Of a DNA stretch of 64,000 nt, positions 1-64,000 are shown one piece after another. This DNA is from Spirochaetota bacterium. Lineage in GTDB: Bacteria; Spirochaetota; Spirochaetia; Treponematales; UBA12059. Under the pieces are notes generated by a model. The model worked only from the letters and a program-made list of their open reading frames with translations. It was not told where the DNA came from and searched no databases. The number at the start of each line of letters is the position of its first letter. The first letter of the stretch is position 1. The position numbers and the translations under genes are program-made. The stretch is from contig JADFDI010000004.1 in the NCBI GenBank assembly GCA_018262985.1, positions 248,001-312,000 on the forward strand. Direction: 5' to 3'.

Positions 1-18
1 AAGATAACCGAGAAACTC

Positions 19-1815
19 ATGCCTGCGAATACCTCTCGTGTGCTCGTCGTCGATCCTGATGGATTGTTCTCCTACGTGATTCTGCAGAAAGCTTTCTCTG
101 ACGCTGGTTACGCCATTCATTCGTGCAAAACCGCTTTAGACGTCCGTCGCGTCTTCGAGCTAGAGCTACGCGTTACGAAAAACAAGGCCATTCTAGTGGT
201 CGAATTCCCCTATGTTCCTCATCCAGATATGCGTGGTGAGGTAATGGTTGCTAACATAGGTTATCGCGACCTCTTCCCTTACTTCGACGCCGCTGCCCTC
301 AAGGGCCTTAGCTACAATGCCCTCTGCACATTGAACGAACTAAAACCCTATGAAACCCTCGGCTATGATGGGACCATTAGGTTCCTTCTTGAGAACCTCT
401 ATCATGTCGACCTCCAGGCCCTCTATGCATCGCGAACCAAGGAACGCTTCCTCGCGACCTTGGTGGATGTAGTATTCCATGAGGACGGCATGAATGCAGC
501 CGTTAGGGATTATCTATATTCTGAGGGGAAGATCCGCCTTGCGCCGCTTGGGAAAGACATCATTTCGAGAGAAATTCTACTGTCATATTTGCAGGATGCT
601 CTCAAGGCACTCGGCACAGGACGTGAAGGCTCATGCAACCTAGCCGAGCCGCTTCTCCTGAAGGCTCTTGGGTACCTTGTGACAAGGAAGTTGCTCGAGC
701 CGATGAAGGTGAGCAAGGATCGTTTTGATGCTTTGGACCCTCGTCTGTCGTCGTTCTTCTTTATTGACGAGCATGAGGAATCTATCCAGCGCCTCGAGTC
801 TCTTCTCCTGCAGCTTCAGGCAACAGAACGGACCATACAGGATGTCCCCGGCGAATGGCTCGACCTTGGACCTTCGCTTGGAGAAGCCTATTTTCTCGCG
901 CTGTCCTCGCAGAATGCTGAAAGTCCTGTGGTTGTTGGCAAGGCTGTTGATTCCTTGAATATCCGGTTCCAGGATTTTGTCGATCGCTGCTACTGGCAGA
1001 TGTTCTCGCTCAGTGGTACACGAAGGCCCTTGGTAGTTACCCGTGTTCTTGAGTATATGAGGGCCCAGCCCGAACGCAGAAAAGCCCTCATCGTCATCGA
1101 TGGGATGAATACTTGGCAATGGCACCAAATCAGTAAGGCGCTCGAGGCAGAAGGCCTCCTCGCAAAGACAGGAGCTGTCTTCTCCTTCCTCCCATCCATC
1201 ACAGCCTGGTCGAGGCAAGCGCTTTTTCGAGGGGCTAAGCCGGACCTTTCTGTCGGTACAGAGGTAGAGAAGAAGGTATTCTTCGAGTATTGGAACAGCC
1301 GCGGCTATACTGGAAATGAGATTGCCTATACCCGTTTCGGTACTTTGACTCCATTGGATATTTCCGATTTCCCGAACGCAGAAGTGTTCGGCGCTGTCTG
1401 TACTGACCTTGACGACCTCATGCATGGCGCCCTTATGGGAAACGCTCAGCTTTTCCAGGATACAGATACCTGGATTAAAGAGTCCGGGATCGTCCGCTTA
1501 ATTCGTGAGCTTCAAGCTAAGGGGTTCCGGTGCTATATCACATCTGATCACGGGAATATTGAAGCGTATGGCATTGGCGCTGTTTCTATGAGCTCCAGAT
1601 GCCTTTCCAATTCAAGAAGCAAACGCCACATTGAGTTTACTTCGGAGGACATGGCCCGCGCCTATCTTGCCTCCCATCCGGAGACCAAGGCTGGCCAGCG
1701 GGACCCTACGATTTTTCTGAGGGACACCTCCGCATTTTGCAGCGATTCGCTGGTAGTGACCCATGGCGGAAGTCATGTACTTGAAATGTTGGTGCCTTTA
1801 GGCATAGTGGGGTAA
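19..1815 (+). CDS. PglZ-domain protein (alkaline-phosphatase-like, phage-defence associated)
   Basis: This 598-residue protein carries the hallmarks of PglZ proteins from BREX/Pgl phage-exclusion systems. It starts with an 'RVLVVDPDGL' strand, has an alkaline-phosphatase-type core with 'LIVIDGMN' near residue 355, 'FSFLPSITAWSRQALF' near 390 and 'TSDHGN' near 515, and ends with 'THGGSHVLEMLVPLG', matching the family HGGxSxxExxVP motif. The reading frame stays open back to the window edge, so the true start could lie further upstream. No good ribosome site precedes the ATG. The next gene overlaps its stop as TAATG, so the two form an operon. Base composition is near 50% GC, unlike the GC-rich remainder, which suggests horizontal transfer. 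The family is clear; the system type cannot be set without the upstream genes. Confidence 0.85.
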   Translation: MPANTSRVLVVDPDGLFSYVILQKAFSDAGYAIHSCKTALDVRRVFELELRVTKNKAILVVEFPYVPHPDMRGEVMVANIGYRDLFPYFDAAALKGLSYNALCTLNELKPYETLGYDGTIRFLLENLYHVDLQALYASRTKERFLATLVDVVFHEDGMNAAVRDYLYSEGKIRLAPLGKDIISREILLSYLQDALKALGTGREGSCNLAEPLLLKALGYLVTRKLLEPMKVSKDRFDALDPRLSSFFFIDEHEESIQRLESLLLQLQATERTIQDVPGEWLDLGPSLGEAYFLALSSQNAESPVVVGKAVDSLNIRFQDFVDRCYWQMFSLSGTRRPLVVTRVLEYMRAQPERRKALIVIDGMNTWQWHQISKALEAEGLLAKTGAVFSFLPSITAWSRQALFRGAKPDLSVGTEVEKKVFFEYWNSRGYTGNEIAYTRFGTLTPLDISDFPNAEVFGAVCTDLDDLMHGALMGNAQLFQDTDTWIKESGIVRLIRELQAKGFRCYITSDHGNIEAYGIGAVSMSSRCLSNSRSKRHIEFTSEDMARAYLASHPETKAGQRDPTIFLRDTSAFCSDSLVVTHGGSHVLEMLVPLGIVG

Positions 1816-2540
1816 TGATGGGCGATAAGACGCGATTTGTTGGCATAAACCAGAGAGTTCCGATCGAGCTCATAGAAAAGTATCTCGCAAATTATATTCA
1901 GACCGGATGCATTGACAGAGATGCGCTTAAAGCAGAGATGACTTTGGTGTATGAAGGAAAAAACAGGGCAGGAAAAGGTGCTTTATTTGCCTGGAGGATC
2001 CTTACTCACGACGAGGTCTCTCTTTCCTTCGTACGGAAATCCATTGGGAGCACACGGTACAACAAGCTAAAGAAAACCGATAGGGCGGCGCTTATTCTTG
2101 CGATAGTCGCTGGAGCTTACCCAATTTTTGCCGATATCCTTGGTATTCTAGCCAAGGTGTTTCGCGTCCAAGAGCTAGTAAGCCGCGGGTATGTTACGCA
2201 AAAGGTTGGGGACCTCTATGGCAGCAATAAGACATTGGAGATCGCGCTTGATGCTGTTTTCCCAATGCTCGTCGATCTCGGCGTCATCACCAGGGAGAAG
2301 GTCGGCGTATATCGTGCTGTCTCGGGTATTGAGATCGCCGATGAGAAGGTGGCTGAGCTATTTGTGGCGAGTGGAATCCGGCTATCGGGCGGGAAGCATA
2401 TTTCACTTGATGACTTCGAATACAGGGACTGGCACTTTTTCTTCAAGCCTACATTGCCGCCGTATAAAGATCAGAGCATCCTCATCGTCACGGCGGCGGG
2501 AGCTAGGCAGGGGTATGTGGAGTATCGAAAGAAAACCTAA
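1815..2540 (+). CDS. unknown protein coupled to PglZ gene
   Basis: The 241-residue product is not a family I recognise. It is mostly predicted helical and charged, with one hydrophobic stretch near residues 95-115 (ALILAIVAGAYPIFADILG) that could be a buried helix rather than a membrane segment. No catalytic motif is visible. The ATG overlaps the PglZ stop codon by one base (TAATG), and a second ATG follows at once, so its translation is probably coupled to the PglZ gene. It shares the lower GC content of that gene. A role as an accessory or DNA-binding subunit of a PglZ defence system is inference from position only. It does not obviously match BrxA or BrxB. Confidence 0.75.
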   Translation: MMGDKTRFVGINQRVPIELIEKYLANYIQTGCIDRDALKAEMTLVYEGKNRAGKGALFAWRILTHDEVSLSFVRKSIGSTRYNKLKKTDRAALILAIVAGAYPIFADILGILAKVFRVQELVSRGYVTQKVGDLYGSNKTLEIALDAVFPMLVDLGVITREKVGVYRAVSGIEIADEKVAELFVASGIRLSGGKHISLDDFEYRDWHFFFKPTLPPYKDQSILIVTAAGARQGYVEYRKKT

Positions 2541-2684
2541 ATTGGTGATGCTCAATTTCATGCCAATCCGTGCTCGCTTACTTCATACCAAATGGTCTAG
2601 TTCTAACCTGTTCGCAGTATTGCTTATTGGAAATCGCTCTCAAGGTTGACCAATGAAATCGCCAACGAGTGATCCTGCCCGGCG
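2541..2684. other. junction between AT-richer island and GC-rich chromosome
   Basis: This 144-bp gap lies between two convergent genes. Base composition changes abruptly from about half GC to very GC-rich around 2650-2680. No tRNA, integrase, direct repeat or clear terminator hairpin is visible in it. It probably marks one edge of the acquired segment, but no attachment site can be defined from the sequence in hand. Confidence 0.4.
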
Positions 2685-4418
2685 CTAGCGCCCCTTCGCG
2701 GCCTTTTTCTTCGACGGCAGCCCGAACGCCGCGGCGCCGCCTTCGTAGAGGGCGTCGACGCGGGGCTCGACGGCCATGAAGGCGTCGACGACCGCGGGGT
2801 CGAAGTGGGTGCCCGCGTTCGCCTTGACGTACTCGAGCGCCTCGTCGCGGGTGCGCGAGCGCTTGTAGGGGCGTTCGGAGCGGATGGCGTCGTAGACGTC
2901 GGCCACGGCCATGATGCGCGCGCCGAAGGGAATGTCCTCGCCCTTGAGGCCGTGCGGGTAGCCCGAGCCGTCCCAGCGCTCGTGGTGGGCGCCGGCCACG
3001 TCCGCGGCCAGGGAGAGGTGGCGGTCCTTGATGCCGTCGAGGGCGGCGCGGCGGAAGAAGAGCCGGCCCGCCTCGGCGTGCGCGCGCATCTCGCCCTGCT
3101 CGCCCGAGTCCAGGGGGCCGGTCTTGCCGAAGACGGCGTCGCGTACGGAAACCTTGCCGATGTCGTGGAGCGGAGCGATGAGTGCGAGGTCGGCCACCTC
3201 GCGCGCGTCGAAGCCGGGCCGGGCCTTCCGGCGGGCGAGTTCGCGGCCGACCAGCCAGACTATCTCGGCGGTGCGCTCGACGTGGTCGCGGGTCTCGCCG
3301 TCCCGCTCGCCGAGCAGCTCGACGAGGCCGCGGAGCACGACGTCCTGCCAGCGCTTGAAGCGCCGCCTGGTGGCCTTGGCCCTGCGGATGGAGCGGTCGG
3401 CGACGGTCTCGAGCGCGGCCTGGCGCGCGGCGGCGGGTCCTCCCTGGCGCTCGAGCAGGCCCGCCCGCTCCGAGGCCAGGTAGGCCTCGCGGTAGCGGCC
3501 GCGCGCGGCATGGACGCCTGCGGCGGCCCGGAGCAGGTCCGGAGCGTTGAGCGCGTCCACCGACTCCGCGGCGGGCAGCCATTCGAACACGACCCGCTCG
3601 GCCTCGCCGACCCGGTCGGCGTCGAGCAGGAGCCTCGCGAACTCCGCCGCCGCGTCGATGGCGTAGATCGACACTCCCAGGGAACGATGCGCCTCGAGCG
3701 AGGCGCGGAAGCGCTCGACCGCCTCCGCGTTGCGTCCGAGGGCGACCAGGGCATTCGCCTCGGCGGCCGCGGCGGTCCCGATGCCGATCTGGTCATCCGA
3801 GGAGCTCGCGAAGCCCGCTGCCATGCGGGCATGGGCGAGCGCCTCGTCCTTGCGGCCGAGCGCGCGGTAGCTGTCGCTCAGGTTCACCTCGAGCGTGATC
3901 CGGTAACGTTCGGCGAGCACGGGGTCTGAAGAGGCGATTTGCACGGCCTCCTCGATGGCGATGCGCGCTTCGTCCTCCCGCCCCGACTCCGAGAGGGCCA
4001 CGGCGTAGTTGTTGAGGGCACGGATGCGTTCCGCGTCGCCGGCGCCGCGGGCCAGGCGGACCGCGCGTGCGAGCTCCCGGAAGGCGCGCTCGAAGTCGCC
4101 GAGCTGGTAAAGCGCGCCTCCGAGCCCCGACCTGACGCGGGACTCCTCGGCGCGGTCGCCGCCGTAGCGGCCGAGATGGGCAAGCGCGCGCTGGAAGCTG
4201 AGGCGGGCATCGCGGAGACGCGAGCCGTAGAAGTCCCCGTAGCCCGCGAGCCGGGCGGCACGCGCCGCTTCGGGCCAGGCGGCGGCGGCGCCAGCTTCCC
4301 GTTCGAGCTCGGTCGCTTCCGCCACAGCCCGGGCCGGCTCCCTCCGCAGGATCTCCTCGACCCGGTCGAGCCGCTCGCTGAGTCCATGGAGGATCGTGGA
4401 CGATGCGTGCATGCCCAT
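2685..4418 (-). CDS. TPR-containing HD-GYP domain protein (putative c-di-GMP phosphodiesterase)
   Basis: The N-terminal ~340 residues are tetratricopeptide-like helical repeats. A C-terminal HD-GYP domain follows, with the metal-binding 'LHDIGKV' near residue 415, paired 'HHERWDGSGYP' near 475 and 'GLKGEDIP' directly after. HD-GYP proteins hydrolyse cyclic di-GMP. The TPR part suggests a cytoplasmic protein that senses or docks partners; there is no signal peptide or membrane segment. The frame also offers an ATG at 4445, but a good promoter overlaps that codon, so I chose the ATG at 4418 (577 residues). The next ATG, at 4412, is also possible. It is transcribed alone, away from the preceding operon. 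Confidence 0.85.
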   Translation of the reverse strand: MGMHASSTILHGLSERLDRVEEILRREPARAVAEATELEREAGAAAAWPEAARAARLAGYGDFYGSRLRDARLSFQRALAHLGRYGGDRAEESRVRSGLGGALYQLGDFERAFRELARAVRLARGAGDAERIRALNNYAVALSESGREDEARIAIEEAVQIASSDPVLAERYRITLEVNLSDSYRALGRKDEALAHARMAAGFASSSDDQIGIGTAAAAEANALVALGRNAEAVERFRASLEAHRSLGVSIYAIDAAAEFARLLLDADRVGEAERVVFEWLPAAESVDALNAPDLLRAAAGVHAARGRYREAYLASERAGLLERQGGPAAARQAALETVADRSIRRAKATRRRFKRWQDVVLRGLVELLGERDGETRDHVERTAEIVWLVGRELARRKARPGFDAREVADLALIAPLHDIGKVSVRDAVFGKTGPLDSGEQGEMRAHAEAGRLFFRRAALDGIKDRHLSLAADVAGAHHERWDGSGYPHGLKGEDIPFGARIMAVADVYDAIRSERPYKRSRTRDEALEYVKANAGTHFDPAVVDAFMAVEPRVDALYEGGAAAFGLPSKKKAAKGR

Positions 4419-4425
4419 GTAGGAG

Positions 4426-4454
4426 ATTTTACCGCTTTTGGACATTTTTTACAA
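4426..4454 (-). promoter_or_regulatory. candidate sigma-70 promoter for HD-GYP gene
   Basis: On the minus strand, TTGTAA and TAAAAT are separated by 17 bp. The -10 ends 7 nt before the ATG at 4418, which predicts a leaderless transcript. This is the main reason for rejecting the upstream ATG, which lies inside the promoter. Confidence 0.45.
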
Positions 4455-4457
4455 CCG

Positions 4458-5276
4458 TCAGGAGCTCGGACCCTTCCCCAGGCGATACACTCGGGAGAAC
4501 CATCCGAACAGGGCAGCGGCGCGGTTCCCGAAGGAATCCTCGAGCTTGCCCCGCATACCCGGCACCGCCGCCGCACGGGCGCTCGAGACCGCCCAGAAGA
4601 CGAGGCCCTCGTCGACGGCGACCAGATGCACCCGGACCGAGAGGGCCCGCGGCGCGGCGACGGGAACGATGCCGTAGCGCATGCCGGTCAGGTTGGTCGA
4701 CTTCATCGCTATGGACCACGGCGCGCCTTCGCGCGATACCGAGTAGTCGATCTCGTAGACGTTGCCGCCGAAGGAGAGGTCCTTCTGCCAGGACCAGACC
4801 CGGTCGAAGGCGGGAGGAACGGCGGGCGCCGCGTCGGGAACCCGGGTCCGGTCCTCGGGACCGGCTATCCGCCACGACTCCTCGTAGAAGAGCCGCATGC
4901 GGCCGCGGCTTTCGGAGTAGTACTCGATGCCCTGGAGGCTCGAGACGCCCCGGAGCACGCGGTAGGCGGCGTCGAGGCGCGTATCGGCGCCGGAGGGCGC
5001 CGGTTCCGGCAGGAAGAAGAGGGCCTCCACGGCTACGTCCGGATCCTCCGAGGCGAGCGCCGCCTTCACGCGGGCGGCCTCCGGCCACGAGGGGGCGAGG
5101 GACAGGGTCACCTTCCCCGTGACGCTGGCGCGGACGTCCCGGCCGGCGAGGAGCGTCGCGCGCGCGGCGGGGTCCGGCACCACCGAGGCGAGCGGCAGGG
5201 CGGCCGCGGCGACCGGAAGCAGGGCGAGGACGAGGAACGGAGCCGCGCGGCGCCGCGCGGGAAGCTCATGCGTCAT
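4458..5276 (-). CDS. conserved exported protein of unknown function
   Basis: The 272-residue product begins with a basic stretch and a hydrophobic signal segment (residues ~10-30: APFLVLALLPVAAAALPLA), so it is probably exported to the periplasm or membrane surface. The rest has alternating strand-like segments such as 'GRMRLFYEESWRI' and 'NVYEIDYSVSREG', and no catalytic motif I can name. The overall look recalls spirochaete-restricted exported proteins. The start is supported by GGAGG five bases before the ATG. The DUF1232 gene ends 11 bp upstream on the same strand, so the two probably form an operon. Function is unknown. Confidence 0.7.
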   Translation of the reverse strand: MTHELPARRRAAPFLVLALLPVAAAALPLASVVPDPAARATLLAGRDVRASVTGKVTLSLAPSWPEAARVKAALASEDPDVAVEALFFLPEPAPSGADTRLDAAYRVLRGVSSLQGIEYYSESRGRMRLFYEESWRIAGPEDRTRVPDAAPAVPPAFDRVWSWQKDLSFGGNVYEIDYSVSREGAPWSIAMKSTNLTGMRYGIVPVAAPRALSVRVHLVAVDEGLVFWAVSSARAAAVPGMRGKLEDSFGNRAAALFGWFSRVYRLGKGPSS

Positions 5277-5287
5277 GGAAACCTCCA

Positions 5288-5659
5288 TCAGGCAAACAAC
5301 GCGAAGGCGAGGGCGGCTACGAGCGCCGCCCAGATCGTGACGACGACGACGGCTCCCGCGAGGCTCCGCGGCTTCTCTGAAATTTCGCGCTCGGCGCGTT
5401 CGCGGCACTCGGCCATCACGACGGTCGGCACCAGGCGCAAGGCGAGCGCCACCCCGAGCGGCACGATGAGCAGGTCGTCGAGGTAGCCGAGCACCGGGAT
5501 GAAGTCGGGGATGAGGTCGATGGGGCTGAAGGCGTAGACGGCCACGGCGGCGGCGACGGCCTTGGCGTACCAGGGGGTCCGGGGGTCGCGGTACGCGAAC
5601 CACAGGGCGCGGGCGTCGCGCTCGAGCCTGGCGGCCCAGGCTTTCAACTTCTCGAACAT
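5288..5659 (-). CDS. DUF1232 (YkvA-type) small membrane protein
   Basis: The 123-residue protein has the DUF1232 signature: 'TPWYAKAVAAAVAVYAFSPIDLIPD' followed by 'FIPVLGYLDDLLIV' around residues 25-65. A hydrophobic segment at the C terminus (AGAVVVVTIWAALVAALAF) is a likely membrane anchor. The molecular role of the family is not established; members are membrane-associated and often linked to envelope functions. An ATG four codons upstream (5671) is an alternative start, and neither site has a strong ribosome site. It precedes the exported unknown protein by 11 bp. Confidence 0.8.
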   Translation of the reverse strand: MFEKLKAWAARLERDARALWFAYRDPRTPWYAKAVAAAVAVYAFSPIDLIPDFIPVLGYLDDLLIVPLGVALALRLVPTVVMAECRERAEREISEKPRSLAGAVVVVTIWAALVAALAFALFA

Positions 5660-5852
5660 GGGCGGCACCATACCCCGGAACCGGCCCGAGCGTCGCGGCC
5701 TCCGCGGGGAACCCCGGAGGCCGGGGAAGCGCAGGTCCGAAGAGCCGCCCCTTTCCCGCCACCGCCCCCGTCTGGTAGAATCAGGCGCAACCATCGACCT
5801 ACACTCCAGCCCGGCGGCGCCGCACGCCCCGCCGTCCCCCCAGGAGCCACGC

Positions 5853-7511
5853 ATGGCCGTCATCGTCATCATCCTCGAGCTCGTCGGCGCCCTCGGCCTC
5901 TTCCTCTACGGAATGCAGGTCCTCTCCGACTCCATCCAGCGCGCCGCGGGCGATCGCTTGAAGCGCGCCCTCAACTTCATGACCGGCAAGCCGCTCGCCG
6001 CGGTCCTGACCGGCCTCGGCGTCACGGCGCTGATCCAGTCCTCCTCCGCCACGACGGTCATGGTGGTCAGCTTCGTGAACGCCGGGCTCCTGACCCTGTC
6101 GCAGGCGGTCGGCGTCATCTTCGGCGCCAACATCGGCACCACGGTCACCGCGTGGATCGTGTCGCTGGTCGGCTTCAAGTTCTCGATGTCGATGATCGCG
6201 GTCCCGCTCGTCGGCGTCGGCTTCGTCATGGCCACCTTCGTCAAGAAGAACCGTCGGGTGAAGGACTGGGGCGAGACGGCCATCGGCTTCGGCATCCTCT
6301 TCATCGGCCTCGACTTCCTCTCGCACGCCATCCCGAAGCCCGGCCCCGAGGTGCTCCACTTCCTGGCGGAATTCTCCGAGCTCGGCTACGCGGCCACCCT
6401 GATCGGCGTGCTGATCGGCACGCTCTTCACGGTGCTGGTCCACTCCTCGAGCGCCTCGACCGCGGTCTTCATCACCCTGGCGGTGGAGGGCGTGGTCGAT
6501 TTCCGGCTGGCCGCCGCCCTCGTGCTCGGCGCCAACATCGGAACCACGATCGACGCCTTCCTGGCCTCCATCGGCACCAAGGTCGCCGCGCGGCGGACCG
6601 CCTGGATCCACATCCTCTTCAACGTGATCGGCACCCTGTGGGCGGTCGCGCTCTTCGGCCCCTTCCTCAAGCTGGTCGACCTCATGTGGCCGGGCCCCAT
6701 CGAAGCGAGCGTGGCCCAGCACGTCGCCATGCTCCACACGGTCTTCAACACCATCAACACCGTGTTGTTCTTCCCCTTCATGACGCAGTTCACGGCCCTG
6801 GTGACGCGACTCGTCAAGGAAAAGCCCGGCGAGGAAGAGCGGAGCCGCCTCGTGTACGTCGCCGCCCCCATCGTCTCCAGCCCCGAGCTCAACCTGCTCA
6901 CGGCGCAGAAGGAAATCGCGGACATGGCCGGCCTCGCGCGGGACATGTTCGCCCGCGTCCGGGACGACGTGCGGTCCCCGGCCGCGGACCACGCCGCCAA
7001 CCTCGAGGAGTACGGGCGCCTCGAGAACTACGCCGACCAGATGCGCGAGGAGCTCGCCCGCTTCCTGCTCGAGTGCGCCGGCCGCGAGATGTCCGAGGCC
7101 AGCCAGAACAACGTGGGGCTCATGCTCCGCATCGTCGACGAGCTCGAGGGCGTCACGGACCAGGCCTACAGCCTGGCCCTCATCATCGAGCGCTCGCGCA
7201 AGAAGGACGTCGCGCTGCCGAAGGACGAGATCGATTCCCTGCAGCCCTACGGCCTGATCGTCGAACAGTTCCTGCGCTTCGTGTCCGACAACGTCAACAA
7301 GCCGATCACCGAGGCCCAGCTGGCCGTCGCCGCGGAGTACGAGGACAAGATCGACGCCATGCGCGACGAGCTCAAGAAGCGCGCGCGCAAGCGGCTGTCG
7401 GCCGGCGCGGAAGTGAAGGCGGAGCTCGCCATCATCGACCTGGTGCGGCACATCGAGAAGATCGGCGACCACGCGTTCGGCGTGGCGAGGGCGCTCAGGG
7501 AATTCCGGTAA
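5853..7511 (+). CDS. Na/Pi cotransporter family protein with PhoU-like tail (first copy)
   Basis: The 552-residue protein is an inner-membrane sodium/phosphate cotransporter of the NptA/YjbB type. The two inverted transport halves carry the family motifs 'LIQSSSATTVMVVSF' with 'GANIGTT' (residues ~60-95), and 'HSSSASTAVFITL' with 'GANIGTT' (~200-235). About nine membrane segments are predicted up to residue ~320. From ~345 the protein is a helical PhoU-like domain. The start is supported by AGGAG eight bases before the ATG, and a TAGAAT-like -10 lies about 70 bp upstream. The paralogue begins 9 bp after the stop, so the pair is an operon. Phosphate uptake or efflux control is inferred from the family. 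Confidence 0.9.
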   Translation: MAVIVIILELVGALGLFLYGMQVLSDSIQRAAGDRLKRALNFMTGKPLAAVLTGLGVTALIQSSSATTVMVVSFVNAGLLTLSQAVGVIFGANIGTTVTAWIVSLVGFKFSMSMIAVPLVGVGFVMATFVKKNRRVKDWGETAIGFGILFIGLDFLSHAIPKPGPEVLHFLAEFSELGYAATLIGVLIGTLFTVLVHSSSASTAVFITLAVEGVVDFRLAAALVLGANIGTTIDAFLASIGTKVAARRTAWIHILFNVIGTLWAVALFGPFLKLVDLMWPGPIEASVAQHVAMLHTVFNTINTVLFFPFMTQFTALVTRLVKEKPGEEERSRLVYVAAPIVSSPELNLLTAQKEIADMAGLARDMFARVRDDVRSPAADHAANLEEYGRLENYADQMREELARFLLECAGREMSEASQNNVGLMLRIVDELEGVTDQAYSLALIIERSRKKDVALPKDEIDSLQPYGLIVEQFLRFVSDNVNKPITEAQLAVAAEYEDKIDAMRDELKKRARKRLSAGAEVKAELAIIDLVRHIEKIGDHAFGVARALREFR

Positions 7512-7520
7512 GCGCCGCCG

Positions 7521-9188
7521 ATGGACGGAGCCTTCGCACTCGTCCCCCTCAAGCTCGCGGGCGCGCTCGCGATGTTCCTCTTCGGCATCCAGTACGCCAG
7601 CGAGGGACTCCAGCGGGCCGCCGGCGAGCGGCTCCAGAAAGCCATCGACTTCATGACCCGCAACACGCTGGTCGCGACGCTGACCGGCTTCGCGGTCACG
7701 GTCCTGTTGCAGTCGTCCTCCGCGGCGACGGTCATGGTCGTCTCGTTCTCCAGCGCGGGGCTCCTGGGCCTGCCCCAGGCCATCGGCGTCATCATGGGCG
7801 CCAACATCGGCACGACGGTCACCGGCTGGATCATCGCGGCGGTCGGCGTCTCGAAAGTCTCGATGGCGCTGCTGGCCATGCCGATCTTCGGGGCCGGCTA
7901 CTTCATGACCCTGGCGCGAAAGCGCCGCTGGCTGCGCAACTACGGCGAGGGTCTCATGGGCTTCGCCATGGTCTTCCTCGGCCTCGAATTCCTGGCCGCC
8001 GCCATCCCGACGCCCTCGGGCGACGCGCTGCTCTTCCTCGAGGCCCTTAGCCACCGGGGCTGGATCGCGGTCGCCGCCACGACGGTGGTCGGCTCGCTGT
8101 TCACCATGCTGATCAACGCCTCGAGCGCGACCATCGCCATCGCCATCGGCTTCGCCTCGAAGGGCATCATCGACTTCGAGATGGCCGCGGCCCTGGTGGT
8201 GGGCGCCAACATCGGCACCACCATCAACTCCTTCCTGGCCTCGCTCGGCGGCAACGTGCACGCGAAGCGCGCCGCCTGGTCGCACATCCTCTTCAACGTC
8301 TTCGGGGGAATCTGGGTCATCGCCGCGCTCAAGCCCTTCTCCGCGCTCGTCGACCTGGTCGTCCCCGGCCCGATCGACGAGGCCTCCATCGGCGCGCACA
8401 TCGCCATGCTCCACACCATGTTCAACCTGGCCAACACCCTCGTGCTCTTCCCCCTGGTCGGCCCCTACGCCCGGCTGGTGTCCTGGCTGTTCAAGGAGCG
8501 GCCCGGAGCCGCGGAAAGCCTGCCCGCGCGCTACCGCGCCCCGCCGCCGGTCGACTCGGCGGAACTCAACCTGATCTCGGCGCGCAAGGAAATTTCCGAC
8601 CTCGCGGCGCTCGCCCGCGACATGTTCGCCGACTACGCCTCGTCCTTCGCCGACCCGAAGGCCGACCCCCAGGCCCTGCTCGCCCGCTCCGCGCGGCGCG
8701 AGGACTACGCCGACCAGATGCGCGAGGGAATCTCGAAATTCCTGCTCGAGTGCGCGCGCCGCGACCTCTCGGAGAATTCGCAGGATTCGCTCGGCCGCCT
8801 GTTCCGCGTGGTGGACGACCTCGAGGGCATCACCGACGACTGCCACTCGCTCGCCCTGATCCAGGACCGCCTGCGGGCGAAGGACGTGGAAATTCCGGGC
8901 TCGGAGCGCGACGAGCTCGAGCCGGTGGCCGGGACCGTCGAGCGCTTTCTCGACTTCGTCGCGCTCAACGCGGGCGCGGCCATCGACGAGGCGCAGCTGG
9001 CGGAGGCCGCCGAATTCGAGGGCACGATCGACGACATGCGTTCCGCCCTGCGCAAAAAGGCCCGGAAACGGCTCAAACGCGGAGCGGAGGTGCGCGCCGA
9101 GCTCGCCGTCATAGACCTCGCGCGCCATCTGGAGAAGATCGGCGACCGCGCCTTCTCGGTGGCCCAGGAGCTCCGCGCGATCCGCTGA
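7521..9188 (+). CDS. Na/Pi cotransporter family protein with PhoU-like tail (second copy)
   Basis: This 555-residue protein is a diverged paralogue of the gene immediately upstream. It has the same architecture: QSSS motifs ('LLQSSSAATVMVVSF', then 'INASSATIAIAIGF' in the second half), two 'GANIGTT' motifs, and a helical PhoU-like C-terminal domain from ~residue 345. In the second half the QSSS-type motif is altered to 'NASSAT', which could change ion or substrate coupling. The two copies share order and spacing but clearly differ in sequence, which points to an old tandem duplication. They may act as a heteromer or with different affinities; this is inference. Confidence 0.88.
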   Translation: MDGAFALVPLKLAGALAMFLFGIQYASEGLQRAAGERLQKAIDFMTRNTLVATLTGFAVTVLLQSSSAATVMVVSFSSAGLLGLPQAIGVIMGANIGTTVTGWIIAAVGVSKVSMALLAMPIFGAGYFMTLARKRRWLRNYGEGLMGFAMVFLGLEFLAAAIPTPSGDALLFLEALSHRGWIAVAATTVVGSLFTMLINASSATIAIAIGFASKGIIDFEMAAALVVGANIGTTINSFLASLGGNVHAKRAAWSHILFNVFGGIWVIAALKPFSALVDLVVPGPIDEASIGAHIAMLHTMFNLANTLVLFPLVGPYARLVSWLFKERPGAAESLPARYRAPPPVDSAELNLISARKEISDLAALARDMFADYASSFADPKADPQALLARSARREDYADQMREGISKFLLECARRDLSENSQDSLGRLFRVVDDLEGITDDCHSLALIQDRLRAKDVEIPGSERDELEPVAGTVERFLDFVALNAGAAIDEAQLAEAAEFEGTIDDMRSALRKKARKRLKRGAEVRAELAVIDLARHLEKIGDRAFSVAQELRAIR

Positions 9189-9256
9189 AGCTCCCCGGTT
9201 CGCGGCGCCGTGCTATACTGGCCCCGGCCGGGCGACCGGGACCGGCGGAGGCGAGC

Positions 9257-10255
9257 ATGGAATTCGAACGCGAATACCGCGAGCGTTGCGCGAAGCGCGG
9301 ACTCGACGAGGCCGCCGCCGACGAGGCCGTTCGCGTTGTCGAGGAATTCGGGGCGACGCTCGGCGACGCGGAGAGTTCCCTGGCAGGCGCCACGCCGGCC
9401 GAGGTCGAGCGCGCCATGGCCGAGCGCGTCGCGGCCGGTTGGGGCGCGGCGGAGCTCGTCGCGGTCGCCCGCTGGTACATGGCGGCGGGCCTCGACGCCG
9501 TCTCGATCAGGCTGCTCGCCTATATGCTGCCGATCGGCGTGCTGCCGGACCACGCCAAGCGCCTCGAAACCCTGCACGGCGCGGAAGTCCGGAACCGCGT
9601 CATGGAGCGGGTGACGGTGCCGCCGGAAGGCGCGCCGCCCGAGTCCTACCCGGCGGCGACGGCCGCCTTCGTCAAGGCGCTCGAGGCGGAGCTCGGCCCC
9701 GAAAACGCCCGACGGGTCCTCGCCTGGAACGTCCACGGCATTCCGGCCGCGGCCTGGGCCGAGGAACGCGAGCGCTTCCTGACCGCGCCGTCCATCGCGG
9801 CCTGGCTGGCCGCCTGGCACGACAGGCAGGTCGCCGTACTCCAGCGCCACGCCGACTCGGGCGAGCTCTGGTACGAGCAGCGCATCACGCAGGCTGTAGT
9901 CGACTGGGTGCGCGACAATCCGGAAATCCAGGGCGGCGTCGTCGAGGGAAACAGGATTACCCGGCAAAAGATCCCCTACGACCCGGAACGCTTCCTCAAG
10001 TCGACCGATCCGCTCGAACGGAGGCGGCTCGCCTGCCACTGCCCCCTGGCCGCCTCGAGCATCACGGAAACCGGAGCCGGCGTACCGGCCGCCTGGTGCG
10101 CCTGCTCCGCGGGCTACGACAAGTTCCCCTTCGACGTGGTCTTCGGCGTCGAGACCGAGGCCGTGGTGCTGGAATCGGCGCTCTCGGGCTCGGAGCGCTG
10201 CCGCTTCGCCATAACGATCCCCGAAAGCGTGCTCGCCCTGAAACCCGCGTTTTGA
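9257..10255 (+). CDS. unknown protein with Cys-rich C-terminal domain
   Basis: The 332-residue product has a helical N-terminal two thirds and a compact C-terminal part with clustered cysteines: 'ACHCPLAASS', then 'WCACSAGYDKFPFD' and a final 'ERCRFAITIP'. This arrangement recalls the small-molecule or metal-binding domains of the V4R and L-2-amino-thiazoline-carboxylate hydrolase-like families. I cannot assign one, so the function is open. The start is supported by GGAGG five bases before the ATG, and a TATACT -10 lies 37 bases upstream of the ATG. A strong hairpin cluster follows the stop. There is no signal peptide, so it is probably cytoplasmic. Confidence 0.75.
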   Translation: MEFEREYRERCAKRGLDEAAADEAVRVVEEFGATLGDAESSLAGATPAEVERAMAERVAAGWGAAELVAVARWYMAAGLDAVSIRLLAYMLPIGVLPDHAKRLETLHGAEVRNRVMERVTVPPEGAPPESYPAATAAFVKALEAELGPENARRVLAWNVHGIPAAAWAEERERFLTAPSIAAWLAAWHDRQVAVLQRHADSGELWYEQRITQAVVDWVRDNPEIQGGVVEGNRITRQKIPYDPERFLKSTDPLERRRLACHCPLAASSITETGAGVPAAWCACSAGYDKFPFDVVFGVETEAVVLESALSGSERCRFAITIPESVLALKPAF

Positions 10256-10305
10256 AGCGGGCGCCCGCGGACCGCCGGGGATAAGGGGGACCGGGGGAGA
10301 GAAGG

Positions 10306-10400
10306 CGCGACGTCGCAAGGCGACGTCGCGGCGACGAAGGGTAAAGCCCTTCGTCGATTCCCCGGAGGGCTCGCGCGCTCCCGAAGGAACGCGCGAGCCC
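10306..10400. terminator. cluster of three strong hairpins between convergent genes
   Basis: Three perfect stem-loops lie in a row. The first has an 11-bp stem made from two copies of a 10-bp palindrome (gcgacgtcgc) flanking AAG. The second is a 10-bp stem CGACGAAGGG with loop TAAAG. The third is an 11-bp stem GGGCTCGCGCG followed by TTTCCCC on the plus strand. They sit between a plus gene and the minus-strand pmbA gene and probably act as a bidirectional terminator. Confidence 0.6.
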
Positions 10401-10419
10401 TTTCCCCCCCGGACGATTC

Positions 10420-11775
10420 CTACAGCGTGAAGGTCATACCGTCGATCAGCATGCCCGGGACCAGGCTGCCGCCGAGATTGCGGATCACGTAGCTGCCGGT
10501 CTCGGCCACGAAGGCGCGGCGCGAGCCCACCGCCTCGAGCTTGTCGCCCCAGAGGCGGTAGAGGCTCTCGTCGAAGCGCAGGTCCTTGATCGGCGCGACT
10601 ATCTTCCCGTCCTCCACCCAGACGCAGGCGAAGCGGGTCATGCCGGTGACGCGCGCGGAGTCGAAGTCGGACCAGTTGAGGTAGTGCAGGTTCGAGACGT
10701 AGAGCCCCGTGCCGATCGACTCGAGGACCTTCGCGTCGTCGAAGTCGCCCGAGGCCACGGAGGGCGAGCGTACGCCTTCCCATTCCGGGGCCGCGTTCGA
10801 GACGGCGCCGTACTGCTTCTCCGAGCGCGACGAGACGATGGCGTTGGCGAACGCGCCGCCCTCGACGAGGGGCAGGCGCTCGGGGGCGAGCTCGCCCGAC
10901 TCGTTGAAGCGCGGCTCGGCGCCGAGCGAGAAGTCCTGGGCGAGCGAGAACTTCGGGGAGAGCTTCTTCCGGCCGTCGCGGAGGGCGGTCCAGGCGCTCG
11001 AGCCTTCGCGGTAGGCGCGCTCGGAAAGGCCCATGCGCGAGAAGAATGGCACGAAGGCGTCCACCGCGTCGGGGGCGAGCCAGACGCGGTACTCGCCCGG
11101 GGGAAGGATGCGTTCGGGGCGGTTCAGGGCCTCGAGGCGGGGGAGTTCCGCGGCGAGCCGGCGGCGCCATTCCGCGCCGTCCCATTCGCGTCCCGCGTAG
11201 CAGGACTTCACCGCCTTGCCGTTCGGCAGGTAGGCCGACCAGTCGGCGGCGAAAATTTCCGTGGCGAACCAGTGCCGCGCCCCGGAGCTGGCGGCCGCGC
11301 CGCGGCAGACCGGACCCTGGGCGTGGAGGCCGACGAAGTCGGCGCCCGCGCGACCGATGGCGTCGCCGGGTTCGAGCACTTCCTCGACGAGCCGCGCGCC
11401 GTCAGGCATGCGGCCGGAAAATTCCTCGCGCGAGCTTCCCGTGGCGGCGGGGAGAACCTGGAAGGGATCTTCCGGGAGCCCGGCGGCGAGGCCCCGGAGC
11501 CGCGCGAGCAGGGCGGCGCAGGCCTTGGCGTCCGAGTCCGCGTCGCCCGTAAGGCCGGTACCCGAACCCAGGGTGCGGCCGTTCGCGTAGAAGCGCAGGG
11601 TCAGGTCGGCGCGCTCGACCGAGCCGAGCTGGCGGACCTTGCCGCGGTTGAAGCGGAGGAAGGTCGAATCCTCGCCCTCGAACTCGACGGCCAGGGCCTC
11701 CCCGCCTTTCAAGGCGCCGAAGAGCGCGTCGCAGGCCCGGCCGAACCGGGCTTCCATGTCCTTCTTCGCGCTCAT
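10420..11775 (-). CDS. PmbA/TldE-like subunit of TldD/TldE metalloprotease
   Basis: The 451-residue protein belongs to the TldD/PmbA (U62) family. It lacks the HExxxH zinc motif found in its upstream partner, as expected for the TldE-type subunit, and has family features such as 'FNRGKVRQLGSVERADLTLRF' near the N terminus and 'RNLGGSLVPGMLIDGMTF' at the end. In the well-studied systems TldD and TldE form a heterodimer that degrades unfolded or modified peptides. Its ATG overlaps the stop of the tldD-like gene by 4 bp (ATGA), so the two are coupled. It is cytoplasmic by lack of a signal. Confidence 0.88.
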   Translation of the reverse strand: MSAKKDMEARFGRACDALFGALKGGEALAVEFEGEDSTFLRFNRGKVRQLGSVERADLTLRFYANGRTLGSGTGLTGDADSDAKACAALLARLRGLAAGLPEDPFQVLPAATGSSREEFSGRMPDGARLVEEVLEPGDAIGRAGADFVGLHAQGPVCRGAAASSGARHWFATEIFAADWSAYLPNGKAVKSCYAGREWDGAEWRRRLAAELPRLEALNRPERILPPGEYRVWLAPDAVDAFVPFFSRMGLSERAYREGSSAWTALRDGRKKLSPKFSLAQDFSLGAEPRFNESGELAPERLPLVEGGAFANAIVSSRSEKQYGAVSNAAPEWEGVRSPSVASGDFDDAKVLESIGTGLYVSNLHYLNWSDFDSARVTGMTRFACVWVEDGKIVAPIKDLRFDESLYRLWGDKLEAVGSRRAFVAETGSYVIRNLGGSLVPGMLIDGMTFTL

Positions 11776-13211
11776 GCCTCGCCTCCGAACACCTCGACGT
11801 CCTTGAACGCGCAAACCGGGCTCGCGTGTCCGACGGTGATGAGCTGGTTGGGTTCGCCCTTGCCGCAGTTCGGCGTGCCGTAGACCCGGAAGGTGGACGC
11901 GTCGCCCACCTTGAAGAGGCTCCGCCAGAAGCTCGACGAGACGCCGCGGTAGTTGGGATTGCGGACGGTCGCGCCGAGCTTGCCGTTTTCGATCAGGCGG
12001 CCGTACTCGCAGCCGAACTGGAACTTGTTGCGGTAGTCGTCGATGGACCAGGAACGGTTGGCTTCCATCCAGACGCCCTTCTCCACCGAGCCGATGATTT
12101 CGTCGAGGGAGGAAGCGCCGGGTTCGAGGTTCAGGTTGGCCATGCGGTCGATGGGCGCGCGGAACCAGCCCTGGGCCCTCTGGTTGGCGACGCCGGGCTT
12201 GCCGGAGCGCGCCTGGCTCTCGAGCGAGCCGAGCGCCCGCACGAGGATGCCCTTCTCGATGAGGAGCTCCTTGCGCGCGGGGTTGCCGATGTCGTCGGCG
12301 GCGTACGAGGCGGGTTCGCCATCGACGCCCGGGTCGAACGACACGTTCATGAGGTCCGAGCCGTAGCGCAGGGTGCCGATGTCCTCGAGCTTCACGAAGC
12401 TGGAACCGGCGAAGTTGCGCTCGTCGCCGAGGATGCGGTCGAGCTCGAGCGGATGCCCGACCGATTCGTGGATCTGCAGCATCATCTGGTCGGGCGCCAG
12501 CACCACGTCGCGCGTATCCGAGGGGCACTCGGGGGCGGAGAGGAGCTCGACGGCCTGCTCCGCCGCTCCGACGGCCTCGGCCTTCATGGCCGGGAAGTCG
12601 AGCAGCTCGACGCCGCCCTGCAGGGTGCGGCCGCGGGGACCGTTCAGGGTGCGGCGCTGGGTCAGGGTGCCCTCGCGGGCCACCGCGGTGGCGTTGTACC
12701 CGACGATATGCTTGCGCTGGACGAGCTCGGCGCCGCCCGTGGAGACGAACTCGGTCTCCTCGTCGCGGAGCTCGAAGAGGAAGTCGGAGCGGACGATCTT
12801 CTCCGAGGCGCGCATGGCGCGCGTGGCGTCGATGGCGAAGGCGCAGAGCTCGTCGGCGCCGGGCAGGCGGCCCGGGGCGCGCTTCGTCTCCCAGTTCGCT
12901 ACCGTGGCGGGCCGGACCGAGCGGTCGAAGGCGTGGACGGGCCGGGCGGAACCTACGCGGGCCAGCTCGAGGGCCTTGAGCGCCGCGCGAGCGAGCGCCC
13001 CGGAATCGAGCGAGGCGACGGCGGCGTAGCCGAACTGGCCGCGGTGGAGCACCTCGACCATGCAGCCCTCGTCGACGTAGTCGTAGGCCAGGTCGAAGCG
13101 GCCGTCCTTCGCCTGCACCGCGCGCGCGGAAAGGCGCACGCGCCGCAAGCCGCACCACTCGGCGCCGGGCGGCGCGATCTCTCCCACGAGTTTTTTCAAG
13201 GTTGTGGACAT
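11772..13211 (-). CDS. tldD: TldD-like metalloprotease subunit
   Basis: The 479-residue product is the catalytic member of the TldD/TldE pair. The zinc motif 'HESVGHPLELDR' (HExxxH) is near residue 248, with the downstream 'GVDGEPASYAADDIGNPARKELLIEKG' region typical of the family and a distal cysteine in 'YGTPNCGKGEPNQ'. The start has a strong ribosome site, GGAGGG five bases before the ATG. The partner gene overlaps its stop. It starts 148 bp from the divergent peptidase gene. The function is peptide degradation in the cytoplasm; the specific substrate is unknown. Confidence 0.9.
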   Translation of the reverse strand: MSTTLKKLVGEIAPPGAEWCGLRRVRLSARAVQAKDGRFDLAYDYVDEGCMVEVLHRGQFGYAAVASLDSGALARAALKALELARVGSARPVHAFDRSVRPATVANWETKRAPGRLPGADELCAFAIDATRAMRASEKIVRSDFLFELRDEETEFVSTGGAELVQRKHIVGYNATAVAREGTLTQRRTLNGPRGRTLQGGVELLDFPAMKAEAVGAAEQAVELLSAPECPSDTRDVVLAPDQMMLQIHESVGHPLELDRILGDERNFAGSSFVKLEDIGTLRYGSDLMNVSFDPGVDGEPASYAADDIGNPARKELLIEKGILVRALGSLESQARSGKPGVANQRAQGWFRAPIDRMANLNLEPGASSLDEIIGSVEKGVWMEANRSWSIDDYRNKFQFGCEYGRLIENGKLGATVRNPNYRGVSSSFWRSLFKVGDASTFRVYGTPNCGKGEPNQLITVGHASPVCAFKDVEVFGGEA

Positions 13212-13359
13212 TGATCCCTCCTCGTGCGTGGATAGTAACCGCGGATCAGGCGCGCTGGAAGGAAAAACGTCGGCCCGCCAGGACGCCTCGCCGCCGCGGC
13301 GGATCGGTTCGCCGTCCGGAGCCTCGACGGACGCCCCTCCGCGCTCCATGATTGAGGCC

Positions 13360-14709
13360 ATGAACGGAAAGATCGGACGCGGCCGCCGCGCCGCGCCGGC
13401 CCTGATGACCCTCGTCGCCTCCATCGCCGCGGCCTGCGCCTGCGCGCCTTCCGGGAGGAGCCCGGCGGGAAGGGCCGCGGCGCCCGACGTCGACGGCGCG
13501 ATCGTGCTCGCGCTGGCGACCGAGCTCGCGGGTCCCGCCTATTCGGGGCGCGCCCTCGGTTCGCCCGGCGGCGCCCTGGCGGCGGAACTCCTGGCCGGGC
13601 GCCTCCGCGACGCCGGGTTCGCCGTCGCGTTCAAGGACTTCCCCGAACGGGTGCCGGTCAACTCGGGCGACGCGCTGCTCGAGACGGTGGCGCCCGACGG
13701 CACGACACTGCGCTTCGAGTGGCGGGAGGATTTCCGGGAGATCGCCCGGGGCGGCTACGAGGGCGGCCCGGCGGAAGGACCCCTCTTCCTCGTCTCCGAT
13801 CCGGCGGCGCCTTTCCCGCCCGGTTCCATCCTGCTCGTTCGGGGCCGCCTGTACGATGTGGAGGATGACGCATCCTACGCCGCGCGCGGCGCCGCCGGCC
13901 TCGTCTGCGAGCTGGTCGGGACGGACCCCGCGAGGCGCCCGCTCTGGGCGGGCCAGGCGCCCGGCGAACTCGTCGAGCCGAAGTCCGGCTACGTCAAATT
14001 GGGGGTTTCGGCGGAGGCGTTCGATCGGCTCGCGTCGTCACCGCCGGGCACGAGGCTGCGCATCGAAAGCCCCCTGCGCTTCGTCGACGCCACGGGCCGC
14101 GACGTGGTGGCCGCGCGCGACGGCGACGGCGGGGGGGCCGAACCGCGCCTCGTCGTCTGCGCCCATTACGACCACGTCGGCGCCGATCGGGACGGTTCGT
14201 ACTTCCCGGGCGCGTTGGACAACGCCGCGGGAGCGGCCATGGCGGTCGCCTTGGGAGAAGCCCTGGCCCGGGCGCTTCCCGGAGCGGATCTGGCGGTGGT
14301 ATTGACTGACGGGGAAGAGGTCAACCTGTCGGGATCGACCGCCTTCGCGCGCGCGCCGGACTTTCCCCTCGCGGGAATCGCGGTGCTGAACCTCGACATG
14401 CTGGGATCGAAGGCGGACCTTCCGTTCTCGGTCTACTCGCTCGGCGACCCGGCCGGCTCGAAGCTGGCGCGCTCGTTGGTGGCCGCGCTCGAGGCGGCGG
14501 GCTTCCGCGCCGCGCACGAGGCGCCGGTGCGGAACCTCGACCACACGCCGTTCTCGCTGGCGGGGGCCGGCGCGGCGTCCATCACCGAGTACGACACGGC
14601 GGACTACCACACCAAGCGGGACCTGCCCTCGGGATTATCCGCGGATGAGCTGGATCGGCTCGGCGACGCGCTCGCCGCCTGGGCCCTCGCCGAAATCTCA
14701 GGTCGATGA
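13360..14709 (+). CDS. M28-family metallopeptidase lipoprotein
   Basis: The 449-residue protein has a basic N terminus, a hydrophobic segment and 'IAAAC', a relaxed spirochaete lipobox, so it is probably a lipid-anchored envelope protein. The M28 zinc-aminopeptidase ligands are visible in order: 'CAHYDHVG', 'GALDNAAG', 'LTDGEEVN', 'LNLDMLG' and 'YHTKRD' at the C terminus. A PA-like insert lies between residues ~130 and 240. The ATG at 13360 is preceded by GAGG but very closely; the ATG at 13348 is an alternative. It is transcribed divergently from tldD. An aminopeptidase role in peptide scavenging is the family expectation. Confidence 0.85.
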   Translation: MNGKIGRGRRAAPALMTLVASIAAACACAPSGRSPAGRAAAPDVDGAIVLALATELAGPAYSGRALGSPGGALAAELLAGRLRDAGFAVAFKDFPERVPVNSGDALLETVAPDGTTLRFEWREDFREIARGGYEGGPAEGPLFLVSDPAAPFPPGSILLVRGRLYDVEDDASYAARGAAGLVCELVGTDPARRPLWAGQAPGELVEPKSGYVKLGVSAEAFDRLASSPPGTRLRIESPLRFVDATGRDVVAARDGDGGGAEPRLVVCAHYDHVGADRDGSYFPGALDNAAGAAMAVALGEALARALPGADLAVVLTDGEEVNLSGSTAFARAPDFPLAGIAVLNLDMLGSKADLPFSVYSLGDPAGSKLARSLVAALEAAGFRAAHEAPVRNLDHTPFSLAGAGAASITEYDTADYHTKRDLPSGLSADELDRLGDALAAWALAEISGR

Positions 14710-14765
14710 GGGCGGTCGGACGCCGTTCCCCCTCCTCCGCGGAAGGGGCCGCGTCCGGCGACGTT

Positions 14766-14984
14766 TCAGGCCTCGTCGCCCGCTTCGCCCGATCCGTCGC
14801 CTTCGTCGTCGGACTCCGGGGGAATGACGTTGCCGTCGGCGTCGAGCGGGTTGCCGTCGGCGTCGATCAGGCCGGCCTCGATGGCGGCCTTGCGCTCCTT
14901 CTTGCGCTGGAGCTTCTCTTCCTTCTTCTTCTGCTTCTCGAGTTCCTTGTGGCGTTTGGCGCTTGAGTACTGATTCGGTCTCAC
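14766..14984 (-). CDS. small charged protein, unknown function
   Basis: The 72-residue protein begins with a GTG codon preceded by a strong GAGGAGG site seven bases away. Residues ~5-35 form a strongly basic helix rich in Lys and Glu (KRHKELEKQKKKEEKLQ). The C-terminal half is acidic and contains two 'DADGN' repeats. Similar small 'RPNQYSSAKRxKE' proteins occur in several bacterial phyla without a known role. The bipolar charge suggests nucleic-acid or ribosome contact, but this is inference. It is convergent with the peptidase gene. Confidence 0.75.
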   Translation of the reverse strand: MRPNQYSSAKRHKELEKQKKKEEKLQRKKERKAAIEAGLIDADGNPLDADGNVIPPESDDEGDGSGEAGDEA

Positions 14985-15071
14985 TTCCCCTCCTCGGGCG
15001 CTTCGGTATCCATCAATAATACCGTCAGGCCGGGATTCGGAACACCCGCGACGTCCCGATTCGGGACGAAT

Positions 15072-15716
15072 TCAGGAGAGAAGCGCGGGCAACCGGTACA
15101 CGTCGGACGCCCCGTCCACGAGGATGCCTCCCGCGCCGAGCTCGAGCGGCACGGCCAGGTCCACGTCGTGGCGGTCGCCGATGGAGACGCACTCCGTAAT
15201 GGGCACGGCGAGCAGGCGGGCGGCCAGCTCGAAGGGTTCGCGGGCCGGTTTCGAGCGGAACGTGTCGTCCAGGCCCACCACCGCCTCGAAACGCCCGGCC
15301 ACGCCGAGCGCCGCGAGCCCTTTCAGGGCCACGAGCCGGGGATTGTTGGTGACGGCCGCGAGCCTGAAGCGGGCGGCCAGTGCCGCGAGCGCCGCGTCCA
15401 GCGCGGCGTCGGGCGCCAGCCAGGCGGCGGGCTCGATGAGGCGCTCGCGCCAGGCCACGCTCGTGGCCAGGTCGACGCCGAGCGCGGCCATGGCGTTCCC
15501 GAGGCTGGTGGTCTTTCGCCCCTCGCGTTCGCCGAGCTCCCTCCGGACGCGCTCGACCTCCGCGCGGACCTCGTCGAGCGGCCGGCCGCGGACGCGCGCG
15601 AGCTCCGCCACCAGGACGTCCACCTGGAAGCGGGCGTACGCCGCGTCGTCGTAGAGGGTGCCGTCGATGTCGAAGAGGAGGGCCCGCGGGCGCTCCGGCA
15701 GGAAGAAGACCTTCAC
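15072..15716 (-). CDS. HAD-superfamily hydrolase (nucleotidase/phosphoglycolate phosphatase-like)
   Basis: The 214-residue protein has the HAD motifs in order: 'FDIDGTLY' (motif I, nucleophile Asp near residue 16), 'VTNNP' (motif II), Lys in 'SKPAREPF' (motif III) and 'IGDRHDVDLAVP' (motif IV). The helical cap between motifs I and II is type C1. It starts with GTG, 12 bp after the stop of the PRPP synthase gene, so it is probably cotranscribed with it. That context favours a nucleotidase-like or sugar-phosphate housekeeping role. The exact substrate cannot be read from the sequence. Confidence 0.85.
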   Translation of the reverse strand: MKVFFLPERPRALLFDIDGTLYDDAAYARFQVDVLVAELARVRGRPLDEVRAEVERVRRELGEREGRKTTSLGNAMAALGVDLATSVAWRERLIEPAAWLAPDAALDAALAALAARFRLAAVTNNPRLVALKGLAALGVAGRFEAVVGLDDTFRSKPAREPFELAARLLAVPITECVSIGDRHDVDLAVPLELGAGGILVDGASDVYRLPALLS

Positions 15717-15728
15717 GCTCGCGCGGCT

Positions 15729-17027
15729 TCAGGCCGGCTCGACGGGCAGGTCCTCGGCCTGGATGAGCTCGCCCTGGGCCGAGGCGTTCTTCTGCTGCGA
15801 GCGCCTGATGCGCTTGGCGATCAGGTCGCGGTTGTCGAGCATGGGCGAGAGCGAGCGGTTGTGGTGCAACAGGCTGATGATCTGCGCGAAGAGCGTGGTC
15901 ACGTCGGCCTGGATGTACCATTCCTTCTTGAGCAGGTCGTCGTGGTTGACCGCGTTGGTGCCGATGATACGCGTGAAGCGGCCCTCGCGGAAGGCGGCGT
16001 CGAAATCGTCGATGGCGCTGCCCGAGAAGAAGGGCAGGCTGACGGCGCAGATCACCTGCTTGGCGCCCTGCGCCCGGAGGAACTTCATCGCCTTGAGCAG
16101 GGTGCCGCCCGTGCCGAGCATGTCGTCGGCCATGAAGACGATCTTGCCGTTGACGTCGCCGAGCAGCTTCATGTCGGTGATGTTCGAGTCGTTGGCGCTC
16201 TTCGTCACCTTCGAGTAGTCGCGCTCCTTGTAGAGCAGGGCGAGCGGCTTCTGGAGCGTGCTGGCGTAGAATTTGTTGCGGTCGACGGCGCCCGTGTCCG
16301 GCGAAACCACCACGAGGTCGTCGTCGTTCACGTCGATGATGTCGGCGAGCTTCTGGATGACCTGGTAGCTGGCGTGGAGGTTCTCGAGCCGGGTGCGGTT
16401 GAAGCAGTTCTCGATCTCGCGGCTGTGGATGTCGAGCGTGATGATGCGCGCGACGCCGAGGAACTCCATTATCTGCCCGAAGCGGGCGGCGGTCAGTCCC
16501 TCGCGGCCCTTCTTTTTGTGCTGGCGCGAATAAGGGTAGGTCGGCAGGACGAGGGTGATGCGGCCGGCGCCGGCCTGGGTGGCGGCGTCGACGGCCGAGA
16601 GAAGGGCGAAGATGTGGTCGTTGATCGAGAGGACGCGCTCGTCGCTTCCCCCGTTGAACTTGATCGGCAGGTGGTTCTCGACGTCCTGGACGATGTACAC
16701 GTCCTTGCCGCGCACGGAATCGACGATCTCGGTCTTGATCTCGCCGTTGGCGAACATGGTGAAGCGGGCGTCGATGCGGAAGCGGGGACTGCGGTACTGG
16801 TTGACGTCCCCGGGGATGTAGAGCAGCTCGGACGAGATGTCGAAGTCGAAATTGATCTTCCGGGTCACGAGCTCCCGGGAAATGTGGTAGCGCTCGCCGA
16901 GCACGAGGGACTTCCGGTCGAAGCGGCGGCGATAGATCGACGAGAGCTTGCGGGCAACCGATTCCGCGAACGCTTCGCCGCCGGGGCAAGCCAGGATGCC
17001 GAGCTTGGTCGGGTCAGAGTAGTTCAT
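15729..17027 (-). CDS. prs: ribose-phosphate pyrophosphokinase (PRPP synthase), long form
   Basis: This cytoplasmic enzyme makes PRPP from ribose 5-phosphate and ATP for nucleotide synthesis. The 432-residue length exceeds the usual ~315 and has a long N-terminal extension before 'FANGEIKTEI'. The core motifs are present: 'YPYSRQHKKKGREGLTAA' (flexible loop), 'DIHSREIENCF', 'VVSPDTGAVDRNKFYA' and the PRPP loop 'VFMADDMLGTGGTL'. The start is supported by GAGG six bases before the ATG and by a strong promoter upstream. The HAD phosphatase gene follows by 12 bp. Long-form PRPP synthases are known in spirochaetes; this is my recollection of the family. Confidence 0.88.
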   Translation of the reverse strand: MNYSDPTKLGILACPGGEAFAESVARKLSSIYRRRFDRKSLVLGERYHISRELVTRKINFDFDISSELLYIPGDVNQYRSPRFRIDARFTMFANGEIKTEIVDSVRGKDVYIVQDVENHLPIKFNGGSDERVLSINDHIFALLSAVDAATQAGAGRITLVLPTYPYSRQHKKKGREGLTAARFGQIMEFLGVARIITLDIHSREIENCFNRTRLENLHASYQVIQKLADIIDVNDDDLVVVSPDTGAVDRNKFYASTLQKPLALLYKERDYSKVTKSANDSNITDMKLLGDVNGKIVFMADDMLGTGGTLLKAMKFLRAQGAKQVICAVSLPFFSGSAIDDFDAAFREGRFTRIIGTNAVNHDDLLKKEWYIQADVTTLFAQIISLLHHNRSLSPMLDNRDLIAKRIRRSQQKNASAQGELIQAEDLPVEPA

Positions 17028-17059
17028 CGCGCCTCGTCGCCCTGCAGGAGGATGCGCTG

Positions 17060-17089
17060 AGTCTACGATTTTGGAGATATGCCTGTCAA
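17060..17089 (-). promoter_or_regulatory. sigma-70-like promoter for PRPP synthase gene
   Basis: On the minus strand, a consensus TTGACA is followed after 18 bp by TAGACT. The predicted start of transcription lies about 25 nt before the ATG. Confidence 0.6.
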
Positions 17090-17191
17090 TCGCGGCGATC
17101 CCGTGTATTCCGCGCTTTTCGGCGCTATCTTGTTGGAGCGTGCGCCCCGTCAGGGGGCACGATTTCGGCTCGCCCGAAGGGGAGTTTCGCC

Positions 17192-18445
17192 ATGAAACGC
17201 ATCGTTTTCGCGCTCGCGGCCTTGCTGGCCGCGACGGCAATCGCGCTCGTCGCGCAGGACGCGGACGAAGTACTCGAAAAAGCCCGCCAGGAATACCTGG
17301 ACGCCGCCGGCGGAACCATTCCGGACGACGGAACCGGCAGCGACGGAGGAACGACGGTCATCGTCATCGTCGAAAGTCCCGACCCGGCGGAGTCGCGGGA
17401 AAGCTACCCCGCGGAGCTCGACGCCGGCCGCTGGCCGCTCGTCTTCAACTGGGTGCCCGGCGTCGGCATCCCCTTCGGCTCGGTGGACGCCTCCATGGCC
17501 TTCGGCGCCGTCGGGTCGCTCGTGCGCAGCCTCGAAGGCATCCAGGCCTCCTCCGTCTTCTCGCTGGCCGAGGGGAAGGTCGAAGGCTTCCAGGTTTCGG
17601 GCGTCTTCAATATCGCGGGCGGAACCCTCGAGGGCTTCCAAAGCGCCGGAGTGTTCAACATCGCGGGCGGGAGCGTCGAAGGCTTCCAGGGCTCGGGCGT
17701 CTTCAACATCGCGGAAGGCATCGAAGGCTTCCAGGGCGCGGGCGTCTTCAACATCGCGGGGGAGCTCGAAGGCTTCCAGGGCGCGGGCGTCTTCAACATC
17801 GCCGACAACGTCGAGGGCACGCAGCTCGCCGGCGTGTTCAATGTCGCCGGAAAGGCCGAAGGCTTCATGATCGCCCCGATCAACATCGCCGACAGCCTCG
17901 ATGGCGTCGCGATCGGCCTCGTCAACATCATCGGCGACGGCGTCAACGAGATCGGCTTCGAATACGCCCCCGCGCTGGACATCGCCAGCGCGGTCTGGCG
18001 CAACGGCACGAAGTCGCTCTTCTCGATCGTCCGCCTCAGCGCCCCGGCGGAGAACCTCCCCGAGGCGTGGGACGCGAAGCTCGCCTTGTCCGTCGGACTC
18101 GGCACCCGCCTCGCGCTCGGCCGCGGCTCCTGGATCGACCTCGACCTCTCGGGCGAGCGCGTCGTGGACGACGAGTTCCGGACCGGAGCGGTCGCGGCGC
18201 TCGATTCGGGCGACTGGCTCGCGCTCTGGCGCGCCTTCGCCCCGTATCCGAGCCTGGGACTCGGCGCCGGCGGACGGCTCGGACCCTTCACGACCTGGAT
18301 CGGCGCGCGGGTGGACGTCGAGCTCCCCGGCCTCGTCGCGACGGACGGACGCTGGCAGGATCCCGAGTCGCCGACCTGGACAGGCGAGACGTTCGGACTC
18401 GACTGGATCGCGAGGCCGCGCCTCGTTTTCGGAGTCGCCTTCTAG
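17192..18445 (+). CDS. GVFN-repeat surface protein (LA_2272-like)
   Basis: The 417-residue protein begins with a clear signal peptide (MKRIVFALAALLAATAIALVA). Residues ~105-240 contain about eight tandem ~18-residue repeats with the core 'EGFQGAGVFNIA'. The repeat pattern matches the 'surface repeat' proteins described in Leptospira (LA_2272 type), which is the best family match I can offer. The C-terminal ~150 residues are strand-rich and end in 'RLVFGVAF', as expected of an outer-membrane barrel or its partner. GGGGAG seven bases before the ATG supports the start. Localisation to the outer envelope is inference. Confidence 0.75.
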   Translation: MKRIVFALAALLAATAIALVAQDADEVLEKARQEYLDAAGGTIPDDGTGSDGGTTVIVIVESPDPAESRESYPAELDAGRWPLVFNWVPGVGIPFGSVDASMAFGAVGSLVRSLEGIQASSVFSLAEGKVEGFQVSGVFNIAGGTLEGFQSAGVFNIAGGSVEGFQGSGVFNIAEGIEGFQGAGVFNIAGELEGFQGAGVFNIADNVEGTQLAGVFNVAGKAEGFMIAPINIADSLDGVAIGLVNIIGDGVNEIGFEYAPALDIASAVWRNGTKSLFSIVRLSAPAENLPEAWDAKLALSVGLGTRLALGRGSWIDLDLSGERVVDDEFRTGAVAALDSGDWLALWRAFAPYPSLGLGAGGRLGPFTTWIGARVDVELPGLVATDGRWQDPESPTWTGETFGLDWIARPRLVFGVAF

Positions 18446-18555
18446 GCTCCGCCGCATGGTAACCTGCGCTCGAAAGCGCGGTTTCCATGCGGTATACTTT
18501 TCCCAGAATGACGATACAGCCGCGCGGACGAAAACCGCGCTGCGGGGAGTCGAAC

Positions 18556-19683
18556 GTGAAGCGTCCCGCCCTAGTCCTTGCCGTTTCCGCCCTGGCGCTC
18601 GCCGCGCTCGCCGTGGCCGCGACGGCTCCCGCCCCGGCCCCGTTCGGCGTCATCGACTACGTCGAAGGCGCGGTCACCCTCACGCGAGCGGGCAAGGCCA
18701 TGAGCGACCCGAATTTCGGCGACGCGATCCGTCCCGACGATTTCGTCAAGACCGGCGCGGACGGCACGCTCATCATCGCCATGGACAAGACCACGGGCAT
18801 GCGCGGCACCATCACCGTGAAGCCCAAGTCGGCCGTCTACATCCGGCTCGACCCCAAGGCCGGCGCGCAGAAGACCACGCTCGAGCTCATGGCCGGGCAG
18901 ATCGCCAGCAAGGTCTCGAAGCTGGCCGGAGCGCCGAGCATGAGCGTCCAGACGGCGGTCGCCACGGCCGGCGTGCGCGGCACCGAGTACGGCGTCCTCA
19001 CCTCGGTGAACGGCTCCATCTCGGTGTTCTGCCTCGAAGGCGCCGTCTTCGTGGAGGACGAGACCGGCAAGGTCGACGTACCCGCCGGAAGAGCCGCCGA
19101 ACGGAAGGCGGGCCAGCGGCTCAAGGTGCTCCCCGTCGCCATATCGAGCGGCGAGGACTTCGCCCGCCGCTGGATCGCGGACGAGATCGAGGTGTTCAAG
19201 GGCGGCGCGGTCAAGTTCCTCGACGACTACGCGACCCGTTACGACGACCTGAAGAAGCGCTTCGACGCGGCCTTCGAGCCCATCCAGCGCAGCGCGGCCC
19301 TCAAAAAGTGGATGGACGAGGATCGGAGCGGCGCGGCGGTCAACCCGCGCTCGGCCGCGACCATGCGCGAGAAGAAGGAAGTCGACGGCCCCATCCTCGA
19401 GGCCCGCAAGGCCTTGTTCATGTTCGAGCGCATCTACTACCGTCTCGACGAGATCGACGCCATAGTCCGCGGCACCAGCCTCGAGCGCGAGCTGATCCGG
19501 CCCGGCCTGACCGTCGGCGAGTTCCTCAGGCGAATCAGGGACGAACGCGACGCGCTCGGAAAGCGCGTGGCGCTCTACCGCTACGCCGAGAAGCTCTACA
19601 ACATGCGTTCCGAGACCAGCCTCTTCGGAGATTCCGGGGGCTCCTTCTTCGGCGACGCGGATTCGTTCTTCGGCAAGCCGTAA
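18556..19683 (+). CDS. FecR-domain exported protein
   Basis: The 375-residue protein has an N-terminal signal segment (LVLAVSALALAALAVAATAP) and a FecR-type beta domain at about residues 35-165, with 'GAVTLTRAGKAM', 'GDAIRPDDFVKTGADGTLII' and 'VQTAVATAGVRGTEYGV', the latter a FecR hallmark. The remaining ~200 residues are helical and unassigned. I chose the GTG with GGGGAG seven bases upstream. An in-frame ATG at 18508 lies nine bases after a TATACT -10 element and would give a longer, leaderless form. FecR domains sense periplasmic signals or scaffold envelope complexes; no sigma factor lies next to this one. Confidence 0.8.
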   Translation: MKRPALVLAVSALALAALAVAATAPAPAPFGVIDYVEGAVTLTRAGKAMSDPNFGDAIRPDDFVKTGADGTLIIAMDKTTGMRGTITVKPKSAVYIRLDPKAGAQKTTLELMAGQIASKVSKLAGAPSMSVQTAVATAGVRGTEYGVLTSVNGSISVFCLEGAVFVEDETGKVDVPAGRAAERKAGQRLKVLPVAISSGEDFARRWIADEIEVFKGGAVKFLDDYATRYDDLKKRFDAAFEPIQRSAALKKWMDEDRSGAAVNPRSAATMREKKEVDGPILEARKALFMFERIYYRLDEIDAIVRGTSLERELIRPGLTVGEFLRRIRDERDALGKRVALYRYAEKLYNMRSETSLFGDSGGSFFGDADSFFGKP

Positions 19684-19745
19684 CCCGCGACGCTCCGTAC
19701 CAGGGACGCCGCCCGAAGCGCTTTCGCGCGAGGGCGGCGTCCTGC

Positions 19746-19751
19746 TATACT
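19746..19751 (+). promoter_or_regulatory. -10 element for leaderless UMP kinase transcript
   Basis: TATACT ends six bases before the ATG of the UMP kinase gene, so transcription should begin at the start codon. No good -35 is visible. Confidence 0.4.
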
Positions 19752-19757
19752 GGTCCC

Positions 19758-20441
19758 ATGACCAAGGTATTGTCGCTCGGCGGCTCGATAGTCGCCCCCG
19801 AAGGCCCGGACGCGGCCTTCCTCAAGTCGCTCGTCGCGCTCTGCCGGGACTGGCTCTCCGCGGACCCCGAGCGCAGGCTCGTCGTAGTGGTCGGAGGCGG
19901 CGGACCGGCCCGCGCCTGGCAAGCCGCCTACCGCGGGGCCGTCGACGCGCCCGACTCGGACGCGCAGGACTGGATCGGCATCATGGCCACCCGCCTCAAC
20001 GCCCAGCTCGTGAAAGCCGCCTTCGGCGAGCTCGCGCCCCACGAGGTGGTGCAGGATCCGACCGCCGTCTCGATCTTCACGGGAAGGGTCCTGGTGGCCG
20101 CCGGATGGAAGCCCGGCTTCTCCACGGATTACGACGCCGTGGTGCTGGCGGAGGCGTTCGGCGCCGACACCGTCGTCAACCTTTCCAACATCGCGAAAGT
20201 CCACACGGCCGATCCGCGCGTCGACCCGACGGCCAGGCCGATCGACGCCATATCGTGGAAGGATTTCCGCGCCATGGTCGGAGACGAGTGGACGCCCGGC
20301 AAGAACGTCCCGTTCGATCCCGTGGCTTCGAAGCGGGCCGAAGCCCTCGGACTCAAGGTCGTCTGCGCGGCCGGCCGCGAGCTCGGCAACCTGCGCGCCG
20401 TCCTCGACGGCGGACCCTTCGTCGGCACCACCATAGGCTGA
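19758..20441 (+). CDS. pyrH: UMP kinase, archaeal type
   Basis: The 227-residue protein is an amino-acid-kinase-fold UMP kinase that makes UDP for RNA and sugar-nucleotide synthesis. It has 'LSLGGSIVAPEGPD' at the N terminus, 'VVVVGGGGPARAWQ' near residue 38, 'DWIGIMATRLNAQLV' near 75, and 'DPRVDPTARPI' followed by 'SWKDF' further on. These features and the short length fit the archaeal-type enzyme better than the ~240-residue bacterial PyrH. The only visible -10 element sits six bases before the ATG, which predicts a leaderless mRNA. The flanking genes are convergent on the right. Confidence 0.85.
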   Translation: MTKVLSLGGSIVAPEGPDAAFLKSLVALCRDWLSADPERRLVVVVGGGGPARAWQAAYRGAVDAPDSDAQDWIGIMATRLNAQLVKAAFGELAPHEVVQDPTAVSIFTGRVLVAAGWKPGFSTDYDAVVLAEAFGADTVVNLSNIAKVHTADPRVDPTARPIDAISWKDFRAMVGDEWTPGKNVPFDPVASKRAEALGLKVVCAAGRELGNLRAVLDGGPFVGTTIG

Positions 20442-20469
20442 TTCGGGCCGGGCGCCGGACGGCGCCCGC

Positions 20470-21459
20470 TCATCGGTCGGCGCCCGTCTCCAGGCTGGCC
20501 AGCAGGGAACGCCACTTGGCGGCCTCGACGGCCTTGCCGAGCTCGTCGGCCAGCGCCGCGAGCGCTTCCAGGGCGCGCCGGGTACCTTCCCGGTTCTCGG
20601 CCGCCAACCAGACGTCGAAGGCGCGACGATACCGATCGTACGCCTCTTCCTTCCGCCCGAGCTCCTTCAGGATCGTGCCCGAGGCCTCGAGATCCGCGGC
20701 GATCCCGGAGGAGTGCTCGGCCCGCTTGTCGGCCTCCAGGGCCTTCTCCGCCCAGACCAGCGCGTCCTCGAGCAGCCCCTCCGAACGGGAGAGCCCCGCG
20801 AGCGCGTACCAGTTGGCCGCCAGCTCCGTCCAGCGCGACAGCTTCTGGTTGATGCCCTGCGCCGCCATGAAATCGGAGCGGGCCTCGGCCCTGCGTCCGA
20901 GCGCCCGCAGCACCACGGCGCGGTCGTGGAGGACGATGGCGCGGACCGCGTCGTCGCGCGCGGCGAGCGGCATGGCCTGCTCGAACAGCTCCAAGGCCCC
21001 CTCCGCCTCGCCGGAGAGCCAGCGGATCTCGCCGAGGTTCGCGAGCGCGAGCGCGCGCTGGGCGTCGGAAGCCGCGATGCGCCCGTACTCGAGCGCGTCG
21101 CGCAGCTCCGTCTCGGCCCGTTCGAGCATGCCGGCGGCGATGTAGATGCGCCCTATCGAGTTGAGGCTGGCGGCGATCCCCTCGACGTTGTCCACGGAAC
21201 GGTTCTCGCGGAGCGCCTGCTCGTGGAACGAGAGCGCCTCCTCGAGCCGCCCGCGCGCCAGGAAGGAATTCCCGAGCTCGGCGTACTCGGCCGCGCGGTT
21301 CTTGGCCTCGACCACGATGGTGTTCGTCTTCGGCGCGCTCGAGCAGGCGGCGAGGGCGACCGCGGCGAAGGCAGCGGTCCCGATCGCGCGGACGGCCGCT
21401 CGGAACTTGCGCGGAACGCGCGCGCAGCCATCCATGCCCGACGACGACGGATCGATCAT
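20470..21459 (-). CDS. TPR lipoprotein at end of Mla-type operon
   Basis: The 329-residue protein starts with a basic segment, a hydrophobic helix and the lipobox 'LAAC' near residue 36, so it is probably a lipid-anchored periplasmic protein. The remainder is a run of about seven TPR-like helical hairpins, with motifs such as 'GNSFLARGRLEEALSFHEQAL' and 'LGRKEEAYDRYRRAF'. It overlaps the mlaD-like stop by 4 bp (ATGA), making it the last gene of the six-gene operon. A role as a scaffold or partner for lipid transport is suggested by context only. Confidence 0.82.
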   Translation of the reverse strand: MIDPSSSGMDGCARVPRKFRAAVRAIGTAAFAAVALAACSSAPKTNTIVVEAKNRAAEYAELGNSFLARGRLEEALSFHEQALRENRSVDNVEGIAASLNSIGRIYIAAGMLERAETELRDALEYGRIAASDAQRALALANLGEIRWLSGEAEGALELFEQAMPLAARDDAVRAIVLHDRAVVLRALGRRAEARSDFMAAQGINQKLSRWTELAANWYALAGLSRSEGLLEDALVWAEKALEADKRAEHSSGIAADLEASGTILKELGRKEEAYDRYRRAFDVWLAAENREGTRRALEALAALADELGKAVEAAKWRSLLASLETGADR

Positions 21460-22532
21460 TCGAAGGCTCCTTCGCGCATGCTCGAGTAGAGCGAATCCTG
21501 CTCCTCGCGCTCGGTGATGCCGCCCTTGAGCAGCGGGTTGTTCTTGAGGCCCTCGAGCACGTCCTGCGCCGAGACGAGCGCGGTCTTTCCCTCCTCGAGC
21601 ACTACGGCCAGCTTCGGCATCTCGGCGGACAGCGACGCGGATATTTCGCGGAGCGAGCGCACCGAGCGCTCCGCCTCGGCGAGCATGGTCATGACGCGAT
21701 TGTAGAGGGCGTTCTTGTCGTCGAGGAAGGTCGCGATCGAGCCCTTCGGGTCCAGCAGCTTCGGCACGAGGCCGGTCGGATCCGCGAAGGCAGCCGACAT
21801 GGTCTCGATGTTGTCCGCGATGGCGTTCGCCGAGTCGAGCAGGGCCACGGCCGAGCCGCGGGCCTCGACCACCATTTCGTTGATCCCGTCGAGGGTCGGC
21901 GGCAGGCGGGCGACGGCGGCGGAGGCGTCTGAGATGATGGCGCCGAGCGGGCCTTCGCTCTGGCCCGCCAAGGCCCGGTTGAGCTCGGTGAGCGTGCGGT
22001 TGAGCGTGGTCACCGTCTTCGAGGTCGACTCGAGCAGCGGGTTCACGTTCGAGAGCAGGCGCGTGATCGTGTCGTCCTTCGGCGGAATGTCGACGAGTTC
22101 GAGCTCGATGAGGGCCTGCCCTTCCGTCGAGTCCGCGGTCGGCACGAAGGACTCCTCGGGCAGCGGCTCGGGGCTCCGGCCGGCGTGCAGGAGCAGCTGG
22201 CTGCCGAGCCCGATCGGCGAAGTGACGAGCTCGAGCAGCGAGTGCGTCCGCATGAGGTGGTTGTAGGAGTCCTGGATCGAGAACTCGGCGTCCACCGAGC
22301 CGCCCTCGTTCAGCGAGACCCTCCGAATGGTGCCGACCTGGAAGCCCTTGTGGAGGATGGCGGTGCCGGGTTGCACGGAGCCCGCGGTCGGGAACTGGGC
22401 GAAGTAGGTGTAGTTCTTCGAGAACCAGCGTTGGTTCGCCCCCATGAGGATGAGGACCCCCACCAGCAGGACGAAGGCCAGCAGGGTGAAGACCCCGACG
22501 ATCCGGTCGGCGTGCCGCATCCTGAATTTCAT
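21456..22532 (-). CDS. mlaD: MCE/MlaD-domain lipid-transport protein
   Basis: The 358-residue protein has one N-terminal membrane anchor (IVGVFTLLAFVLLVGVLILMG) and an MCE/MlaD domain at about residues 40-145, with 'FPTAGSVQPGTAILHKGFQVGTI' and 'PIGLGSQLLLH'. A long helical tail follows. MlaD-type proteins bind phospholipids in the periplasm and form rings on the MlaEF transporter. It overlaps the ATPase gene upstream and the TPR gene downstream by 4 bp each. The substrate, probably phospholipid, is inferred from the family. Confidence 0.88.
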   Translation of the reverse strand: MKFRMRHADRIVGVFTLLAFVLLVGVLILMGANQRWFSKNYTYFAQFPTAGSVQPGTAILHKGFQVGTIRRVSLNEGGSVDAEFSIQDSYNHLMRTHSLLELVTSPIGLGSQLLLHAGRSPEPLPEESFVPTADSTEGQALIELELVDIPPKDDTITRLLSNVNPLLESTSKTVTTLNRTLTELNRALAGQSEGPLGAIISDASAAVARLPPTLDGINEMVVEARGSAVALLDSANAIADNIETMSAAFADPTGLVPKLLDPKGSIATFLDDKNALYNRVMTMLAEAERSVRSLREISASLSAEMPKLAVVLEEGKTALVSAQDVLEGLKNNPLLKGGITEREEQDSLYSSMREGAFE

Positions 22533-23332
22533 CGTTTCTCCTCGATTTCGTCGAGCCGGTCACGCTCGGCGTAGCGCTTGAGGCGGGCGACCACCGATCG
22601 CGCCGCGGTCCCGAGGCCTTCGGCCGCCAGCGCGACGTTCATCGGCGCGTCGCAGGTCACGCGACCGTCCGCCACGACCACCAGCCGCAGCGCGAAGCGC
22701 CGCACGAACCCCGAGTTGTTGGTCACCGCCACGATCGTAACGCCCTTGCGCACTAGCTTGTCTACGACGGCGTAGAGCCGGTCGCGCGCGTCCTCGTCCA
22801 GGTGCCCCGTCGGGTCGTCCAGGAACACGAGCTCCGGCTCGAGCACGAGGGCCCGCGCGATCGAGACGATCTTGCGTTCGCCCATCGACAGGGTGGCCGG
22901 CCGGACCCCGGGGGAATCGGTGAAGCCGAGGGTCTTGAGGAGGGTCACCGCGCGCGAGGCAATCTCGGATTCCGTGAGGTGGGGCCGGTGGATGCGCAGG
23001 GGCAGCGCGAGGTTGTTGAGCACGGTCTGGTTCTCCCAGAGCGCCCCGTCCTGGAAGCCGAAGCCCGCCCGGCTCCGGAAGTCCAGCTCCTCGCGCTGTC
23101 CGAGCGCGGCTATGTCCCTTCCGTTGAAATAGGCGTGCCCCGATCCCGCGGGTTCGAGGCCGGCCGCCACCTTGAGCAGGGTGCTCTTGCCCGAGCCGGA
23201 AGGCCCCATGACCGCGACCCGGTCGCCGCGCTCGACCTTCAGCGAGACGTCCTCGAGGATCTCGGAGCCGCCGCTGGAGGCGCTGATGCCGCGGAGCTCC
23301 AGCAAAGGGGCGGATGGGGTTTCCGGGCTCAT
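22529..23332 (-). CDS. mlaF: ABC transporter ATPase, MlaF-like
   Basis: The 267-residue ATPase has Walker A 'GPSGSGKST' near residue 45, Walker B 'LVFLDDP' near 170, and an unusual signature 'LSMGERK' in place of LSGGQ. The Q-loop region is 'FGFQDGALWENQTV', typical of MlaF-type ATPases. It should power lipid movement through the MlaE-like permease encoded just upstream. Both junctions overlap by 4 bp. Methionine in the signature motif is a departure worth noting, though MlaF families do vary at that site. Confidence 0.88.
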   Translation of the reverse strand: MSPETPSAPLLELRGISASSGGSEILEDVSLKVERGDRVAVMGPSGSGKSTLLKVAAGLEPAGSGHAYFNGRDIAALGQREELDFRSRAGFGFQDGALWENQTVLNNLALPLRIHRPHLTESEIASRAVTLLKTLGFTDSPGVRPATLSMGERKIVSIARALVLEPELVFLDDPTGHLDEDARDRLYAVVDKLVRKGVTIVAVTNNSGFVRRFALRLVVVADGRVTCDAPMNVALAAEGLGTAARSVVARLKRYAERDRLDEIEEKR

Positions 23333-24105
23333 GCGTACTGCGCCAGGGTTATAAGGACGTCGGCGAAGATGCAGAGGACGAAGCTCTGCCCGACGGCCCG
23401 GATGCCCGCCACGGGAATCTCGGTGCTGGCGCGGCCGACCGAGAAACCCTGGTAGCTCGCCACGGTGGAGACGATGACGCCGAACACCAGGCTCTTGGCC
23501 ATGCCGGAGAGGATGTCGCCGGGCGCCAGGGCGGCGAGCAGCGACTGGAAGTATTCGGCGAAGGCGATCGGCTTGATGAGCTGCACCACCAGGAAGGATC
23601 CGAGCAACCCGAAGAGGTTGAAATAGATGGACAGGAGGACCAGCGAGGAAACCATGCCGAGCACGCGGGGCACCACGAGGAACGAGATCGGGTCGACGCC
23701 GACGGAGATGTAGGCCTCGATCTCGTGGCCGACCACCATGCCCGCGAGCTCGGTCGCGATGGCCGTCCCGGAGCGCGCGATGACGATGAAGGCGGTCAGG
23801 AGCGGGCCGAGCTCCTTCGTGATGACGATGACCATGATGTCGTACATGAGCCGCGACTGCCCGAACTGCGGAAGGAGCGACGAGCCGATGACGATGATGG
23901 CGGCGCCGATGGCCATGGCCATGACCGCGTTGACGAGCAGCGCCTCCACGCCCGTGAAGAGAATCTGGAACACGAGCACCTTGTAGCCGACCTGCCGCCT
24001 GCGGAAGAAACGCAGCGAACGGTCGACCACCCGCCCGAAGAAGGCGAGGGCGTAGAGGAAGCTCGAGGCCTTTTCGCGTACGGACGCGCCGATTCTCTCG
24101 ATCAT
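23329..24105 (-). CDS. mlaE: MlaE-like ABC transporter permease
   Basis: The 258-residue inner-membrane protein carries the MlaE/YrbE hallmark 'ELGPLLTAFIVIARSGTAIATELA' near residue 100, and about five membrane segments up to 'FVLCIFADVLITLAQYA' at the C terminus. It is the permease for the adjacent MlaF and MlaD proteins. I chose the ATG at 24105 because it overlaps the upstream stop by 4 bp like the other junctions in the operon; longer in-frame starts run into the preceding gene. Lipid transport across the periplasm is the family role. Confidence 0.88.
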   Translation of the reverse strand: MIERIGASVREKASSFLYALAFFGRVVDRSLRFFRRRQVGYKVLVFQILFTGVEALLVNAVMAMAIGAAIIVIGSSLLPQFGQSRLMYDIMVIVITKELGPLLTAFIVIARSGTAIATELAGMVVGHEIEAYISVGVDPISFLVVPRVLGMVSSLVLLSIYFNLFGLLGSFLVVQLIKPIAFAEYFQSLLAALAPGDILSGMAKSLVFGVIVSTVASYQGFSVGRASTEIPVAGIRAVGQSFVLCIFADVLITLAQYA

Positions 24106-24734
24106 GTCGGGGACTGCCTTGAAGCAGTATCGGTCGAAAAACGGACGCGCGCAACTTCGGGCGCTTCGCCTTCCCGTTCGGCCCGGAACGCGCGGTCGAC
24201 GCGGACGAACAATGCGGTCGAACGCCGGGCGCTTCCGGCGCGCCGCGGCGCTTCGTAGGGCCGCCCGTCCAGCCAGCGCCTCCAACGCCCCGGAACGAGC
24301 CCCGCGGGGGCGACGGCGCGGTGCAGGGCCCGCCAGAGTCCGTTAAGGTCCGCGAAGCGCGCGAGCTCCTCCGTTCCCGCCGCCGCGTCGCAGGCCCCGC
24401 GCACCAGCGGATCGCGGGCGAAGCGCGCGAGGTCTAGCTCGACGCGGCACCACAGCGCGAGCGGGACCGCGTCGAGCGCGGAACGCGCGCGTCCTTCCCC
24501 GTCGAGTCCGCTGAGCTCCGAATCCATCCGGACCACCGTTTCCGCGAGCGCTTCGATCGGATCCCACGTGAAGCCGCCGAAGGCGTAGGGCTCGAGGACG
24601 CGGCTCTGGAGGACGGCGGAGCGCGTCGCGGTCCCGCCGCCGGAAGCCTCGTCCTCCCGGGTCCGATCGGAGCGGACTTCGAGCCGGAATCCGCGGCGCG
24701 GATCCAGGATGAACGCCAGTACGGGCGGGCTCAT
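24102..24734 (-). CDS. unknown protein within Mla-type operon
   Basis: The 210-residue protein is not a family I recognise. It is Arg- and Ala-rich and cytoplasmic by lack of a signal or membrane segment. The N-terminal segment 'VLAFILDPRRGFRLEVRSD' and a middle helical part (WDPIEALAETVVRMDSELSG) suggest a compact alpha/beta fold. It overlaps the CNB-domain gene upstream and the mlaE gene downstream by 4 bp each, so it is made with the transporter. A regulatory or assembly role is inference from position. Confidence 0.72.
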   Translation of the reverse strand: MSPPVLAFILDPRRGFRLEVRSDRTREDEASGGGTATRSAVLQSRVLEPYAFGGFTWDPIEALAETVVRMDSELSGLDGEGRARSALDAVPLALWCRVELDLARFARDPLVRGACDAAAGTEELARFADLNGLWRALHRAVAPAGLVPGRWRRWLDGRPYEAPRRAGSARRSTALFVRVDRAFRAEREGEAPEVARVRFSTDTASRQSPT

Positions 24735-26854
24735 CGAGCCATCCCCCCTTCCAGCTCTTCGCGCCCCGACGCAGCGGCGCGCGTTCCTTCGGCTCCGGCC
24801 GGGTCCGTCAGTATGCGCGTGAGCACCTCGCGGGTGATGGCGTAGAGCGGCGGCAAGCCCTCGAGCGGTCCCATGCGGGCCGCCAGGGTGGATCCGCGGT
24901 CGAGGGGCGCGTCCGAAACGTAATAGTAGAAGCGCTGCGCAACGTCCGGCCGGAGCACGCCCAGCTGGGCGCCTTCGGTCAAGGCCCGGAGGTACCAGAT
25001 GCCCTCCATCTCGAGCCCGACGCATTCCCAGAGCCGGCGGTAGAAGTTCAGCATCATGCGGTTCTGGAGCAGCGTGCCGGCCACCGTGAGCAAGGGACCG
25101 GATACCACGCGCCGGCCGGGCAGCGCGGCGCGGAGCGCGGCCTGCGATTCGGACGGGTTCCACGCGATCGGCATGAAGGCGTCGCCGCGCTGCTCGACGA
25201 AGGCGGTCGGCAGAATGACGTCGCCCCGGCCCGCCGCGAGGCCGCCGGCCTTTCCGAGCACGTTGACGCTCCGCACGTTGCGCCCGAAGAGCATGAGGAG
25301 GTTCTTCATGATCTCCTCCGCCTGCTCGCCGAACGCGTAATCCACGTTGACCACGATCCGGCGCGCCCGCCCCGGCCCTCCGTCCCGCACCAGCGAGTCG
25401 ATCGCCGCGCCGCGAAGCTTCTCCAGGTCGATGATCTGGGCCTGGATGCCCGTGGTCACCGATTCGCTCGCCCGCTCGATGCCGTAGCGCGCCTCATAAC
25501 GCGCCAATTCGGCGGGCGCGCCGCGCTCGGTCTCGAACCAGCGCCGCGCCAGGTGGTAGACCTCGTCCTCCGGCGCGGTCCAGCCATCCGTGCGCAGGCC
25601 GGAGCGATCCGCCCAGGCGAGGATGTCGGCGCGCCGTTCGCGGAAGTAGGGGTTGAGGCAGTTGGAGACCGAGTGCGTGTTGGAGCTGACGATATGGACT
25701 TCCCAATCCTCGGGAAAATCCGCCGGCGCGACGCCGAGCAGGCTGGCAGCCGCGGCGCCGATGCGCGCGGTCCAGAGCTCGGAAAGCCTGCCGTTGTAGT
25801 TGTTGACCTGTTTCCGCACGTCCACCGAGTAGACCTGCCTGTGGAAGGCGATCTCGCGGATACGGTCGACCGTGCCCCGCGGCCAGATCGCGGCCAGCTT
25901 CCGTCGTTCCTCCGCGTCGAACGGCAGGGTGGCCAGGAAGGTATCGTCCGATACCCGGCCCTCGCCGTCGAGCCGCGCGTGGTTCGAGAGCGCCAGGATC
26001 AGGTCGGGATGGTTCAGCCGGTAGCGGATCTTCCGGGTCTCCACCGCGTAGAGGCAGAGGCAGGTGACGAAATCGAGCAGGTCCGAAAGGCCGGTGCGGA
26101 CCAGCGCCATGTCCTTGCCGCCGAGCATCTCGTAGACGAAGCGGCGCCTCGCCTCGGTCGGCACCGCCGGGAAGAGCAGCTCCGGGCTCGCGTAGACCAC
26201 GGGAAGGTTGTCGGTCAACAGGAACAGGAAGGTCCTCGAGACGTTGTCGGGAAGCCGCCGCGCCGCGTAGAGCAAGGCGTCCCAGTCTATTTGGCCCTCG
26301 TCGCCCGCGTGCGCGTGGATGGCCGGCTCGAGCTTCTTGTACAGCTCCATGAAACGGCGGATCTCGATATGGCCGAGCGCGGCCGCCCGCTGCAGCTCGG
26401 CCAGGAAGTGGTCGAACGCGTCGAAGATGCCTTGGCCGTCGCGTAGCTTGGCGCCGAGGGCTTGCGCGAAGGCGCGGGATCCCGCGGCCAGCGCGAGGAA
26501 GCGCGCGCCGTCCACGACGAGGCACGCCGAAGGCTCGAGGGCCCGGGCCGTCCACTTCCGCGGAAGATCGAAGATGGAGGATCGCTCGCCGAACAGCGAG
26601 CCCGGCTCGATGACGTTGACGCGGAACGGCGGCGAGCGTCCGGTGTCGAGCGATTCGACCGAGCCCTCCAGCAGCACAAAGGCCTCGGCGCCCGCGTCGC
26701 CGAGGCGGAACAGGTCCTCTCCCGCCTCGAGCCGTACCAGGGCCGCCTCCGCCGCGAGCGTCCTCCGCTCGACGCTCGGAAGGAAGCGGAACGGCACCGC
26801 CTCGCCGAGTCGCTTTTCGGCGAGCGCTCGCAGATCCCCGTCACTCATGTTCAT
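24731..26854 (-). CDS. cyclic-nucleotide-binding-domain protein with phosphorylase-like C-terminal region
   Basis: The 707-residue protein begins with a CNB domain (residues ~20-140: 'VRLEAGEDLFRLGDAGAEAFVLLEGSVE', 'IEPGSLFGERSSIF'). A long helical middle follows (~150-460). The last ~230 residues contain 'RRIVVNVDYAFGEQA', 'RNVRSVNVLGKAGGL' and 'CVGLEMEGIWYLRAL', which resemble the core and the catalytic-acid segment of purine-nucleoside phosphorylases. That resemblance is mine and untested. It is the first gene of the Mla-type operon and overlaps the next by 4 bp. A TAGACT -10 lies 24 nt before the ATG. It may couple a nucleotide signal to lipid transport; this is inference. An ATG two codons later is an alternative start. 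Confidence 0.75.
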   Translation of the reverse strand: MNMSDGDLRALAEKRLGEAVPFRFLPSVERRTLAAEAALVRLEAGEDLFRLGDAGAEAFVLLEGSVESLDTGRSPPFRVNVIEPGSLFGERSSIFDLPRKWTARALEPSACLVVDGARFLALAAGSRAFAQALGAKLRDGQGIFDAFDHFLAELQRAAALGHIEIRRFMELYKKLEPAIHAHAGDEGQIDWDALLYAARRLPDNVSRTFLFLLTDNLPVVYASPELLFPAVPTEARRRFVYEMLGGKDMALVRTGLSDLLDFVTCLCLYAVETRKIRYRLNHPDLILALSNHARLDGEGRVSDDTFLATLPFDAEERRKLAAIWPRGTVDRIREIAFHRQVYSVDVRKQVNNYNGRLSELWTARIGAAAASLLGVAPADFPEDWEVHIVSSNTHSVSNCLNPYFRERRADILAWADRSGLRTDGWTAPEDEVYHLARRWFETERGAPAELARYEARYGIERASESVTTGIQAQIIDLEKLRGAAIDSLVRDGGPGRARRIVVNVDYAFGEQAEEIMKNLLMLFGRNVRSVNVLGKAGGLAAGRGDVILPTAFVEQRGDAFMPIAWNPSESQAALRAALPGRRVVSGPLLTVAGTLLQNRMMLNFYRRLWECVGLEMEGIWYLRALTEGAQLGVLRPDVAQRFYYYVSDAPLDRGSTLAARMGPLEGLPPLYAITREVLTRILTDPAGAEGTRAAASGREELEGGMAR

Positions 26855-27050
26855 GGCGCAACTCCAGGCGGTCCTTCGAGTCTACCGCGGCGTCCCGACG
26901 CGCGTCGGACGCGTCGCGGAATCCGTGTCCGCGATCCGCGCGGTATTGTATAGTGTAGCGTCGGCGGGCGCGACGCGGACCATAAACCGGGAAGGCGGAA
27001 CGCTTCCCTGACGGATCCGCAATATCCAGCGCCCGCGCGGAGGATGAGAC

Positions 27051-27671
27051 ATGGCGAGGACCGTACCCGATCCGGTGAATTCCATGGGGGCCGACGGACT
27101 TGAGTCGCGCCGCGAGCGCGTCATGGAGCGGCTGACGAGCGCCTTCTCGACCAACGGACTCGACGTGGAAGAGTACGAGCGCCGCGCGGGCCTGGCGCAG
27201 GCCGCCAGGATGGAAACCGAGCTCGACGCGCTCGTGCTGGACCTGCCCGGCGAGGCCCCGGTCGGGAACGCTCCCGCCTCCCGATCCGCGTCGGCCCCGG
27301 GCTACCTCCGGGCCTCGGCGCCGCTGGAATCGGGCTCGCGCTCGGTCGCCTGCGTCATGAGCGACCGCCGCATGACGGGCGACTGGCTCCAGTCCGACAA
27401 GGTGGACGCCTTCACGCTCATGGGCTCGACCACCCTCGACCTGCGCGGGGTCGAACTGCCGTCAGGACCGATCCGCATCGACGCCTTCGTGCTCATGGGC
27501 GAGACCGTGGTCATCGTGCCGCGCGACCTGCCCGTCCGCATGGATGCCTTCGCCTTCATGGGAGAGGCCACGGCCCGCCGCGACGTGTCGCAGAACGTGC
27601 GCGGCGCGCGCAGCTGGGTCGAGGTCGGCGGTTTCGTCCTGATGGGCTCGATCGAGGTAAAGGTCAAGTAG
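27051..27671 (+). CDS. DUF1707 / LiaF-like C-terminal domain protein
   Basis: The 206-residue protein has an N-terminal DUF1707-like segment (residues ~18-65: 'SRRERVMERLTSAFSTNGLDVEEYERR') and a C-terminal beta-rich LiaF/DUF2154-type domain (~105-206) with repeated 'DAFTLMGS', 'DAFVLMGE', 'DAFAFMGE' and 'GGFVLMGS' units. LiaF-type domains sense cell-envelope stress. There is no membrane segment, unlike classic LiaF, so it is probably cytoplasmic. GGAGG lies about seven bases before the ATG. A TATAGT -10 is seen ~95 bp upstream. The tandem repeat array follows the stop. Confidence 0.82.
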   Translation: MARTVPDPVNSMGADGLESRRERVMERLTSAFSTNGLDVEEYERRAGLAQAARMETELDALVLDLPGEAPVGNAPASRSASAPGYLRASAPLESGSRSVACVMSDRRMTGDWLQSDKVDAFTLMGSTTLDLRGVELPSGPIRIDAFVLMGETVVIVPRDLPVRMDAFAFMGEATARRDVSQNVRGARSWVEVGGFVLMGSIEVKVK

Positions 27672-27702
27672 CCTCGCCAGGGACGCGAGGCGGGCGCATC
27701 AC

Positions 27703-28005
27703 GCGGGCGCAGCCCCTCCGACGGTCGACGAGCGTCAGCTCGTCGCCGTGAACGGGCGCGAAGCGGGAGCAGCCCCTCTGACGATCGACGAGCGTCAGCT
27801 CGTCGCCGTGAACGGGCGCGAAGCGGGAGCAGCCCCTCTGACGATCGACGAGCGTCAGCTCGTCGCCGTGAACGGGCGCGAAGCGGGAGCAGCCCCTCTG
27901 ACGATCGACGAGCGTCAGCTCGTCGCCGTGAACGGGCGCGAAGCGGGAGCAGCCCCTCTGACGATCGACGAGCGTCAGCTCGTCGCCGTGAACGGGCGCG
28001 AAGCG
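27703..28005. repeat. 60-bp tandem repeat array, about five copies
   Basis: A 60-bp unit repeats head to tail. Copies two to four are identical, the first differs at a few positions, and the last is partial; a degenerate piece lies before the first. Each unit contains a perfect hairpin CGACGAGC-gtca-GCTCGTCG. Because 60 is a multiple of three, both strands have open frames through the array, but these lack support as genes. It fills the gap between the LiaF-like gene and the convergent glycosidase gene. Confidence 0.9.
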
Positions 28006-28014
28006 CCCGTTCAC
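27988..28014 (-). terminator. perfect 12-bp hairpin after glycosidase gene
   Basis: GTGAACGGGCGC and GCGCCCGTTCAC are separated by three bases, directly after the stop of the minus-strand glycosidase gene. One arm belongs to the last repeat unit of the array. No T-run follows, so it is a stable stem that may block or protect the 3' end rather than a classic terminator. Confidence 0.5.
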
Positions 28015-28015
28015 G

Positions 28016-29470
28016 CTAGAGCTTGTCGATCAGCATCGAGCATTTGCCCGAAGGTATCGGCAGGGTCTTCTTCTTCTTGTTGAGCACGTTGATGGTGAAG
28101 TAGTAGAGCTTCTCGCTCTCCATGTGGATTTCCCAGCCCCTTCCGCTCTTGTTCGAGAGTATCGTGACCATGTTGCGCTTGAGCGACATGTTCTCGATGC
28201 CCATGATCTCGAGGTTCGGGATGATCCAGTCCACCGTCTTGCGCGGCAGGCTGATCGAGAGCCCCACGATGTTCTCGATCATGAGCGCGATGGTGGACAG
28301 GGCCCCGAAGGCCAGGAACTGCGAACGCGGCCATCCGGCCTTTTCGGGCCAGACGGCCTTGCCCTCGTTCTGGGGCTGGTAGGCTTCCCAGATGACCTGC
28401 CGCGCTTCCTTCTCGCCCCGTTCGCGCTCGCGCTCGCCGTTGGCCGCGTGCATGGTGTCGAGCACGAAGTACAGGTGCCGGATGGCGCACTCGCGGGCCA
28501 GTTCCCAGTGGTTGTACTTTTCCAGGCCCTTGATGACCATGTAGGTGAAGGGCGGCAGCACCGAGCCGCGGAAACCCAGGCCGCGCTTGTCGTAGTTCGG
28601 GTCGTCGGCGGCCAGGGTCGGGAAGGGATGCTCGGTGCCGAAGGCCTGCGGATCGGTCAGGTGCGCGATCAGCTTCTCGGCCCGGTCCTCGTTGGGGATC
28701 TCCGCCAGCAGGGGCCAGAACGCGCCCACCGTGCGGACCTGGGTCTGCCGCTCCGCGGCGTCCAGGTCGAAGTAGAACCCCTTGTCGTGGTTCCACATCA
28801 TGGAATTGATGCGGGTCTTGAGGCTGAAGTACGCGCGCTTGTACTGGAAGCTGGCTTCCTTGTCGTTGAGGATGTCCGAGAGCGCGGACATGTAGAGCGC
28901 GTTGGTCGCCATGATCGCGTTGAAGTCCGCGTGGTAGACCGCGGCGCCGCGGGGGGAGTTCTCCATGCCCGTGGCGGCCAGGGGCGCGGCGTACAGGCCG
29001 TTCTCGCGCTTCCAGGTCCGCTCCACCCACTGGTGGTACTTGTGGAGGGCGGGCATGACCTCCTTGACGCGCTTCTTGTTGGCGGTCTTGTGGTAGAGGT
29101 TGTACTCGGCCCAGGCGAAGAGCGGCGCCGCGAGTCCTTCCGGGTTGTCCTTGGTCAGCACCGGCTCGCCGGATTCGAGGTCGTAGGATCCGCGGATGGC
29201 CCCGGATTCCTCCTGCTTTCCGTAGAGCGCGTCGAGGCCGTTCGAGGCCGCGTAGAGCCGGTTCGAGTAGACGAGGAAGAAGGAGGCGAACACCTGGTCG
29301 AGCTGGTCGAGCGTGCGCGAGGGCGGATAATGGAAGAACTTGTCCTTGGGGAAACCCTTCCGGGCGTCGCCGACGGTCCAGTAGTCGGCGATCCACGCCC
29401 AGGACTTGTCGTAGATGTCCACGAAATCCTGGTCGTAGAAATGTACCCGCGGAAAATCGCGCTTGTTCAC
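28016..29470 (-). CDS. trehalase/GH63-like (alpha/alpha)6-barrel glycoside hydrolase
   Basis: The 484-residue cytoplasmic protein resembles the MGH1-like/trehalase clan. Family-like segments include 'YPPSRTLDQLDQVFASFF' near residue 45, 'GLAAPLFAWAEYNLYHKT', 'NSMMWNHDKGFYFDLD' near 225, 'GAFWPLLAEIP', 'RGLGFRGSVLPPFTY' and 'WEAYQPQNEGKAVWP' near 395. It probably acts on an alpha-linked glucoside; the substrate is not certain. The GTG start has AGGAG eight bases upstream; no in-frame ATG is closer. A strong promoter lies about 110 bp upstream, so the mRNA has a leader of ~100 nt. The gene stands alone, with the repeat array beyond its stop. Confidence 0.8.
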   Translation of the reverse strand: MNKRDFPRVHFYDQDFVDIYDKSWAWIADYWTVGDARKGFPKDKFFHYPPSRTLDQLDQVFASFFLVYSNRLYAASNGLDALYGKQEESGAIRGSYDLESGEPVLTKDNPEGLAAPLFAWAEYNLYHKTANKKRVKEVMPALHKYHQWVERTWKRENGLYAAPLAATGMENSPRGAAVYHADFNAIMATNALYMSALSDILNDKEASFQYKRAYFSLKTRINSMMWNHDKGFYFDLDAAERQTQVRTVGAFWPLLAEIPNEDRAEKLIAHLTDPQAFGTEHPFPTLAADDPNYDKRGLGFRGSVLPPFTYMVIKGLEKYNHWELARECAIRHLYFVLDTMHAANGERERERGEKEARQVIWEAYQPQNEGKAVWPEKAGWPRSQFLAFGALSTIALMIENIVGLSISLPRKTVDWIIPNLEIMGIENMSLKRNMVTILSNKSGRGWEIHMESEKLYYFTINVLNKKKKTLPIPSGKCSMLIDKL

Positions 29471-29578
29471 GTGATGGGCTCCTCGCTTGTATACGAACCG
29501 CGCGGCCGTCAAGCCGCCGCGGAATCCTGCATGAAATGACAGATTTCTACACAGAATGGCAGTATTGGACAGTTTCAG

Positions 29579-29608
29579 AATATAGTACAGGCTCCGTTCC
29601 GTTGTCAA
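29579..29608 (-). promoter_or_regulatory. strong sigma-70-like promoter for glycosidase gene
   Basis: On the minus strand, consensus TTGACA and TATATT are separated by 18 bp, in an AT-richer stretch. The leader to the GTG start is about 100 nt long and has no obvious operator palindrome. Confidence 0.65.
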
Positions 29609-29679
29609 ATCGAAGCGTCGATCGAGCCCGGCGTTGCATTTTCCCCTTGCTTTTTGACCGGTTTGCACTACCTTTAAAT

Positions 29680-29951
29680 CAGGCGACGGATTCGTCCGTA
29701 CCGACCGGCAACCCATCCGTGGGTCCGGCGGACAGCGTCATAAGCCAAAGGAGGCCAATCGTTTGGACACTCCCCCGGTCGAAGACGCGCCGGCGATCGC
29801 TCGGTGAAGGACGCCGGCCACTCGCGTTCGATGGTTCCTCTCGGAACGTGACGGACGCCCTGCCCGTAGCGCGCTTTTCTTAAAGCGCCATCCCGCCTGA
29901 AAACGCGGGACCTTAAGGAGCCGACCATCGAGTCGGCTCCTCGTTTTTTTA
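29680..29951 (+). ncRNA. candidate structured non-coding RNA
   Basis: No convincing protein gene lies here, yet eight stem-loops follow one another in ~270 nt and the last is a canonical terminator. The stems, in order, are ACGGA with a TTCG loop, a ~12-bp bulged stem capped by ACCCA-TCCG-TGGGT, CCAAA/TTTGG, GCCGGCG/CGCCGGC, GTTCC-TCTC-GGAAC, GCGCTTT-TCTT-AAAGCGC, TCCCGC/GCGGGA and the terminator. TTGACC and TTTAAAT just upstream could be a promoter, though their spacing is short. It does not match tmRNA, RNase P RNA or the common riboswitches that I can check by eye. The third loop contains AAAGGAGG, followed eight bases later by a 14-codon TTG reading frame, so a short leader peptide is an alternative. 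Calling it an RNA gene is inference. Confidence 0.5.
29917..29950 (+). terminator. rho-independent terminator
   Basis: A 9-bp perfect stem GGAGCCGAC/GTCGGCTCC with a six-base loop is followed by TCG and seven Ts on the plus strand. No plus-strand protein gene precedes it, so it ends the candidate RNA. Confidence 0.85.
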
Positions 29952-30025
29952 TCGCCGGGATCCCTTCGGGAAAGGCGACTCGTCCGCCTCCGCCCCTGCC
30001 TCGCCGCCTCCGCCCCTGCCGGTCA

Positions 30026-31915
30026 TCAGACGGCCTCGCCCGCCCGGGAGCCGATGCGGAAGGCGGCGACCAGCGCGGCCGTGCGCTCGTTGAGGGCGGC
30101 GGCCCGGGTCGCGAGTTCGCCGAGGCCCGCCACGCGGCGCAGGATGGCGGCGTTCGCCTCTTTCATGCTCTCCGAATCCGCCCCGGTCTCGCTGGCGTCC
30201 CGCTCGAGCGCCTCGAGGATGTCGCCCAGCCTCGTACCGAGCTCCTCGAGGCCGTCGGCGGCGCGGGCGTTCTCGGCCGAGCTCTCGAGCGACTCGCGGA
30301 GCGCCTCGAGTATGGACGTGTTCATGCGGTCCTGGCTGGACATGCTCGAGGCGATGGCCGCGGTCTCCTCGTCCACCGAGTCGAGCACCTTGGCCATGCG
30401 GGAGAAGGCCTCCTCGTTGGCCTGCGCGACGCCGAGCGCGCGCTGGATGTCCTGCACCACCGCCTTGAGGCTCTCGCGCGAATCCTTGGTGTGACGGGCC
30501 GTGGTCTCGGCCAGCTTCCGGATCTCGTCGGCCACGACCGAGAAGCCCGCGCCCGCCGCGCCGGCGTGCGCCGCCTCGATGGCCGCGTTCATGGCCAGCA
30601 GGTTGGTCTGGCTCGCTATCCGGGCGATTACGGCATTGATCTCCGTGAGGCGCTCGGACCGGTCCGCGACCGCCCGCACCACCTCGAGGCTCTCGCGCAC
30701 CGACTTTCCGCCCTCGTCGAAAACCTTCGCGAGCTCGTCGACCTGCGCCTTCACCTTGGCCGTCCGCCCGGACGCGTTCGACACCGCGTCGAGGGCGATC
30801 TCCGCGCTCATGGTGCTGTTTTTTACGGAAGCCTCCTGCGCTCGGGCGCGCTCGGCCACGGCGCGGGCGGTCTCCGCGAGCGCGGCGCCGGCCTTGAGCG
30901 CGTTCGCGACGCTCTCGTCCTCGTGGTCTATCAGGGCGCGAACCGAATCGATGCGGGCGGCCACCTCCGAGGCGCCCCGCGTGGCGTCCTCCACCCCGTC
31001 GTAGAGCTCGCGCTCGATTGCGTGCATCTCTCCGAAAGCGCCCGCGAGCTCGGCGACCGAGGACTCGAGCGAATCGACGAAGGCGTTGATGCAGCCCTGG
31101 ATGGCCGCCACCTCGTCGACGCCCACGATGGGGATGCGTCCGGTCAGGTCCTTGTCCGCGGAGGCCATGCGCGCGACGCGATCTCGCGTGATGCGGTAGA
31201 CGCGCGTGGTATTGCCCTTCCATATGACAACGAGCGAGACGATCATGACCTGGTACGCGGCCATGACGGGCAGCATCGGTTTGCCGACACGCTCGAACAA
31301 CGAGGCCGAACCGAATCCCGTCTCGGCGAAGAGCATGGAGAACGCGAACGCGGTCAGGGACGACATGAGGGACATGAAGACGGGAATGATGACGAGCTTG
31401 CGGCCCTGGCGCTCCTCGTAGAGCCCGGGCGGGAAGCGGGTCAGTCGCTCGGACAGCAGTTTCTCGAGCAGGATGCGGTCCTGGAAGACGTAGAGCAGCG
31501 CGGCCAGGTAGAAGAGCGCGGTCAGCGACACCATGAAGGCTATCCAGGCGCTCGAGCCGAGTCCCAGGCCGGCTATCCGGTGCCAGGCCACGTTGCCCCC
31601 CAGGAAGACCAGCATGAACGCGAGGTAGGTGAGGAAATTCTTGAGCGGCACCGCTCCCGCCTCGACGATGGCCCGCTCGTAGCGGACCGGATCGTTCTCG
31701 ATGGGCGCGAGCGGCTCCCTGAACCGACGCCCCCGGCGAAGCACGATGAGGACGTAGGGCGGGAAGAGGACGAGCGCGGAAATCGAACGGACCACGAGCG
31801 GCGCCGCGTCGCCGCGCCCGGCCACGCCGATCCACAAGTCGACGCCGAGACTCGACGCGAGCGCCAGCAGCGGCACCAGAAGCACGACAGCGAGGTAGCG
31901 TCCGTAGTGGCTCAT
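30026..31915 (-). CDS. methyl-accepting chemotaxis protein
   Basis: The 629-residue protein has about six N-terminal membrane segments (residues ~8-240), no large periplasmic sensor loop, a HAMP-like stretch after residue 250 and a C-terminal signalling domain. The MCP hairpin tip is clear: 'INAVIARIASQTNLLAMNAAIEAAHAG', then 'FSVVADEIRKLAE' near 440-480. Such proteins pass ligand or membrane signals to CheA/CheW and steer the flagella. GGGGAG eight bases before the ATG supports this start over the ATG at 31939. The multi-span membrane part suggests sensing within or at the membrane; the ligand is unknown. Confidence 0.88.
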   Translation of the reverse strand: MSHYGRYLAVVLLVPLLALASSLGVDLWIGVAGRGDAAPLVVRSISALVLFPPYVLIVLRRGRRFREPLAPIENDPVRYERAIVEAGAVPLKNFLTYLAFMLVFLGGNVAWHRIAGLGLGSSAWIAFMVSLTALFYLAALLYVFQDRILLEKLLSERLTRFPPGLYEERQGRKLVIIPVFMSLMSSLTAFAFSMLFAETGFGSASLFERVGKPMLPVMAAYQVMIVSLVVIWKGNTTRVYRITRDRVARMASADKDLTGRIPIVGVDEVAAIQGCINAFVDSLESSVAELAGAFGEMHAIERELYDGVEDATRGASEVAARIDSVRALIDHEDESVANALKAGAALAETARAVAERARAQEASVKNSTMSAEIALDAVSNASGRTAKVKAQVDELAKVFDEGGKSVRESLEVVRAVADRSERLTEINAVIARIASQTNLLAMNAAIEAAHAGAAGAGFSVVADEIRKLAETTARHTKDSRESLKAVVQDIQRALGVAQANEEAFSRMAKVLDSVDEETAAIASSMSSQDRMNTSILEALRESLESSAENARAADGLEELGTRLGDILEALERDASETGADSESMKEANAAILRRVAGLGELATRAAALNERTAALVAAFRIGSRAGEAV

Positions 31916-32044
31916 GGTCGGAACTCCCCATTTTTCCATTTGCCGGACGCCGAACCGGGATGACGTCCGCGCGAGGTTCAAGTATACTGGGCGTCCGTCG
32001 ATCCGCAAGCCGGACGACGGGACGCGCTCGTCACGGGGGAAGCG

Positions 32045-32350
32045 ATGATCATCACCATGTACAGGACGGGCGAGGACGGACGCCTGCGGTACTACACGCT
32101 CCACGACCGCCAACCGGTCATGGGGCACCCCTACGCCCTGACGGTCGCCTGGCGGACCGGCAACGGGGCCGAGCGCGAGAAGCTCTACGTGTTCGATTCA
32201 CTGGCCGACATGGACCGCAAGATCCGCGAGGTGTTCGGCCGACGGATCCGCGACGGCTACCGCCTGCTCTACAGCTTCAGCCGCGAGGACTCCGCCCGCC
32301 GGAACGCGCGCGGGACCGCCCAGCGCCCCGCCGTCGCGCTGGCCACTTGA
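32045..32350 (+). CDS. small protein with WGR-like fold features, unknown function
   Basis: The 101-residue protein reads as a single small domain. The pattern 'YYTLHD', 'YALTVAWRTGNG', 'YVFDSLADMDRKIREVF' and 'RIRDGYRLLYSF' recalls the layout of WGR domains (strand, W-R/G motif, helix, K..GY), but the match is weak and no family is assigned. WGR domains bind nucleic acid near strand breaks. A TATACT -10 lies about 56 nt before the ATG. It is divergent from the MCP gene and ends 3 bp from the convergent DRTGG-like gene. Confidence 0.65.
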   Translation: MIITMYRTGEDGRLRYYTLHDRQPVMGHPYALTVAWRTGNGAEREKLYVFDSLADMDRKIREVFGRRIRDGYRLLYSFSREDSARRNARGTAQRPAVALAT

Positions 32351-32353
32351 AGG

Positions 32354-32713
32354 CTACCCGATGTCCCTCGTGCCGCCGAGCCTGAGGCCCGCCTCGTAAA
32401 GGCGCCCGCAGGCCAGGAAGAGCGAGTAGCGCGTGGACAGGAGCGCGATGCCCGCTTCCTCGGCCTGACGCACCAGGTCCTCGGTCGGAAGCTTCCCCCG
32501 CACGAACACCACCACCTTGATGTCGAGCAGGTCGGCGGTCCTTAGCGCTTGGGCGTTGACGAGCCCGGTCAGCAGGACCACGCGGTCCTTGACGAAGGCC
32601 ATCACGTCGCTCATGAGGTCGGCCCCGCAGGCGGCCTCCACCTCGATATCCTCAAGTCCGGCTCCCGCGTGCACGCGGGCTTCGAGCAATTCGGCGATGC
32701 GTCCTACGGTCAT
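32354..32713 (-). CDS. DRTGG-like domain protein
   Basis: The 119-residue protein resembles stand-alone DRTGG domains: 'MTVGRIAELLEARVHAGAG', 'ADLMSDVMAFVKDRVVLLTGL' and 'GIALLSTRYSLFLACGRLYEAGL'. Domains of this kind occur in phosphotransacetylase and HPr-kinase-like proteins and probably bind a ligand. GGGGAG five bases before the ATG supports this start over a longer in-frame form from 32770. The cellular role is unknown. It is a single-gene unit pointing away from flaB. Confidence 0.75.
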   Translation of the reverse strand: MTVGRIAELLEARVHAGAGLEDIEVEAACGADLMSDVMAFVKDRVVLLTGLVNAQALRTADLLDIKVVVFVRGKLPTEDLVRQAEEAGIALLSTRYSLFLACGRLYEAGLRLGGTRDIG

Positions 32714-33017
32714 GTCCGCTCCCCGGGGGCAGGATAGCACCGTCCGCCCCGCTTGTTCCAGTCGCGCCATGCACCGTCGAACCGGACCGCTTTCAGCGGA
32801 ATCACGCTCCCTTTCCGGAAATTCGTCAAGTCGCGCGGCCGCCCGCCGAAAGTAAGAAGGAAGAGGGGCGGCAGAAGCCGCCCCGAATCGCGGCGCCGCT
32901 TCCGGCGGGGCGGGAACCCCCCGGAGGAGCGACGACGGACTTCGTCACGCAAGCCGGCATGGACGCCGGGACCGGTCGTAACGACCGGACATACGACTAC
33001 GGAAAGGAGTACGGGTT
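32714..33017 (+). promoter_or_regulatory. flaB upstream region with sigma-28-like promoter and structured leader
   Basis: This 304-bp gap carries the control region of flaB. TCAA (32826-32829), a 15-bp spacer and GCCGAAAG (32845-32852) match the sigma-28/FliA pattern. The predicted leader is about 160 nt and contains two perfect hairpins, GGGGCGGC-agaa-GCCGCCCC and CCGGTCG-taa-CGACCGG, the second about 30 nt before the start codon. A strong ribosome site (GGAAAGGAG) lies eight bases before the ATG. Confidence 0.7.
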
Positions 33018-33878
33018 ATGATCATCAATCACAACCTCAGCGCGATGTTCGCCGACCGCTCTCTCAGGGTCACGAACGGAAGTGTCGAAAAGAACATGGA
33101 AAAGCTCGCCTCCGGCATGCGGATCAACCGCGCCGGGGACGACGCGTCGGGCCTCGCGGTCTCGGAGAAGATGCGCTCCCAGATCCGCGGCCTGCAGCGG
33201 GCCTCGAAGAACGCCCTCGACGGTATCTCCTTCATCCAGACCACCGAGGGCTTCCTCCAGGAGAGCCAGGACATCATCCAGCGCATTCGCGAGCTGGCCG
33301 TCCAGGCTTCCAACGGCATCTACACCGCCGAGGACCGCATGCAGATCCAGGTCGAAGTCAGCCAGCTGGTCGACGAGATCGACAGGATCGCGAGCCACGC
33401 GCAGTTCAACGGTCTCAACCTCCTGACCGGGCGTTTCGCCCGGGAAGAGGGCGAGAACATCGTAACGGCGTCGATGTGGTTCCACATCGGCGCGAACATG
33501 GACCAGCGCGAGCGGGTCTACATCGGCACGATGACGGCCAAGGGCCTCGGCGTGCGCAACATCGGGGACAACTCGATCCTTTCGATCGAAAACCCCGACG
33601 AATCGAACCGCTCGATCGGCGTGCTGGACTCCGCGCTCAAGAAGGTCTCGAAGCAGCGCGCCGACCTCGGCGCCTACCAGAACCGCCTCGAGCACGCGAT
33701 CCGCGGCATCGACATCGGCGCCGAGAACCTCCAGGCCGCCGAAAGCCGGATCCGCGACGCCGACATGGCCAGCGAGATGGTGGAGTTCACCAAGAACTCG
33801 ATCCTCGCGCAGGCCGGCAACGCGATGCTCGCGCAGGCCAACCAGAAGACGCAGCAGGTGCTGCAGCTCCTCCAGTAG
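33018..33878 (+). CDS. flaB: FlaB-type periplasmic flagellar filament core protein
   Basis: The 286-residue flagellin begins '[14 protein letters not shown]' and has the conserved N-terminal D0/D1 helices ('[30 protein letters not shown]') and C-terminal helices ('[36 protein letters not shown]'). The central part is short with no variable surface domain, as in spirochaete FlaB, which forms the core of periplasmic flagella inside the cell envelope. It has a very strong ribosome site and its own sigma-28-like promoter and terminator, so it is a highly expressed single-gene unit. This gene is the best marker of the phylum in the window. Confidence 0.95.
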
Positions 33879-33900
33879 GGTCGCCCGCCCCGAAGCCGCA

Positions 33901-33933
33901 GGCCGCCCCCGTCCAGGGGGCGGCCGCTTTTTT
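33901..33933 (+). terminator. rho-independent terminator of flaB
   Basis: A 10-bp stem GGCCGCCCCC/GGGGGCGGCC with a five-base loop is followed by GC and six Ts. Confidence 0.9.
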
Positions 33934-33971
33934 CCCCACGCGGCGATTCGAGATGGCGGCGCGTCCTCCGA

Positions 33972-34001
33972 TTGCGGATCATGCTCCGGGCCGTATATAC
34001 T
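33972..34001 (+). promoter_or_regulatory. promoter just ahead of start codon
   Basis: TTGCGG and TATACT are separated by 18 bp, and the -10 ends nine bases before the ATG of the next gene. This predicts a leader of about two bases or none. Confidence 0.5.
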
Positions 34002-34010
34002 CCCGCCGCC

Positions 34011-35636
34011 ATGAGCGACAGCACCCGCACCGCGGAAATCCGCGCCGCCATACTCGAAAGCGTCTTCCCCGACCTGCGCTACGGTGGAGACCCGGACATA
34101 GAGCGATACTTCGAGCTCCGCGAGGCCGGCCGCGTCGCCGACGCCCTGGCCGTCTACCACGGCAGGCTTCGCGCGCGCTACCCCGACGACGCGAAGCGCA
34201 TCGAGCTGCTCGGCTTGTACAGGCGGCGCGATCCGCGTTTCGCCGCGGCCTTGCGCCGGCAGCTGGACACCCTGGCGGATTCCCTGGTCGGCCGCGTCCG
34301 GCTGTCGATCGACGCCCTGCTGAGGCCGCTCGCGGGCGTCGGGGCGAACGACGCCTACGGTACGCTCAAGGCCGTCGAGCGGGTGGTCGACATGCTCCCG
34401 GCGGACGAGCTCGACGCGACCCGCGCGCTCGACATGCACGTGCGCCACGCCGCCCTGCTGGCGCACCGTCGGCCCCAAGTCGAGCGCCTCCGCTTCCTGG
34501 TCGGGGAGTTCTTCGCGCAGTCGCGCGAAGACGAGTACGGGGACGACGAACTCATGGCGCGCTCGTACGCCAAGGCCGAGGAGCTCCGCCGCGAGGCGGG
34601 GAAACGCAACTTCTTCGACATCTCGCGCATCGAGTTCTCGGAAGAGGACGTGGCGCGCATCGAGATACCCACCGGCATCGAGCGGCGCGAGGACCGTGTC
34701 CTGGCCTTCTGCCACAAGTACTGGTTGCGCGCGGCCGATCCCGGCTTCGAGCGGGTCGTCCACCTCTACTCCCGCAAGCACGGAACCCAGCACCACGCCG
34801 TCCTGCGCGCCATCCGCGTCGGGCGGGCGAAGCGCTACACCGACGACGAGATCCTCAACCTCGTCGACACGATCCTCTCATCGAGCTACAGCTACTCGGT
34901 GCAGGGCGACCTCTACATGCGCTCGGCGTGGAAGGCGCTCAAGGCGAGGCTCTACGGCGCGTCCGCCCCCGTCGCCGGCCCGGAGAGAAGGATACCGCCC
35001 TCGAAGGCGCGCGTCCCGGTCCGCGGCCCGGTCCCGAGAGCCGCTTCCGCGACCTCATCGGCGTCCGGATCCGCGCCCGGTTCCGGGAAGGGATCGGTCG
35101 AGGGCGCCGCATCCGCGACGCGCGAGGTTCCGATATCAAGGCCGGACGCCGGAGCGAATGCCGTAAAGCCGCGTCCGGCCTCCGTGCCGCGGGCCCTCGC
35201 GCCTGAAACCGTCGCGGCCGGTCCCGATGGTCGAGGCACGTTCCGGGCCAAAGGCCGATCCGCCGACGGCGGGGCGCTCGCGCCCTTGCCGAAGCCGCTC
35301 CGGCCGGCGCAGGAACTCCGCCCCGGCGGCTCGGTCTCGGACCGCCTGAGAAAGCTTTCCGGCCGGGCCTATGACGTCTATCGCGACAGCTTCGCCATCC
35401 AGGCTCCCGCCGCGGTCGAGGAAGCGCTGTCCTCCGTCAGGGGCAGGCGCAAGTCGATGTTCGACGACAGCGCGACCAAGGCCGAGAAGCTGGTGCTGGC
35501 CTTCCTCGCCCGCAACTACGCCAACCCGTTCATGGACTGGGAGGGTTCCGTCGAGCGCGCGAAGCTCGCGGAGCTCGGATACGAGCTGCCGAGCCTCGAG
35601 CCGGTCATCCTGGCCGCCTGGAAGCGGATGCGGTAA
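34011..35636 (+). CDS. unknown protein with disordered Ala/Pro/Ser-rich linker
   Basis: The 541-residue protein is not a family I recognise. Residues 1-320 are helical and charged, with 'LRYGGDPDIERYFELREAGR' near the start and 'KRYTDDEILNLVDTILSSSYSYS' near 285. Residues ~325-435 are a low-complexity linker rich in Ala, Pro, Ser and Gly. The last ~100 residues ('SDRLRKLSGRAYDVYRDSFAIQ' onwards) are helical again. There is no signal peptide. The ATG lies nine bases after a -10 element. The arrangement of two folded ends joined by a flexible linker suggests an adaptor; this is inference. Confidence 0.75.
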   Translation: MSDSTRTAEIRAAILESVFPDLRYGGDPDIERYFELREAGRVADALAVYHGRLRARYPDDAKRIELLGLYRRRDPRFAAALRRQLDTLADSLVGRVRLSIDALLRPLAGVGANDAYGTLKAVERVVDMLPADELDATRALDMHVRHAALLAHRRPQVERLRFLVGEFFAQSREDEYGDDELMARSYAKAEELRREAGKRNFFDISRIEFSEEDVARIEIPTGIERREDRVLAFCHKYWLRAADPGFERVVHLYSRKHGTQHHAVLRAIRVGRAKRYTDDEILNLVDTILSSSYSYSVQGDLYMRSAWKALKARLYGASAPVAGPERRIPPSKARVPVRGPVPRAASATSSASGSAPGSGKGSVEGAASATREVPISRPDAGANAVKPRPASVPRALAPETVAAGPDGRGTFRAKGRSADGGALAPLPKPLRPAQELRPGGSVSDRLRKLSGRAYDVYRDSFAIQAPAAVEEALSSVRGRRKSMFDDSATKAEKLVLAFLARNYANPFMDWEGSVERAKLAELGYELPSLEPVILAAWKRMR

Positions 35637-35693
35637 ACGGGGCGGAAGGACCCTGGCCCGGGCCGGCGCCCGCGGCGAACCCGACCGTCCGCG

Positions 35694-36281
35694 CTACAGG
35701 ATGGTGCGATGGCGGAAGCTGCGCGCGATGGTCAGGCGGTCGGCGTATTCGAGGTCGCCGCCGACGGGAATGCCCGTGGCCAGTCGACTGACGTTCGCGC
35801 CTGTCCCCTCCAGCGCCTTCTTCACGTAAAGCGCCGTGGTGTCGCCCTCCACCGTCGGATTGGTCGCCAGCACGACCTCGCGCACGCCCTCGTTCCGCAC
35901 CCGAGCCACCAGCGTCCCGATTCTGAGGCGCTCCGGCCCCACTCCGTCCAGCGGCGAGATGAGCCCGCCGAGCACGTGGTAGAGGCCCCGCCATTCGCGG
36001 CTGGCCTCGAGCGTCAGCACGTCCTGGGGCTGCTCGACCACGCAGACGGTCGAACGGTCGCGACGCGGATCGGAGCAGGCCTCGCAGGTATCGTCCTCGG
36101 CGTAGGCGCCGCAGACCGAACAGAGCCTGACCCGGGCCTGTATGCCCTCGATGCGCTCGGCCAGCGCGGCCGCGTACGAACCGTCGACGCGAAGCAGATG
36201 GAAGGCTATGCGGGCCGCGCTCTTCTTCCCGATGCCCGGCAGGCGCGACAGGAGCCCGACGAGCTCCTCGATGGCTTTCAA
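35694..36281 (-). CDS. recR: recombination mediator protein RecR
   Basis: The 195-residue protein has the RecR features in order: a helix-hairpin-helix 'LLSRLPGIGKKSAARIAFHLL', a four-Cys zinc finger (CSVCG...CEAC, residues ~54-68) and a Toprim domain with 'VVEQPQDVLTLE' and 'ATNPTVEGDTTALYV'. RecR works with RecO/RecF to load RecA at gaps. The start is a TTG that overlaps the stop of ybaB as TTGA, so translation is probably coupled. It is the last gene of the dnaX-ybaB-recR operon, an order conserved in many bacteria. Confidence 0.93.
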   Translation of the reverse strand: MKAIEELVGLLSRLPGIGKKSAARIAFHLLRVDGSYAAALAERIEGIQARVRLCSVCGAYAEDDTCEACSDPRRDRSTVCVVEQPQDVLTLEASREWRGLYHVLGGLISPLDGVGPERLRIGTLVARVRNEGVREVVLATNPTVEGDTTALYVKKALEGTGANVSRLATGIPVGGDLEYADRLTIARSFRHRTIL

Positions 36282-36619
36282 GCGCCCGCCCCGCCGAACA
36301 GGCCCCCGACGCCCGGAAGACCCATGCCCTGGGCGCCCGCTCCGAATTCCGATTGCATGCGCTCGCGGAGACGGCCGACGGCGTCGTTGTACGCGGCGCG
36401 CACAAGGTCGTTCAACATGGGCACCTCCGCCGGATCGACGACCTCGGGGGAGATGACGACGGATTTCATGGCGAAGTCGCCGTTCAGCACGACCTTCACC
36501 ATGCCGCCGCCCGCCGAGCCCTCGACTTCCAGCTCGAGCATCCTGGCCCGCATCTGGAGCGCCATCTCCTCCATCCGCCTCGGATCGCCGAACATCTTCA
36601 TGACGTCGTTCAGGTTCAT
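36278..36619 (-). CDS. ybaB: YbaB/EbfC nucleoid-associated protein
   Basis: The 113-residue protein matches the YbaB/EbfC family: 'MRARMLELEVEGSAGGGMVKVVLNGDFAMKSVVISPEVVD' spans the conserved core. It binds DNA as a dimer and is often encoded between dnaX and recR, as here. The C-terminal tail is Gly-rich. A strong GGAGGGAGG ribosome site precedes the ATG, which also overlaps the dnaX stop by 4 bp. In Borrelia the homologue EbfC is a DNA-bending global regulator. Confidence 0.92.
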   Translation of the reverse strand: MNLNDVMKMFGDPRRMEEMALQMRARMLELEVEGSAGGGMVKVVLNGDFAMKSVVISPEVVDPAEVPMLNDLVRAAYNDAVGRLRERMQSEFGAGAQGMGLPGVGGLFGGAGA

Positions 36620-38637
36620 CGAGTTCCTCCCTCCTGGTTCGCGCGGCCCCCCGGATGATCGCCCGGGACAGGCGGCACGCGACGGCCCCGGAACACCCGC
36701 TCGACGAGCTCCACCGGATCGGGCCCGCCTTCGGACCGCGTCGACGCGCGAGCCGTTCCGGCTTCGGGAACGTCGGGGCCCGGCCGTTCCGTGGCGGCGC
36801 CCTGGCGCCTCAGGGGCCTGATGTCGACCGAAAGCCCGGAGCCGCCGGCCTCGCCCACGCGCTTCGAAACCAGGGCCAGCTCGGCGCGCGCCATGTTCTC
36901 CTCGTAGGGACGCTCGAATTCGATCACGAGCTTCTCGCCTTCGACGCGCCATGCGACGGCCTTCTCGAGCGCTCCGGCGAGCACGAAATCCGCCTTGCGT
37001 AGAAGCGCGAGCGTGGCCTCGCGGATGGCCGCGGCGTCGGGACGAGCGACGGCGGGGTTTCCGTCGGGAGGGGCGGAATCGTGGCGGACGGCGTCGGGGC
37101 GTGGGCTAGGGGCGGATCGCGCCTCGCGCGGAAAGGCCGCGGCCTCGTCGGAGCCGTCGTCCCCGTCGGCGTCGCCGTCCTCGTCGAACACCGAAGAGCC
37201 GGGTGGCGGCTGGACGACCGCGGGCGTCGCGCGCGGCTTCGCCAGCGCGGCGGCCGGAATCGCGAGCCCGGAGTCGGAAGAGCCGGCGGCATGCCCGGAC
37301 GCGGCTAGGTCCGGTCCCCGGGCGCCGGGTTCGCGGCGTTCTTCGCTCAGACCATCGTGGCGTTCAGGCTTTTTTTTTTCGCCGAGGTCCTCGGGATCGA
37401 CCGAGCGCATGGCTTCGGCGAACCTTACGGCCCCGGAGCTCGCGGCCGCTTCCGGCGGTACGGACGCGGAGGAGGGCGCGGACGCCGCGGCGCCGGATCG
37501 GAGCCAGGCGCGCAGCTCGTCCACCGCGCGCGCGGCCTCGGCGGCAGTCACCGCGGCGGCCAGGCCCGACAGCCGCGACACCGCCAGCTCTAGCTCGAAG
37601 CGCGGATCCACGGAAGTCCTCAGGTCGCGGTGCAGCTGGAGGAGGCCCGCGAGCGCGCGCTCGATCTTCTCGGGGCTCAGGGCGTCGACGACCGCGCGAT
37701 CGAAGGCGGAAGCGGGAGCGCCGAGCAAGCCGGGCTTCTCCACGCCGTTCCTGAGGAAAAGCACGGCGCGCCAGTACTCCACGGCGTCCACCACCCATTG
37801 CTCGGGCGAGACGCCGCGGTCGAGGAGGGCGTCGAGCCGCTCGAGGGCGGTCGCCCGCTCGCCCTTCACGCAGGCGGACATCAGCTCGTTCATGCGGTCG
37901 AGCCCGACCAGGCCCAGCTTGTCGCGAATCTTCGCCGCCGTCAGCTTGCCGTCGGAGAAGGCCGCCACCTGGTCGAACAGCGTGTACGCGTCGCGGAGCG
38001 ACCCCGTCGCCTCCTTGGCGATCCAGAGCAGGGCTTCCTCGTCGGCCTCCGCCCCGATCTCGGTCGCGGCCTCGCGGAGGAGCCTCGCGATGGTCTCGAG
38101 GGGAATGAGGCGGAAGGCGAATTGCTGGCAGCGGCTCTTGATGGTGGCCGGCACCTTGTGCAGCTCGGTGGTGGCGAAGACGAAGACGACGTAGGGCGGC
38201 GGTTCCTCGATGGTCTTGAGCAGCGCGTTGAAGGCGCTGTTCGAGAGCATGTGGACCTCGTCGATGATGTAGATCTTGTAGCGGCTCGAGTTCGGCGGGA
38301 AGAGCACCTCGTCCTTGATCTGGCGGACGTTGTCGACGCTCGTGTTCGACGCGCCGTCGATCTCGATGACGTCCATGCTCGAACCCGCGCGGATGGCCTT
38401 GCAGTTGTCGCACTCGCCGCACGGTTCGGCGGTCGGTCCCTTGGCGCAGTTGAGCGAACGCGCGAGGATGCGGGCGGTGCTGGTCTTGCCGCAGCCGCGG
38501 GGACCGGAGAACAGGTACGCGTGCGCGATGCGCCCCGACTCGATCGTCGAGCGCAGGGTTGCCGAGACGAACTCCTGGCCTGCCAGCTCGCCGAAGCTGC
38601 GGGGGCGTTTTCGCGACGCGGTGATCTCGTAGGGCAT
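36616..38637 (-). CDS. dnaX: DNA polymerase III subunit gamma/tau (DnaX)
   Basis: The 673-residue tau form has Walker A 'GPRGCGKTSTARI' near residue 45, a zinc site with 'CAKGPTAEPCGECDNC', the box 'IDEVHML' near 125 and sensor 'SRCQQF' near 170. It is the motor subunit of the sliding-clamp loader. After residue ~385 a disordered Ala/Glu/Pro-rich region leads to a C-terminal domain (~545-673). A run of ten A residues at codons 420-423 contains the heptamer A AAA AAG. A -1 shift there gives Ala then TGA, making a 424-residue gamma form, as in E. coli. It leads the dnaX-ybaB-recR operon, directly after the SRP RNA gene. Confidence 0.93.
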   Translation of the reverse strand: MPYEITASRKRPRSFGELAGQEFVSATLRSTIESGRIAHAYLFSGPRGCGKTSTARILARSLNCAKGPTAEPCGECDNCKAIRAGSSMDVIEIDGASNTSVDNVRQIKDEVLFPPNSSRYKIYIIDEVHMLSNSAFNALLKTIEEPPPYVVFVFATTELHKVPATIKSRCQQFAFRLIPLETIARLLREAATEIGAEADEEALLWIAKEATGSLRDAYTLFDQVAAFSDGKLTAAKIRDKLGLVGLDRMNELMSACVKGERATALERLDALLDRGVSPEQWVVDAVEYWRAVLFLRNGVEKPGLLGAPASAFDRAVVDALSPEKIERALAGLLQLHRDLRTSVDPRFELELAVSRLSGLAAAVTAAEAARAVDELRAWLRSGAAASAPSSASVPPEAAASSGAVRFAEAMRSVDPEDLGEKKKPERHDGLSEERREPGARGPDLAASGHAAGSSDSGLAIPAAALAKPRATPAVVQPPPGSSVFDEDGDADGDDGSDEAAAFPREARSAPSPRPDAVRHDSAPPDGNPAVARPDAAAIREATLALLRKADFVLAGALEKAVAWRVEGEKLVIEFERPYEENMARAELALVSKRVGEAGGSGLSVDIRPLRRQGAATERPGPDVPEAGTARASTRSEGGPDPVELVERVFRGRRVPPVPGDHPGGRANQEGGTR
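37364..37380 (-). promoter_or_regulatory. programmed -1 frameshift or slippage site in dnaX
   Basis: The coding strand reads G, ten As, then GCCTGA. The zero frame uses GAA AAA AAA AAG. The heptamer A AAA AAG allows a -1 shift that reaches TGA after one more codon (GCC). A GAGG element about ten bases upstream could act as the stimulating Shine-Dalgarno-like site. The resulting short form would keep the clamp-loader domains and lose the tau tail. Confidence 0.7.
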
Positions 38638-38753
38638 GCGCGGAGGATAGCACGGAGGGGAGTACGCGGCAAGGACGGCGACGCGGCGAAACCGATCCGT
38701 CGGGAGCCGTTTCGAGAACCTTGGCCGGAGGGATTACGATTGGCAATCGGATG

Positions 38754-38775
38754 GGAAGGAAGGAAGGAAGGAAGG
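38754..38775. repeat. GGAA microsatellite
   Basis: Five and a half copies of GGAA lie directly beyond the 3' end of the SRP RNA gene. Read on the minus strand it is a CCTT run, which could assist termination or vary in length. Confidence 0.85.
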
Positions 38776-38777
38776 CG

Positions 38778-38898
38778 CTCGAGCGCTCGAAGCCAGGCTT
38801 GCCGCGACTCAGCGCCTACCGCGTACCGTTGCTCCCTTCCGGGCCTGGCGGGGTTTCGCGGCGGCCGCTAGCGCGGGGCCTGGCTTCAAACGCTCGAG
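38778..38898 (-). ncRNA. ffs: signal recognition particle RNA (4.5S/small SRP RNA)
   Basis: The minus-strand RNA has the conserved SRP domain IV: 'CAGGCCCGGAAGGGAGCA' with the GGAA tetraloop and the internal loop that binds Ffh. The two ends pair over more than 15 bases (CTCGAGCG...GCCAGGC with GCCTGGC...CGCTCGAG), giving a ~120-nt hairpin. It guides Ffh to ribosomes making membrane and secreted proteins. It lies between the tRNA cluster and dnaX, an arrangement also known in Bacillus. Ends are estimated from base pairing. Confidence 0.92.
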
Positions 38899-38908
38899 TC
38901 GGCCGGTA

Positions 38909-38994
38909 CGGAGAGAGAGGGATTCGAACCCTCGGTGCCTTGTGAGCACGCACGCTTTCCAAGCGTGGACCTTAAACCACTCGGACATCTCTCC
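38909..38994 (-). tRNA. tRNA-Ser (GGA)
   Basis: The cloverleaf has a 7-bp acceptor GGAGAGA/TCTCTCC, a long variable arm, the T loop TTCGAAT and discriminator G, all typical of serine tRNAs. The anticodon loop reads TTGGAAA, giving GGA. CCA is not encoded. Confidence 0.95.
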
Positions 38995-39035
38995 GGGCAT
39001 GGGAAACGTCGCCATTATTAAATCCGGTGAATCAT

Positions 39036-39122
39036 CGGAGAGAGAGGGATTCGAACCCTCGGAACCCTTACGGGTTCAACGGTTTTCGAGACCGCCCGAT
39101 TCAACCGCTCTCGCATCTCTCC
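39036..39122 (-). tRNA. tRNA-Ser (CGA)
   Basis: The acceptor stem GGAGAGA/TCTCTCC and a long variable arm are those of a serine tRNA. The anticodon loop is CTCGAAA, giving CGA, with discriminator G. CCA is not encoded. Confidence 0.95.
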
Positions 39123-39129
39123 AAGACGA

Positions 39130-39203
39130 TGAGGCTAAGAGGATTCGAACCTCCGACCTTCAGATCCGCAATCTGGCGCTCTATCCAGCTGAGCTATAGC
39201 CTC
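39130..39203 (-). tRNA. tRNA-Arg (GCG)
   Basis: The cloverleaf has acceptor GAGGCTA/TAGCCTC, a D loop with A20 (an arginine identity base), the anticodon loop TTGCGGA and discriminator A. The anticodon is GCG rather than the ACG normally edited to inosine by TadA in bacteria. The first pair of the anticodon stem is a C-A mismatch. CCA is not encoded. Confidence 0.9.
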
Positions 39204-39232
39204 GTCTATGTAAACCCCCGAAGGGGAAAGAA

Positions 39233-39391
39233 AACCGGAGAGGGGGGATTCGGTTCTCGTCGCTTCCATCACGGAAGCTTCCTCGAACCCGCCTCGGCCC
39301 CCTGTCGGCGGCATCCCTGCCGCCTCTTCCTCCCTATCGGTCGGCGGGGGCCTCGGTTCGAATCCCCCATCTTCCGACAGCGTCGATCTAC
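39233..39391. other. tRNA-Ser 3'-end duplicate and degenerate insert between tRNA genes
   Basis: This spacer begins with about 19 bases nearly identical to the 3' end of the next tRNA-Ser gene (accggagag then gggggattcg) but lacks the rest of a cloverleaf. A hairpin GGCGGCA-tccc-TGCCGCC lies in its middle, and a TTCGAATCCCCC piece near its right end resembles a T arm on the opposite strand. It looks like a tRNA remnant, an unequal-recombination scar or a decayed attachment site. Confidence 0.45.
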
Positions 39392-39479
<88 letters not shown>

Positions 39480-39497
39480 AAACCGGTCGTACGGATC

Positions 39498-39582
39498 CGG
39501 AGCAGGTGGGATTCGAACCCACGGAGCCTTTCGGCTCGGCGGTTTTCAAGACCGCTTCCTTCGACCGCTCGGACACCGCTCC
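39498..39582 (-). tRNA. tRNA-Ser (TGA)
   Basis: The acceptor GGAGCGG pairs with CTGCTCC, with a long variable arm and discriminator G. The anticodon loop CTTGAAA gives TGA. It is the first gene after the cluster promoter. CCA is not encoded. Confidence 0.95.
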
Positions 39583-39597
39583 AACACGCGGAGCCCC

Positions 39598-39627
39598 ACC
39601 ATAGCGAGGGCGGCCGGCCTTTGTCAA
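39598..39627 (-). promoter_or_regulatory. strong promoter of the tRNA-ffs cluster
   Basis: On the minus strand, consensus TTGACA and TATGGT are separated by 18 bp, ending 16 bases before the first tRNA. The five tRNAs and possibly ffs could be read from it. Confidence 0.65.
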
Positions 39628-39653
39628 GCGGGGCGGAGGGGCGGGAAGCCGCG

Positions 39654-40142
39654 TCAGTCGACCAGGTAGCGCCCGATCTCCTTGAGCTCGGGTATCCTGG
39701 ATAGCACGGTCGGCCTGACGCCGGCGTCCTCCCTGTCGAGGGCCGCCACCTTGGTGAACAGGTCATTGACCATGTCGGACAGCAGCTTGAGGTTCGAGTC
39801 GAAGTTGTTGACGGCCATGTCCCGGAGGACCCGGTCGGAATCGGAGACCCGTTGGCCGCGCGAGGCGCCCGCGAGCATGCGGAGGTTCGGCGCGACCTGG
39901 CGGCGCGACTGGTACACGAAGCGCGCCATGGCGAGTATCTGCATATAGAGCTCGTCGAGATGGTAGCCCTGGTATCGGTAGTTCGCCACCTTCTCGGTCA
40001 TCTCCTCGATCAGGGCCCATCCGTTCCCCTCGATGGACATGGTCGAGAGCGCGTGCCGCGTGAAGCGGTTCGCGATGTTGGTGCGGTAATGGTGGCCGAT
40101 CTTCTCGAGCAACGAAAAAATCTCGGGTTCCTTGACTTGCAT
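39654..40142 (-). CDS. conserved helical protein of unknown function
   Basis: The 162-residue product is almost wholly helical: 'EPEIFSLLEKIGHHYRTNIANRF', 'YQGYHLDELYMQILAMARFVYQSRRQ' and 'NNFDSNLKLLSDMVNDLFTKV'. There is no signal peptide and no known motif. The pattern suggests a four-helix bundle. I do not recognise the family; similar small helical proteins occur in spirochaetes. It is transcribed toward the tRNA cluster and its stop lies ~26 bp from the cluster promoter. Confidence 0.7.
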   Translation of the reverse strand: MQVKEPEIFSLLEKIGHHYRTNIANRFTRHALSTMSIEGNGWALIEEMTEKVANYRYQGYHLDELYMQILAMARFVYQSRRQVAPNLRMLAGASRGQRVSDSDRVLRDMAVNNFDSNLKLLSDMVNDLFTKVAALDREDAGVRPTVLSRIPELKEIGRYLVD

Positions 40143-40274
40143 GGGGCTGAAGTATAGCCCGAAGCCCCGTCCGTCGCTACCTATTTTGGTGAAAATGGAA
40201 GGAATTTGAACGCGCGGGACCTATCCACCGGCGGCGGCTTGATCGCGGCGGCCGGCGCGCGGTACGGTTCCTCC

Positions 40275-41534
40275 ATGCGCTCCACCCGGACCACCGCCGC
40301 CGCCCGGCTCGCCGCGCTCTCCGCGCTCGCGACGGCCCTCCTCTCGGCTTCCTGTTCGGCGAGGCCGACCGAAATCTGGACCGACCGCCCCGAGCTCGCG
40401 GTATACGCCTCGGCGTTCAACGCCTCGCAGCAACGATACCGGGTGGTGGTCCGCCACCACGACGCCCTGTCCGAAGCGGTCTCGGCCGCCCGCAGGAAGC
40501 CCGCCCTCGTCATCGGAAGCTACCTTCGCTCGGAGTCGTTCAGGAAGCAGCTCGTCTCGCTCGACTACCTGTTCGGCGAGCTCGCCATAAACCAGTCGCT
40601 CTTCTATCCGGAGCTGCTCGCCAAGGGCAATGTCGACGGTCGCCAGCTCCTCCTGCCGCTTTCGTTCAACCTCCCCATGGTGACCTTCCGCGACGTCGAT
40701 CCCGCGCCGCTGGGCGTCGGAACGGTGGCCTCGCTCGCCGAACTGGAACCCGCGGCCCTCGCCTTCAACCGAAAGTCCGGGCGCGATTACGTCGCCATGG
40801 GCTTCTCCCCGCGCTGGGACGGCGAAACGATGCTGCTGGCCGCCTGGGCTTCGGGCGTCTCCTTCCGCGAGGGGACGCCGCTCGCCTGGAGCGACGAAGG
40901 CCTCGACAAGGCGCTCGGGACGCTCCGCGATTGGGCCTCCCGGGTGAATGGGTCGATAGAAGCCGAGGACGACTTCCACTTCAAGTACCTCTATCTGCCC
41001 TCCTACGCGTCGGTGCTGGAAAAGCGCACGCTCTTCGCGGTGCTGCGCTCCGACAGCTTCTTCCTCGTGCCGGAGGCTTCCAGGGGGCTGCTCGACTTCC
41101 GCTGGTACGGTGAAGGCGGAAAGATTCCCGTGCTCGGGGACGCGGTCTGGGCCGGCATACTCCGGAGCGGCGACGGCAAGCAGGGCGCCGAGGCCTTCCT
41201 CGGCTGGCTCTTCTCCGAGGCGACGCAGGCCGAACTCCTGCAGTCCTCGAAGCGGCTCCGGCTGACGGAGAGCGTGTTCGGCATCGCCGGGGGCTTCTCG
41301 TCCCTCTCGGCCGTCAACGACCGCTGGTTCCCGCTGGTGTATCCGGCCATGGAAGGAAGGACGGTCGCGGGACCGAACCTCGTCGCGCCGAACATCCTGC
41401 CTCTCGACTGGCCGTCGATCGAGGCCGAGGTCGCGATCCCCTTCCTGGAAACGGCTTCCGGCCGCAACCCGCCCGAGGACGCCCGCTCGGATTTCCGGCG
41501 GAGGCTCGCGGAATGGGCGTCGAAGCGAAAATAG
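40275..41534 (+). CDS. extracellular solute-binding-like lipoprotein
   Basis: The 419-residue protein has an N-terminal signal and lipobox 'LSASC' (Cys near residue 27). It reads like a type-1 periplasmic binding protein: 'TDRPELAVYASAFNASQQ', 'VTFRDVDPAPLGVGTVASLAEL', 'VLGDAVWAGILRSGDGKQGAEAFLGWLFSEATQAEL'. Sugar or other small-molecule binding for an ABC importer is the usual role, but no permease lies next to it. The ATG has no good ribosome site. A TTG at 40206 with GGAAGG upstream would add 23 residues before the signal helix and is a real alternative. Confidence 0.72.
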   Translation: MRSTRTTAAARLAALSALATALLSASCSARPTEIWTDRPELAVYASAFNASQQRYRVVVRHHDALSEAVSAARRKPALVIGSYLRSESFRKQLVSLDYLFGELAINQSLFYPELLAKGNVDGRQLLLPLSFNLPMVTFRDVDPAPLGVGTVASLAELEPAALAFNRKSGRDYVAMGFSPRWDGETMLLAAWASGVSFREGTPLAWSDEGLDKALGTLRDWASRVNGSIEAEDDFHFKYLYLPSYASVLEKRTLFAVLRSDSFFLVPEASRGLLDFRWYGEGGKIPVLGDAVWAGILRSGDGKQGAEAFLGWLFSEATQAELLQSSKRLRLTESVFGIAGGFSSLSAVNDRWFPLVYPAMEGRTVAGPNLVAPNILPLDWPSIEAEVAIPFLETASGRNPPEDARSDFRRRLAEWASKRK

Positions 41535-41585
41535 AAACCCGCGATGCCCGTCCGCGGAGGCGCTACCGGCTCGCCCCGTCCGCCT

Positions 41586-42566
41586 TCATAGCGCGCGGGC
41601 TTCCCAGGCGCCGAAGACCGAGTCCCACTCGGGGCGCGTCGACGCCTTGACCGCCTCGGAGCGCAGCGCGGCGCCCCAGGTCGCGCCCTTGGTATAGGCG
41701 CAGAAAGCCTTCCGGAATTCCGCGCCCGCTATCCGTTCGCCGAGGAAGCGGACCGAAAGCTCGTAGTGCCGGCGCGCTGCCGCGATTCGCTCCGCCCAGC
41801 CGACCTCGAGGCGCTTGCCCGAGCGGAGCAGCGACTTGGCCTCCGCGAAAATGAAGGGATTGCCGATGGCGCCGCGCGCGACCATGACGCCGGCGACCCC
41901 GGTTTCGGCGAACATGCGCGCGGCGTCCCCGGCGGAGAAGACGTCGCCCGAACCGAACACGGGCACGCTCGAGGCCTCGACCAGGGCCTTGAGGGCCGAC
42001 CAGTCGGCCTTGCCGGAATAGCCCTGCTCCCGCGTGCGGGCGTGCAGGGTGACCGCGGCGGCGCCCGCGCCGATGGCGGCGGCCGCCGCCTCGAGGTAAT
42101 TGACCGAGGAGTCGTCCCAGCCGAGCCGGATCTTCACGGTGACGGGAGCGCCCTGGGCGTCGCGGACCGCGCGCACGATGGCGGCGATGCGCGCGGGGTC
42201 CTTCATCAGGGCGGAACCCGCGCCGGTCTTGACGATCTTGGGCACCGGGCAGCCGCAGTTGATGTCGACGAGGAGCGGGGCGTAGCCCTCGAGCATGGCG
42301 GCGGCGCGGGCCATGACGATCGGCGAGGAGCCGAAAATCTGGATGGCGTAGGCCTTCTCGTTCTCCGCGCGCGCGAGGAGGGGCCTGGTCTTCTCCGAGC
42401 CGCGCGTCAGGGCCTCGGAGCTGACCATCTCGGTGAAGGCCAGGTCGCAGCCGTGGTCGGCGCAGACCGAGCGGTAGGCCGCGTCGGAGTAGCCCGCGAC
42501 CGGGGCGAGGAAAAGGCGCCCCGGAAGCGTGGCGCCGGCGAGTTCGAGCGGTGCGTCGTGATCCAT
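41586..42566 (-). CDS. dus: tRNA-dihydrouridine synthase
   Basis: The 326-residue flavoenzyme reduces uridines in tRNA D loops. Visible features are the N-terminal 'LAPVAGYSDAAYRSVCADHG', the catalytic Cys in 'INCGCPVPKIVKTGAGSALM' near residue 100, 'KIRLGWDDSS' near 145, 'HARTREQGYSGKADW' near 175 and 'GSGDVFSAGDAARMF' near 205, all in an FMN-binding TIM barrel. Which D-loop position it modifies cannot be told. It stands as a separate unit with the TatD-like gene 82 bp upstream on the same strand. Confidence 0.92.
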   Translation of the reverse strand: MDHDAPLELAGATLPGRLFLAPVAGYSDAAYRSVCADHGCDLAFTEMVSSEALTRGSEKTRPLLARAENEKAYAIQIFGSSPIVMARAAAMLEGYAPLLVDINCGCPVPKIVKTGAGSALMKDPARIAAIVRAVRDAQGAPVTVKIRLGWDDSSVNYLEAAAAAIGAGAAAVTLHARTREQGYSGKADWSALKALVEASSVPVFGSGDVFSAGDAARMFAETGVAGVMVARGAIGNPFIFAEAKSLLRSGKRLEVGWAERIAAARRHYELSVRFLGERIAGAEFRKAFCAYTKGATWGAALRSEAVKASTRPEWDSVFGAWEARAL

Positions 42567-42648
42567 TTCGGTTAAGTACTCCGGCGGCGCCCGGGACGGC
42601 GCCGGGTCGCCGCGCGGAAGACGGTCCTCCGCGCGGCGCGAGGCGGCG

Positions 42649-43419
42649 TCAGCCCAGCCTGAGGAAGCGGCGGGCGTTGGCGGTGGTCGCGGCGGCGACT
42701 TCCTCGATCGGCAGGTCGAGCACCTGCGCCAGGAAGTCCACCGTGGAAGGCAGGTACTCGGGCTTGTTCCGTTTTCCGCGGTATTCCGCGGGCACCATGA
42801 AAGGCGCCTCGGACTCGACCAGGATGCGGTCGAGCGGGACGGCCTGGGCGGTCTCGTGGAGGTTGCGCGCGTTGCGGTAGGTCAGGTTGCCGGCGAACGA
42901 GAAGTACAGGTTGAGGTCGAGCGCGCGGCGCGCGTACTCGGCGTCCTCGGAATAGCAGTGCAGTACGGCTCCCGCCGGAGGCATGCGGTCCTTGAGGATG
43001 TCGAACACGTCCTTGCCCGCCTCGCGGTTGTGCACGATGACCGGCTTGTCGAAGCGGGCGGCCATCTCGAGCTGGTCGATGAAGAGCTCGATCTGGCTCT
43101 TGCGATCGCCGAAGCGGTGGAAGTAGTCGAGGCCGATCTCGCCGATGGCGACCACGCGGGGCAGCTTGAGGCTGTCCTCGATGCGCCGCTGCCAATCCTT
43201 GCCGGGGTTCTGGACTTCCGACGGCGAGACGCCGACGGCGTGGAAGACGTGCTCCGCGGTCTTGAGGTTCTCGTAAACCTGCGTGAAGTCCATGAGGCTG
43301 TTGCAGATGCTCACGATGCCGACGACGCCGGCCTGCTTGGCCTGCTGGCAGACGAGCAGCTGCTCGATGGGGTCGTCGAAGATGAGCCCGATATGGGCAT
43401 GCGTGTCGAAGTACTGCAT
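42649..43419 (-). CDS. TatD-family metal-dependent hydrolase
   Basis: The 256-residue TIM-barrel protein has the TatD ligands 'FDTHAHIG' at the N terminus, 'GEIGLDYF' near residue 95, 'VIVHNREA' near 130 and 'LHCYS' near 155. The last motif reads 'VESEAPFM' instead of the usual E-T/S-D-x-P, so the catalytic or metal-binding Asp is Glu. TatD enzymes are 3'-5' DNA exonucleases linked to repair. I used the ATG at 43419 because residues before it do not match the family start. Whether the substitution lowers activity is unknown. Confidence 0.88.
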   Translation of the reverse strand: MQYFDTHAHIGLIFDDPIEQLLVCQQAKQAGVVGIVSICNSLMDFTQVYENLKTAEHVFHAVGVSPSEVQNPGKDWQRRIEDSLKLPRVVAIGEIGLDYFHRFGDRKSQIELFIDQLEMAARFDKPVIVHNREAGKDVFDILKDRMPPAGAVLHCYSEDAEYARRALDLNLYFSFAGNLTYRNARNLHETAQAVPLDRILVESEAPFMVPAEYRGKRNKPEYLPSTVDFLAQVLDLPIEEVAAATTANARRFLRLG

Positions 43420-43580
43420 GTGAGTTCCAGTGGGATGCCGATGATGGGGAGACCCGAACACGGGTTACGGGGCAAATGTAACACAGCCCCGCCTCCCCGT
43501 CAAGCTCGCCGCGGCAAATGCTTGAGCGGGAAGGAAATACGCGAGTCGTTCCATCTGAAGGCGCCTCGAAGCGCCCGGGT

Positions 43581-44483
43581 TCACATGGAGAAGCCGTCCC
43601 CCAGGTATACTTTTCTGGCCATCTCGCTGGCCAGGATGTCCTCTCGGGTCCCCGAGACCAGAATCGTTCCGCGCGAAATGACGTAGGCCCGGTGGGTGAC
43701 GTCGAGGGTGTCGCGCACGTTGTGGTCGGTCAGGAGCACGCCGATGCCCTTGGCCGAAAGCCTGCGGACGATGCGTTTGATCTCCTGCACCGCGATCGGG
43801 TCGATGCCCGCGAAGGGTTCGTCGAGCAGGAGGAACTTGGGCCGGATGGCCAGGGCACGCGCTATCTCGGTGCGCCGGCGCTCACCGCCGGACAGGGTCC
43901 AGCCGGCCTGTTTCCGGAGCTCGGCCACCCCGAACTCCTCGAGAAGCTCCTCGAGCGCGCGCTTGCGTCCGGCCGGGTCCAGGTCGGTGCGGGTTTCGAG
44001 CACGGCGGCGACGTTGTCCTCGACGCTCATCTTGCGGAAGATGGAAGGATCCTGCGGAAGGTAAGCCAGCCCCATGCGCGCGCGACGGTGCATGGGCAAA
44101 CCGTCCACCGGTCCCGAATCGAGCAGCACGCCGCCGGAGTCGGGCTTGAGGAAGCCGACGATCATGTAGAAGACCGTCGTCTTGCCGGCGCCGTTCGGGC
44201 CGAGCAGTCCCACGACCTCGCCGTTGCGCATGGAGAACGAGACGTCGGCCACCGCAACCTTCTTGCCGAAGGCCTTGCGTAGGCCGCGCGCCTCGAGTAC
44301 GTGGCTGACGCCGTCCCGCGGTCCCGCGATATCCTCGAGGCGCGCGTCCTCGCGCTCGTCGGCGGGTTCGTCAGGGATGGCGGTAATCGCCGTCGGCGAG
44401 CCCTCGGCCGGGAAGTCGCCGTCAGGCGACAGGTCGGGGGGCGGGAATTCAGGGCTACCGTCGCGGTCGTCGGAATCGCTCAT
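43581..44483 (-). CDS. lptB: LPS-export ABC ATPase LptB with N-terminal extension
   Basis: The 300-residue ATPase has Walker A 'GPNGAGKTT' near residue 95, signature 'LSGGERRR' near 195, Walker B 'FLLLDEPFAGIDP' near 215 and 'LTDHNVRDTL' near 250, the LptB-type H-loop. About 60 residues of acidic, Pro-rich, probably disordered sequence precede the usual LptB start. It would power export of LPS or a related glycolipid through Lpt proteins. It overlaps the lptA-like gene by 4 bp. The permeases LptF and LptG are not in the window. Confidence 0.9.
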   Translation of the reverse strand: MSDSDDRDGSPEFPPPDLSPDGDFPAEGSPTAITAIPDEPADEREDARLEDIAGPRDGVSHVLEARGLRKAFGKKVAVADVSFSMRNGEVVGLLGPNGAGKTTVFYMIVGFLKPDSGGVLLDSGPVDGLPMHRRARMGLAYLPQDPSIFRKMSVEDNVAAVLETRTDLDPAGRKRALEELLEEFGVAELRKQAGWTLSGGERRRTEIARALAIRPKFLLLDEPFAGIDPIAVQEIKRIVRRLSAKGIGVLLTDHNVRDTLDVTHRAYVISRGTILVSGTREDILASEMARKVYLGDGFSM

Positions 44484-45175
44484 TCGTCCCCCGTCGCGGG
44501 CGCCGGTGCCGACTCGCCAGCCGGCTTGCCGCCGGATCCGGCCGCGGCGCTCACGCTGCCGCTCACCGAACCCTCGAGCCAGATCTCCTCGGTGTCCACG
44601 TCGACCACGATGCGCGCGGCGCGGTACTCGTCGCCGTCCTTGATCACCACGGGCGAGCCCGAAAGCTCGAGCAGTCCCGTGCCGCGGTCGTAGCGGGCGA
44701 ACTCGGCGCGGCAGGCCAGATCCTCGCGGAGGATGCGGGCGCCGACGCGCACCTTGGCTATCTCGGTCGCGTCATCGTTCTCGATCCACGACCCCTTCAC
44801 CACGAGCCGGTTGCGCCGGTCCTCGAGGGTCGAGGGACCTTCCATGCGGCTGATCCGGGCGACGCGGTCGTGGAAAAAGGTCTCGGTGATGAAGCGGATG
44901 CCCTTCTCCTTGTCCTCGGCGACCACCGCGCCGTAGCAACGGACGTAGCGCCAGTCCTTGCCGGATATCTCGATGCGGTCGGCGTGGATCTCGAGGCTGC
45001 CGGAGACGACGCGGGCGTTGCCCGAGAGCACGGCGTTCTCCTTGCCGGGCGAGAAGCTGCCGGACATGCCGTCCGCGGAAAAACTGAAGGTCTCGGCGGC
45101 GACGGGCGGCGCGAGCGCCAGGGCCAACGCGACGACGGCGGCGCGGAGCCCGGCGCCCGGGCGGATCCGCCTCAC
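44480..45175 (-). CDS. lptA: LptA/OstA-like periplasmic lipid-bridge protein
   Basis: The 231-residue protein has a signal peptide (GLRAAVVALALALAPPVAAETF) and a strand-rich OstA-like core with 'KENAVLSGNARVVSGSLEIHADRIEISG', 'NRLVVKGSWIEN' and 'GTGLLELSGSPVVIKDGDEY', typical of the jellyroll bridge that carries LPS across the periplasm. The Ala/Gly/Pro-rich C-terminal tail is probably disordered. It overlaps both neighbours by 4 bp in the lptC-lptA-lptB order. Confidence 0.85.
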   Translation of the reverse strand: MRRIRPGAGLRAAVVALALALAPPVAAETFSFSADGMSGSFSPGKENAVLSGNARVVSGSLEIHADRIEISGKDWRYVRCYGAVVAEDKEKGIRFITETFFHDRVARISRMEGPSTLEDRRNRLVVKGSWIENDDATEIAKVRVGARILREDLACRAEFARYDRGTGLLELSGSPVVIKDGDEYRAARIVVDVDTEEIWLEGSVSGSVSAAAGSGGKPAGESAPAPATGDE

Positions 45176-45798
45176 GGCCCGGCTCCCGGCTCCGGCGTCG
45201 GAGCCGACCCGGTTTCAGCCTCGGGCGGCGTGAAGGAGCCGGCGACGGCCTCGCCGAACAGGAAGGTGCCGCGCCGCGCGTCGGCCTCGAAGCCGGCGCC
45301 GCGGAGCTCCGTGCCGTCCTCGGTGCGCACGGTTACGAGGGCGTCGTCGCCGCCGGCGAGCCGGCGCTCGGCCGCGTTCCAGGTGAGCCGCGTGGTCGCG
45401 AAGGTCGCCTTCTCGCGCGCGCTCGTGAAGACGACGTTGCCTTCGATCTCCGCGTCCTCGGTGGCGGCGTCGATCCTGATGCGGTCGGCGTGCCCCTCGG
45501 TCGCGACCGAGCCGTCCTTCGCGTATTCGACGAAGCGGGCGTCGATCAGGACCGTGTAGCCCTTGGACTCGTGGATCTCGGCCCGCGCGGCCTCGACGCG
45601 GAAGACGACCTTGCCGTCCGCGATCGAGCGGTGGCGGGCGCCCGTAAGCAGGAGTTCGGGCGTGCCGGGGCCGAGCTCGTCGGGCGCCTCGGCGCCGTAG
45701 TCGAGGGAGCAGGCGGCGCCCGCGAGGATCAGGCCGAGGGCGGCGAGCCGGGGCAGGACGTCGCGGAGGAAGCGGGCGGAGCGAGGGAGCGGCGGCAT
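45172..45798 (-). CDS. lptC: LptC-like LPS-export lipoprotein
   Basis: The 208-residue protein begins with an Arg-rich stretch, a hydrophobic helix and lipobox 'LAGAAC' near residue 29. The rest is LptC-like: 'ELLLTGARHRSIADGKVVFRVEAARAEIHES' and 'TEGHADRIRIDAATEDAEIEGNVVF'. LptC links the inner-membrane LptBFG complex to LptA. A lipid anchor instead of a plain membrane helix is a notable variation. It starts 7 bp after the pyrG stop and overlaps lptA by 4 bp, so pyrG and lptCAB form one operon. Confidence 0.85.
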   Translation of the reverse strand: MPPLPRSARFLRDVLPRLAALGLILAGAACSLDYGAEAPDELGPGTPELLLTGARHRSIADGKVVFRVEAARAEIHESKGYTVLIDARFVEYAKDGSVATEGHADRIRIDAATEDAEIEGNVVFTSAREKATFATTRLTWNAAERRLAGGDDALVTVRTEDGTELRGAGFEADARRGTFLFGEAVAGSFTPPEAETGSAPTPEPGAGP

Positions 45799-45805
45799 GC
45801 GACCT

Positions 45806-47413
45806 TCAGCCCTTCTTCGATACCGCGGCCTGGACGAAGGCGCGGAAGAGCGGGTGGGCGGCGACGGGCCGCGACTTGAATTCCGGGTGGAACTGGACGC
45901 CGACGGACCAGGGATGTCCCGGCCACTCGAGCGCTTCGACGAGGCCCCCGTCGGGGGTGAGCGCGGAGATTACCAAGCCAGCGCCTTCCATCCGGGGCTT
46001 GAACGCGTTGGCGAACTCGTAGCGATGGCGGTGCCGCTCGGAAATCTCGGCGGCGCCGTATGCGGCGCGGATGGCGGTTCCTTCGCGCAGCGCGGAACGC
46101 CCGGCGCCGAGGCGCATGGTGCCGCCGTAGTTCTTCACGTCGACCTGCTCCTCGAGCAGGGACACCACGGCGTGCGGCGTCTCCCGGTCGAACTCGCCGG
46201 AATTGGCGTCCGCCCAGCCGAGCACGTTCCGCGCCCACTCGATGGCCATGATCTGCATGCCGAGGCAGATGCCGAAATAGGGGAGGCCCTTCTCGCGGGC
46301 GTAGCGCGCCGCCGCCACCATGCCGTCGATGCCGCGGTGGCCGAAGCCGCCGGGCACGAGGACGCCGTCGGCCTCGCCGAGGATCTCCTCGGGGTTCGCG
46401 CCTTCCTTCTCGAGGAGGCCCGAATCGACGCGCACGAGATCCACGGCCGCCTCGTTGGCGATGCCGCCGTGGTGGAGCGCCTCCCAGACCGACTTGTAGG
46501 AATCGGAGAGCTCCATGTACTTGCCGACCACCGCGATGCGCACGCGCCGCTTCGGTTCCCGGAAGCGGCGCACGACGTCCTTCCAGGCGCGCAGGTCGGC
46601 GTGCCGGCTCTCGACGCCCATGCGGCGGAGCAGGAACACGTCGAGGCCCTGGTCGTGGAAGACGAGGGGGATCTCGTAGATGGTGTCGGCGACGTCGTGG
46701 GCGCTGATGACGCCCTCGAAGTCGATGTTGGTGAAGGCGGAGATCTTGCGGCGTATGGCCTCGTCCATGGGTTCGCCGGAGCGCAGCACCAGGGCGTCGG
46801 GCTGGATGCCGACCTCCTGCAGTTCCTTCACCGAGTGCTGCGTCGGCTTGGTCTTGAGCTCGCCGCCCGACACCGTCGGCACCAGGGTGACGTGGACGGA
46901 AACCGCGTTCTGGCGCCCGAGCTCGTGGATCAGCTGGCGCGCGGCCTCGAGGAAGGGGATGGACTCCATGTCGCCGACCGTGCCGCCGATCTCGACTATG
47001 GTGACGTCCACTTCGGGGCTGTCGGCGACCGCGAGCACGCGGGCCTTGATGGCGTCGGTGACGTGGGGAACCACCTGGACCGTGCGCCCGAGGTAGCGCC
47101 CCTCGCGCTCCTTGCGGATGACTTCGTCGTAGACCTGGCCGGTGGTTATCGAGTTGGCGCGCGTGATCGGGGCGTTGGTGAAGCGGGCGTAGTTGCCCAG
47201 GTCGAGGTCGGTCTCCGCGCCGTCGTCGGTGACGTAGACCTCGCCGTGCTGGTAGGGGCTCATCGTCCCGGCGTCCACGTTCAGGTAGGGGTCGATCTTC
47301 ATCATGCGGACGGAAAGCCCGCGGGCTTCCATGAGAGCGCCGATCGAGGAGGCGGTAACGCCCTTGCCGAGCGAGGAGCACACGCCGCCCGTCACGAAGA
47401 TAAGCTTCTTCAT
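45806..47413 (-). CDS. pyrG: CTP synthase
   Basis: The 535-residue enzyme makes CTP from UTP, ATP and glutamine. The synthetase half has the P loop 'VTGGVCSSLGKGVTASSIGALM' at the N terminus, 'DPYLNVDAGTMSPYQHGEVYVTDDGAETDLDLG' next, and 'KTKPTQHSVKEL' near 190. The glutaminase half has the nucleophile elbow 'FGICLGMQ' near 395 and the His-Glu pair in 'QFHPEF' near 510. Length is normal. It is the first gene of an operon with lptC, lptA and lptB, joining nucleotide supply with envelope export. Confidence 0.96.
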   Translation of the reverse strand: MKKLIFVTGGVCSSLGKGVTASSIGALMEARGLSVRMMKIDPYLNVDAGTMSPYQHGEVYVTDDGAETDLDLGNYARFTNAPITRANSITTGQVYDEVIRKEREGRYLGRTVQVVPHVTDAIKARVLAVADSPEVDVTIVEIGGTVGDMESIPFLEAARQLIHELGRQNAVSVHVTLVPTVSGGELKTKPTQHSVKELQEVGIQPDALVLRSGEPMDEAIRRKISAFTNIDFEGVISAHDVADTIYEIPLVFHDQGLDVFLLRRMGVESRHADLRAWKDVVRRFREPKRRVRIAVVGKYMELSDSYKSVWEALHHGGIANEAAVDLVRVDSGLLEKEGANPEEILGEADGVLVPGGFGHRGIDGMVAAARYAREKGLPYFGICLGMQIMAIEWARNVLGWADANSGEFDRETPHAVVSLLEEQVDVKNYGGTMRLGAGRSALREGTAIRAAYGAAEISERHRHRYEFANAFKPRMEGAGLVISALTPDGGLVEALEWPGHPWSVGVQFHPEFKSRPVAAHPLFRAFVQAAVSKKG

Positions 47414-47599
47414 GGAAGGCCAGTATCCCCGCGGCGGGGTCGCGGGTCAAGCGGGCCGCGGTCGGGCCGCGGTCGGGCCGGGCTCGGGCCGCCGCGGCGG
47501 CCGAACGCTCCACGGGCCGTCCCGCGACGAGCTGCTCGCCCGAGAGGGGCGCCGCCCGGCTCGGGAAAAAGCGGCGCTTCACGGGATCGCGCCCCGCGG

Positions 47600-47605
47600 T
47601 ATATT
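47600..47605 (+). promoter_or_regulatory. -10 element nine bases before a start codon
   Basis: TATATT ends nine bases before the ATG of the following lipoprotein gene, so the transcript should be leaderless or nearly so. Confidence 0.4.
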
Positions 47606-47614
47606 CTCGCGGCC

Positions 47615-48304
47615 ATGCCATCGCGCGCCCGCGGTCCCGCTCCGAAGCGACGTCGGTTCGCCATCCTCAAGCTCCGTCCCTTCCTCGCTTCGGCGGCAAT
47701 CCTCGCCGCGTGCGCGGAGCCCTCCGACCTGCGCGCGCTCCGCGAGGACTTCCCCGAGGCCAGGCTCGAATCGCTCGCGGCCGCGGCGCGCGACGCGGCC
47801 GAACTCGGCGCGGGCGGCGCGGGCGGCGCCGTTCCACCGCTCCTGGGCATGGAACCCGGCGCGCCGCGCGGCATCGGCATACGCTTCATCGGCTCGGACG
47901 GCGACCGCGGCTGCGTCTCGTTCTGGAAGGACGTCGAAGCGCCCGAGGAGGCCGTCGCGGCCACGGCCGCGCTCGCCGCCCGCGATCAGCGCTACGGGGA
48001 CATAGCTCCCTGGGAGTTCGCGGCGCTCCGCGTCGAGGCGAACGTTTACGGGGACTTCCGTCGGATCGACTCATGGCGCGAGGCGCGCCCCGGAATCGAC
48101 ACCCTCATGGTCGTGGCCGCGGACGATCCGACGCTCATCCAGGTCGGCGTCGCCCTCGACGAGGGGTGGAAAGCGCGCGAGTACGCGGAAGCCGTGCTCC
48201 GCAAGGCCGGGCTCGACCCGGCCCGACTCGACGACGCCGCGCTCGAGTGGCGCGCGGCCCCGACGGTGCGCTTCGTGATCGATCCGTCCCGGACCGCTCA
48301 GTAG
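47615..48304 (+). CDS. putative lipoprotein, unknown function
   Basis: The 229-residue protein has a basic N terminus, a hydrophobic helix and lipobox 'LAAC' near residue 32. The mature part is mixed alpha/beta with 'GIGIRFIGSDGDRGCVSFWKDV', 'RRIDSWREARPGIDTLMVVAAD' and 'GWKAREYAEAVLRKAGLDPARL'. I do not recognise a family. The ATG lies nine bases from a TATATT -10 element. Its stop overlaps the convergent MEMO-like gene by 7 bp. Confidence 0.7.
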   Translation: MPSRARGPAPKRRRFAILKLRPFLASAAILAACAEPSDLRALREDFPEARLESLAAAARDAAELGAGGAGGAVPPLLGMEPGAPRGIGIRFIGSDGDRGCVSFWKDVEAPEEAVAATAALAARDQRYGDIAPWEFAALRVEANVYGDFRRIDSWREARPGIDTLMVVAADDPTLIQVGVALDEGWKAREYAEAVLRKAGLDPARLDDAALEWRAAPTVRFVIDPSRTAQ

Positions 48305-49458
48305 CCGGGCGCGACGGCGAACGAGAAGAAGTAGCTCGTCACGTCGCGGGGGTCCACGTGCTCCGGCGCGATGTCGAGCGCGGTGGTCCGCCACAGCGCG
48401 CGCCCCTCGGCTCCGAGCTCGTCGGCGAGGGCGCCCAGGACGAACATGCCCGGCCGGTTGTCGCAGCCCGCGAGGAACCAGGTCTCCGCGGAAGGCCGCT
48501 CGACGAAACGGCGCGAGACCGCGTCGCGGCGGTCAGCGTCGGCCTCGGTGCCATGGTGGCTGAAATCACTCGATACGAGGAGGAAGGCGCGCCGCTCCGC
48601 GCCTCCCCGGAATTCCGGCAGCAGGGCTTCCGAGAGCGCCCGGGCGACGGCGAGGTCCACCGGCGGTTCGCCGTCGACCGCGATCGGCACCACCCTGGCG
48701 GCCGGGAAATGCCGCGCGATGAAGGGCGCGAAGGTGGAAACCCCATGCTCGTAGGTGAAGGCCGTGTCATCGAAGGACGCCCCGAGCCGTTCCGCCACCC
48801 GGCGCGCGGCCGCGGCGTCGACCTCGACGAGACCGCCCGAGACGGCGAAGGACCTGAGCGACATCGAGGCGACGCCGCCCGACTGTCCGAAGTGCCGCGG
48901 CGAAACTATGAAGAAGGTCTCCACCGTCCGCGAGCGCGCGAGCGCGGCGAACCAGGCGTCGATCCACGCATGCGCGAGCAGATGGTGGCTCGCGATGCCG
49001 CCCACGGGGAAGCCGCCGAGCTCCGTCCCTCCTGAGGCCGCCGCCGTGCCCGCGGGGTCTGTCCCCATAGCGCCGAGCTCCGTCCCTCCGGAGGCCGTCG
49101 CCGTGCCCGCGGGGTCTGTCCCCAAAGCGTCGAGCTCCGTCCCTCCGGGGGCCGCCGCCGGCGTCGCAAGCGCAGGGTCCGTCCCCGCGGGGTCTGTCCC
49201 CATCACCTCCGGCGCGCCGGGGACGGAGCCCTGGACGAGAGGCTCGCCGAGGCTTTGCCAGGTGGAATACGGGCGAAGCGCCGCCGGATCGGCAGCCCCG
49301 TCCGACATAGGCCCCGAGGCGGCCGCCTCCATGCGCGGCCCCGCCCCGCACGCGTCGAGGACGGCGCAGGCCGGGATCAACAAAAGCGAAGCGAGCGCGC
49401 GGGTGAATTCGAGGCGGGCGGCCGCGACGCCATGGCCGCGGCCGAGTTGCCTTTTCAA
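48298..49458 (-). CDS. MEMO/AmmeMemoRadiSam-B-like lipoprotein with 19-residue repeats
   Basis: The 386-residue protein has a MEMO-like C-terminal domain (residues ~145-386) with 'FFIVSPRHFG', 'YEHGVSTFAPFIARHFP' and 'VSSDFSHHGT', which hold the family His and Asp metal sites. Unusually, it begins with a signal-like segment and Cys (IPAC or LDAC). Residues ~90-150 are a Gly/Thr/Pro-rich linker of three ~19-residue repeats around 'GTDPAGT'. MEMO proteins are iron-linked oxidoreductase or esterase-like domains of unclear role. The TTG start overlaps the DUF3160 stop as TTGA. It may be an exported variant. Confidence 0.8.
   Translation of the reverse strand: MKRQLGRGHGVAAARLEFTRALASLLLIPACAVLDACGAGPRMEAAASGPMSDGAADPAALRPYSTWQSLGEPLVQGSVPGAPEVMGTDPAGTDPALATPAAAPGGTELDALGTDPAGTATASGGTELGAMGTDPAGTAAASGGTELGGFPVGGIASHHLLAHAWIDAWFAALARSRTVETFFIVSPRHFGQSGGVASMSLRSFAVSGGLVEVDAAAARRVAERLGASFDDTAFTYEHGVSTFAPFIARHFPAARVVPIAVDGEPPVDLAVARALSEALLPEFRGGAERRAFLLVSSDFSHHGTEADADRRDAVSRRFVERPSAETWFLAGCDNRPGMFVLGALADELGAEGRALWRTTALDIAPEHVDPRDVTSYFFSFAVAPGY
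49015..49200. repeat. 57-bp in-frame tandem repeat
   Basis: A 57-bp unit (19 codons) occurs about three times with few changes inside the linker of the MEMO-like gene. The third copy has diverged and gained an insertion. Repeat-number changes would alter linker length without breaking the frame. Confidence 0.8.
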
Positions 49459-52253
49459 TCGAAAATGCCTTCGGACCAGAAGGGCCGGTATTTCGCGAGG
49501 TCGGCGCCGCGCCGGTACGCGATCTCCTTCCATTGCTCGTCAGTCAGGCGGTCGTCCATCGGGTGCCGGAACTCGTAGTAGCTGAAGACGTAGCCCGCGG
49601 CGACGCGCTTGCCGCCCTGGCCGTCGTTCAGCAGGACCTCGATCCGGTACGGCGCCGCGATTCCGACCTCGAGCACCTGCGCCGGCTCCACGGCGGTGTA
49701 GACGTCGGCGATGATGCCCATGCGCTCGTCCTGGGGCTCGCCTCCCGAGTAGAGCTCCTCGCTCCAGGGATTCTCCGGGTTGGACGCGGGCACGAGGCGG
49801 CGCGCCATGCGACGAATGGCCTCGTTCTGGACTTCCGATATCGGCTTGTCCTCGACCTCGAGCCTGACGATGTCGACCGCCTCGGCCAGCACCGCCTCGA
49901 GAGTCTCGAAGGCGTTGGCGTAGCTCTCGGGCAGGAGGCCCATGCGCGCGGCGTTCTCGGCCAGGTCGCGGACCAGGATGCGGACCCCGGTCCAGAAGGG
50001 AAGGTTGGGCTCGACGTAGTGGATGGGCTCCGGGATCGGCTCGACGCGCCAGGTGGGCTCCCAGTCGCCGCCGCCGGACATCTCCGCGCCGTAGACCTGC
50101 TTGACGTAGAGGATGGTGTCGTGGCGGAGCTCGGCCCAGGTGCCGTGCGCCGAGAGCAGGGCCTTGGCGCCCCAGGCCGGGGTCTCGGTGAAGTAGAAGC
50201 CCGCGCCCGGTTCGAACTGCGCCTGCGCCTTGATGAGGAAGAGCGCGCGGTTGTAGTAGGTCTCCGCCCAGAACGCCTCGTCGCGGCCTGAGAATTCGGA
50301 CTCGAATCCGTCCAGGACGCCTTCGAGCCCGGGGAAGGTCGCGTAGCCGTTCTCCCAGCGCGAGAGCAGGGCGTCGGCGGTCTTCGAGCCGAAGGCCTTC
50401 ATGAGGTCGAGGCCCGAGACCCAGTAGCGCGGAATCATCTCGTCGTTCGGCGGCAGTCTGGGGAAGCTGGTCGCCATGTGCACCGCGGAGTCCCAGGTGA
50501 AGCGCTGGCCGAAGAGGCGCCAGCCCAGCGGCGGGGTGTCGCCTTCGCCGGAGGGAACGAAGACGACGGAATTGCCCGCGACGCGGGGCGGGCGGAGCTC
50601 GGCGGCCGCCTTGCGCACGAAGTCCTTGACCGCGTCCTCGTCGGCTGTCCAGGCGGGGAAGGCCGCGACGGGATTCTTCCGGACGAAGGGCATGACGTCG
50701 TCGAGCGAAAGGTCGTCGGATACTCCGATCAGGTAGGTGATCGGGTCGAAGAGCTCGCGCCAGGCGGCGACGAGCGAGGGGTCTTCGAGAGCCAGGCGGT
50801 TGAGGAGGACGGCCATGGGCGTCAGGCGGAGGCTGAGGCCCGTGGCGGTCTTCGGGGCTTCAGGGTCGCCGTTCGCCCAGACGTAGCTCTGTCCCCCGCG
50901 GAGGGCCATGTAGGCGTGGATCCGGCCGAACCACATCATGGCCTTGAAGTACTGGCCGAGCGCCGCGTTCCGCGTGTAGTGGCCGCGCGGCTTGTACTGC
51001 GAGAAGTCTTCGTCGTAGAGGATGAGCGGATCCTTGCCCCAGCCCTCGTGCGCCTCGATCAGGGCGAGCGTCTCCCGCACGGCCTCGGGGTAGGTCCCGT
51101 ACACGGCCTCGAGGTCGGCCTCGGCGTACTCGCGGCGGCCGCGATCGTCCACGGTGAAGGCTGGCGTCGCCTCGAGAAGCGCGCGCGGCACCAGGAAGTA
51201 CTGCCGCGCGATGGCGAGGGTGCGCCCGTATTCCGGCACGCTCCCGTCGTCGGCGGCCTCGAGGGCGTCGAGCTTTACCAGGAAGGCGTCGATCAGGGCG
51301 GCGAGGCGCGGGGCGAAGTAGTCCTCCTCGACGCGCTGCAGGTACTTGTCGAAGGCCAGGTGGATGACGTGGGCGGCCAGGTCCGTGGTGACGAAGACGG
51401 GCCGCTGGGCGTCCTTGGCCTCGGCCTGGTAGAGCCCCAGCATCTCGTCGGAGAGGGCTTCTCCCCATTCGACCGGCGAGAACGCGACGCGGTCGCGCTC
51501 GAGCCGCGCGGCGACGCCGGAGGATAGTGGGTCGAGGCCGCGGAGGGCGTGGAAGCTCCCGTAGCGGCCTTCGGTCTGGTAACGCCAGGCGGCGACCGCG
51601 AGCCGCTCGCCCCTCGGATCGCGGTCGCGGAGCCCCACGAGGTCGGCGCCGAAGACGATGCCCGTCTTGCCGGCGTACGACGCCGGGTAGAACCAGTTCC
51701 AATGGTCGCCGAGCTTGTAGAGCCCGTCGTAGGCGCGGTCGGGACATTCGATCCGTTCGCCGAGCGATAGCACGGCGCCGATGGGCAGGGGCGCGCCGCC
51801 CGCGGCCTCGACGAGGTCGGCCGTCGCGCCGGCGAAGGACGCGGGCCACAGCTTCGCCACGCGGCTGCCGACCACGGCCGGAGTCCCGGAAGCCGGGATC
51901 TTGACGGGAACGGGAACCATGGTCGACGGATCGGCCAGGTAGGAGGCGTGGGCCTTGTGGCGGATCGAGCCCGGCATGACGAGCGCGTCGGGGCTGCCGA
52001 CGCCCCGGTATTCCACGGTGGGGAAGGAAGCGAAGTCGAGCGAGCGGATTCCCGTTCCCGCTCCGTCGCTTCCGCCTGTCGGGCTCGAGCCGGCCGCGAT
52101 GCCCGAGCTGCTTCCCGCGCCCGAAGGATCGGTCGCCTGCCCCTCGGGAACGGCCTTCCCGCCGCAGGCGGCCAAGAGAGCCAAGGCGAGCAGGGCGGCG
52201 AGCGGAGCCGAGGCGCGCTTCAGGCGGACGTTGGGCGTGCGCGACGTTTTCAT
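49455..52253 (-). CDS. DUF3160-family lipoprotein
   Basis: The 932-residue protein starts with a basic region, a hydrophobic helix and lipobox 'LLAAC' near residue 30. A linker follows, with 'SSGIAAGSSPTGGSDG', then a large helical domain from residue ~215. That domain matches the DUF3160 family: 'VFVTTDLAAHVIHLAFDKYLQRVEEDYF', 'YKPRGHYTRNAALGQYFKAMMWFGRIHAYM' and 'PYRIEVLLNDGQGGKRVAAGYVFSYYEFRHP'. Its role is not known; it is likely an envelope protein. The MEMO-like gene overlaps the stop as TTGA, so they are made together. Confidence 0.85.
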   Translation of the reverse strand: MKTSRTPNVRLKRASAPLAALLALALLAACGGKAVPEGQATDPSGAGSSSGIAAGSSPTGGSDGAGTGIRSLDFASFPTVEYRGVGSPDALVMPGSIRHKAHASYLADPSTMVPVPVKIPASGTPAVVGSRVAKLWPASFAGATADLVEAAGGAPLPIGAVLSLGERIECPDRAYDGLYKLGDHWNWFYPASYAGKTGIVFGADLVGLRDRDPRGERLAVAAWRYQTEGRYGSFHALRGLDPLSSGVAARLERDRVAFSPVEWGEALSDEMLGLYQAEAKDAQRPVFVTTDLAAHVIHLAFDKYLQRVEEDYFAPRLAALIDAFLVKLDALEAADDGSVPEYGRTLAIARQYFLVPRALLEATPAFTVDDRGRREYAEADLEAVYGTYPEAVRETLALIEAHEGWGKDPLILYDEDFSQYKPRGHYTRNAALGQYFKAMMWFGRIHAYMALRGGQSYVWANGDPEAPKTATGLSLRLTPMAVLLNRLALEDPSLVAAWRELFDPITYLIGVSDDLSLDDVMPFVRKNPVAAFPAWTADEDAVKDFVRKAAAELRPPRVAGNSVVFVPSGEGDTPPLGWRLFGQRFTWDSAVHMATSFPRLPPNDEMIPRYWVSGLDLMKAFGSKTADALLSRWENGYATFPGLEGVLDGFESEFSGRDEAFWAETYYNRALFLIKAQAQFEPGAGFYFTETPAWGAKALLSAHGTWAELRHDTILYVKQVYGAEMSGGGDWEPTWRVEPIPEPIHYVEPNLPFWTGVRILVRDLAENAARMGLLPESYANAFETLEAVLAEAVDIVRLEVEDKPISEVQNEAIRRMARRLVPASNPENPWSEELYSGGEPQDERMGIIADVYTAVEPAQVLEVGIAAPYRIEVLLNDGQGGKRVAAGYVFSYYEFRHPMDDRLTDEQWKEIAYRRGADLAKYRPFWSEGIFD

Positions 52254-52430
52254 GGATGCTTCCTCCGACGGATTCGGACGGGCGGTTCGGCCGTCCCGGA
52301 AAGAACCGGACGATCGGGACAGCCCCGTTCAGGATGTTTACGACATTATCCCGGAAACGCCCCGAGGGCACAAGAAACGCGGCATCCCGCGGCGATCCGG
52401 CTTCGGGTTCTTCCCCGAGCGATTGCGCGC

Positions 52431-52436
52431 TATAAT
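52431..52436 (+). promoter_or_regulatory. -10 element of SH3-like lipoprotein gene
   Basis: Consensus TATAAT lies about 60 nt upstream of the ATG. No convincing -35 is visible. Confidence 0.4.
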
Positions 52437-52496
52437 GCCCGTAGCCGGATCCGGCCAGGGCCGGATACGGATCAAGCCGAAAGGAGCGTCCGATAA

Positions 52497-53471
52497 ATGA
52501 AACGAACCACGATCATCCCGAGCCTGCTCGTCCTCGCCTTGTTCGCCGCCTCGTGCGGCGGGTCCGGACAGGAAGCCCCGGCCGCCGTCGCGCCGGACCA
52601 GGACGGCTCCGCGCAGGCCGCCGCGCCTTCGATGAAAAAGGGCGACCAGACCGCCTTCGTGCTCTATCAGGGCCTCGGCTTCTGGGCCGAGCAGGACGGC
52701 AAGCCCGTATACATCAAGAGCCTCGACCTGACCGACCGCCTGACCATCCACGGCAAGACCGCGGATCTCACCGGCTCGAGCGGCAAGGCGCTCGAATACA
52801 CCGCCGCCACCGACGCCAAGGGCGACGAGGGCTGGATCCGCCTGCCCTACGTCGGCGTCGGCGACCGGCTCGGCGTCATCGTCGCGGCCGAGACCTTCAT
52901 CTACACCGAACCGAAAAAAACCAAGATCGGCAAGCAGTTGCTCAAGGCCGGCGCTCTCGTCGTCATCGACGACTCAGGAAGCGCCGACGGCTTCCTGAAG
53001 ATCGATTCGATGCTCCTGCCGGAGGAGATCCCCCTCGACGACGTCTACGTCCCTTCCGACACGGTAAGCGTCGATTCGGGCGACATCGCTGCCATCCAGC
53101 TCCTCACACTCGCCAAGGCGCGCCGGGCCTCCGGCAAGGAGATCGACGTCAAGGCCGCCGACGCCTTCCTCTCCGACGCCGTGATGGAAGCCTCGAACCC
53201 GGCCATCGTCGCCATCGTCGACGAGGCCCGCGGCATCGTGAACGTCCCGACCTCGAGCGCTTCGGGCACCATGGTCTCGAAGGCGGACAAGGTGAACGTG
53301 CGCCGCACGCCCGTGGTCGGTTCCGAGGTCGTCGGCCAGCTCGCGGCCGCCCAGGAAGTCGCGCTCGCCGAGCGCACCTTGGAAGAAACCGTGATAGACG
53401 GAGTCTCGGCGCCCTGGTACCGCATCACCGCGCCCTTCGAGGGCTGGGTCTTCGGCGGCTTCCTCGAGTAG
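52497..53471 (+). CDS. lipoprotein with SH3-like repeats
   Basis: The 324-residue protein has a classic lipoprotein signal with 'LFAASC' (Cys20). Beta-rich SH3-like modules occur at about residues 85-160 ('GWIRLPYVGVGDRLGVIVAAETFIYTEP') and 255-324 ('VSKADKVNVRRTPVVGSEVVGQLAAAQEVAL', 'WYRITAPFEGWVFGGFLE'). The latter is a bacterial SH3 domain. Such domains bind peptidoglycan or proteins in the envelope. AAGGAG about ten bases before the ATG supports the start. It ends in a strong terminator. Confidence 0.8.
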   Translation: MKRTTIIPSLLVLALFAASCGGSGQEAPAAVAPDQDGSAQAAAPSMKKGDQTAFVLYQGLGFWAEQDGKPVYIKSLDLTDRLTIHGKTADLTGSSGKALEYTAATDAKGDEGWIRLPYVGVGDRLGVIVAAETFIYTEPKKTKIGKQLLKAGALVVIDDSGSADGFLKIDSMLLPEEIPLDDVYVPSDTVSVDSGDIAAIQLLTLAKARRASGKEIDVKAADAFLSDAVMEASNPAIVAIVDEARGIVNVPTSSASGTMVSKADKVNVRRTPVVGSEVVGQLAAAQEVALAERTLEETVIDGVSAPWYRITAPFEGWVFGGFLE

Positions 53472-53511
53472 CCCCCCGCCCGGCCCCGCACCCGCGGAGC
53501 CGGAAAAACGG

Positions 53512-53540
53512 AAGGCCTCCCCGCCCGGGGAGGCCTTCTC
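53512..53540 (+). terminator. terminator of SH3-like lipoprotein gene
   Basis: An 11-bp stem AAGGCCTCCCC/GGGGAGGCCTT is followed by a pyrimidine-rich CTCTTCTTCC tail. Confidence 0.75.
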
Positions 53541-53560
53541 TTCTTCCGCGTCGAGAGAAA

Positions 53561-53760
53561 CGCGTAGGAAGCGCGATTGTGGGACGAGGCCATGGAAGGC
53601 CGAGCGCTGCCACTGCCGAAGCGCTCTGCGCTTCGGCCATGTCACGGAACGCGCAGGAAGCGCGATTGTGGGACGAGGCCAGGATGGCCGAGAAATGCCA
53701 CGGACGAAGCGCGAAGCGCTTCATCGATGTCAGCGAATGCGCAGGACGCGCATTCGCTGA
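53561..53760. repeat. interspersed repeat element with palindromes
   Basis: A ~90-bp unit beginning CGCGTAGGAAGCGCGATTGT (53561) recurs as CGCGCAGGAAGCGCGATTGT at 53650 and in degenerate form (GCGCAGGACGCG) near 53739. Each is followed by GGGACGAGGCC and GGCCGAG, then a hairpin: CCGAAGCG/CGCTTCGG, then GAAGCGC/GCGCTTC, then AGCGAATGCGC/GCGCATTCGCT. It fills the gap between the lipoprotein and the convergent ptsN-like gene. Confidence 0.75.
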
Positions 53761-54210
53761 CTAGTCGCCCCGCAGCAGCTCCACCACCTCGCGCGCGTCG
53801 CCCGCGCCGACGAGCGCCCGGCAGAACGCCTTCGAGCGCGCCATGCGCGCTATCTCCGCGAGCGCCTCGATGTGCGGCCCCGCCTTGTCCGGCGGCGCCA
53901 TGATCAGGAAGAAAAGCCGCGACGGCAGGCCGTCCATCGCGCCGAAGTCCACGCCCTCCCGGGACACGCCGATGGCTATCGCCAGGTCCTTGACCGCGGG
54001 CGTCTTGCCGTGCGGTACCGCGATGCCTTCGGCCAAGCCCGTGCTTCCCTTCGCCTCGCGCTCCATCACGGCCGCGCGCGCCGCCTCGCGGTCGGCGATC
54101 AGCCCCGCCGCGGCGAGGACGCCGACCAGCTCGTCGATGACGCCGTCGCGGGTCGCGGACTCGAGCGGTACCTTGACGATGCGTTCCTCGATTCGCTCAA
54201 CCAGTGCCAT
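53761..54210 (-). CDS. PTS EIIA domain protein (PtsN/EIIA-fructose type)
   Basis: The 149-residue protein is a single EIIA-fru/Ntr domain. The phosphorylated His is in 'EGIAVPHGKTPAV' near residue 67, with 'GSTGLAEG' before it and 'FFLIMAPPDKAGPHIEALAEIARM' after it. Such domains act in sugar transport or, as PtsN, in regulation. No PTS permease lies nearby, so regulation is more likely. It follows the uspA-like gene by 12 bp and is probably the last gene of the V-ATPase transcript. Confidence 0.88.
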   Translation of the reverse strand: MALVERIEERIVKVPLESATRDGVIDELVGVLAAAGLIADREAARAAVMEREAKGSTGLAEGIAVPHGKTPAVKDLAIAIGVSREGVDFGAMDGLPSRLFFLIMAPPDKAGPHIEALAEIARMARSKAFCRALVGAGDAREVVELLRGD

Positions 54211-54222
54211 GGTACGCCTCCG

Positions 54223-54711
54223 TCAATCCAATTGATCGTAGATTTCCTCGATCCGGTCGCCGTTCTTGGCGACGAAGACCGAGCAGGGCACCGTGCGCAT
54301 GGCGCGGTCCACCTCGTCGTAGAGCTCGTCGCGGCGGCTGCGGACCTGGGCCATCTCGCCGACCACGAGCAGGTCGATGCCGCACTCGAGCACGCAGGCC
54401 TTGATCTCGGCCGAAACCGAGCCCTGGGCGCTCTTCGTCTCGACCTCGACGCCTTTCCGCCGTCCGAGCTCCACGGCGCGGCGCAGGTAGCGCCCGACGT
54501 CGCCCTCGAGGTCGCGCCGGTATTCCTCCCGCTCGGCCTCGAGGAAGATGCGCGCCTGGACGAGCTCGCCGAGCGCGCGCGTGTCCACCACCGCGAGCGC
54601 GCGCAGACCGGCCCCGAAGGTCCGGGCCAGGACGACCGCGAGCCTGACGGCGTCGAAGGAACCTTCGCTGCCGTCCACGTACACGAGCAGCTTGCGTATG
54701 GGTCCGTCCAT
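54223..54711 (-). CDS. UspA-family universal stress protein
   Basis: The 162-residue protein has the Usp fold: 'KLLVYVDGSEGSFDAVRLAVVLARTFGAGLRALAVVD' at the N terminus and 'ECGIDLLVVGEMAQ' with 'TVPCSVFVAKN' near the end. The usual ATP-binding G-2x-G-9x-G motif is not intact, so it may belong to the non-ATP-binding UspA type. It lies 4 bp after the V-ATPase D gene and 12 bp before the EIIA gene, which places a stress regulator in the ATPase operon. Confidence 0.8.
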   Translation of the reverse strand: MDGPIRKLLVYVDGSEGSFDAVRLAVVLARTFGAGLRALAVVDTRALGELVQARIFLEAEREEYRRDLEGDVGRYLRRAVELGRRKGVEVETKSAQGSVSAEIKACVLECGIDLLVVGEMAQVRSRRDELYDEVDRAMRTVPCSVFVAKNGDRIEEIYDQLD

Positions 54712-54715
54712 CGTC

Positions 54716-55348
54716 CTATGCCTCCCCCGCGGCCGCGGCTTCCAACCTCGCCTTGACCGTCTTCATCAGCGCGAGCGAGTCGCGCTCGTTCTCCTCCAGC
54801 CGGTCGGCGATACGTCGCACCGCCGCCTCCAGTTCGGGCACCGCTATCTTTTCGAGCGCGTTGGCCTTGCGCGCGGTGCGCCGCACCTCGGCGGCCAGGC
54901 GCAGAATGGACACGCGCAGCTCCGCGAGCCGCCCCATCATCGAAAGGACCTCGCGGAAGGCGGCCGCGGCGGCGTCCACGCGGTACGAGGCGTCGAGCGG
55001 GCTGTAGTAGGGTCCGCGCTCGGTGAACGAGGTGCGCACCACGGGCAGCTGCACGCCCATCACCGAGCGGCGTCCGAGCTCGATGCCGGCGTCGGAGTTC
55101 ACCGCGCCGGCCAGTATGGACACCTCGAGCACGCCGTCGGACAGGGCCGCGTCCTCGAGCAGGCGCCAGGCCTTCGCGAGAGCCTCGTCGGCCTTCCGCT
55201 CCAGCTCGGCGCCCTGGTCCACCAGGGCCAGGAGCTCGTTGGCCAGGATCTTCCGCTTCTGGTCGAGCAGCTCCCGGCCGAGCCGGGCCAGGGAAAGCTC
55301 CTCGCGCAGGGCGAGCAAGTTGGTCCTGGTCGGGGCGTCGTTCCTCAA
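54716..55348 (-). CDS. atpD: V-type ATPase subunit D
   Basis: The 210-residue coiled-coil subunit is the central stalk of the V1/A1 motor. It has '[30 protein letters not shown]' at the N terminus and '[39 protein letters not shown]' at the C terminus, both family hallmarks. The start is a TTG that overlaps the subunit B stop as TTGA. It is the last ATPase gene in the operon. Confidence 0.93.
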
Positions 55349-56781
55349 GCGCCCTCCTCCGCCTCGCGCTCCACCCAATGCGCCTCGAGGTCGGCCTCGG
55401 TGACGCGGCGGAGCTCCTCCCGGGGCAGGAGGCCGAGCGCCTCCCAACCGAGAGCGAGGGTGCGCTCGACGTCGCGGTCCTCGTCGCGAGCCTGCGTGAC
55501 GAAGCGCCGCTCGAAGAACTCGCCGAACTCGAGGTACTTGCGGTCGAGCGGCGCGAGCTCGTCCTCGCCGATGACGGCGGCGAGGTCGCGCACGTCCTTC
55601 ACCTTGCTGTACGAGGCGAAGAGCTGCGCCGCGAGCCGCGGGTGGTCCTCGCGCGTCATGCCCTCGCCGATGCCGTCCTTCATGAGGCGCGAGAGCGAAG
55701 GCAGGCCGGCCACCGGAGGATAGACGCCGCGGCCGAACATGGAGCGGTCGAGGACGATCTGCCCCTCGGTGATGTAGCCGGTCAGGTCGGGAATCGGGTG
55801 CGAGATGTCGTCGTTCGGCATGGTCAGGATGGGCAGCTGGGTTATGGAGCCCGGGCGGCCCCGGATCATGCCGGAGCGCTCGTAGAGCTCCGCGAGGTCC
55901 GAGTAGAGGTAGCCCGGGTAGCCCTTGCGCGAGGGAATCTCGCCGCGCGCCGTGGAAATCTCGCGGAGCGCCTCGCAGTAGTTCGCCATGTCGGTCATGA
56001 CCACGAGGACGTGCATGTCGAGGTCGAAGGCCAGGTGCTCGGCCACGGTCAGCGCGACGCGCGGCGTCACGATGCGCTCGATCGAGGGGTCGTCGGCCAG
56101 CGAGAGGAAGAGCGCCACCTTGTCGAGCACGCCGCTCTCCTCGAAGGAGCGCTCGAAGAAGCGCGCCACGTCGTGCTTGACGCCCATGGCGGCGAAGACC
56201 ACCGCGAAGTCCGAGCCGCCGTCGCGGAGCCGCGCCTGCCTGGCGATCTGCGCCGCGAGCTCGTTGTGCGGCAGGCCGTTGCCCGAGAAGATGGGCAGCT
56301 TCTGGCCGCGGATCAGGGTGTTCATGCCGTCGATGGCGGAAATGCCGGTCTGGATGAAATCGCGCGGGTACTCGCGGGCGACCGGGTTGACCGGGCGGCC
56401 GTTCACGTCGTTCACGGCGTCCGGGAGCGGCGCGGGGCCGCCGTCGCGGGGGCGGCCGAGGCCGTCGAAGGTTCGGCCGAGCATGCGGCGCGTCGCGCCG
56501 ACCGTGAGGGGCGCGCCCCGGAAACGGACCTTCGAGCCGGGCAGGGTCAGCGACTGCGTTCCCTCGAACACCTGGGCCACCACCAGGTCCTCGGAGGTAT
56601 CGAGCACCATGCCGAGACGGACGCGTCCTTCGGCGTCGACCACCTCGACGAGCTCGCGGTAGCCGACGGGATGCGTGCGCTTGACGAACACGAGGGGCCC
56701 GTCGATGCGGTCGAGCCCCCGGTACTCGCGGCCCGCGGCGAGCTCGCGGCGCAAGGCGTCGGCGCGGGAATCAGCGGCCAT
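55345..56781 (-). CDS. atpB: V-type ATPase subunit B
   Basis: The 478-residue non-catalytic stator-side subunit has '[36 protein letters not shown]' near residue 150, '[42 protein letters not shown]' near 270 and '[19 protein letters not shown]' near 365. It lacks the P loop found in subunit A, as expected. The start overlaps the subunit A stop by 11 bp. Subunits A3B3 form the head that hydrolyses or makes ATP at the membrane. Confidence 0.95.
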
Positions 56782-58549
56782 AATCGCCCTCCAGGTCGTC
56801 GATGGCGCGCTCGAGGCGGGCGGCGACGCGGTCGAAGGCCTTGTCGTCGCCCTCGGCGATCGCGTAGCGCGCCGAGACGATGTCGCGCACGGCCTTGACG
56901 CGCCGGAGCTCGACGAAGGTCGCTCCCTTCTTGATGGCGAGCGAGCCGCGCCGCCAGTAGAGCAGCACGAGCGCGAGCATCCGCGCCTGCTTTTCCGGGC
57001 TCGTGTAGCGATCCACCTCGTCGAAGGCGTCCTGTCGGAGGAAGGCGTCCTTGAAGAGCGAGCAGACCTCGATGACGAAGCGCTGGCTGTCGGGCAGGGC
57101 GTCCGAGCCGACCAGCTTGGCCACCTGGAGGAGCCGCACTTCCTTCCTGAGGAGTCCGACCATTTCCGCGCGGTCGGCGGTCCACCCTGGCCCGACGCGT
57201 TCCTCCCACCAGGGACGGACCTCGTCGGCGTACTCGCTGTAGCTGTCGAGCCAGGAGATGGACGGGTAGTGGCGCGCGTTGGCGAGCTGGCGGTCGAGGG
57301 CCCAGAAGGCTCGCACGAAGCGGCGCGTGTGCTGGGTGACCGGCTCGGAGAAGTCGCCGCCGGGCGGGCTGACCGCCCCGATGATCGACACCGAGCCCTC
57401 GCTCCCGCCCAGCGTTTCCATGGAGCCGGCGCGCTCGTAGAAGGAGGCTATGCGCGTCGCCAGGTAGGCCGGGAAGCCTTCCTCCGCCGGCATTTCCTCC
57501 ATGCGGCCCGAAAGCTCGCGGAGCGCCTCGGCCCAGCGCGAGGTGGAGTCCGCCATGACCGCCACGTGGTAGCCCATGTCGCGGTAGTACTCCGCCAGCG
57601 CGGCGCCCGTGTAGACCGACGCCTCGCGGGCGGACACCGGCATGTTCGAGGTGTTGGCGATGAGGATGGTGCGTTCCATCAGGCTGCGGCCCGTGCGCGG
57701 GTCGACCAGCTTGGGGAACTCCGTGAGCACGTCGGTCATCTCGTTGCCGCGCTCGCCGCAGCCGACGTAGACGATCAGGTCCGCGTCGCACCACTTGGCC
57801 ACCGCGTGCTGGGTCATGGTCTTGCCCGTCCCGAAGCCGCCGGGTATGGCCACCGTGCCGCCGCGCGCCAGGGGGAAGAGGGTGTCCACCACCCGCTGCC
57901 CCGTCACGAGGGGAACCGAGGCGGGAAGCCGCCGGCCCGCCGGCCGCGGCGTGCGGATAGGCCAGCGCTGGAGCATCGAGATCCTCCGCTCGCCCGCGGA
58001 GGTCTCGACGACGGCCACGACGTCCTCGACGCCGTACTCGCCTTCCCGAGCCGCCCACGAGAGCCGTCCCGAGACGTCGGGCGGCGCCAGCACGCGATGC
58101 TCGACGCGGGCGGTCTCGGGGACGGTGCCCAGGACCGCGCCGGGCACCACGTCGGCCCCGACGGCGAGCGAGGGCGTGAAATGCCAGCGACGGCCGCGGT
58201 CGAGGGCCGGAGCGCTCATGCCGCGGCCGATGAAGTCGCCGCCGGAGGCGCGCAGGGCTTCGAGCGGCCTCTGGATGCCGTCGTAGATGGTCCCGACCAG
58301 GCCCGGCCCCAGCTCGACCGAGAGCGGCATGCCGGTGCCGACGACCGGCTCGCCCGGGCGCACGCCGGTCGTGTCCTCGTAGACCTGGATGACGGCCCGG
58401 TCGCCGGAGAGCTTGATGACCTCGCCGACCAGGGCGGCCTCTCCGACCCTCACCAGTTCGAGCATGCGCGCGTCGGCGACCCCGGCGGCCTCGACCACCG
58501 GGCCGTTGACCCTGCGCACGCGCCCTATCGCGCGTTCTCCCGTCGCCAT
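56771..58549 (-). CDS. atpA: V-type ATPase subunit A (catalytic)
   Basis: The 592-residue catalytic subunit has '[17 protein letters not shown]' at the N terminus, the P loop '[17 protein letters not shown]' near residue 238, '[14 protein letters not shown]' near 260, '[32 protein letters not shown]' near 330 and the typical A-subunit insert between ~115 and 195. The ATG overlaps the subunit E stop as TGATG, so they are coupled. It drives proton or sodium translocation through the membrane ring; the ion cannot be told from this subunit. Confidence 0.96.
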
Positions 58550-59268
58550 CACGATACGCCCCGCCCGTTCCCGGCCCCGCCGGATCCGCCCTCGTCCTCG
58601 CGGAACAGCCCGCGCGACACCCTGGCCCTCAACTCTCCCTCGAGCCGCGCGAAGCGGGCCTCGAGCCGATTGTCGAAGGACGTGCGGCCGTCGGCCGATT
58701 CGAGCACGACGCCCGGATTCCCGTCCGCGAAGGGCTCGCCGACGGACAGCCTCGCCTCGACCCCGCAGGCCTCGCGCGCCAGCCGTTCCGCCTCGCGAAG
58801 CAGCGCGTCGTCCGGGCCCGGGCCCTCGAGGCCGCCGACGCGCAGAAGGAGATCCCCGCCTCCGAGCCCGATGGCCGCCTCGGCCGCGAGGCGGGCCAGG
58901 GTGGCGCTGAACTCCGGCTTCCTCGCTCCTTCGCGGCACAGTTCGAGCGCCTTGGCTACCGTCGCCCTCCAGGCCGCCTCGCGGGACGCCAGTTCGGCCC
59001 GCGCGAGCTCGGCCGCGAGCTTCGATTCAGCTTCCCGCGCGATCGCGGCCACCTGGGCCTCGGCGGCGGCATCGGATTCTTGGCCGATGCGCGCGGCCTG
59101 GGTTTCCGCGGCCGCGACGCGCGCCTCCGCCTTGATCCGGGCCTCGTCCAGGCTCCGCCGCGCCTCGTCGCGGGCCTCGCGCAGGATGCCTTCTACGAGC
59201 GCCCCGACGTCGCCCGTCCGCTCCGTCTCCCGGACGCCTTCCCTCCCCTTGCCGACGCGCGCGCTCAC
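58549..59268 (-). CDS. atpE: V-type ATPase subunit E
   Basis: The 239-residue peripheral-stalk subunit has a long charged N-terminal coiled coil (residues ~25-110, rich in Ala, Glu and Arg) and a C-terminal globular part with '[39 protein letters not shown]', the family end motif. The GTG start overlaps the subunit F stop as GTGA. The N-terminal coil probably pairs with the H/G-like subunit encoded at the head of the operon. Confidence 0.85.
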
Positions 59269-59570
59269 GCCCCGACCCCCAGGGCCGACGACGCGAGCTC
59301 CCGCAGGCCCGGCCTTCCGGGCAGGCGGCCGCCGCGGTCCGGCACCTCGACGACGAGCGGGAAGGATCCGGAAGCGAGCCAGGCCTCGACCTGCGGACGG
59401 ATGAGGTCGGCCGTTCGCTCGGTTATCAGCACGACGCCCACGTTCCCGTCCTCGAGGGCCTCCCGGAACGCGGACAGGGCCTCGACGGCGTTTTTCGCGG
59501 CGCGGCCCCGGACCCCGGCGAGGCCGAAGCCGAGCACCGTGTCCTCGTCGCCGACGGCGAAGTACTTCAC
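59265..59570 (-). CDS. atpF: V-type ATPase subunit F
   Basis: The 101-residue protein fits subunit F: 'KYFAVGDEDTVLGFGLAGVRGRAAKNAVEAL' at the N terminus and 'VGVVLITERTADLIRPQVEAWL' in the middle, a CheY-like fold that sits on the central stalk. It begins with GTG, 5 bp after the subunit K stop, and overlaps subunit E by 4 bp. The assignment rests on this pattern and position. Confidence 0.88.
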   Translation of the reverse strand: MKYFAVGDEDTVLGFGLAGVRGRAAKNAVEALSAFREALEDGNVGVVLITERTADLIRPQVEAWLASGSFPLVVEVPDRGGRLPGRPGLRELASSALGVGA

Positions 59571-59575
59571 GACGC

Positions 59576-59941
59576 CTAGACCTTCCCGAGGATCATCAGC
59601 GCCGTGATGAACCCGAACACGACCAGGCCCTCGGCGAGCGCGATGAAGATCAGCGCCTGCCCCGCGATTTCCGGCTTCTCGCCGATGGCGCCCATGGCCG
59701 CCGCTCCCACGTGGGCGATGGCGAAGCCGGCGCCGACAGCGCCGAAGCCGAAAGCCAGGGCCGCCGCGATGAAGGCGAAGGTGGCCGCGTTCGAGCTCGC
59801 TGGCGCCACGGCCTCGGCGCCCTCCCGCGCCTGCGCCCCGACGCCCTGGATCGACACCAGCGCGACGATGGCCATGACGGCCAGGAGGCCGAAGGGTCCG
59901 ACGCGGACCCGTCCCGCGAACGACGTGCGTGCAGTTTCCAT
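59576..59941 (-). CDS. atpK: V-type ATPase subunit K (proteolipid ring)
   Basis: The 121-residue membrane protein has an N-terminal hydrophobic segment (LLAVMAIVALVSIQGVG) that looks like a signal or extra helix, then one c-ring hairpin: 'FAFIAAALAFGFGAVGAGFAIAHVGAAAMGAIGEKPEIAGQALIFIALAEGLVVFGFITALMI'. The ion-binding Glu lies in 'IALAEGLVVFG' of the last helix. It has one ion-binding hairpin, unlike eukaryotic four-helix proteolipids. GGAGG lies seven bases before the ATG. Ring stoichiometry and ion type are unknown. Confidence 0.9.
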   Translation of the reverse strand: METARTSFAGRVRVGPFGLLAVMAIVALVSIQGVGAQAREGAEAVAPASSNAATFAFIAAALAFGFGAVGAGFAIAHVGAAAMGAIGEKPEIAGQALIFIALAEGLVVFGFITALMILGKV

Positions 59942-59955
59942 GATGTTCCCTCCGC

Positions 59956-61965
59956 TCAAATTCCGGTCCGTTCGAGCGAGATCGGCCGGTAGGCGCGTCC
60001 CGTCCCGGTGAAGTACTTGGAGAAGAATTCGTAGTAGTTGAGGCGGAGCGCCTGGATGCCCGCCGAAAGCCCTTCGAGCGCGATGACGAGGACGTTCCCC
60101 GAAAGCAGCACCGCGATGCCCGCGACCGAAAGCCGGCCGCCGACCATGTCCGCGATCGAGAAGAAGGCGCCCATCAAGGTCGCGTGGGCGATGCCGAGCC
60201 CCGCGACGCGCATGAACGAGAGCGTGTTCGCCAGGTAGCCCGAGAAGGCCTCGAGCAGCTCCACCGCCCACTCGAGCAGGAAAATGCCGACCGGGAAGCC
60301 CTTCGACTCGCCGTGCCGGCGCTTCTCGAGGTGCTCGATGGGCGCCGCGAGGCCGAGCAGCAGGACGGGCGGACCCAGCAGCAGGGCCAGGACCGGCGCG
60401 GAAGGCAGGGTCCGGTAGCCGCTCCCGACGAAGCCGAAGGCGATCCAGGCGCCCGCGATGTAGATCCAGCCGCCCGCGAGGCCGTGCTTGCCGAGGAGGA
60501 GGGCGCGCCAGCGGCGCAGCCGGACGAGGTTGTACCAGTTGAGGAGGATGCCGAGCACCAGCACGGCCATGCCGAACTTGATCGAGATGCCGAGTATGCC
60601 GTAGACGTCGCGGACCGGGCCGCCCCCGGCGTGCGCCCCGGTGGCCACCCCGTGGAAGTCGAACCAAAGCGCCTCCGTGAGCGGCAGGCCGAACCAGGAC
60701 CCGAAGAGGACGCCCGAGATCATGGCGGACAGGCCGCACCAGGCGAAGAGCTCGAAGAGCGCGGTCTTCCGGCCCTGCTTCCGGGCGCGCAGTAGTCCCA
60801 GGACGCCGACGAGCGCCACGACCAGGCCGTGCCCCGCGTCGCCGAACATGAGGCCGAACATGGCCAGGTAGGAGACGGCGACGAAGGGCGTCGGATCGAC
60901 GGCGCCGTATTCGGGAGTGCCGTAGTTGGTGACGAGCCCCTGGAACGCGTCCAGGAAGCGCGGATTCCGGAGCTGCACGGGCGCGGAGAGCTTCCGGGCC
61001 TCGCCGCTCGCCGGTTCGTGCCACTCGATGACGCAGGCGCCGCCGGAAGCCCGCTGGAGCGCCTCCTCGGTCGAGGCGCTAAGGCTCGCCGGTATCCATC
61101 CCGAAAAGAGCACGGCCCGCTCGGTCGAGGAAAAGCCCGCGCGGATCGACGCGGACAGCTCGTCGACGCGAAGCCGGGTCCACAGCTCCGAGAGTTCGGT
61201 CGCTCGTTCCGTTATCGCCGTCTCGACGCCGGCGGCCGCCGCGCGCTGCGCGGTCCGCAGCGCCTCGGCCTTCGCCTCGATGCCCTTGAGCGCCTCGTCC
61301 CGATCCGCCGGCGATCCGGAGGGGAGCTCGCCCTGCCGCCACTCCGCGCGGGCCAGCGCCGACTCCAGCGAGCGCTCGTCGCGCTTGAGCGACATCACGA
61401 TCGCGTCGACGCGCTCGCCCTCGTCGGCGGGCCGCGCGACCAGGGCGACGGGCATCGATGCGAGCTCGGCCTCGAGCCGCGACAGGGCTTTCCGCGAGAC
61501 CGTGCCGGCGCGGACCGAGAGGAAGCCGGACGCGCCCTTCCCGAGCTCGCCCGCGGCGGAGGAGAAGCGCGCGGAAACCTGCTTGCGCATCTCCTCGAGC
61601 CTGAGCAGCTCGTCCTGCAGGACCTTCTGCCGCTCGCGCGACGCGGCGATGCCTTCGGAAACCTCCTCGACGACGCGGGCGGCCGCGGCGAGGTCGACCG
61701 GGACGCCGGCGGCCGCGGGCCTCCGGATCTCCGGCGCGCGGCCCGCGAGCTGGAAGAAGCCCTCGACGCGCTTCCTCAGCTCTCCCGCGCCCTCGCCCGC
61801 CGCGTCGTTCCCGTCGGGACGAAGCTTTTCCTTCCAGGCCGCGTCGAGCTCCCTGACCGCGACCGCGTCGAGCGCGCCCAGCGCGAGCAGCTCGCGCGAA
61901 ATGGCGTCGGACGCGGAAGCCGGCGCCGCGGCCACCAGCAAGCGCATCGGTGCCGTACCGCTCAT
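59956..61965 (-). CDS. atpI: V-type ATPase subunit I
   Basis: The 669-residue protein is the membrane stator a/I subunit. Residues 1-340 form a soluble coiled-coil part. From about 370 it has seven or eight membrane segments, beginning 'PFVAVSYLAMFGLMFGDAGHGLVVALVGVLGLL', with 'LSFMRVAGLGIAHATLM' near 585, which holds the key Arg of the ion channel. The C terminus 'LRLNYYEFFSKYFTGTGRAYRPI' is the family end motif. It overlaps the subunit C stop by 4 bp and lies 14 bp before the subunit K gene. Confidence 0.94.
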   Translation of the reverse strand: MSGTAPMRLLVAAAPASASDAISRELLALGALDAVAVRELDAAWKEKLRPDGNDAAGEGAGELRKRVEGFFQLAGRAPEIRRPAAAGVPVDLAAAARVVEEVSEGIAASRERQKVLQDELLRLEEMRKQVSARFSSAAGELGKGASGFLSVRAGTVSRKALSRLEAELASMPVALVARPADEGERVDAIVMSLKRDERSLESALARAEWRQGELPSGSPADRDEALKGIEAKAEALRTAQRAAAAGVETAITERATELSELWTRLRVDELSASIRAGFSSTERAVLFSGWIPASLSASTEEALQRASGGACVIEWHEPASGEARKLSAPVQLRNPRFLDAFQGLVTNYGTPEYGAVDPTPFVAVSYLAMFGLMFGDAGHGLVVALVGVLGLLRARKQGRKTALFELFAWCGLSAMISGVLFGSWFGLPLTEALWFDFHGVATGAHAGGGPVRDVYGILGISIKFGMAVLVLGILLNWYNLVRLRRWRALLLGKHGLAGGWIYIAGAWIAFGFVGSGYRTLPSAPVLALLLGPPVLLLGLAAPIEHLEKRRHGESKGFPVGIFLLEWAVELLEAFSGYLANTLSFMRVAGLGIAHATLMGAFFSIADMVGGRLSVAGIAVLLSGNVLVIALEGLSAGIQALRLNYYEFFSKYFTGTGRAYRPISLERTGI

Positions 61966-63020
61966 GATGCCTCCCTCGCGCGCGCCGCGCCCGTCCCGTA
62001 CCGCGCGGCCCCGAGCCCGGCGCGCACCCGGGCCAGCTCCTCGCGCTCGAGGCGCAAGTAGGCCAGCACCACCCCGACCGTGAAGGGATCGCCGGCAAGC
62101 AGCTTCCGCGCCTCGACCAGGCCGAGCTCGCGCAGGGCCCGCTCGATCAGCGCGAGCCGCGAAAGCTCGTTTCCGGCGCCGCCCGCCAGGGCCCTGAGAC
62201 CCCGGTCGCCCAGCATGCCGCCTACGGCCTCGGACAGGTTTCCCGCGTCCCAGGCGGCGATCACCGCCTCGGCGTCGAGCGGCGCTCCCCAGGGAATCAG
62301 GCGGGACAAGGCCTCTTCGGCGCCCATTCCGCCGTAGGCGCGGAAGCGGACCAGCCAGGCCAGGTTCGTCAGGTCGACCTCGAAGCCGACCTGGCGCTCC
62401 GCCACCTTGCGGTCGACGGGGCCGAGGGCCCTCAACGCGTCGAAAAGCAGGCGGAAATGCAGGCGGTCCAGCGCCAGCTCGAGCTCGAAGAGGCTGCCCG
62501 CCTCGACGGCCTTCCGCGCCTCCGCGGCCGCCACGGCCTCGTAGGGCGTGCCGGCGAGCGCCGCGACCAGTCCTTCCGCGTCCCCGGCTTCGAGCACCGC
62601 GTCCAGATCCAGGGGATGGACCACGGGAGCGCGATGCAGGTAGCCGGAGCGGACGGATACGTCGCCGCCCCGGAAGCGCGCATCGAACCAGAGCCTGAGC
62701 GCGTCCTTGAGGTTCGCGGCCTCGAGCCGCTGCGCGAGCGCGTCGACGAAGGACCGGAGCGGCTCCCCGCGGTCGCGGCGGAGCTCGGCGTGCATGTCGA
62801 TCTCCATGGAACGGAGGGCGGCCTCGACCGCGCGCAGGTCGCCCGTGGCGTTCCAGGGGACGGCCAGCGCCTCGTACCGCGTCCCCCGGAGCGAGAGGAG
62901 GGCTTCGTCGACCGTGGCGGCTTTCGCGATCTCCTCGAGGCGCTCGTCGGGCAGGAGCTTGCCGATCCGCGTCCTGAGCCGGGCGGCCAGGAAGGCGTAG
63001 GTGCCGATCCTCGAGGGCAT
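61962..63020 (-). CDS. atpC: V-type ATPase subunit C
   Basis: The 352-residue, mainly helical protein fits the A/V-type subunit C (d) that caps the c-ring. Features are 'YAFLAARLRTRIGKLLPDERLEEIAKAATVDEALLSL' at the N terminus, 'YEAVAAAEARKAVEAGSLFELELALDRLHFRLLF' in the middle and 'TVGVVLAYLRLEREELARVRAGLG' at the C terminus. It lies 4 bp after the H/G-like gene and overlaps subunit I by 4 bp. The N-terminal pattern is the surest family mark. Confidence 0.85.
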   Translation of the reverse strand: MPSRIGTYAFLAARLRTRIGKLLPDERLEEIAKAATVDEALLSLRGTRYEALAVPWNATGDLRAVEAALRSMEIDMHAELRRDRGEPLRSFVDALAQRLEAANLKDALRLWFDARFRGGDVSVRSGYLHRAPVVHPLDLDAVLEAGDAEGLVAALAGTPYEAVAAAEARKAVEAGSLFELELALDRLHFRLLFDALRALGPVDRKVAERQVGFEVDLTNLAWLVRFRAYGGMGAEEALSRLIPWGAPLDAEAVIAAWDAGNLSEAVGGMLGDRGLRALAGGAGNELSRLALIERALRELGLVEARKLLAGDPFTVGVVLAYLRLEREELARVRAGLGAARYGTGAARAREAS

Positions 63021-63024
63021 GCCG

Positions 63025-63351
63025 CTAGTCCGCTTCCAGCCTGGTGGCGAAGAGGAAATCGGCGGCCTCGCGCGCCAGGTTCTCGACCCTGGGCTCCAGG
63101 GCCGTCCGCGCGGCTTCCGCGGCGGCGGCGCGCTCCGCCAGCGAGGCCGCGGCCTTCGCGGCGGCCTCGGCGCGAGCGTCGGAAAGCCGTTCCCGGAGGC
63201 GGGCGCCGGCCCGTTCCCGGGCGGAAGCCACGATGGCCTCGGACCGGGCGGAGGCGTCCCGCGCGAGGCTCTCGGCCTCGCGTCGGCCGTCCTCTACGAC
63301 GCGCCGGGCTTCCGCCTCCGCGGCGAGAATCTTTTCGAGCGTTTCCTGCAT
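63025..63351 (-). CDS. V-type ATPase subunit H/G-like stalk protein
   Basis: The 108-residue protein is one long Ala/Arg/Glu-rich coiled coil ('ILAAEAEARRVVEDGRREAESLARDA' onward). Such proteins form the peripheral stalk with subunit E in archaeal-type ATPases. It is the first gene of the operon, as AhaH often is. Sequence identity within this type is low, so the call rests on length, coil content and position. Longer in-frame starts extend into the divergent promoter region and were rejected. Confidence 0.75.
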   Translation of the reverse strand: MQETLEKILAAEAEARRVVEDGRREAESLARDASARSEAIVASARERAGARLRERLSDARAEAAAKAAASLAERAAAAEAARTALEPRVENLAREAADFLFATRLEAD

Positions 63352-63460
63352 GGGACCGGATCCCTTCGCGCGGACGTTCCGGCGGGCGCGTCGGGGGCGC
63401 GCCCGGGAGGGGGACGTCCGACGACTCGCGGGCGGACCCGGGCGTCGAACGTCGTCGGCC

Positions 63461-63489
63461 AGTCTATCCCGCAAGCCGGAACGTGTACA
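63461..63489 (-). promoter_or_regulatory. candidate promoter of the V-ATPase operon
   Basis: On the minus strand, TGTACA and TAGACT are separated by 17 bp, about 110 bp before the first ATG. The -35 matches consensus at four of six positions. Confidence 0.45.
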
Positions 63490-63560
63490 GGGCGCGCGGA
63501 CGCATTCGCCGCGCCCGGGCGAGCTTGCGGCGTTCCGTCCGCCGGGAGTACCATGGAGGG

Positions 63561-64000
63561 ATGCGATGGGACGTCAGCAAGGTCGAGCACGAGGGCGACG
63601 CCTACTTCACGGTGCGCTGGTCCCCCTTCGCCAAGGCGGACAAGTACACGATCCACACGGGCGTCCCCGCGATCGCAGGTATAGCGGAACTCTACTGGAT
63701 GGACGAAGCGAGGAAGCTGAACCTCTTCTGCGTCGCCCGCTCCTGGTACGGCGGCCTCCGCTCCGTCGTGCGCGCCCGCATCGACCCCGAGCTCGAGCGC
63801 GACGAGTACCGCCGCTCCGTCCTGGAAGCCCACCCGAACGACCTTTGGTACCGCTACACCGGCACCGACAGCCACGGCGACATGAGCGACCTCATGTACT
63901 TCTTCATGGAGACCTACGCGCCCGGCGCCGGCCTCGTGGAAAGCTCCGGCCGCTACGGCCGCATCTTCGTCGACGAGATCGACGCGGGCAAGCTCGTCAC
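63561..64000 (+). CDS. unknown protein, cut by window end
   Basis: At least 146 residues are encoded with no stop before the window ends. The frame begins 'MRWDVSKVEHEGDAYFTVRWSPFA', then 'AGIAELYWMDEARKLNLFCVARSWYGGLRSVVRARIDPELE' and 'GDMSDLMYFFMETYAP'. It is rich in aromatic residues, with no signal peptide or motif I know. Codon use is like that of its neighbours. GGAGGG sits directly against the ATG, which is too close for a normal ribosome site, so the start may be uncertain. It is divergent from the V-ATPase operon. Confidence 0.65.
   Translation, partial: MRWDVSKVEHEGDAYFTVRWSPFAKADKYTIHTGVPAIAGIAELYWMDEARKLNLFCVARSWYGGLRSVVRARIDPELERDEYRRSVLEAHPNDLWYRYTGTDSHGDMSDLMYFFMETYAPGAGLVESSGRYGRIFVDEIDAGKLV

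Follow-up and report, generated by a model that had tools for sequence, protein, structure and literature searches.

The question raised by this locus is whether a stretch without protein genes, lying within a 64,000-nt window of a Spirochaetota bacterium contig (JADFDI010000004.1, positions 248,001 to 312,000; coordinates below count from the first nucleotide of this window), produces an RNA of its own and, if so, of which kind. The original prediction had described a gene-free, hairpin-rich region. No gene of annotated type was found within positions 29680-29950, and the predicted plus-strand fold of this segment displayed about eight hairpins, with a folding energy of -129.6 kcal/mol; dinucleotide-shuffled sequences averaged -108.6 ± 4.8 kcal/mol, and not one of 200 folded as stably (z -4.35). 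The complementary strand was also well folded (z -5.64), as expected of perfect stems. Folding alone does not choose the strand, and the plus strand was chosen because the promoter, the Shine-Dalgarno sequence (SD) with its ORF and the terminator are all located on it. The terminator expected on this strand was present, as were AAAGGAGG and the 14-codon TTG frame. The promoter proposed at the outset (TTGACC...TTTAAAT) did not hold: neither sister species retains TTGACC (they have TTTAGCC and TTCCCCC), and a sigma-70-type TTGCTT-16-TACCTT is conserved instead. From the position of the latter, transcription would be expected to start at about 29680.

Table 1 Features of the RNA locus and of its neighbours in the window
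Feature	Position	Strand	Remarks
Predicted structured RNA, ~271 nt	29680-29950	+	Fold z -4.35; sister species 86-94% identity; structured relatives
Sigma-70-type promoter TTGCTT-16-TACCTT	29647-29674	+	Kept in genus; predicted from sequence
5' hairpin CCGG-CA-ACCCA(UCCG)UGGGU-CCGG, UNCG loop	29704-29732	+	Core CGGCAACCCATCCGTGGGTCCGG kept in six f4 genomes
Shine-Dalgarno GGAGG	29750-29754	+	Partly paired with ORF start
Short ORF MDTPPVEDAPAIAR, TTG start, 14 codons	29763-29807	+	M(D/E)xPP start kept
Pro-Pro codons 4 and 5	29772-29777	+	Invariant residues; third positions vary
Hairpin PA (GCCGGC...GCCGGC)	29788-29818	+	At ORF end; stop codon in PA loop
Hairpin P5 (GCGCUU...AAGCGC)	29871-29888	+	Covariation in f1, f4, f5
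Hairpin P6 (UCCCGC...GCGGGA)	29891-29910	+	Predicted fold; similar post-P5 stem by eye in other families
Intrinsic terminator AGGAGCCGAC-loop-GTCGGCTCCT + T7	29916-29950	+	Terminator ends relatives too
Glycoside hydrolase (MGH1-like/trehalase fold), divergent neighbour	28016-29470	-	Pfam PF22422, E 7.9e-34; start GTG at 29470
Methyl-accepting chemotaxis protein, convergent neighbour	30026-32128	-	Pfam PF00015; context only
Small DUF gene, ~100 aa	32045-32350	+	Beyond the chemoreceptor gene in the window

Relatives of the element were found by several routes, and 51 more copies bring the total, with the window, to 52 in six families of one spirochaete class (families are numbered, f1 being the window's own). 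A DNA search recovered two sister species, with 94 and 86% identity. It also returned a match of 26 bases from a different family of the order, which proved to be a syntenic copy with the divergent hydrolase, the RNA and a small DUF-type gene. The hairpin CGGCAACCCATYCGTGGGNCCG, used as a pattern, then found five more f4 genomes; the 5' hairpin core CGGCAACCCATCCGTGGGTCCGG gave access to the first distant relatives. With the hydrolase gene, which itself lies outside the RNA, as synteny anchor, the divergent intergenic regions were read across the f1 genera: the RNA was present at this locus in genera g1, g2, g4, g6, g7, g9 and g10, and the locus was without RNA in g5 and g3, where the hydrolase adjoins the next gene or other genes come next. 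A scan of named genomes gave further organisms and four additional f4 copies. Order-wide, the DNA pattern GGAGG-N(3-9)-ATGGANRMYCCNCC gave 45 matches in 41 of 394 genomes, compared to about nine for a reversed-pattern control, and inspection showed real copies in f5 and f3, in unrelated genomic surroundings. A sequence-only covariance model (R1) was near noise class-wide and less specific than the DNA pattern, yet it revealed the f45 copies; together with a looser pattern, it added to the f3 copies and extended the set beyond the order, with one copy from f10 and seven from f45, the latter being short forms about 170-200 nt long. The relatives range in length from about 170 to 470 nt. Twenty of the 52 copies, the window included, are located at the divergent glycoside-hydrolase locus, and the neighbours of the others are unrelated genes, on either strand. 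Outside the class, the pattern matched twice in 149 genomes, both times inside a gene and not above the reversed-pattern control; by pattern search, the family appears to be restricted to this class.

One cultured carrier is Brucepastera parasyntrophica RmG11, whose copy is located at about 1,361,397-1,361,421 on the minus strand of NZ_CP084606.1. The pattern did not match in Treponema vincentii or T. putidum, and the single match in Alkalispirochaeta alkalica resembles a protein-gene false positive seen elsewhere. Match L114, inside a glycogen-debranching-type gene, was discarded, as were L122, L130, L151, L154-L156, L192, L210 and L211, located inside protein genes or of wrong anatomy; L014, an apparent match of the same family, is without the element. 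One f3 genome showed two MENPP pattern matches about 3.5 kb apart (G164:C22:22492 and 25992, the second being L150), possibly two RNA copies in one genome.

Several observations concern the surroundings of the element. The hydrolase seems to have its own conserved divergent promoter on the minus strand (TTGACA at 29608-29603, TATATT at 29584-29579), with a 5' leader of about 100 nt (29471-29608, minus strand); TTTGTCAAAT and GAATATA blocks occur here in most relatives. A tandem array of 5.1 copies of a 60-bp unit (27703-28005, 98% match) sits between a 206-aa ORF and the hydrolase gene, with frames open on both strands. Between the terminator and the chemoreceptor stop, two CTCGTCCGCCTCCGCCCCTGC-type 20-mers were found at 29979-30020, which were not seen in the sister species L003. 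The small DUF gene is located near the hydrolase in most f1 and f4 genomes, and in most relatives the chemoreceptor gene is missing between it and the RNA. The DUF protein gave no Pfam match, and nothing was found when viral contigs were scanned with it. By eye, a promoter-like TTNAG-17-GATANN stands directly before the ATG of the DUF gene, which is apparently close to leaderless, the box abutting the ATG.

The aligned sets share a common order of parts: one or more 5' hairpins come first, followed by the SD and start codon, the short ORF, PA, additional stems (P4 in f4), P5, P6 and the terminator. The promoter motif TTGNNT-16-TANNNT stands ahead of the RNA in all 20 syntenic copies (the -35 box being TTGACA in one), with the same -35, -10 and spacing in 19 of them, and occurs at the equivalent place in other families; in 40 of the 52 copies a promoter-like site was present 40-140 nt upstream of the SD, compared to 6.9 expected from shuffles. 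The terminator forms the 3' end of the element in all 20 syntenic copies, and also in other relatives. Fold z was below -2.5 in 33 of 34 full-length copies, with a median of -4.3. Of the stems originally predicted, the first, ACGGAUUCGUCCGU, is confined to the window's genus, while different families have in common PA, P5, a P6-like stem and the terminator. The covariation proposed as a check was observed. For P5 over f1, f4 and f5, 93.8% of cells were paired, with 19 double-change cells compared to 6.6 ± 2.0 in shuffles (0 of 500 as high; slid controls 1-4), and for PA, in 21 copies of five families, 14 such cells were counted compared to 5.3 ± 2.0 (slid controls at most 6), both sets of rows being hand-trimmed around visible hairpins, which favours pairing, and the shuffles ignoring relatedness. 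The window's PA was read from the predicted fold, and its row lies outside the 21-copy set. P4 exhibited compensatory changes at three pairs in f4, P4 and P5 together giving 6 cells compared to 1.8. In f5 (L116-L128), a single-stranded-looking AGAGACAG follows PA in most copies and might be a protein- or target-binding site. The comparison supports well, and with high confidence, a conserved plus-strand transcription unit at 29680-29950.

We then compared the element with known RNA families. The proposed cmscan against Rfam 15, at E up to 10, gave chance-level matches only (the best was Xoo2, with 21.1 bits for a gathering score of 45), and at gathering scores no family matched the element or 20 relatives; the gathering-threshold matches in the window were tRNAs and SRP RNA only, located elsewhere than the element. 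This is in agreement with the original prediction, which could not match it to tmRNA, RNase P RNA, 6S RNA or a common riboswitch. A search of the open-access literature found no description of this RNA. The spirochaete motifs in the main text of one intergenic-RNA survey are the Leptospira ilvB and sucC-II motifs, both before genes (PMC8632094), and the main text of another holds no spirochaete entry (PMC11109978). The candidate new ncRNA with its own terminator is thus supported, being without a Rfam gathering match, conserved across genera, families and beyond the order, and endowed with covarying stems. These comparisons place the RNA in a new family of free-standing, structured sRNAs that carry a short ORF, and not among tmRNAs, 6S RNAs or the leaders of one gene.

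The short ORF was examined across the 52 copies. The start codon is ATG in 48 of them, GTG in two and TTG in two, the window among the latter, with GGAGG 3-9 nt ahead in almost all copies, and nearly all begin with M(D/E)xPP. Codon 2 is GAA, GAT or GAC in 50 of 52, the two non-acidic exceptions being MNNPP and MVTPP. Pro-Pro stands at codons 4-5 in 52 of 52, partly by search design: the search patterns or models used for f3, f5, f45 and f10 already contained it, and its invariance there is by construction, while it is present in all 16 f1 and f4 copies found without using it, through DNA identity, hairpin pattern or synteny. The proline codons themselves vary (codon 4: CCG 35, CCA 9, CCC 7, CCT 1; codon 5: CCT 27, CCG 16, CCC 9). 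In eight groups of related copies, the BLOSUM62 mean of the codon differences was 0.74 in frame, compared to -0.43 and -0.12 in the other frames, and beyond codon 5 the corresponding means were 0.09, -0.19 and 0.20, that is, without coding signal. The in-frame signal is found only in codons 2-5, and the protein-type constraint therefore concerns the first codons and not a folded peptide. The ORF length varies from 8 to 30 codons, with lineage-specific peptide conservation such as MEEPPI.xGR..RHQT in f45. In evolutionary terms the ORF is real, and nothing in the RNA is as well conserved as its start; selection appears to retain the initiation site together with the first five codons, the remaining peptide being left to drift with the RNA structure.

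These data bear on two opposite explanations of the ORF. The RNA could be purely structural, the SD-like and start-like sequences then being an untranslated motif, namely an SD/anti-SD hairpin. Indeed, in many copies codons 3-5 are able to form pairs with the SD (GGAG/CUCC), so that pairing may be a partial cause of their conservation, and past codon 5 the protein-type constraint is missing. However, the start codons swap only among ATG, GTG and TTG at 3-9 nt from the SD, the third positions of the proline codons vary, and the in-frame substitution scores exceed those of the other frames, and we consider a purely structural RNA unlikely. The RNA could, on the contrary, be a small mRNA with the peptide as its functional product, as the kept start, SD and first five codons and the lineage-specific conservation in f45 would suggest; but a product of 8-30 codons without amino-acid constraint past codon 5, in an RNA whose stems are conserved, makes this quite improbable.

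Other explanations concern the unit as a whole. The original prediction had also envisaged an attenuator with a leader peptide, the terminator being read through to express the next gene. The ORF proved to be conserved, ORF, hairpin and terminator together have the anatomy of an attenuator, and a same-strand gene comes next in several lineages: the DUF gene in most syntenic copies, RadA, YchF or a radical-SAM protein. The attenuator part was weakened, however, since the next gene is often on the opposite strand (the chemoreceptor in the window's genus, RNase Y, PFK, a Na/H exchanger, MerR), and a leader of one gene is unlikely because the downstream genes differ in kind and strand; moreover, the DUF gene has the promoter-like sequence of its own described above. 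PA and the terminator could pair in f3, f5 and f45, where both hairpins are GCCGG/CCGGC, but over 52 copies the PA 3' arm with the terminator 5' arm gave -9.05 kcal/mol for matched pairs, hardly better than -8.21 kcal/mol for mismatched ones (sd 3.46), without clear co-evolution, and an exchange between the two hairpins is not supported. Altogether, we consider the attenuator improbable. A CsrA-titrating RNA of the CsrB/RsmZ kind would account for the GGA in the SD and elsewhere; in 34 copies, however, GGA was not enriched (272 seen, 253 expected) and was hardly more unpaired than other triplets (0.26 compared to 0.22), and we give this explanation very little credence. A divergent housekeeping RNA (tmRNA, 6S or RNase P) missed by Rfam is likewise most improbable. 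The 6S slot is open, as RF00013 was undetected in the window's genome and 23 relatives by a search that finds 6S in well-known control genomes. Nevertheless, the element, which has no RF00013 match, folds as a row of hairpins with an ORF and not as a long 6S-type rod, a genuine tmRNA is located elsewhere in the same genome (G000:C20:154829-155181, 134 bits) whereas the element ends in an intrinsic terminator, and whole genera of the same family are without the RNA, at this locus and by pattern, a distribution ill suited to a housekeeping RNA.

SgrS/SgrT is a dual-function sRNA whose SgrT is a conserved functional protein. The RNA described here likewise appears as a free-standing terminated sRNA carrying a small ORF, with a promoter and a terminator of its own on sequence evidence, as dual-function sRNAs have, but unlike in SgrT only the first five codons are constrained. 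The uORF/sORF candidates from intergenic-region mining, such as the fthC and ilvB motifs, have a similar layout, with SD and start between stems, the stop in the second stem and a terminator hairpin as the third, and differ in preceding one constant gene (PMC11109978). The closest parallels for the codons are found in magnesium-transport genes. The mgtQ ORF of the Salmonella mgtCBRU operon has 8 codons with Asp2, Pro4 and Glu5, its early acidic codons abort ribosomes, and it overlaps alternative stems (PMC8092293); in MgtL of E. coli and Salmonella mgtA, the ribosome is affected by acidic and proline codons that directly follow the start, and the RNA is refolded, the EPDP pause being eased by EttA (PMC11282234). 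The ORF studied here is similarly tiny, its first six codons including acidic and proline ones (D/E at codon 2 in 50 of 52, PP in 52 of 52), and has two adjacent prolines where mgtQ has one. In contrast, mgtQ is a uORF inside an operon that controls mgtB and mgtL regulates mgtA in cis through Rho, whereas the present stand-alone RNA ends in an intrinsic terminator with no constant next gene. Pro-Pro is a classical EF-P substrate, according to references in the same two papers (PMC8092293, PMC11282234), and M(D/E)xPP(E/D) would, by analogy, combine the early-acidic/proline and the Pro-Pro types.

On the unit, the covarying stems and the start with its first codons, all drawn from comparison, a mechanism can be built in which transcription, translation and pausing are what we infer, with mgtL and mgtQ as models for the pausing. 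The ribosome would bind the SD, part of which is masked by pairing with the first codons, start at ATG, GTG or TTG and meet M-(D/E)-x-P-P(-E/D), a sequence of a type known to cause early pausing or drop-off. It would then pass, wait or fall off, according to EF-P, an EttA-like factor or Mg2+; held at codons 4-5, it would lie over the SD hairpin and extend towards PA. This outcome would decide the folding of PA, which overlaps the ORF end, and of the rest of the RNA, and the folding would in turn set RNA stability or activity in trans. The own-unit reading is supported by the promoter and terminator that relatives from six families have of their own and by the covariation of P4, P5 and PA. Early acidic or Pro-Pro codons do not always pause ribosomes, and this counts against the pausing reading, as does the lack of clear co-evolution in the PA-terminator pairing. 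We rate at about even the chances that the RNA is a sigma-70-transcribed, terminated, structured sRNA with a translated short ORF, on which early pausing or drop-off sets the fold and which acts in trans.

Very few structured RNAs have been described in this spirochaete group, as far as the literature searched and Rfam go, and no description was found for this one, though six families carry it. We propose only tentatively, as a rather doubtful possibility, that it is a class-wide, free-standing 'ribosome-sensor' RNA that would report EF-P activity, Mg2+ or charged tRNA-Pro in trans, and not by cis control; the early pausing motif would then be the sole conserved coding content of the sRNA. If the mechanism is right, this RNA would be a ribosome-pausing element acting as an independent RNA, free of any one target gene.
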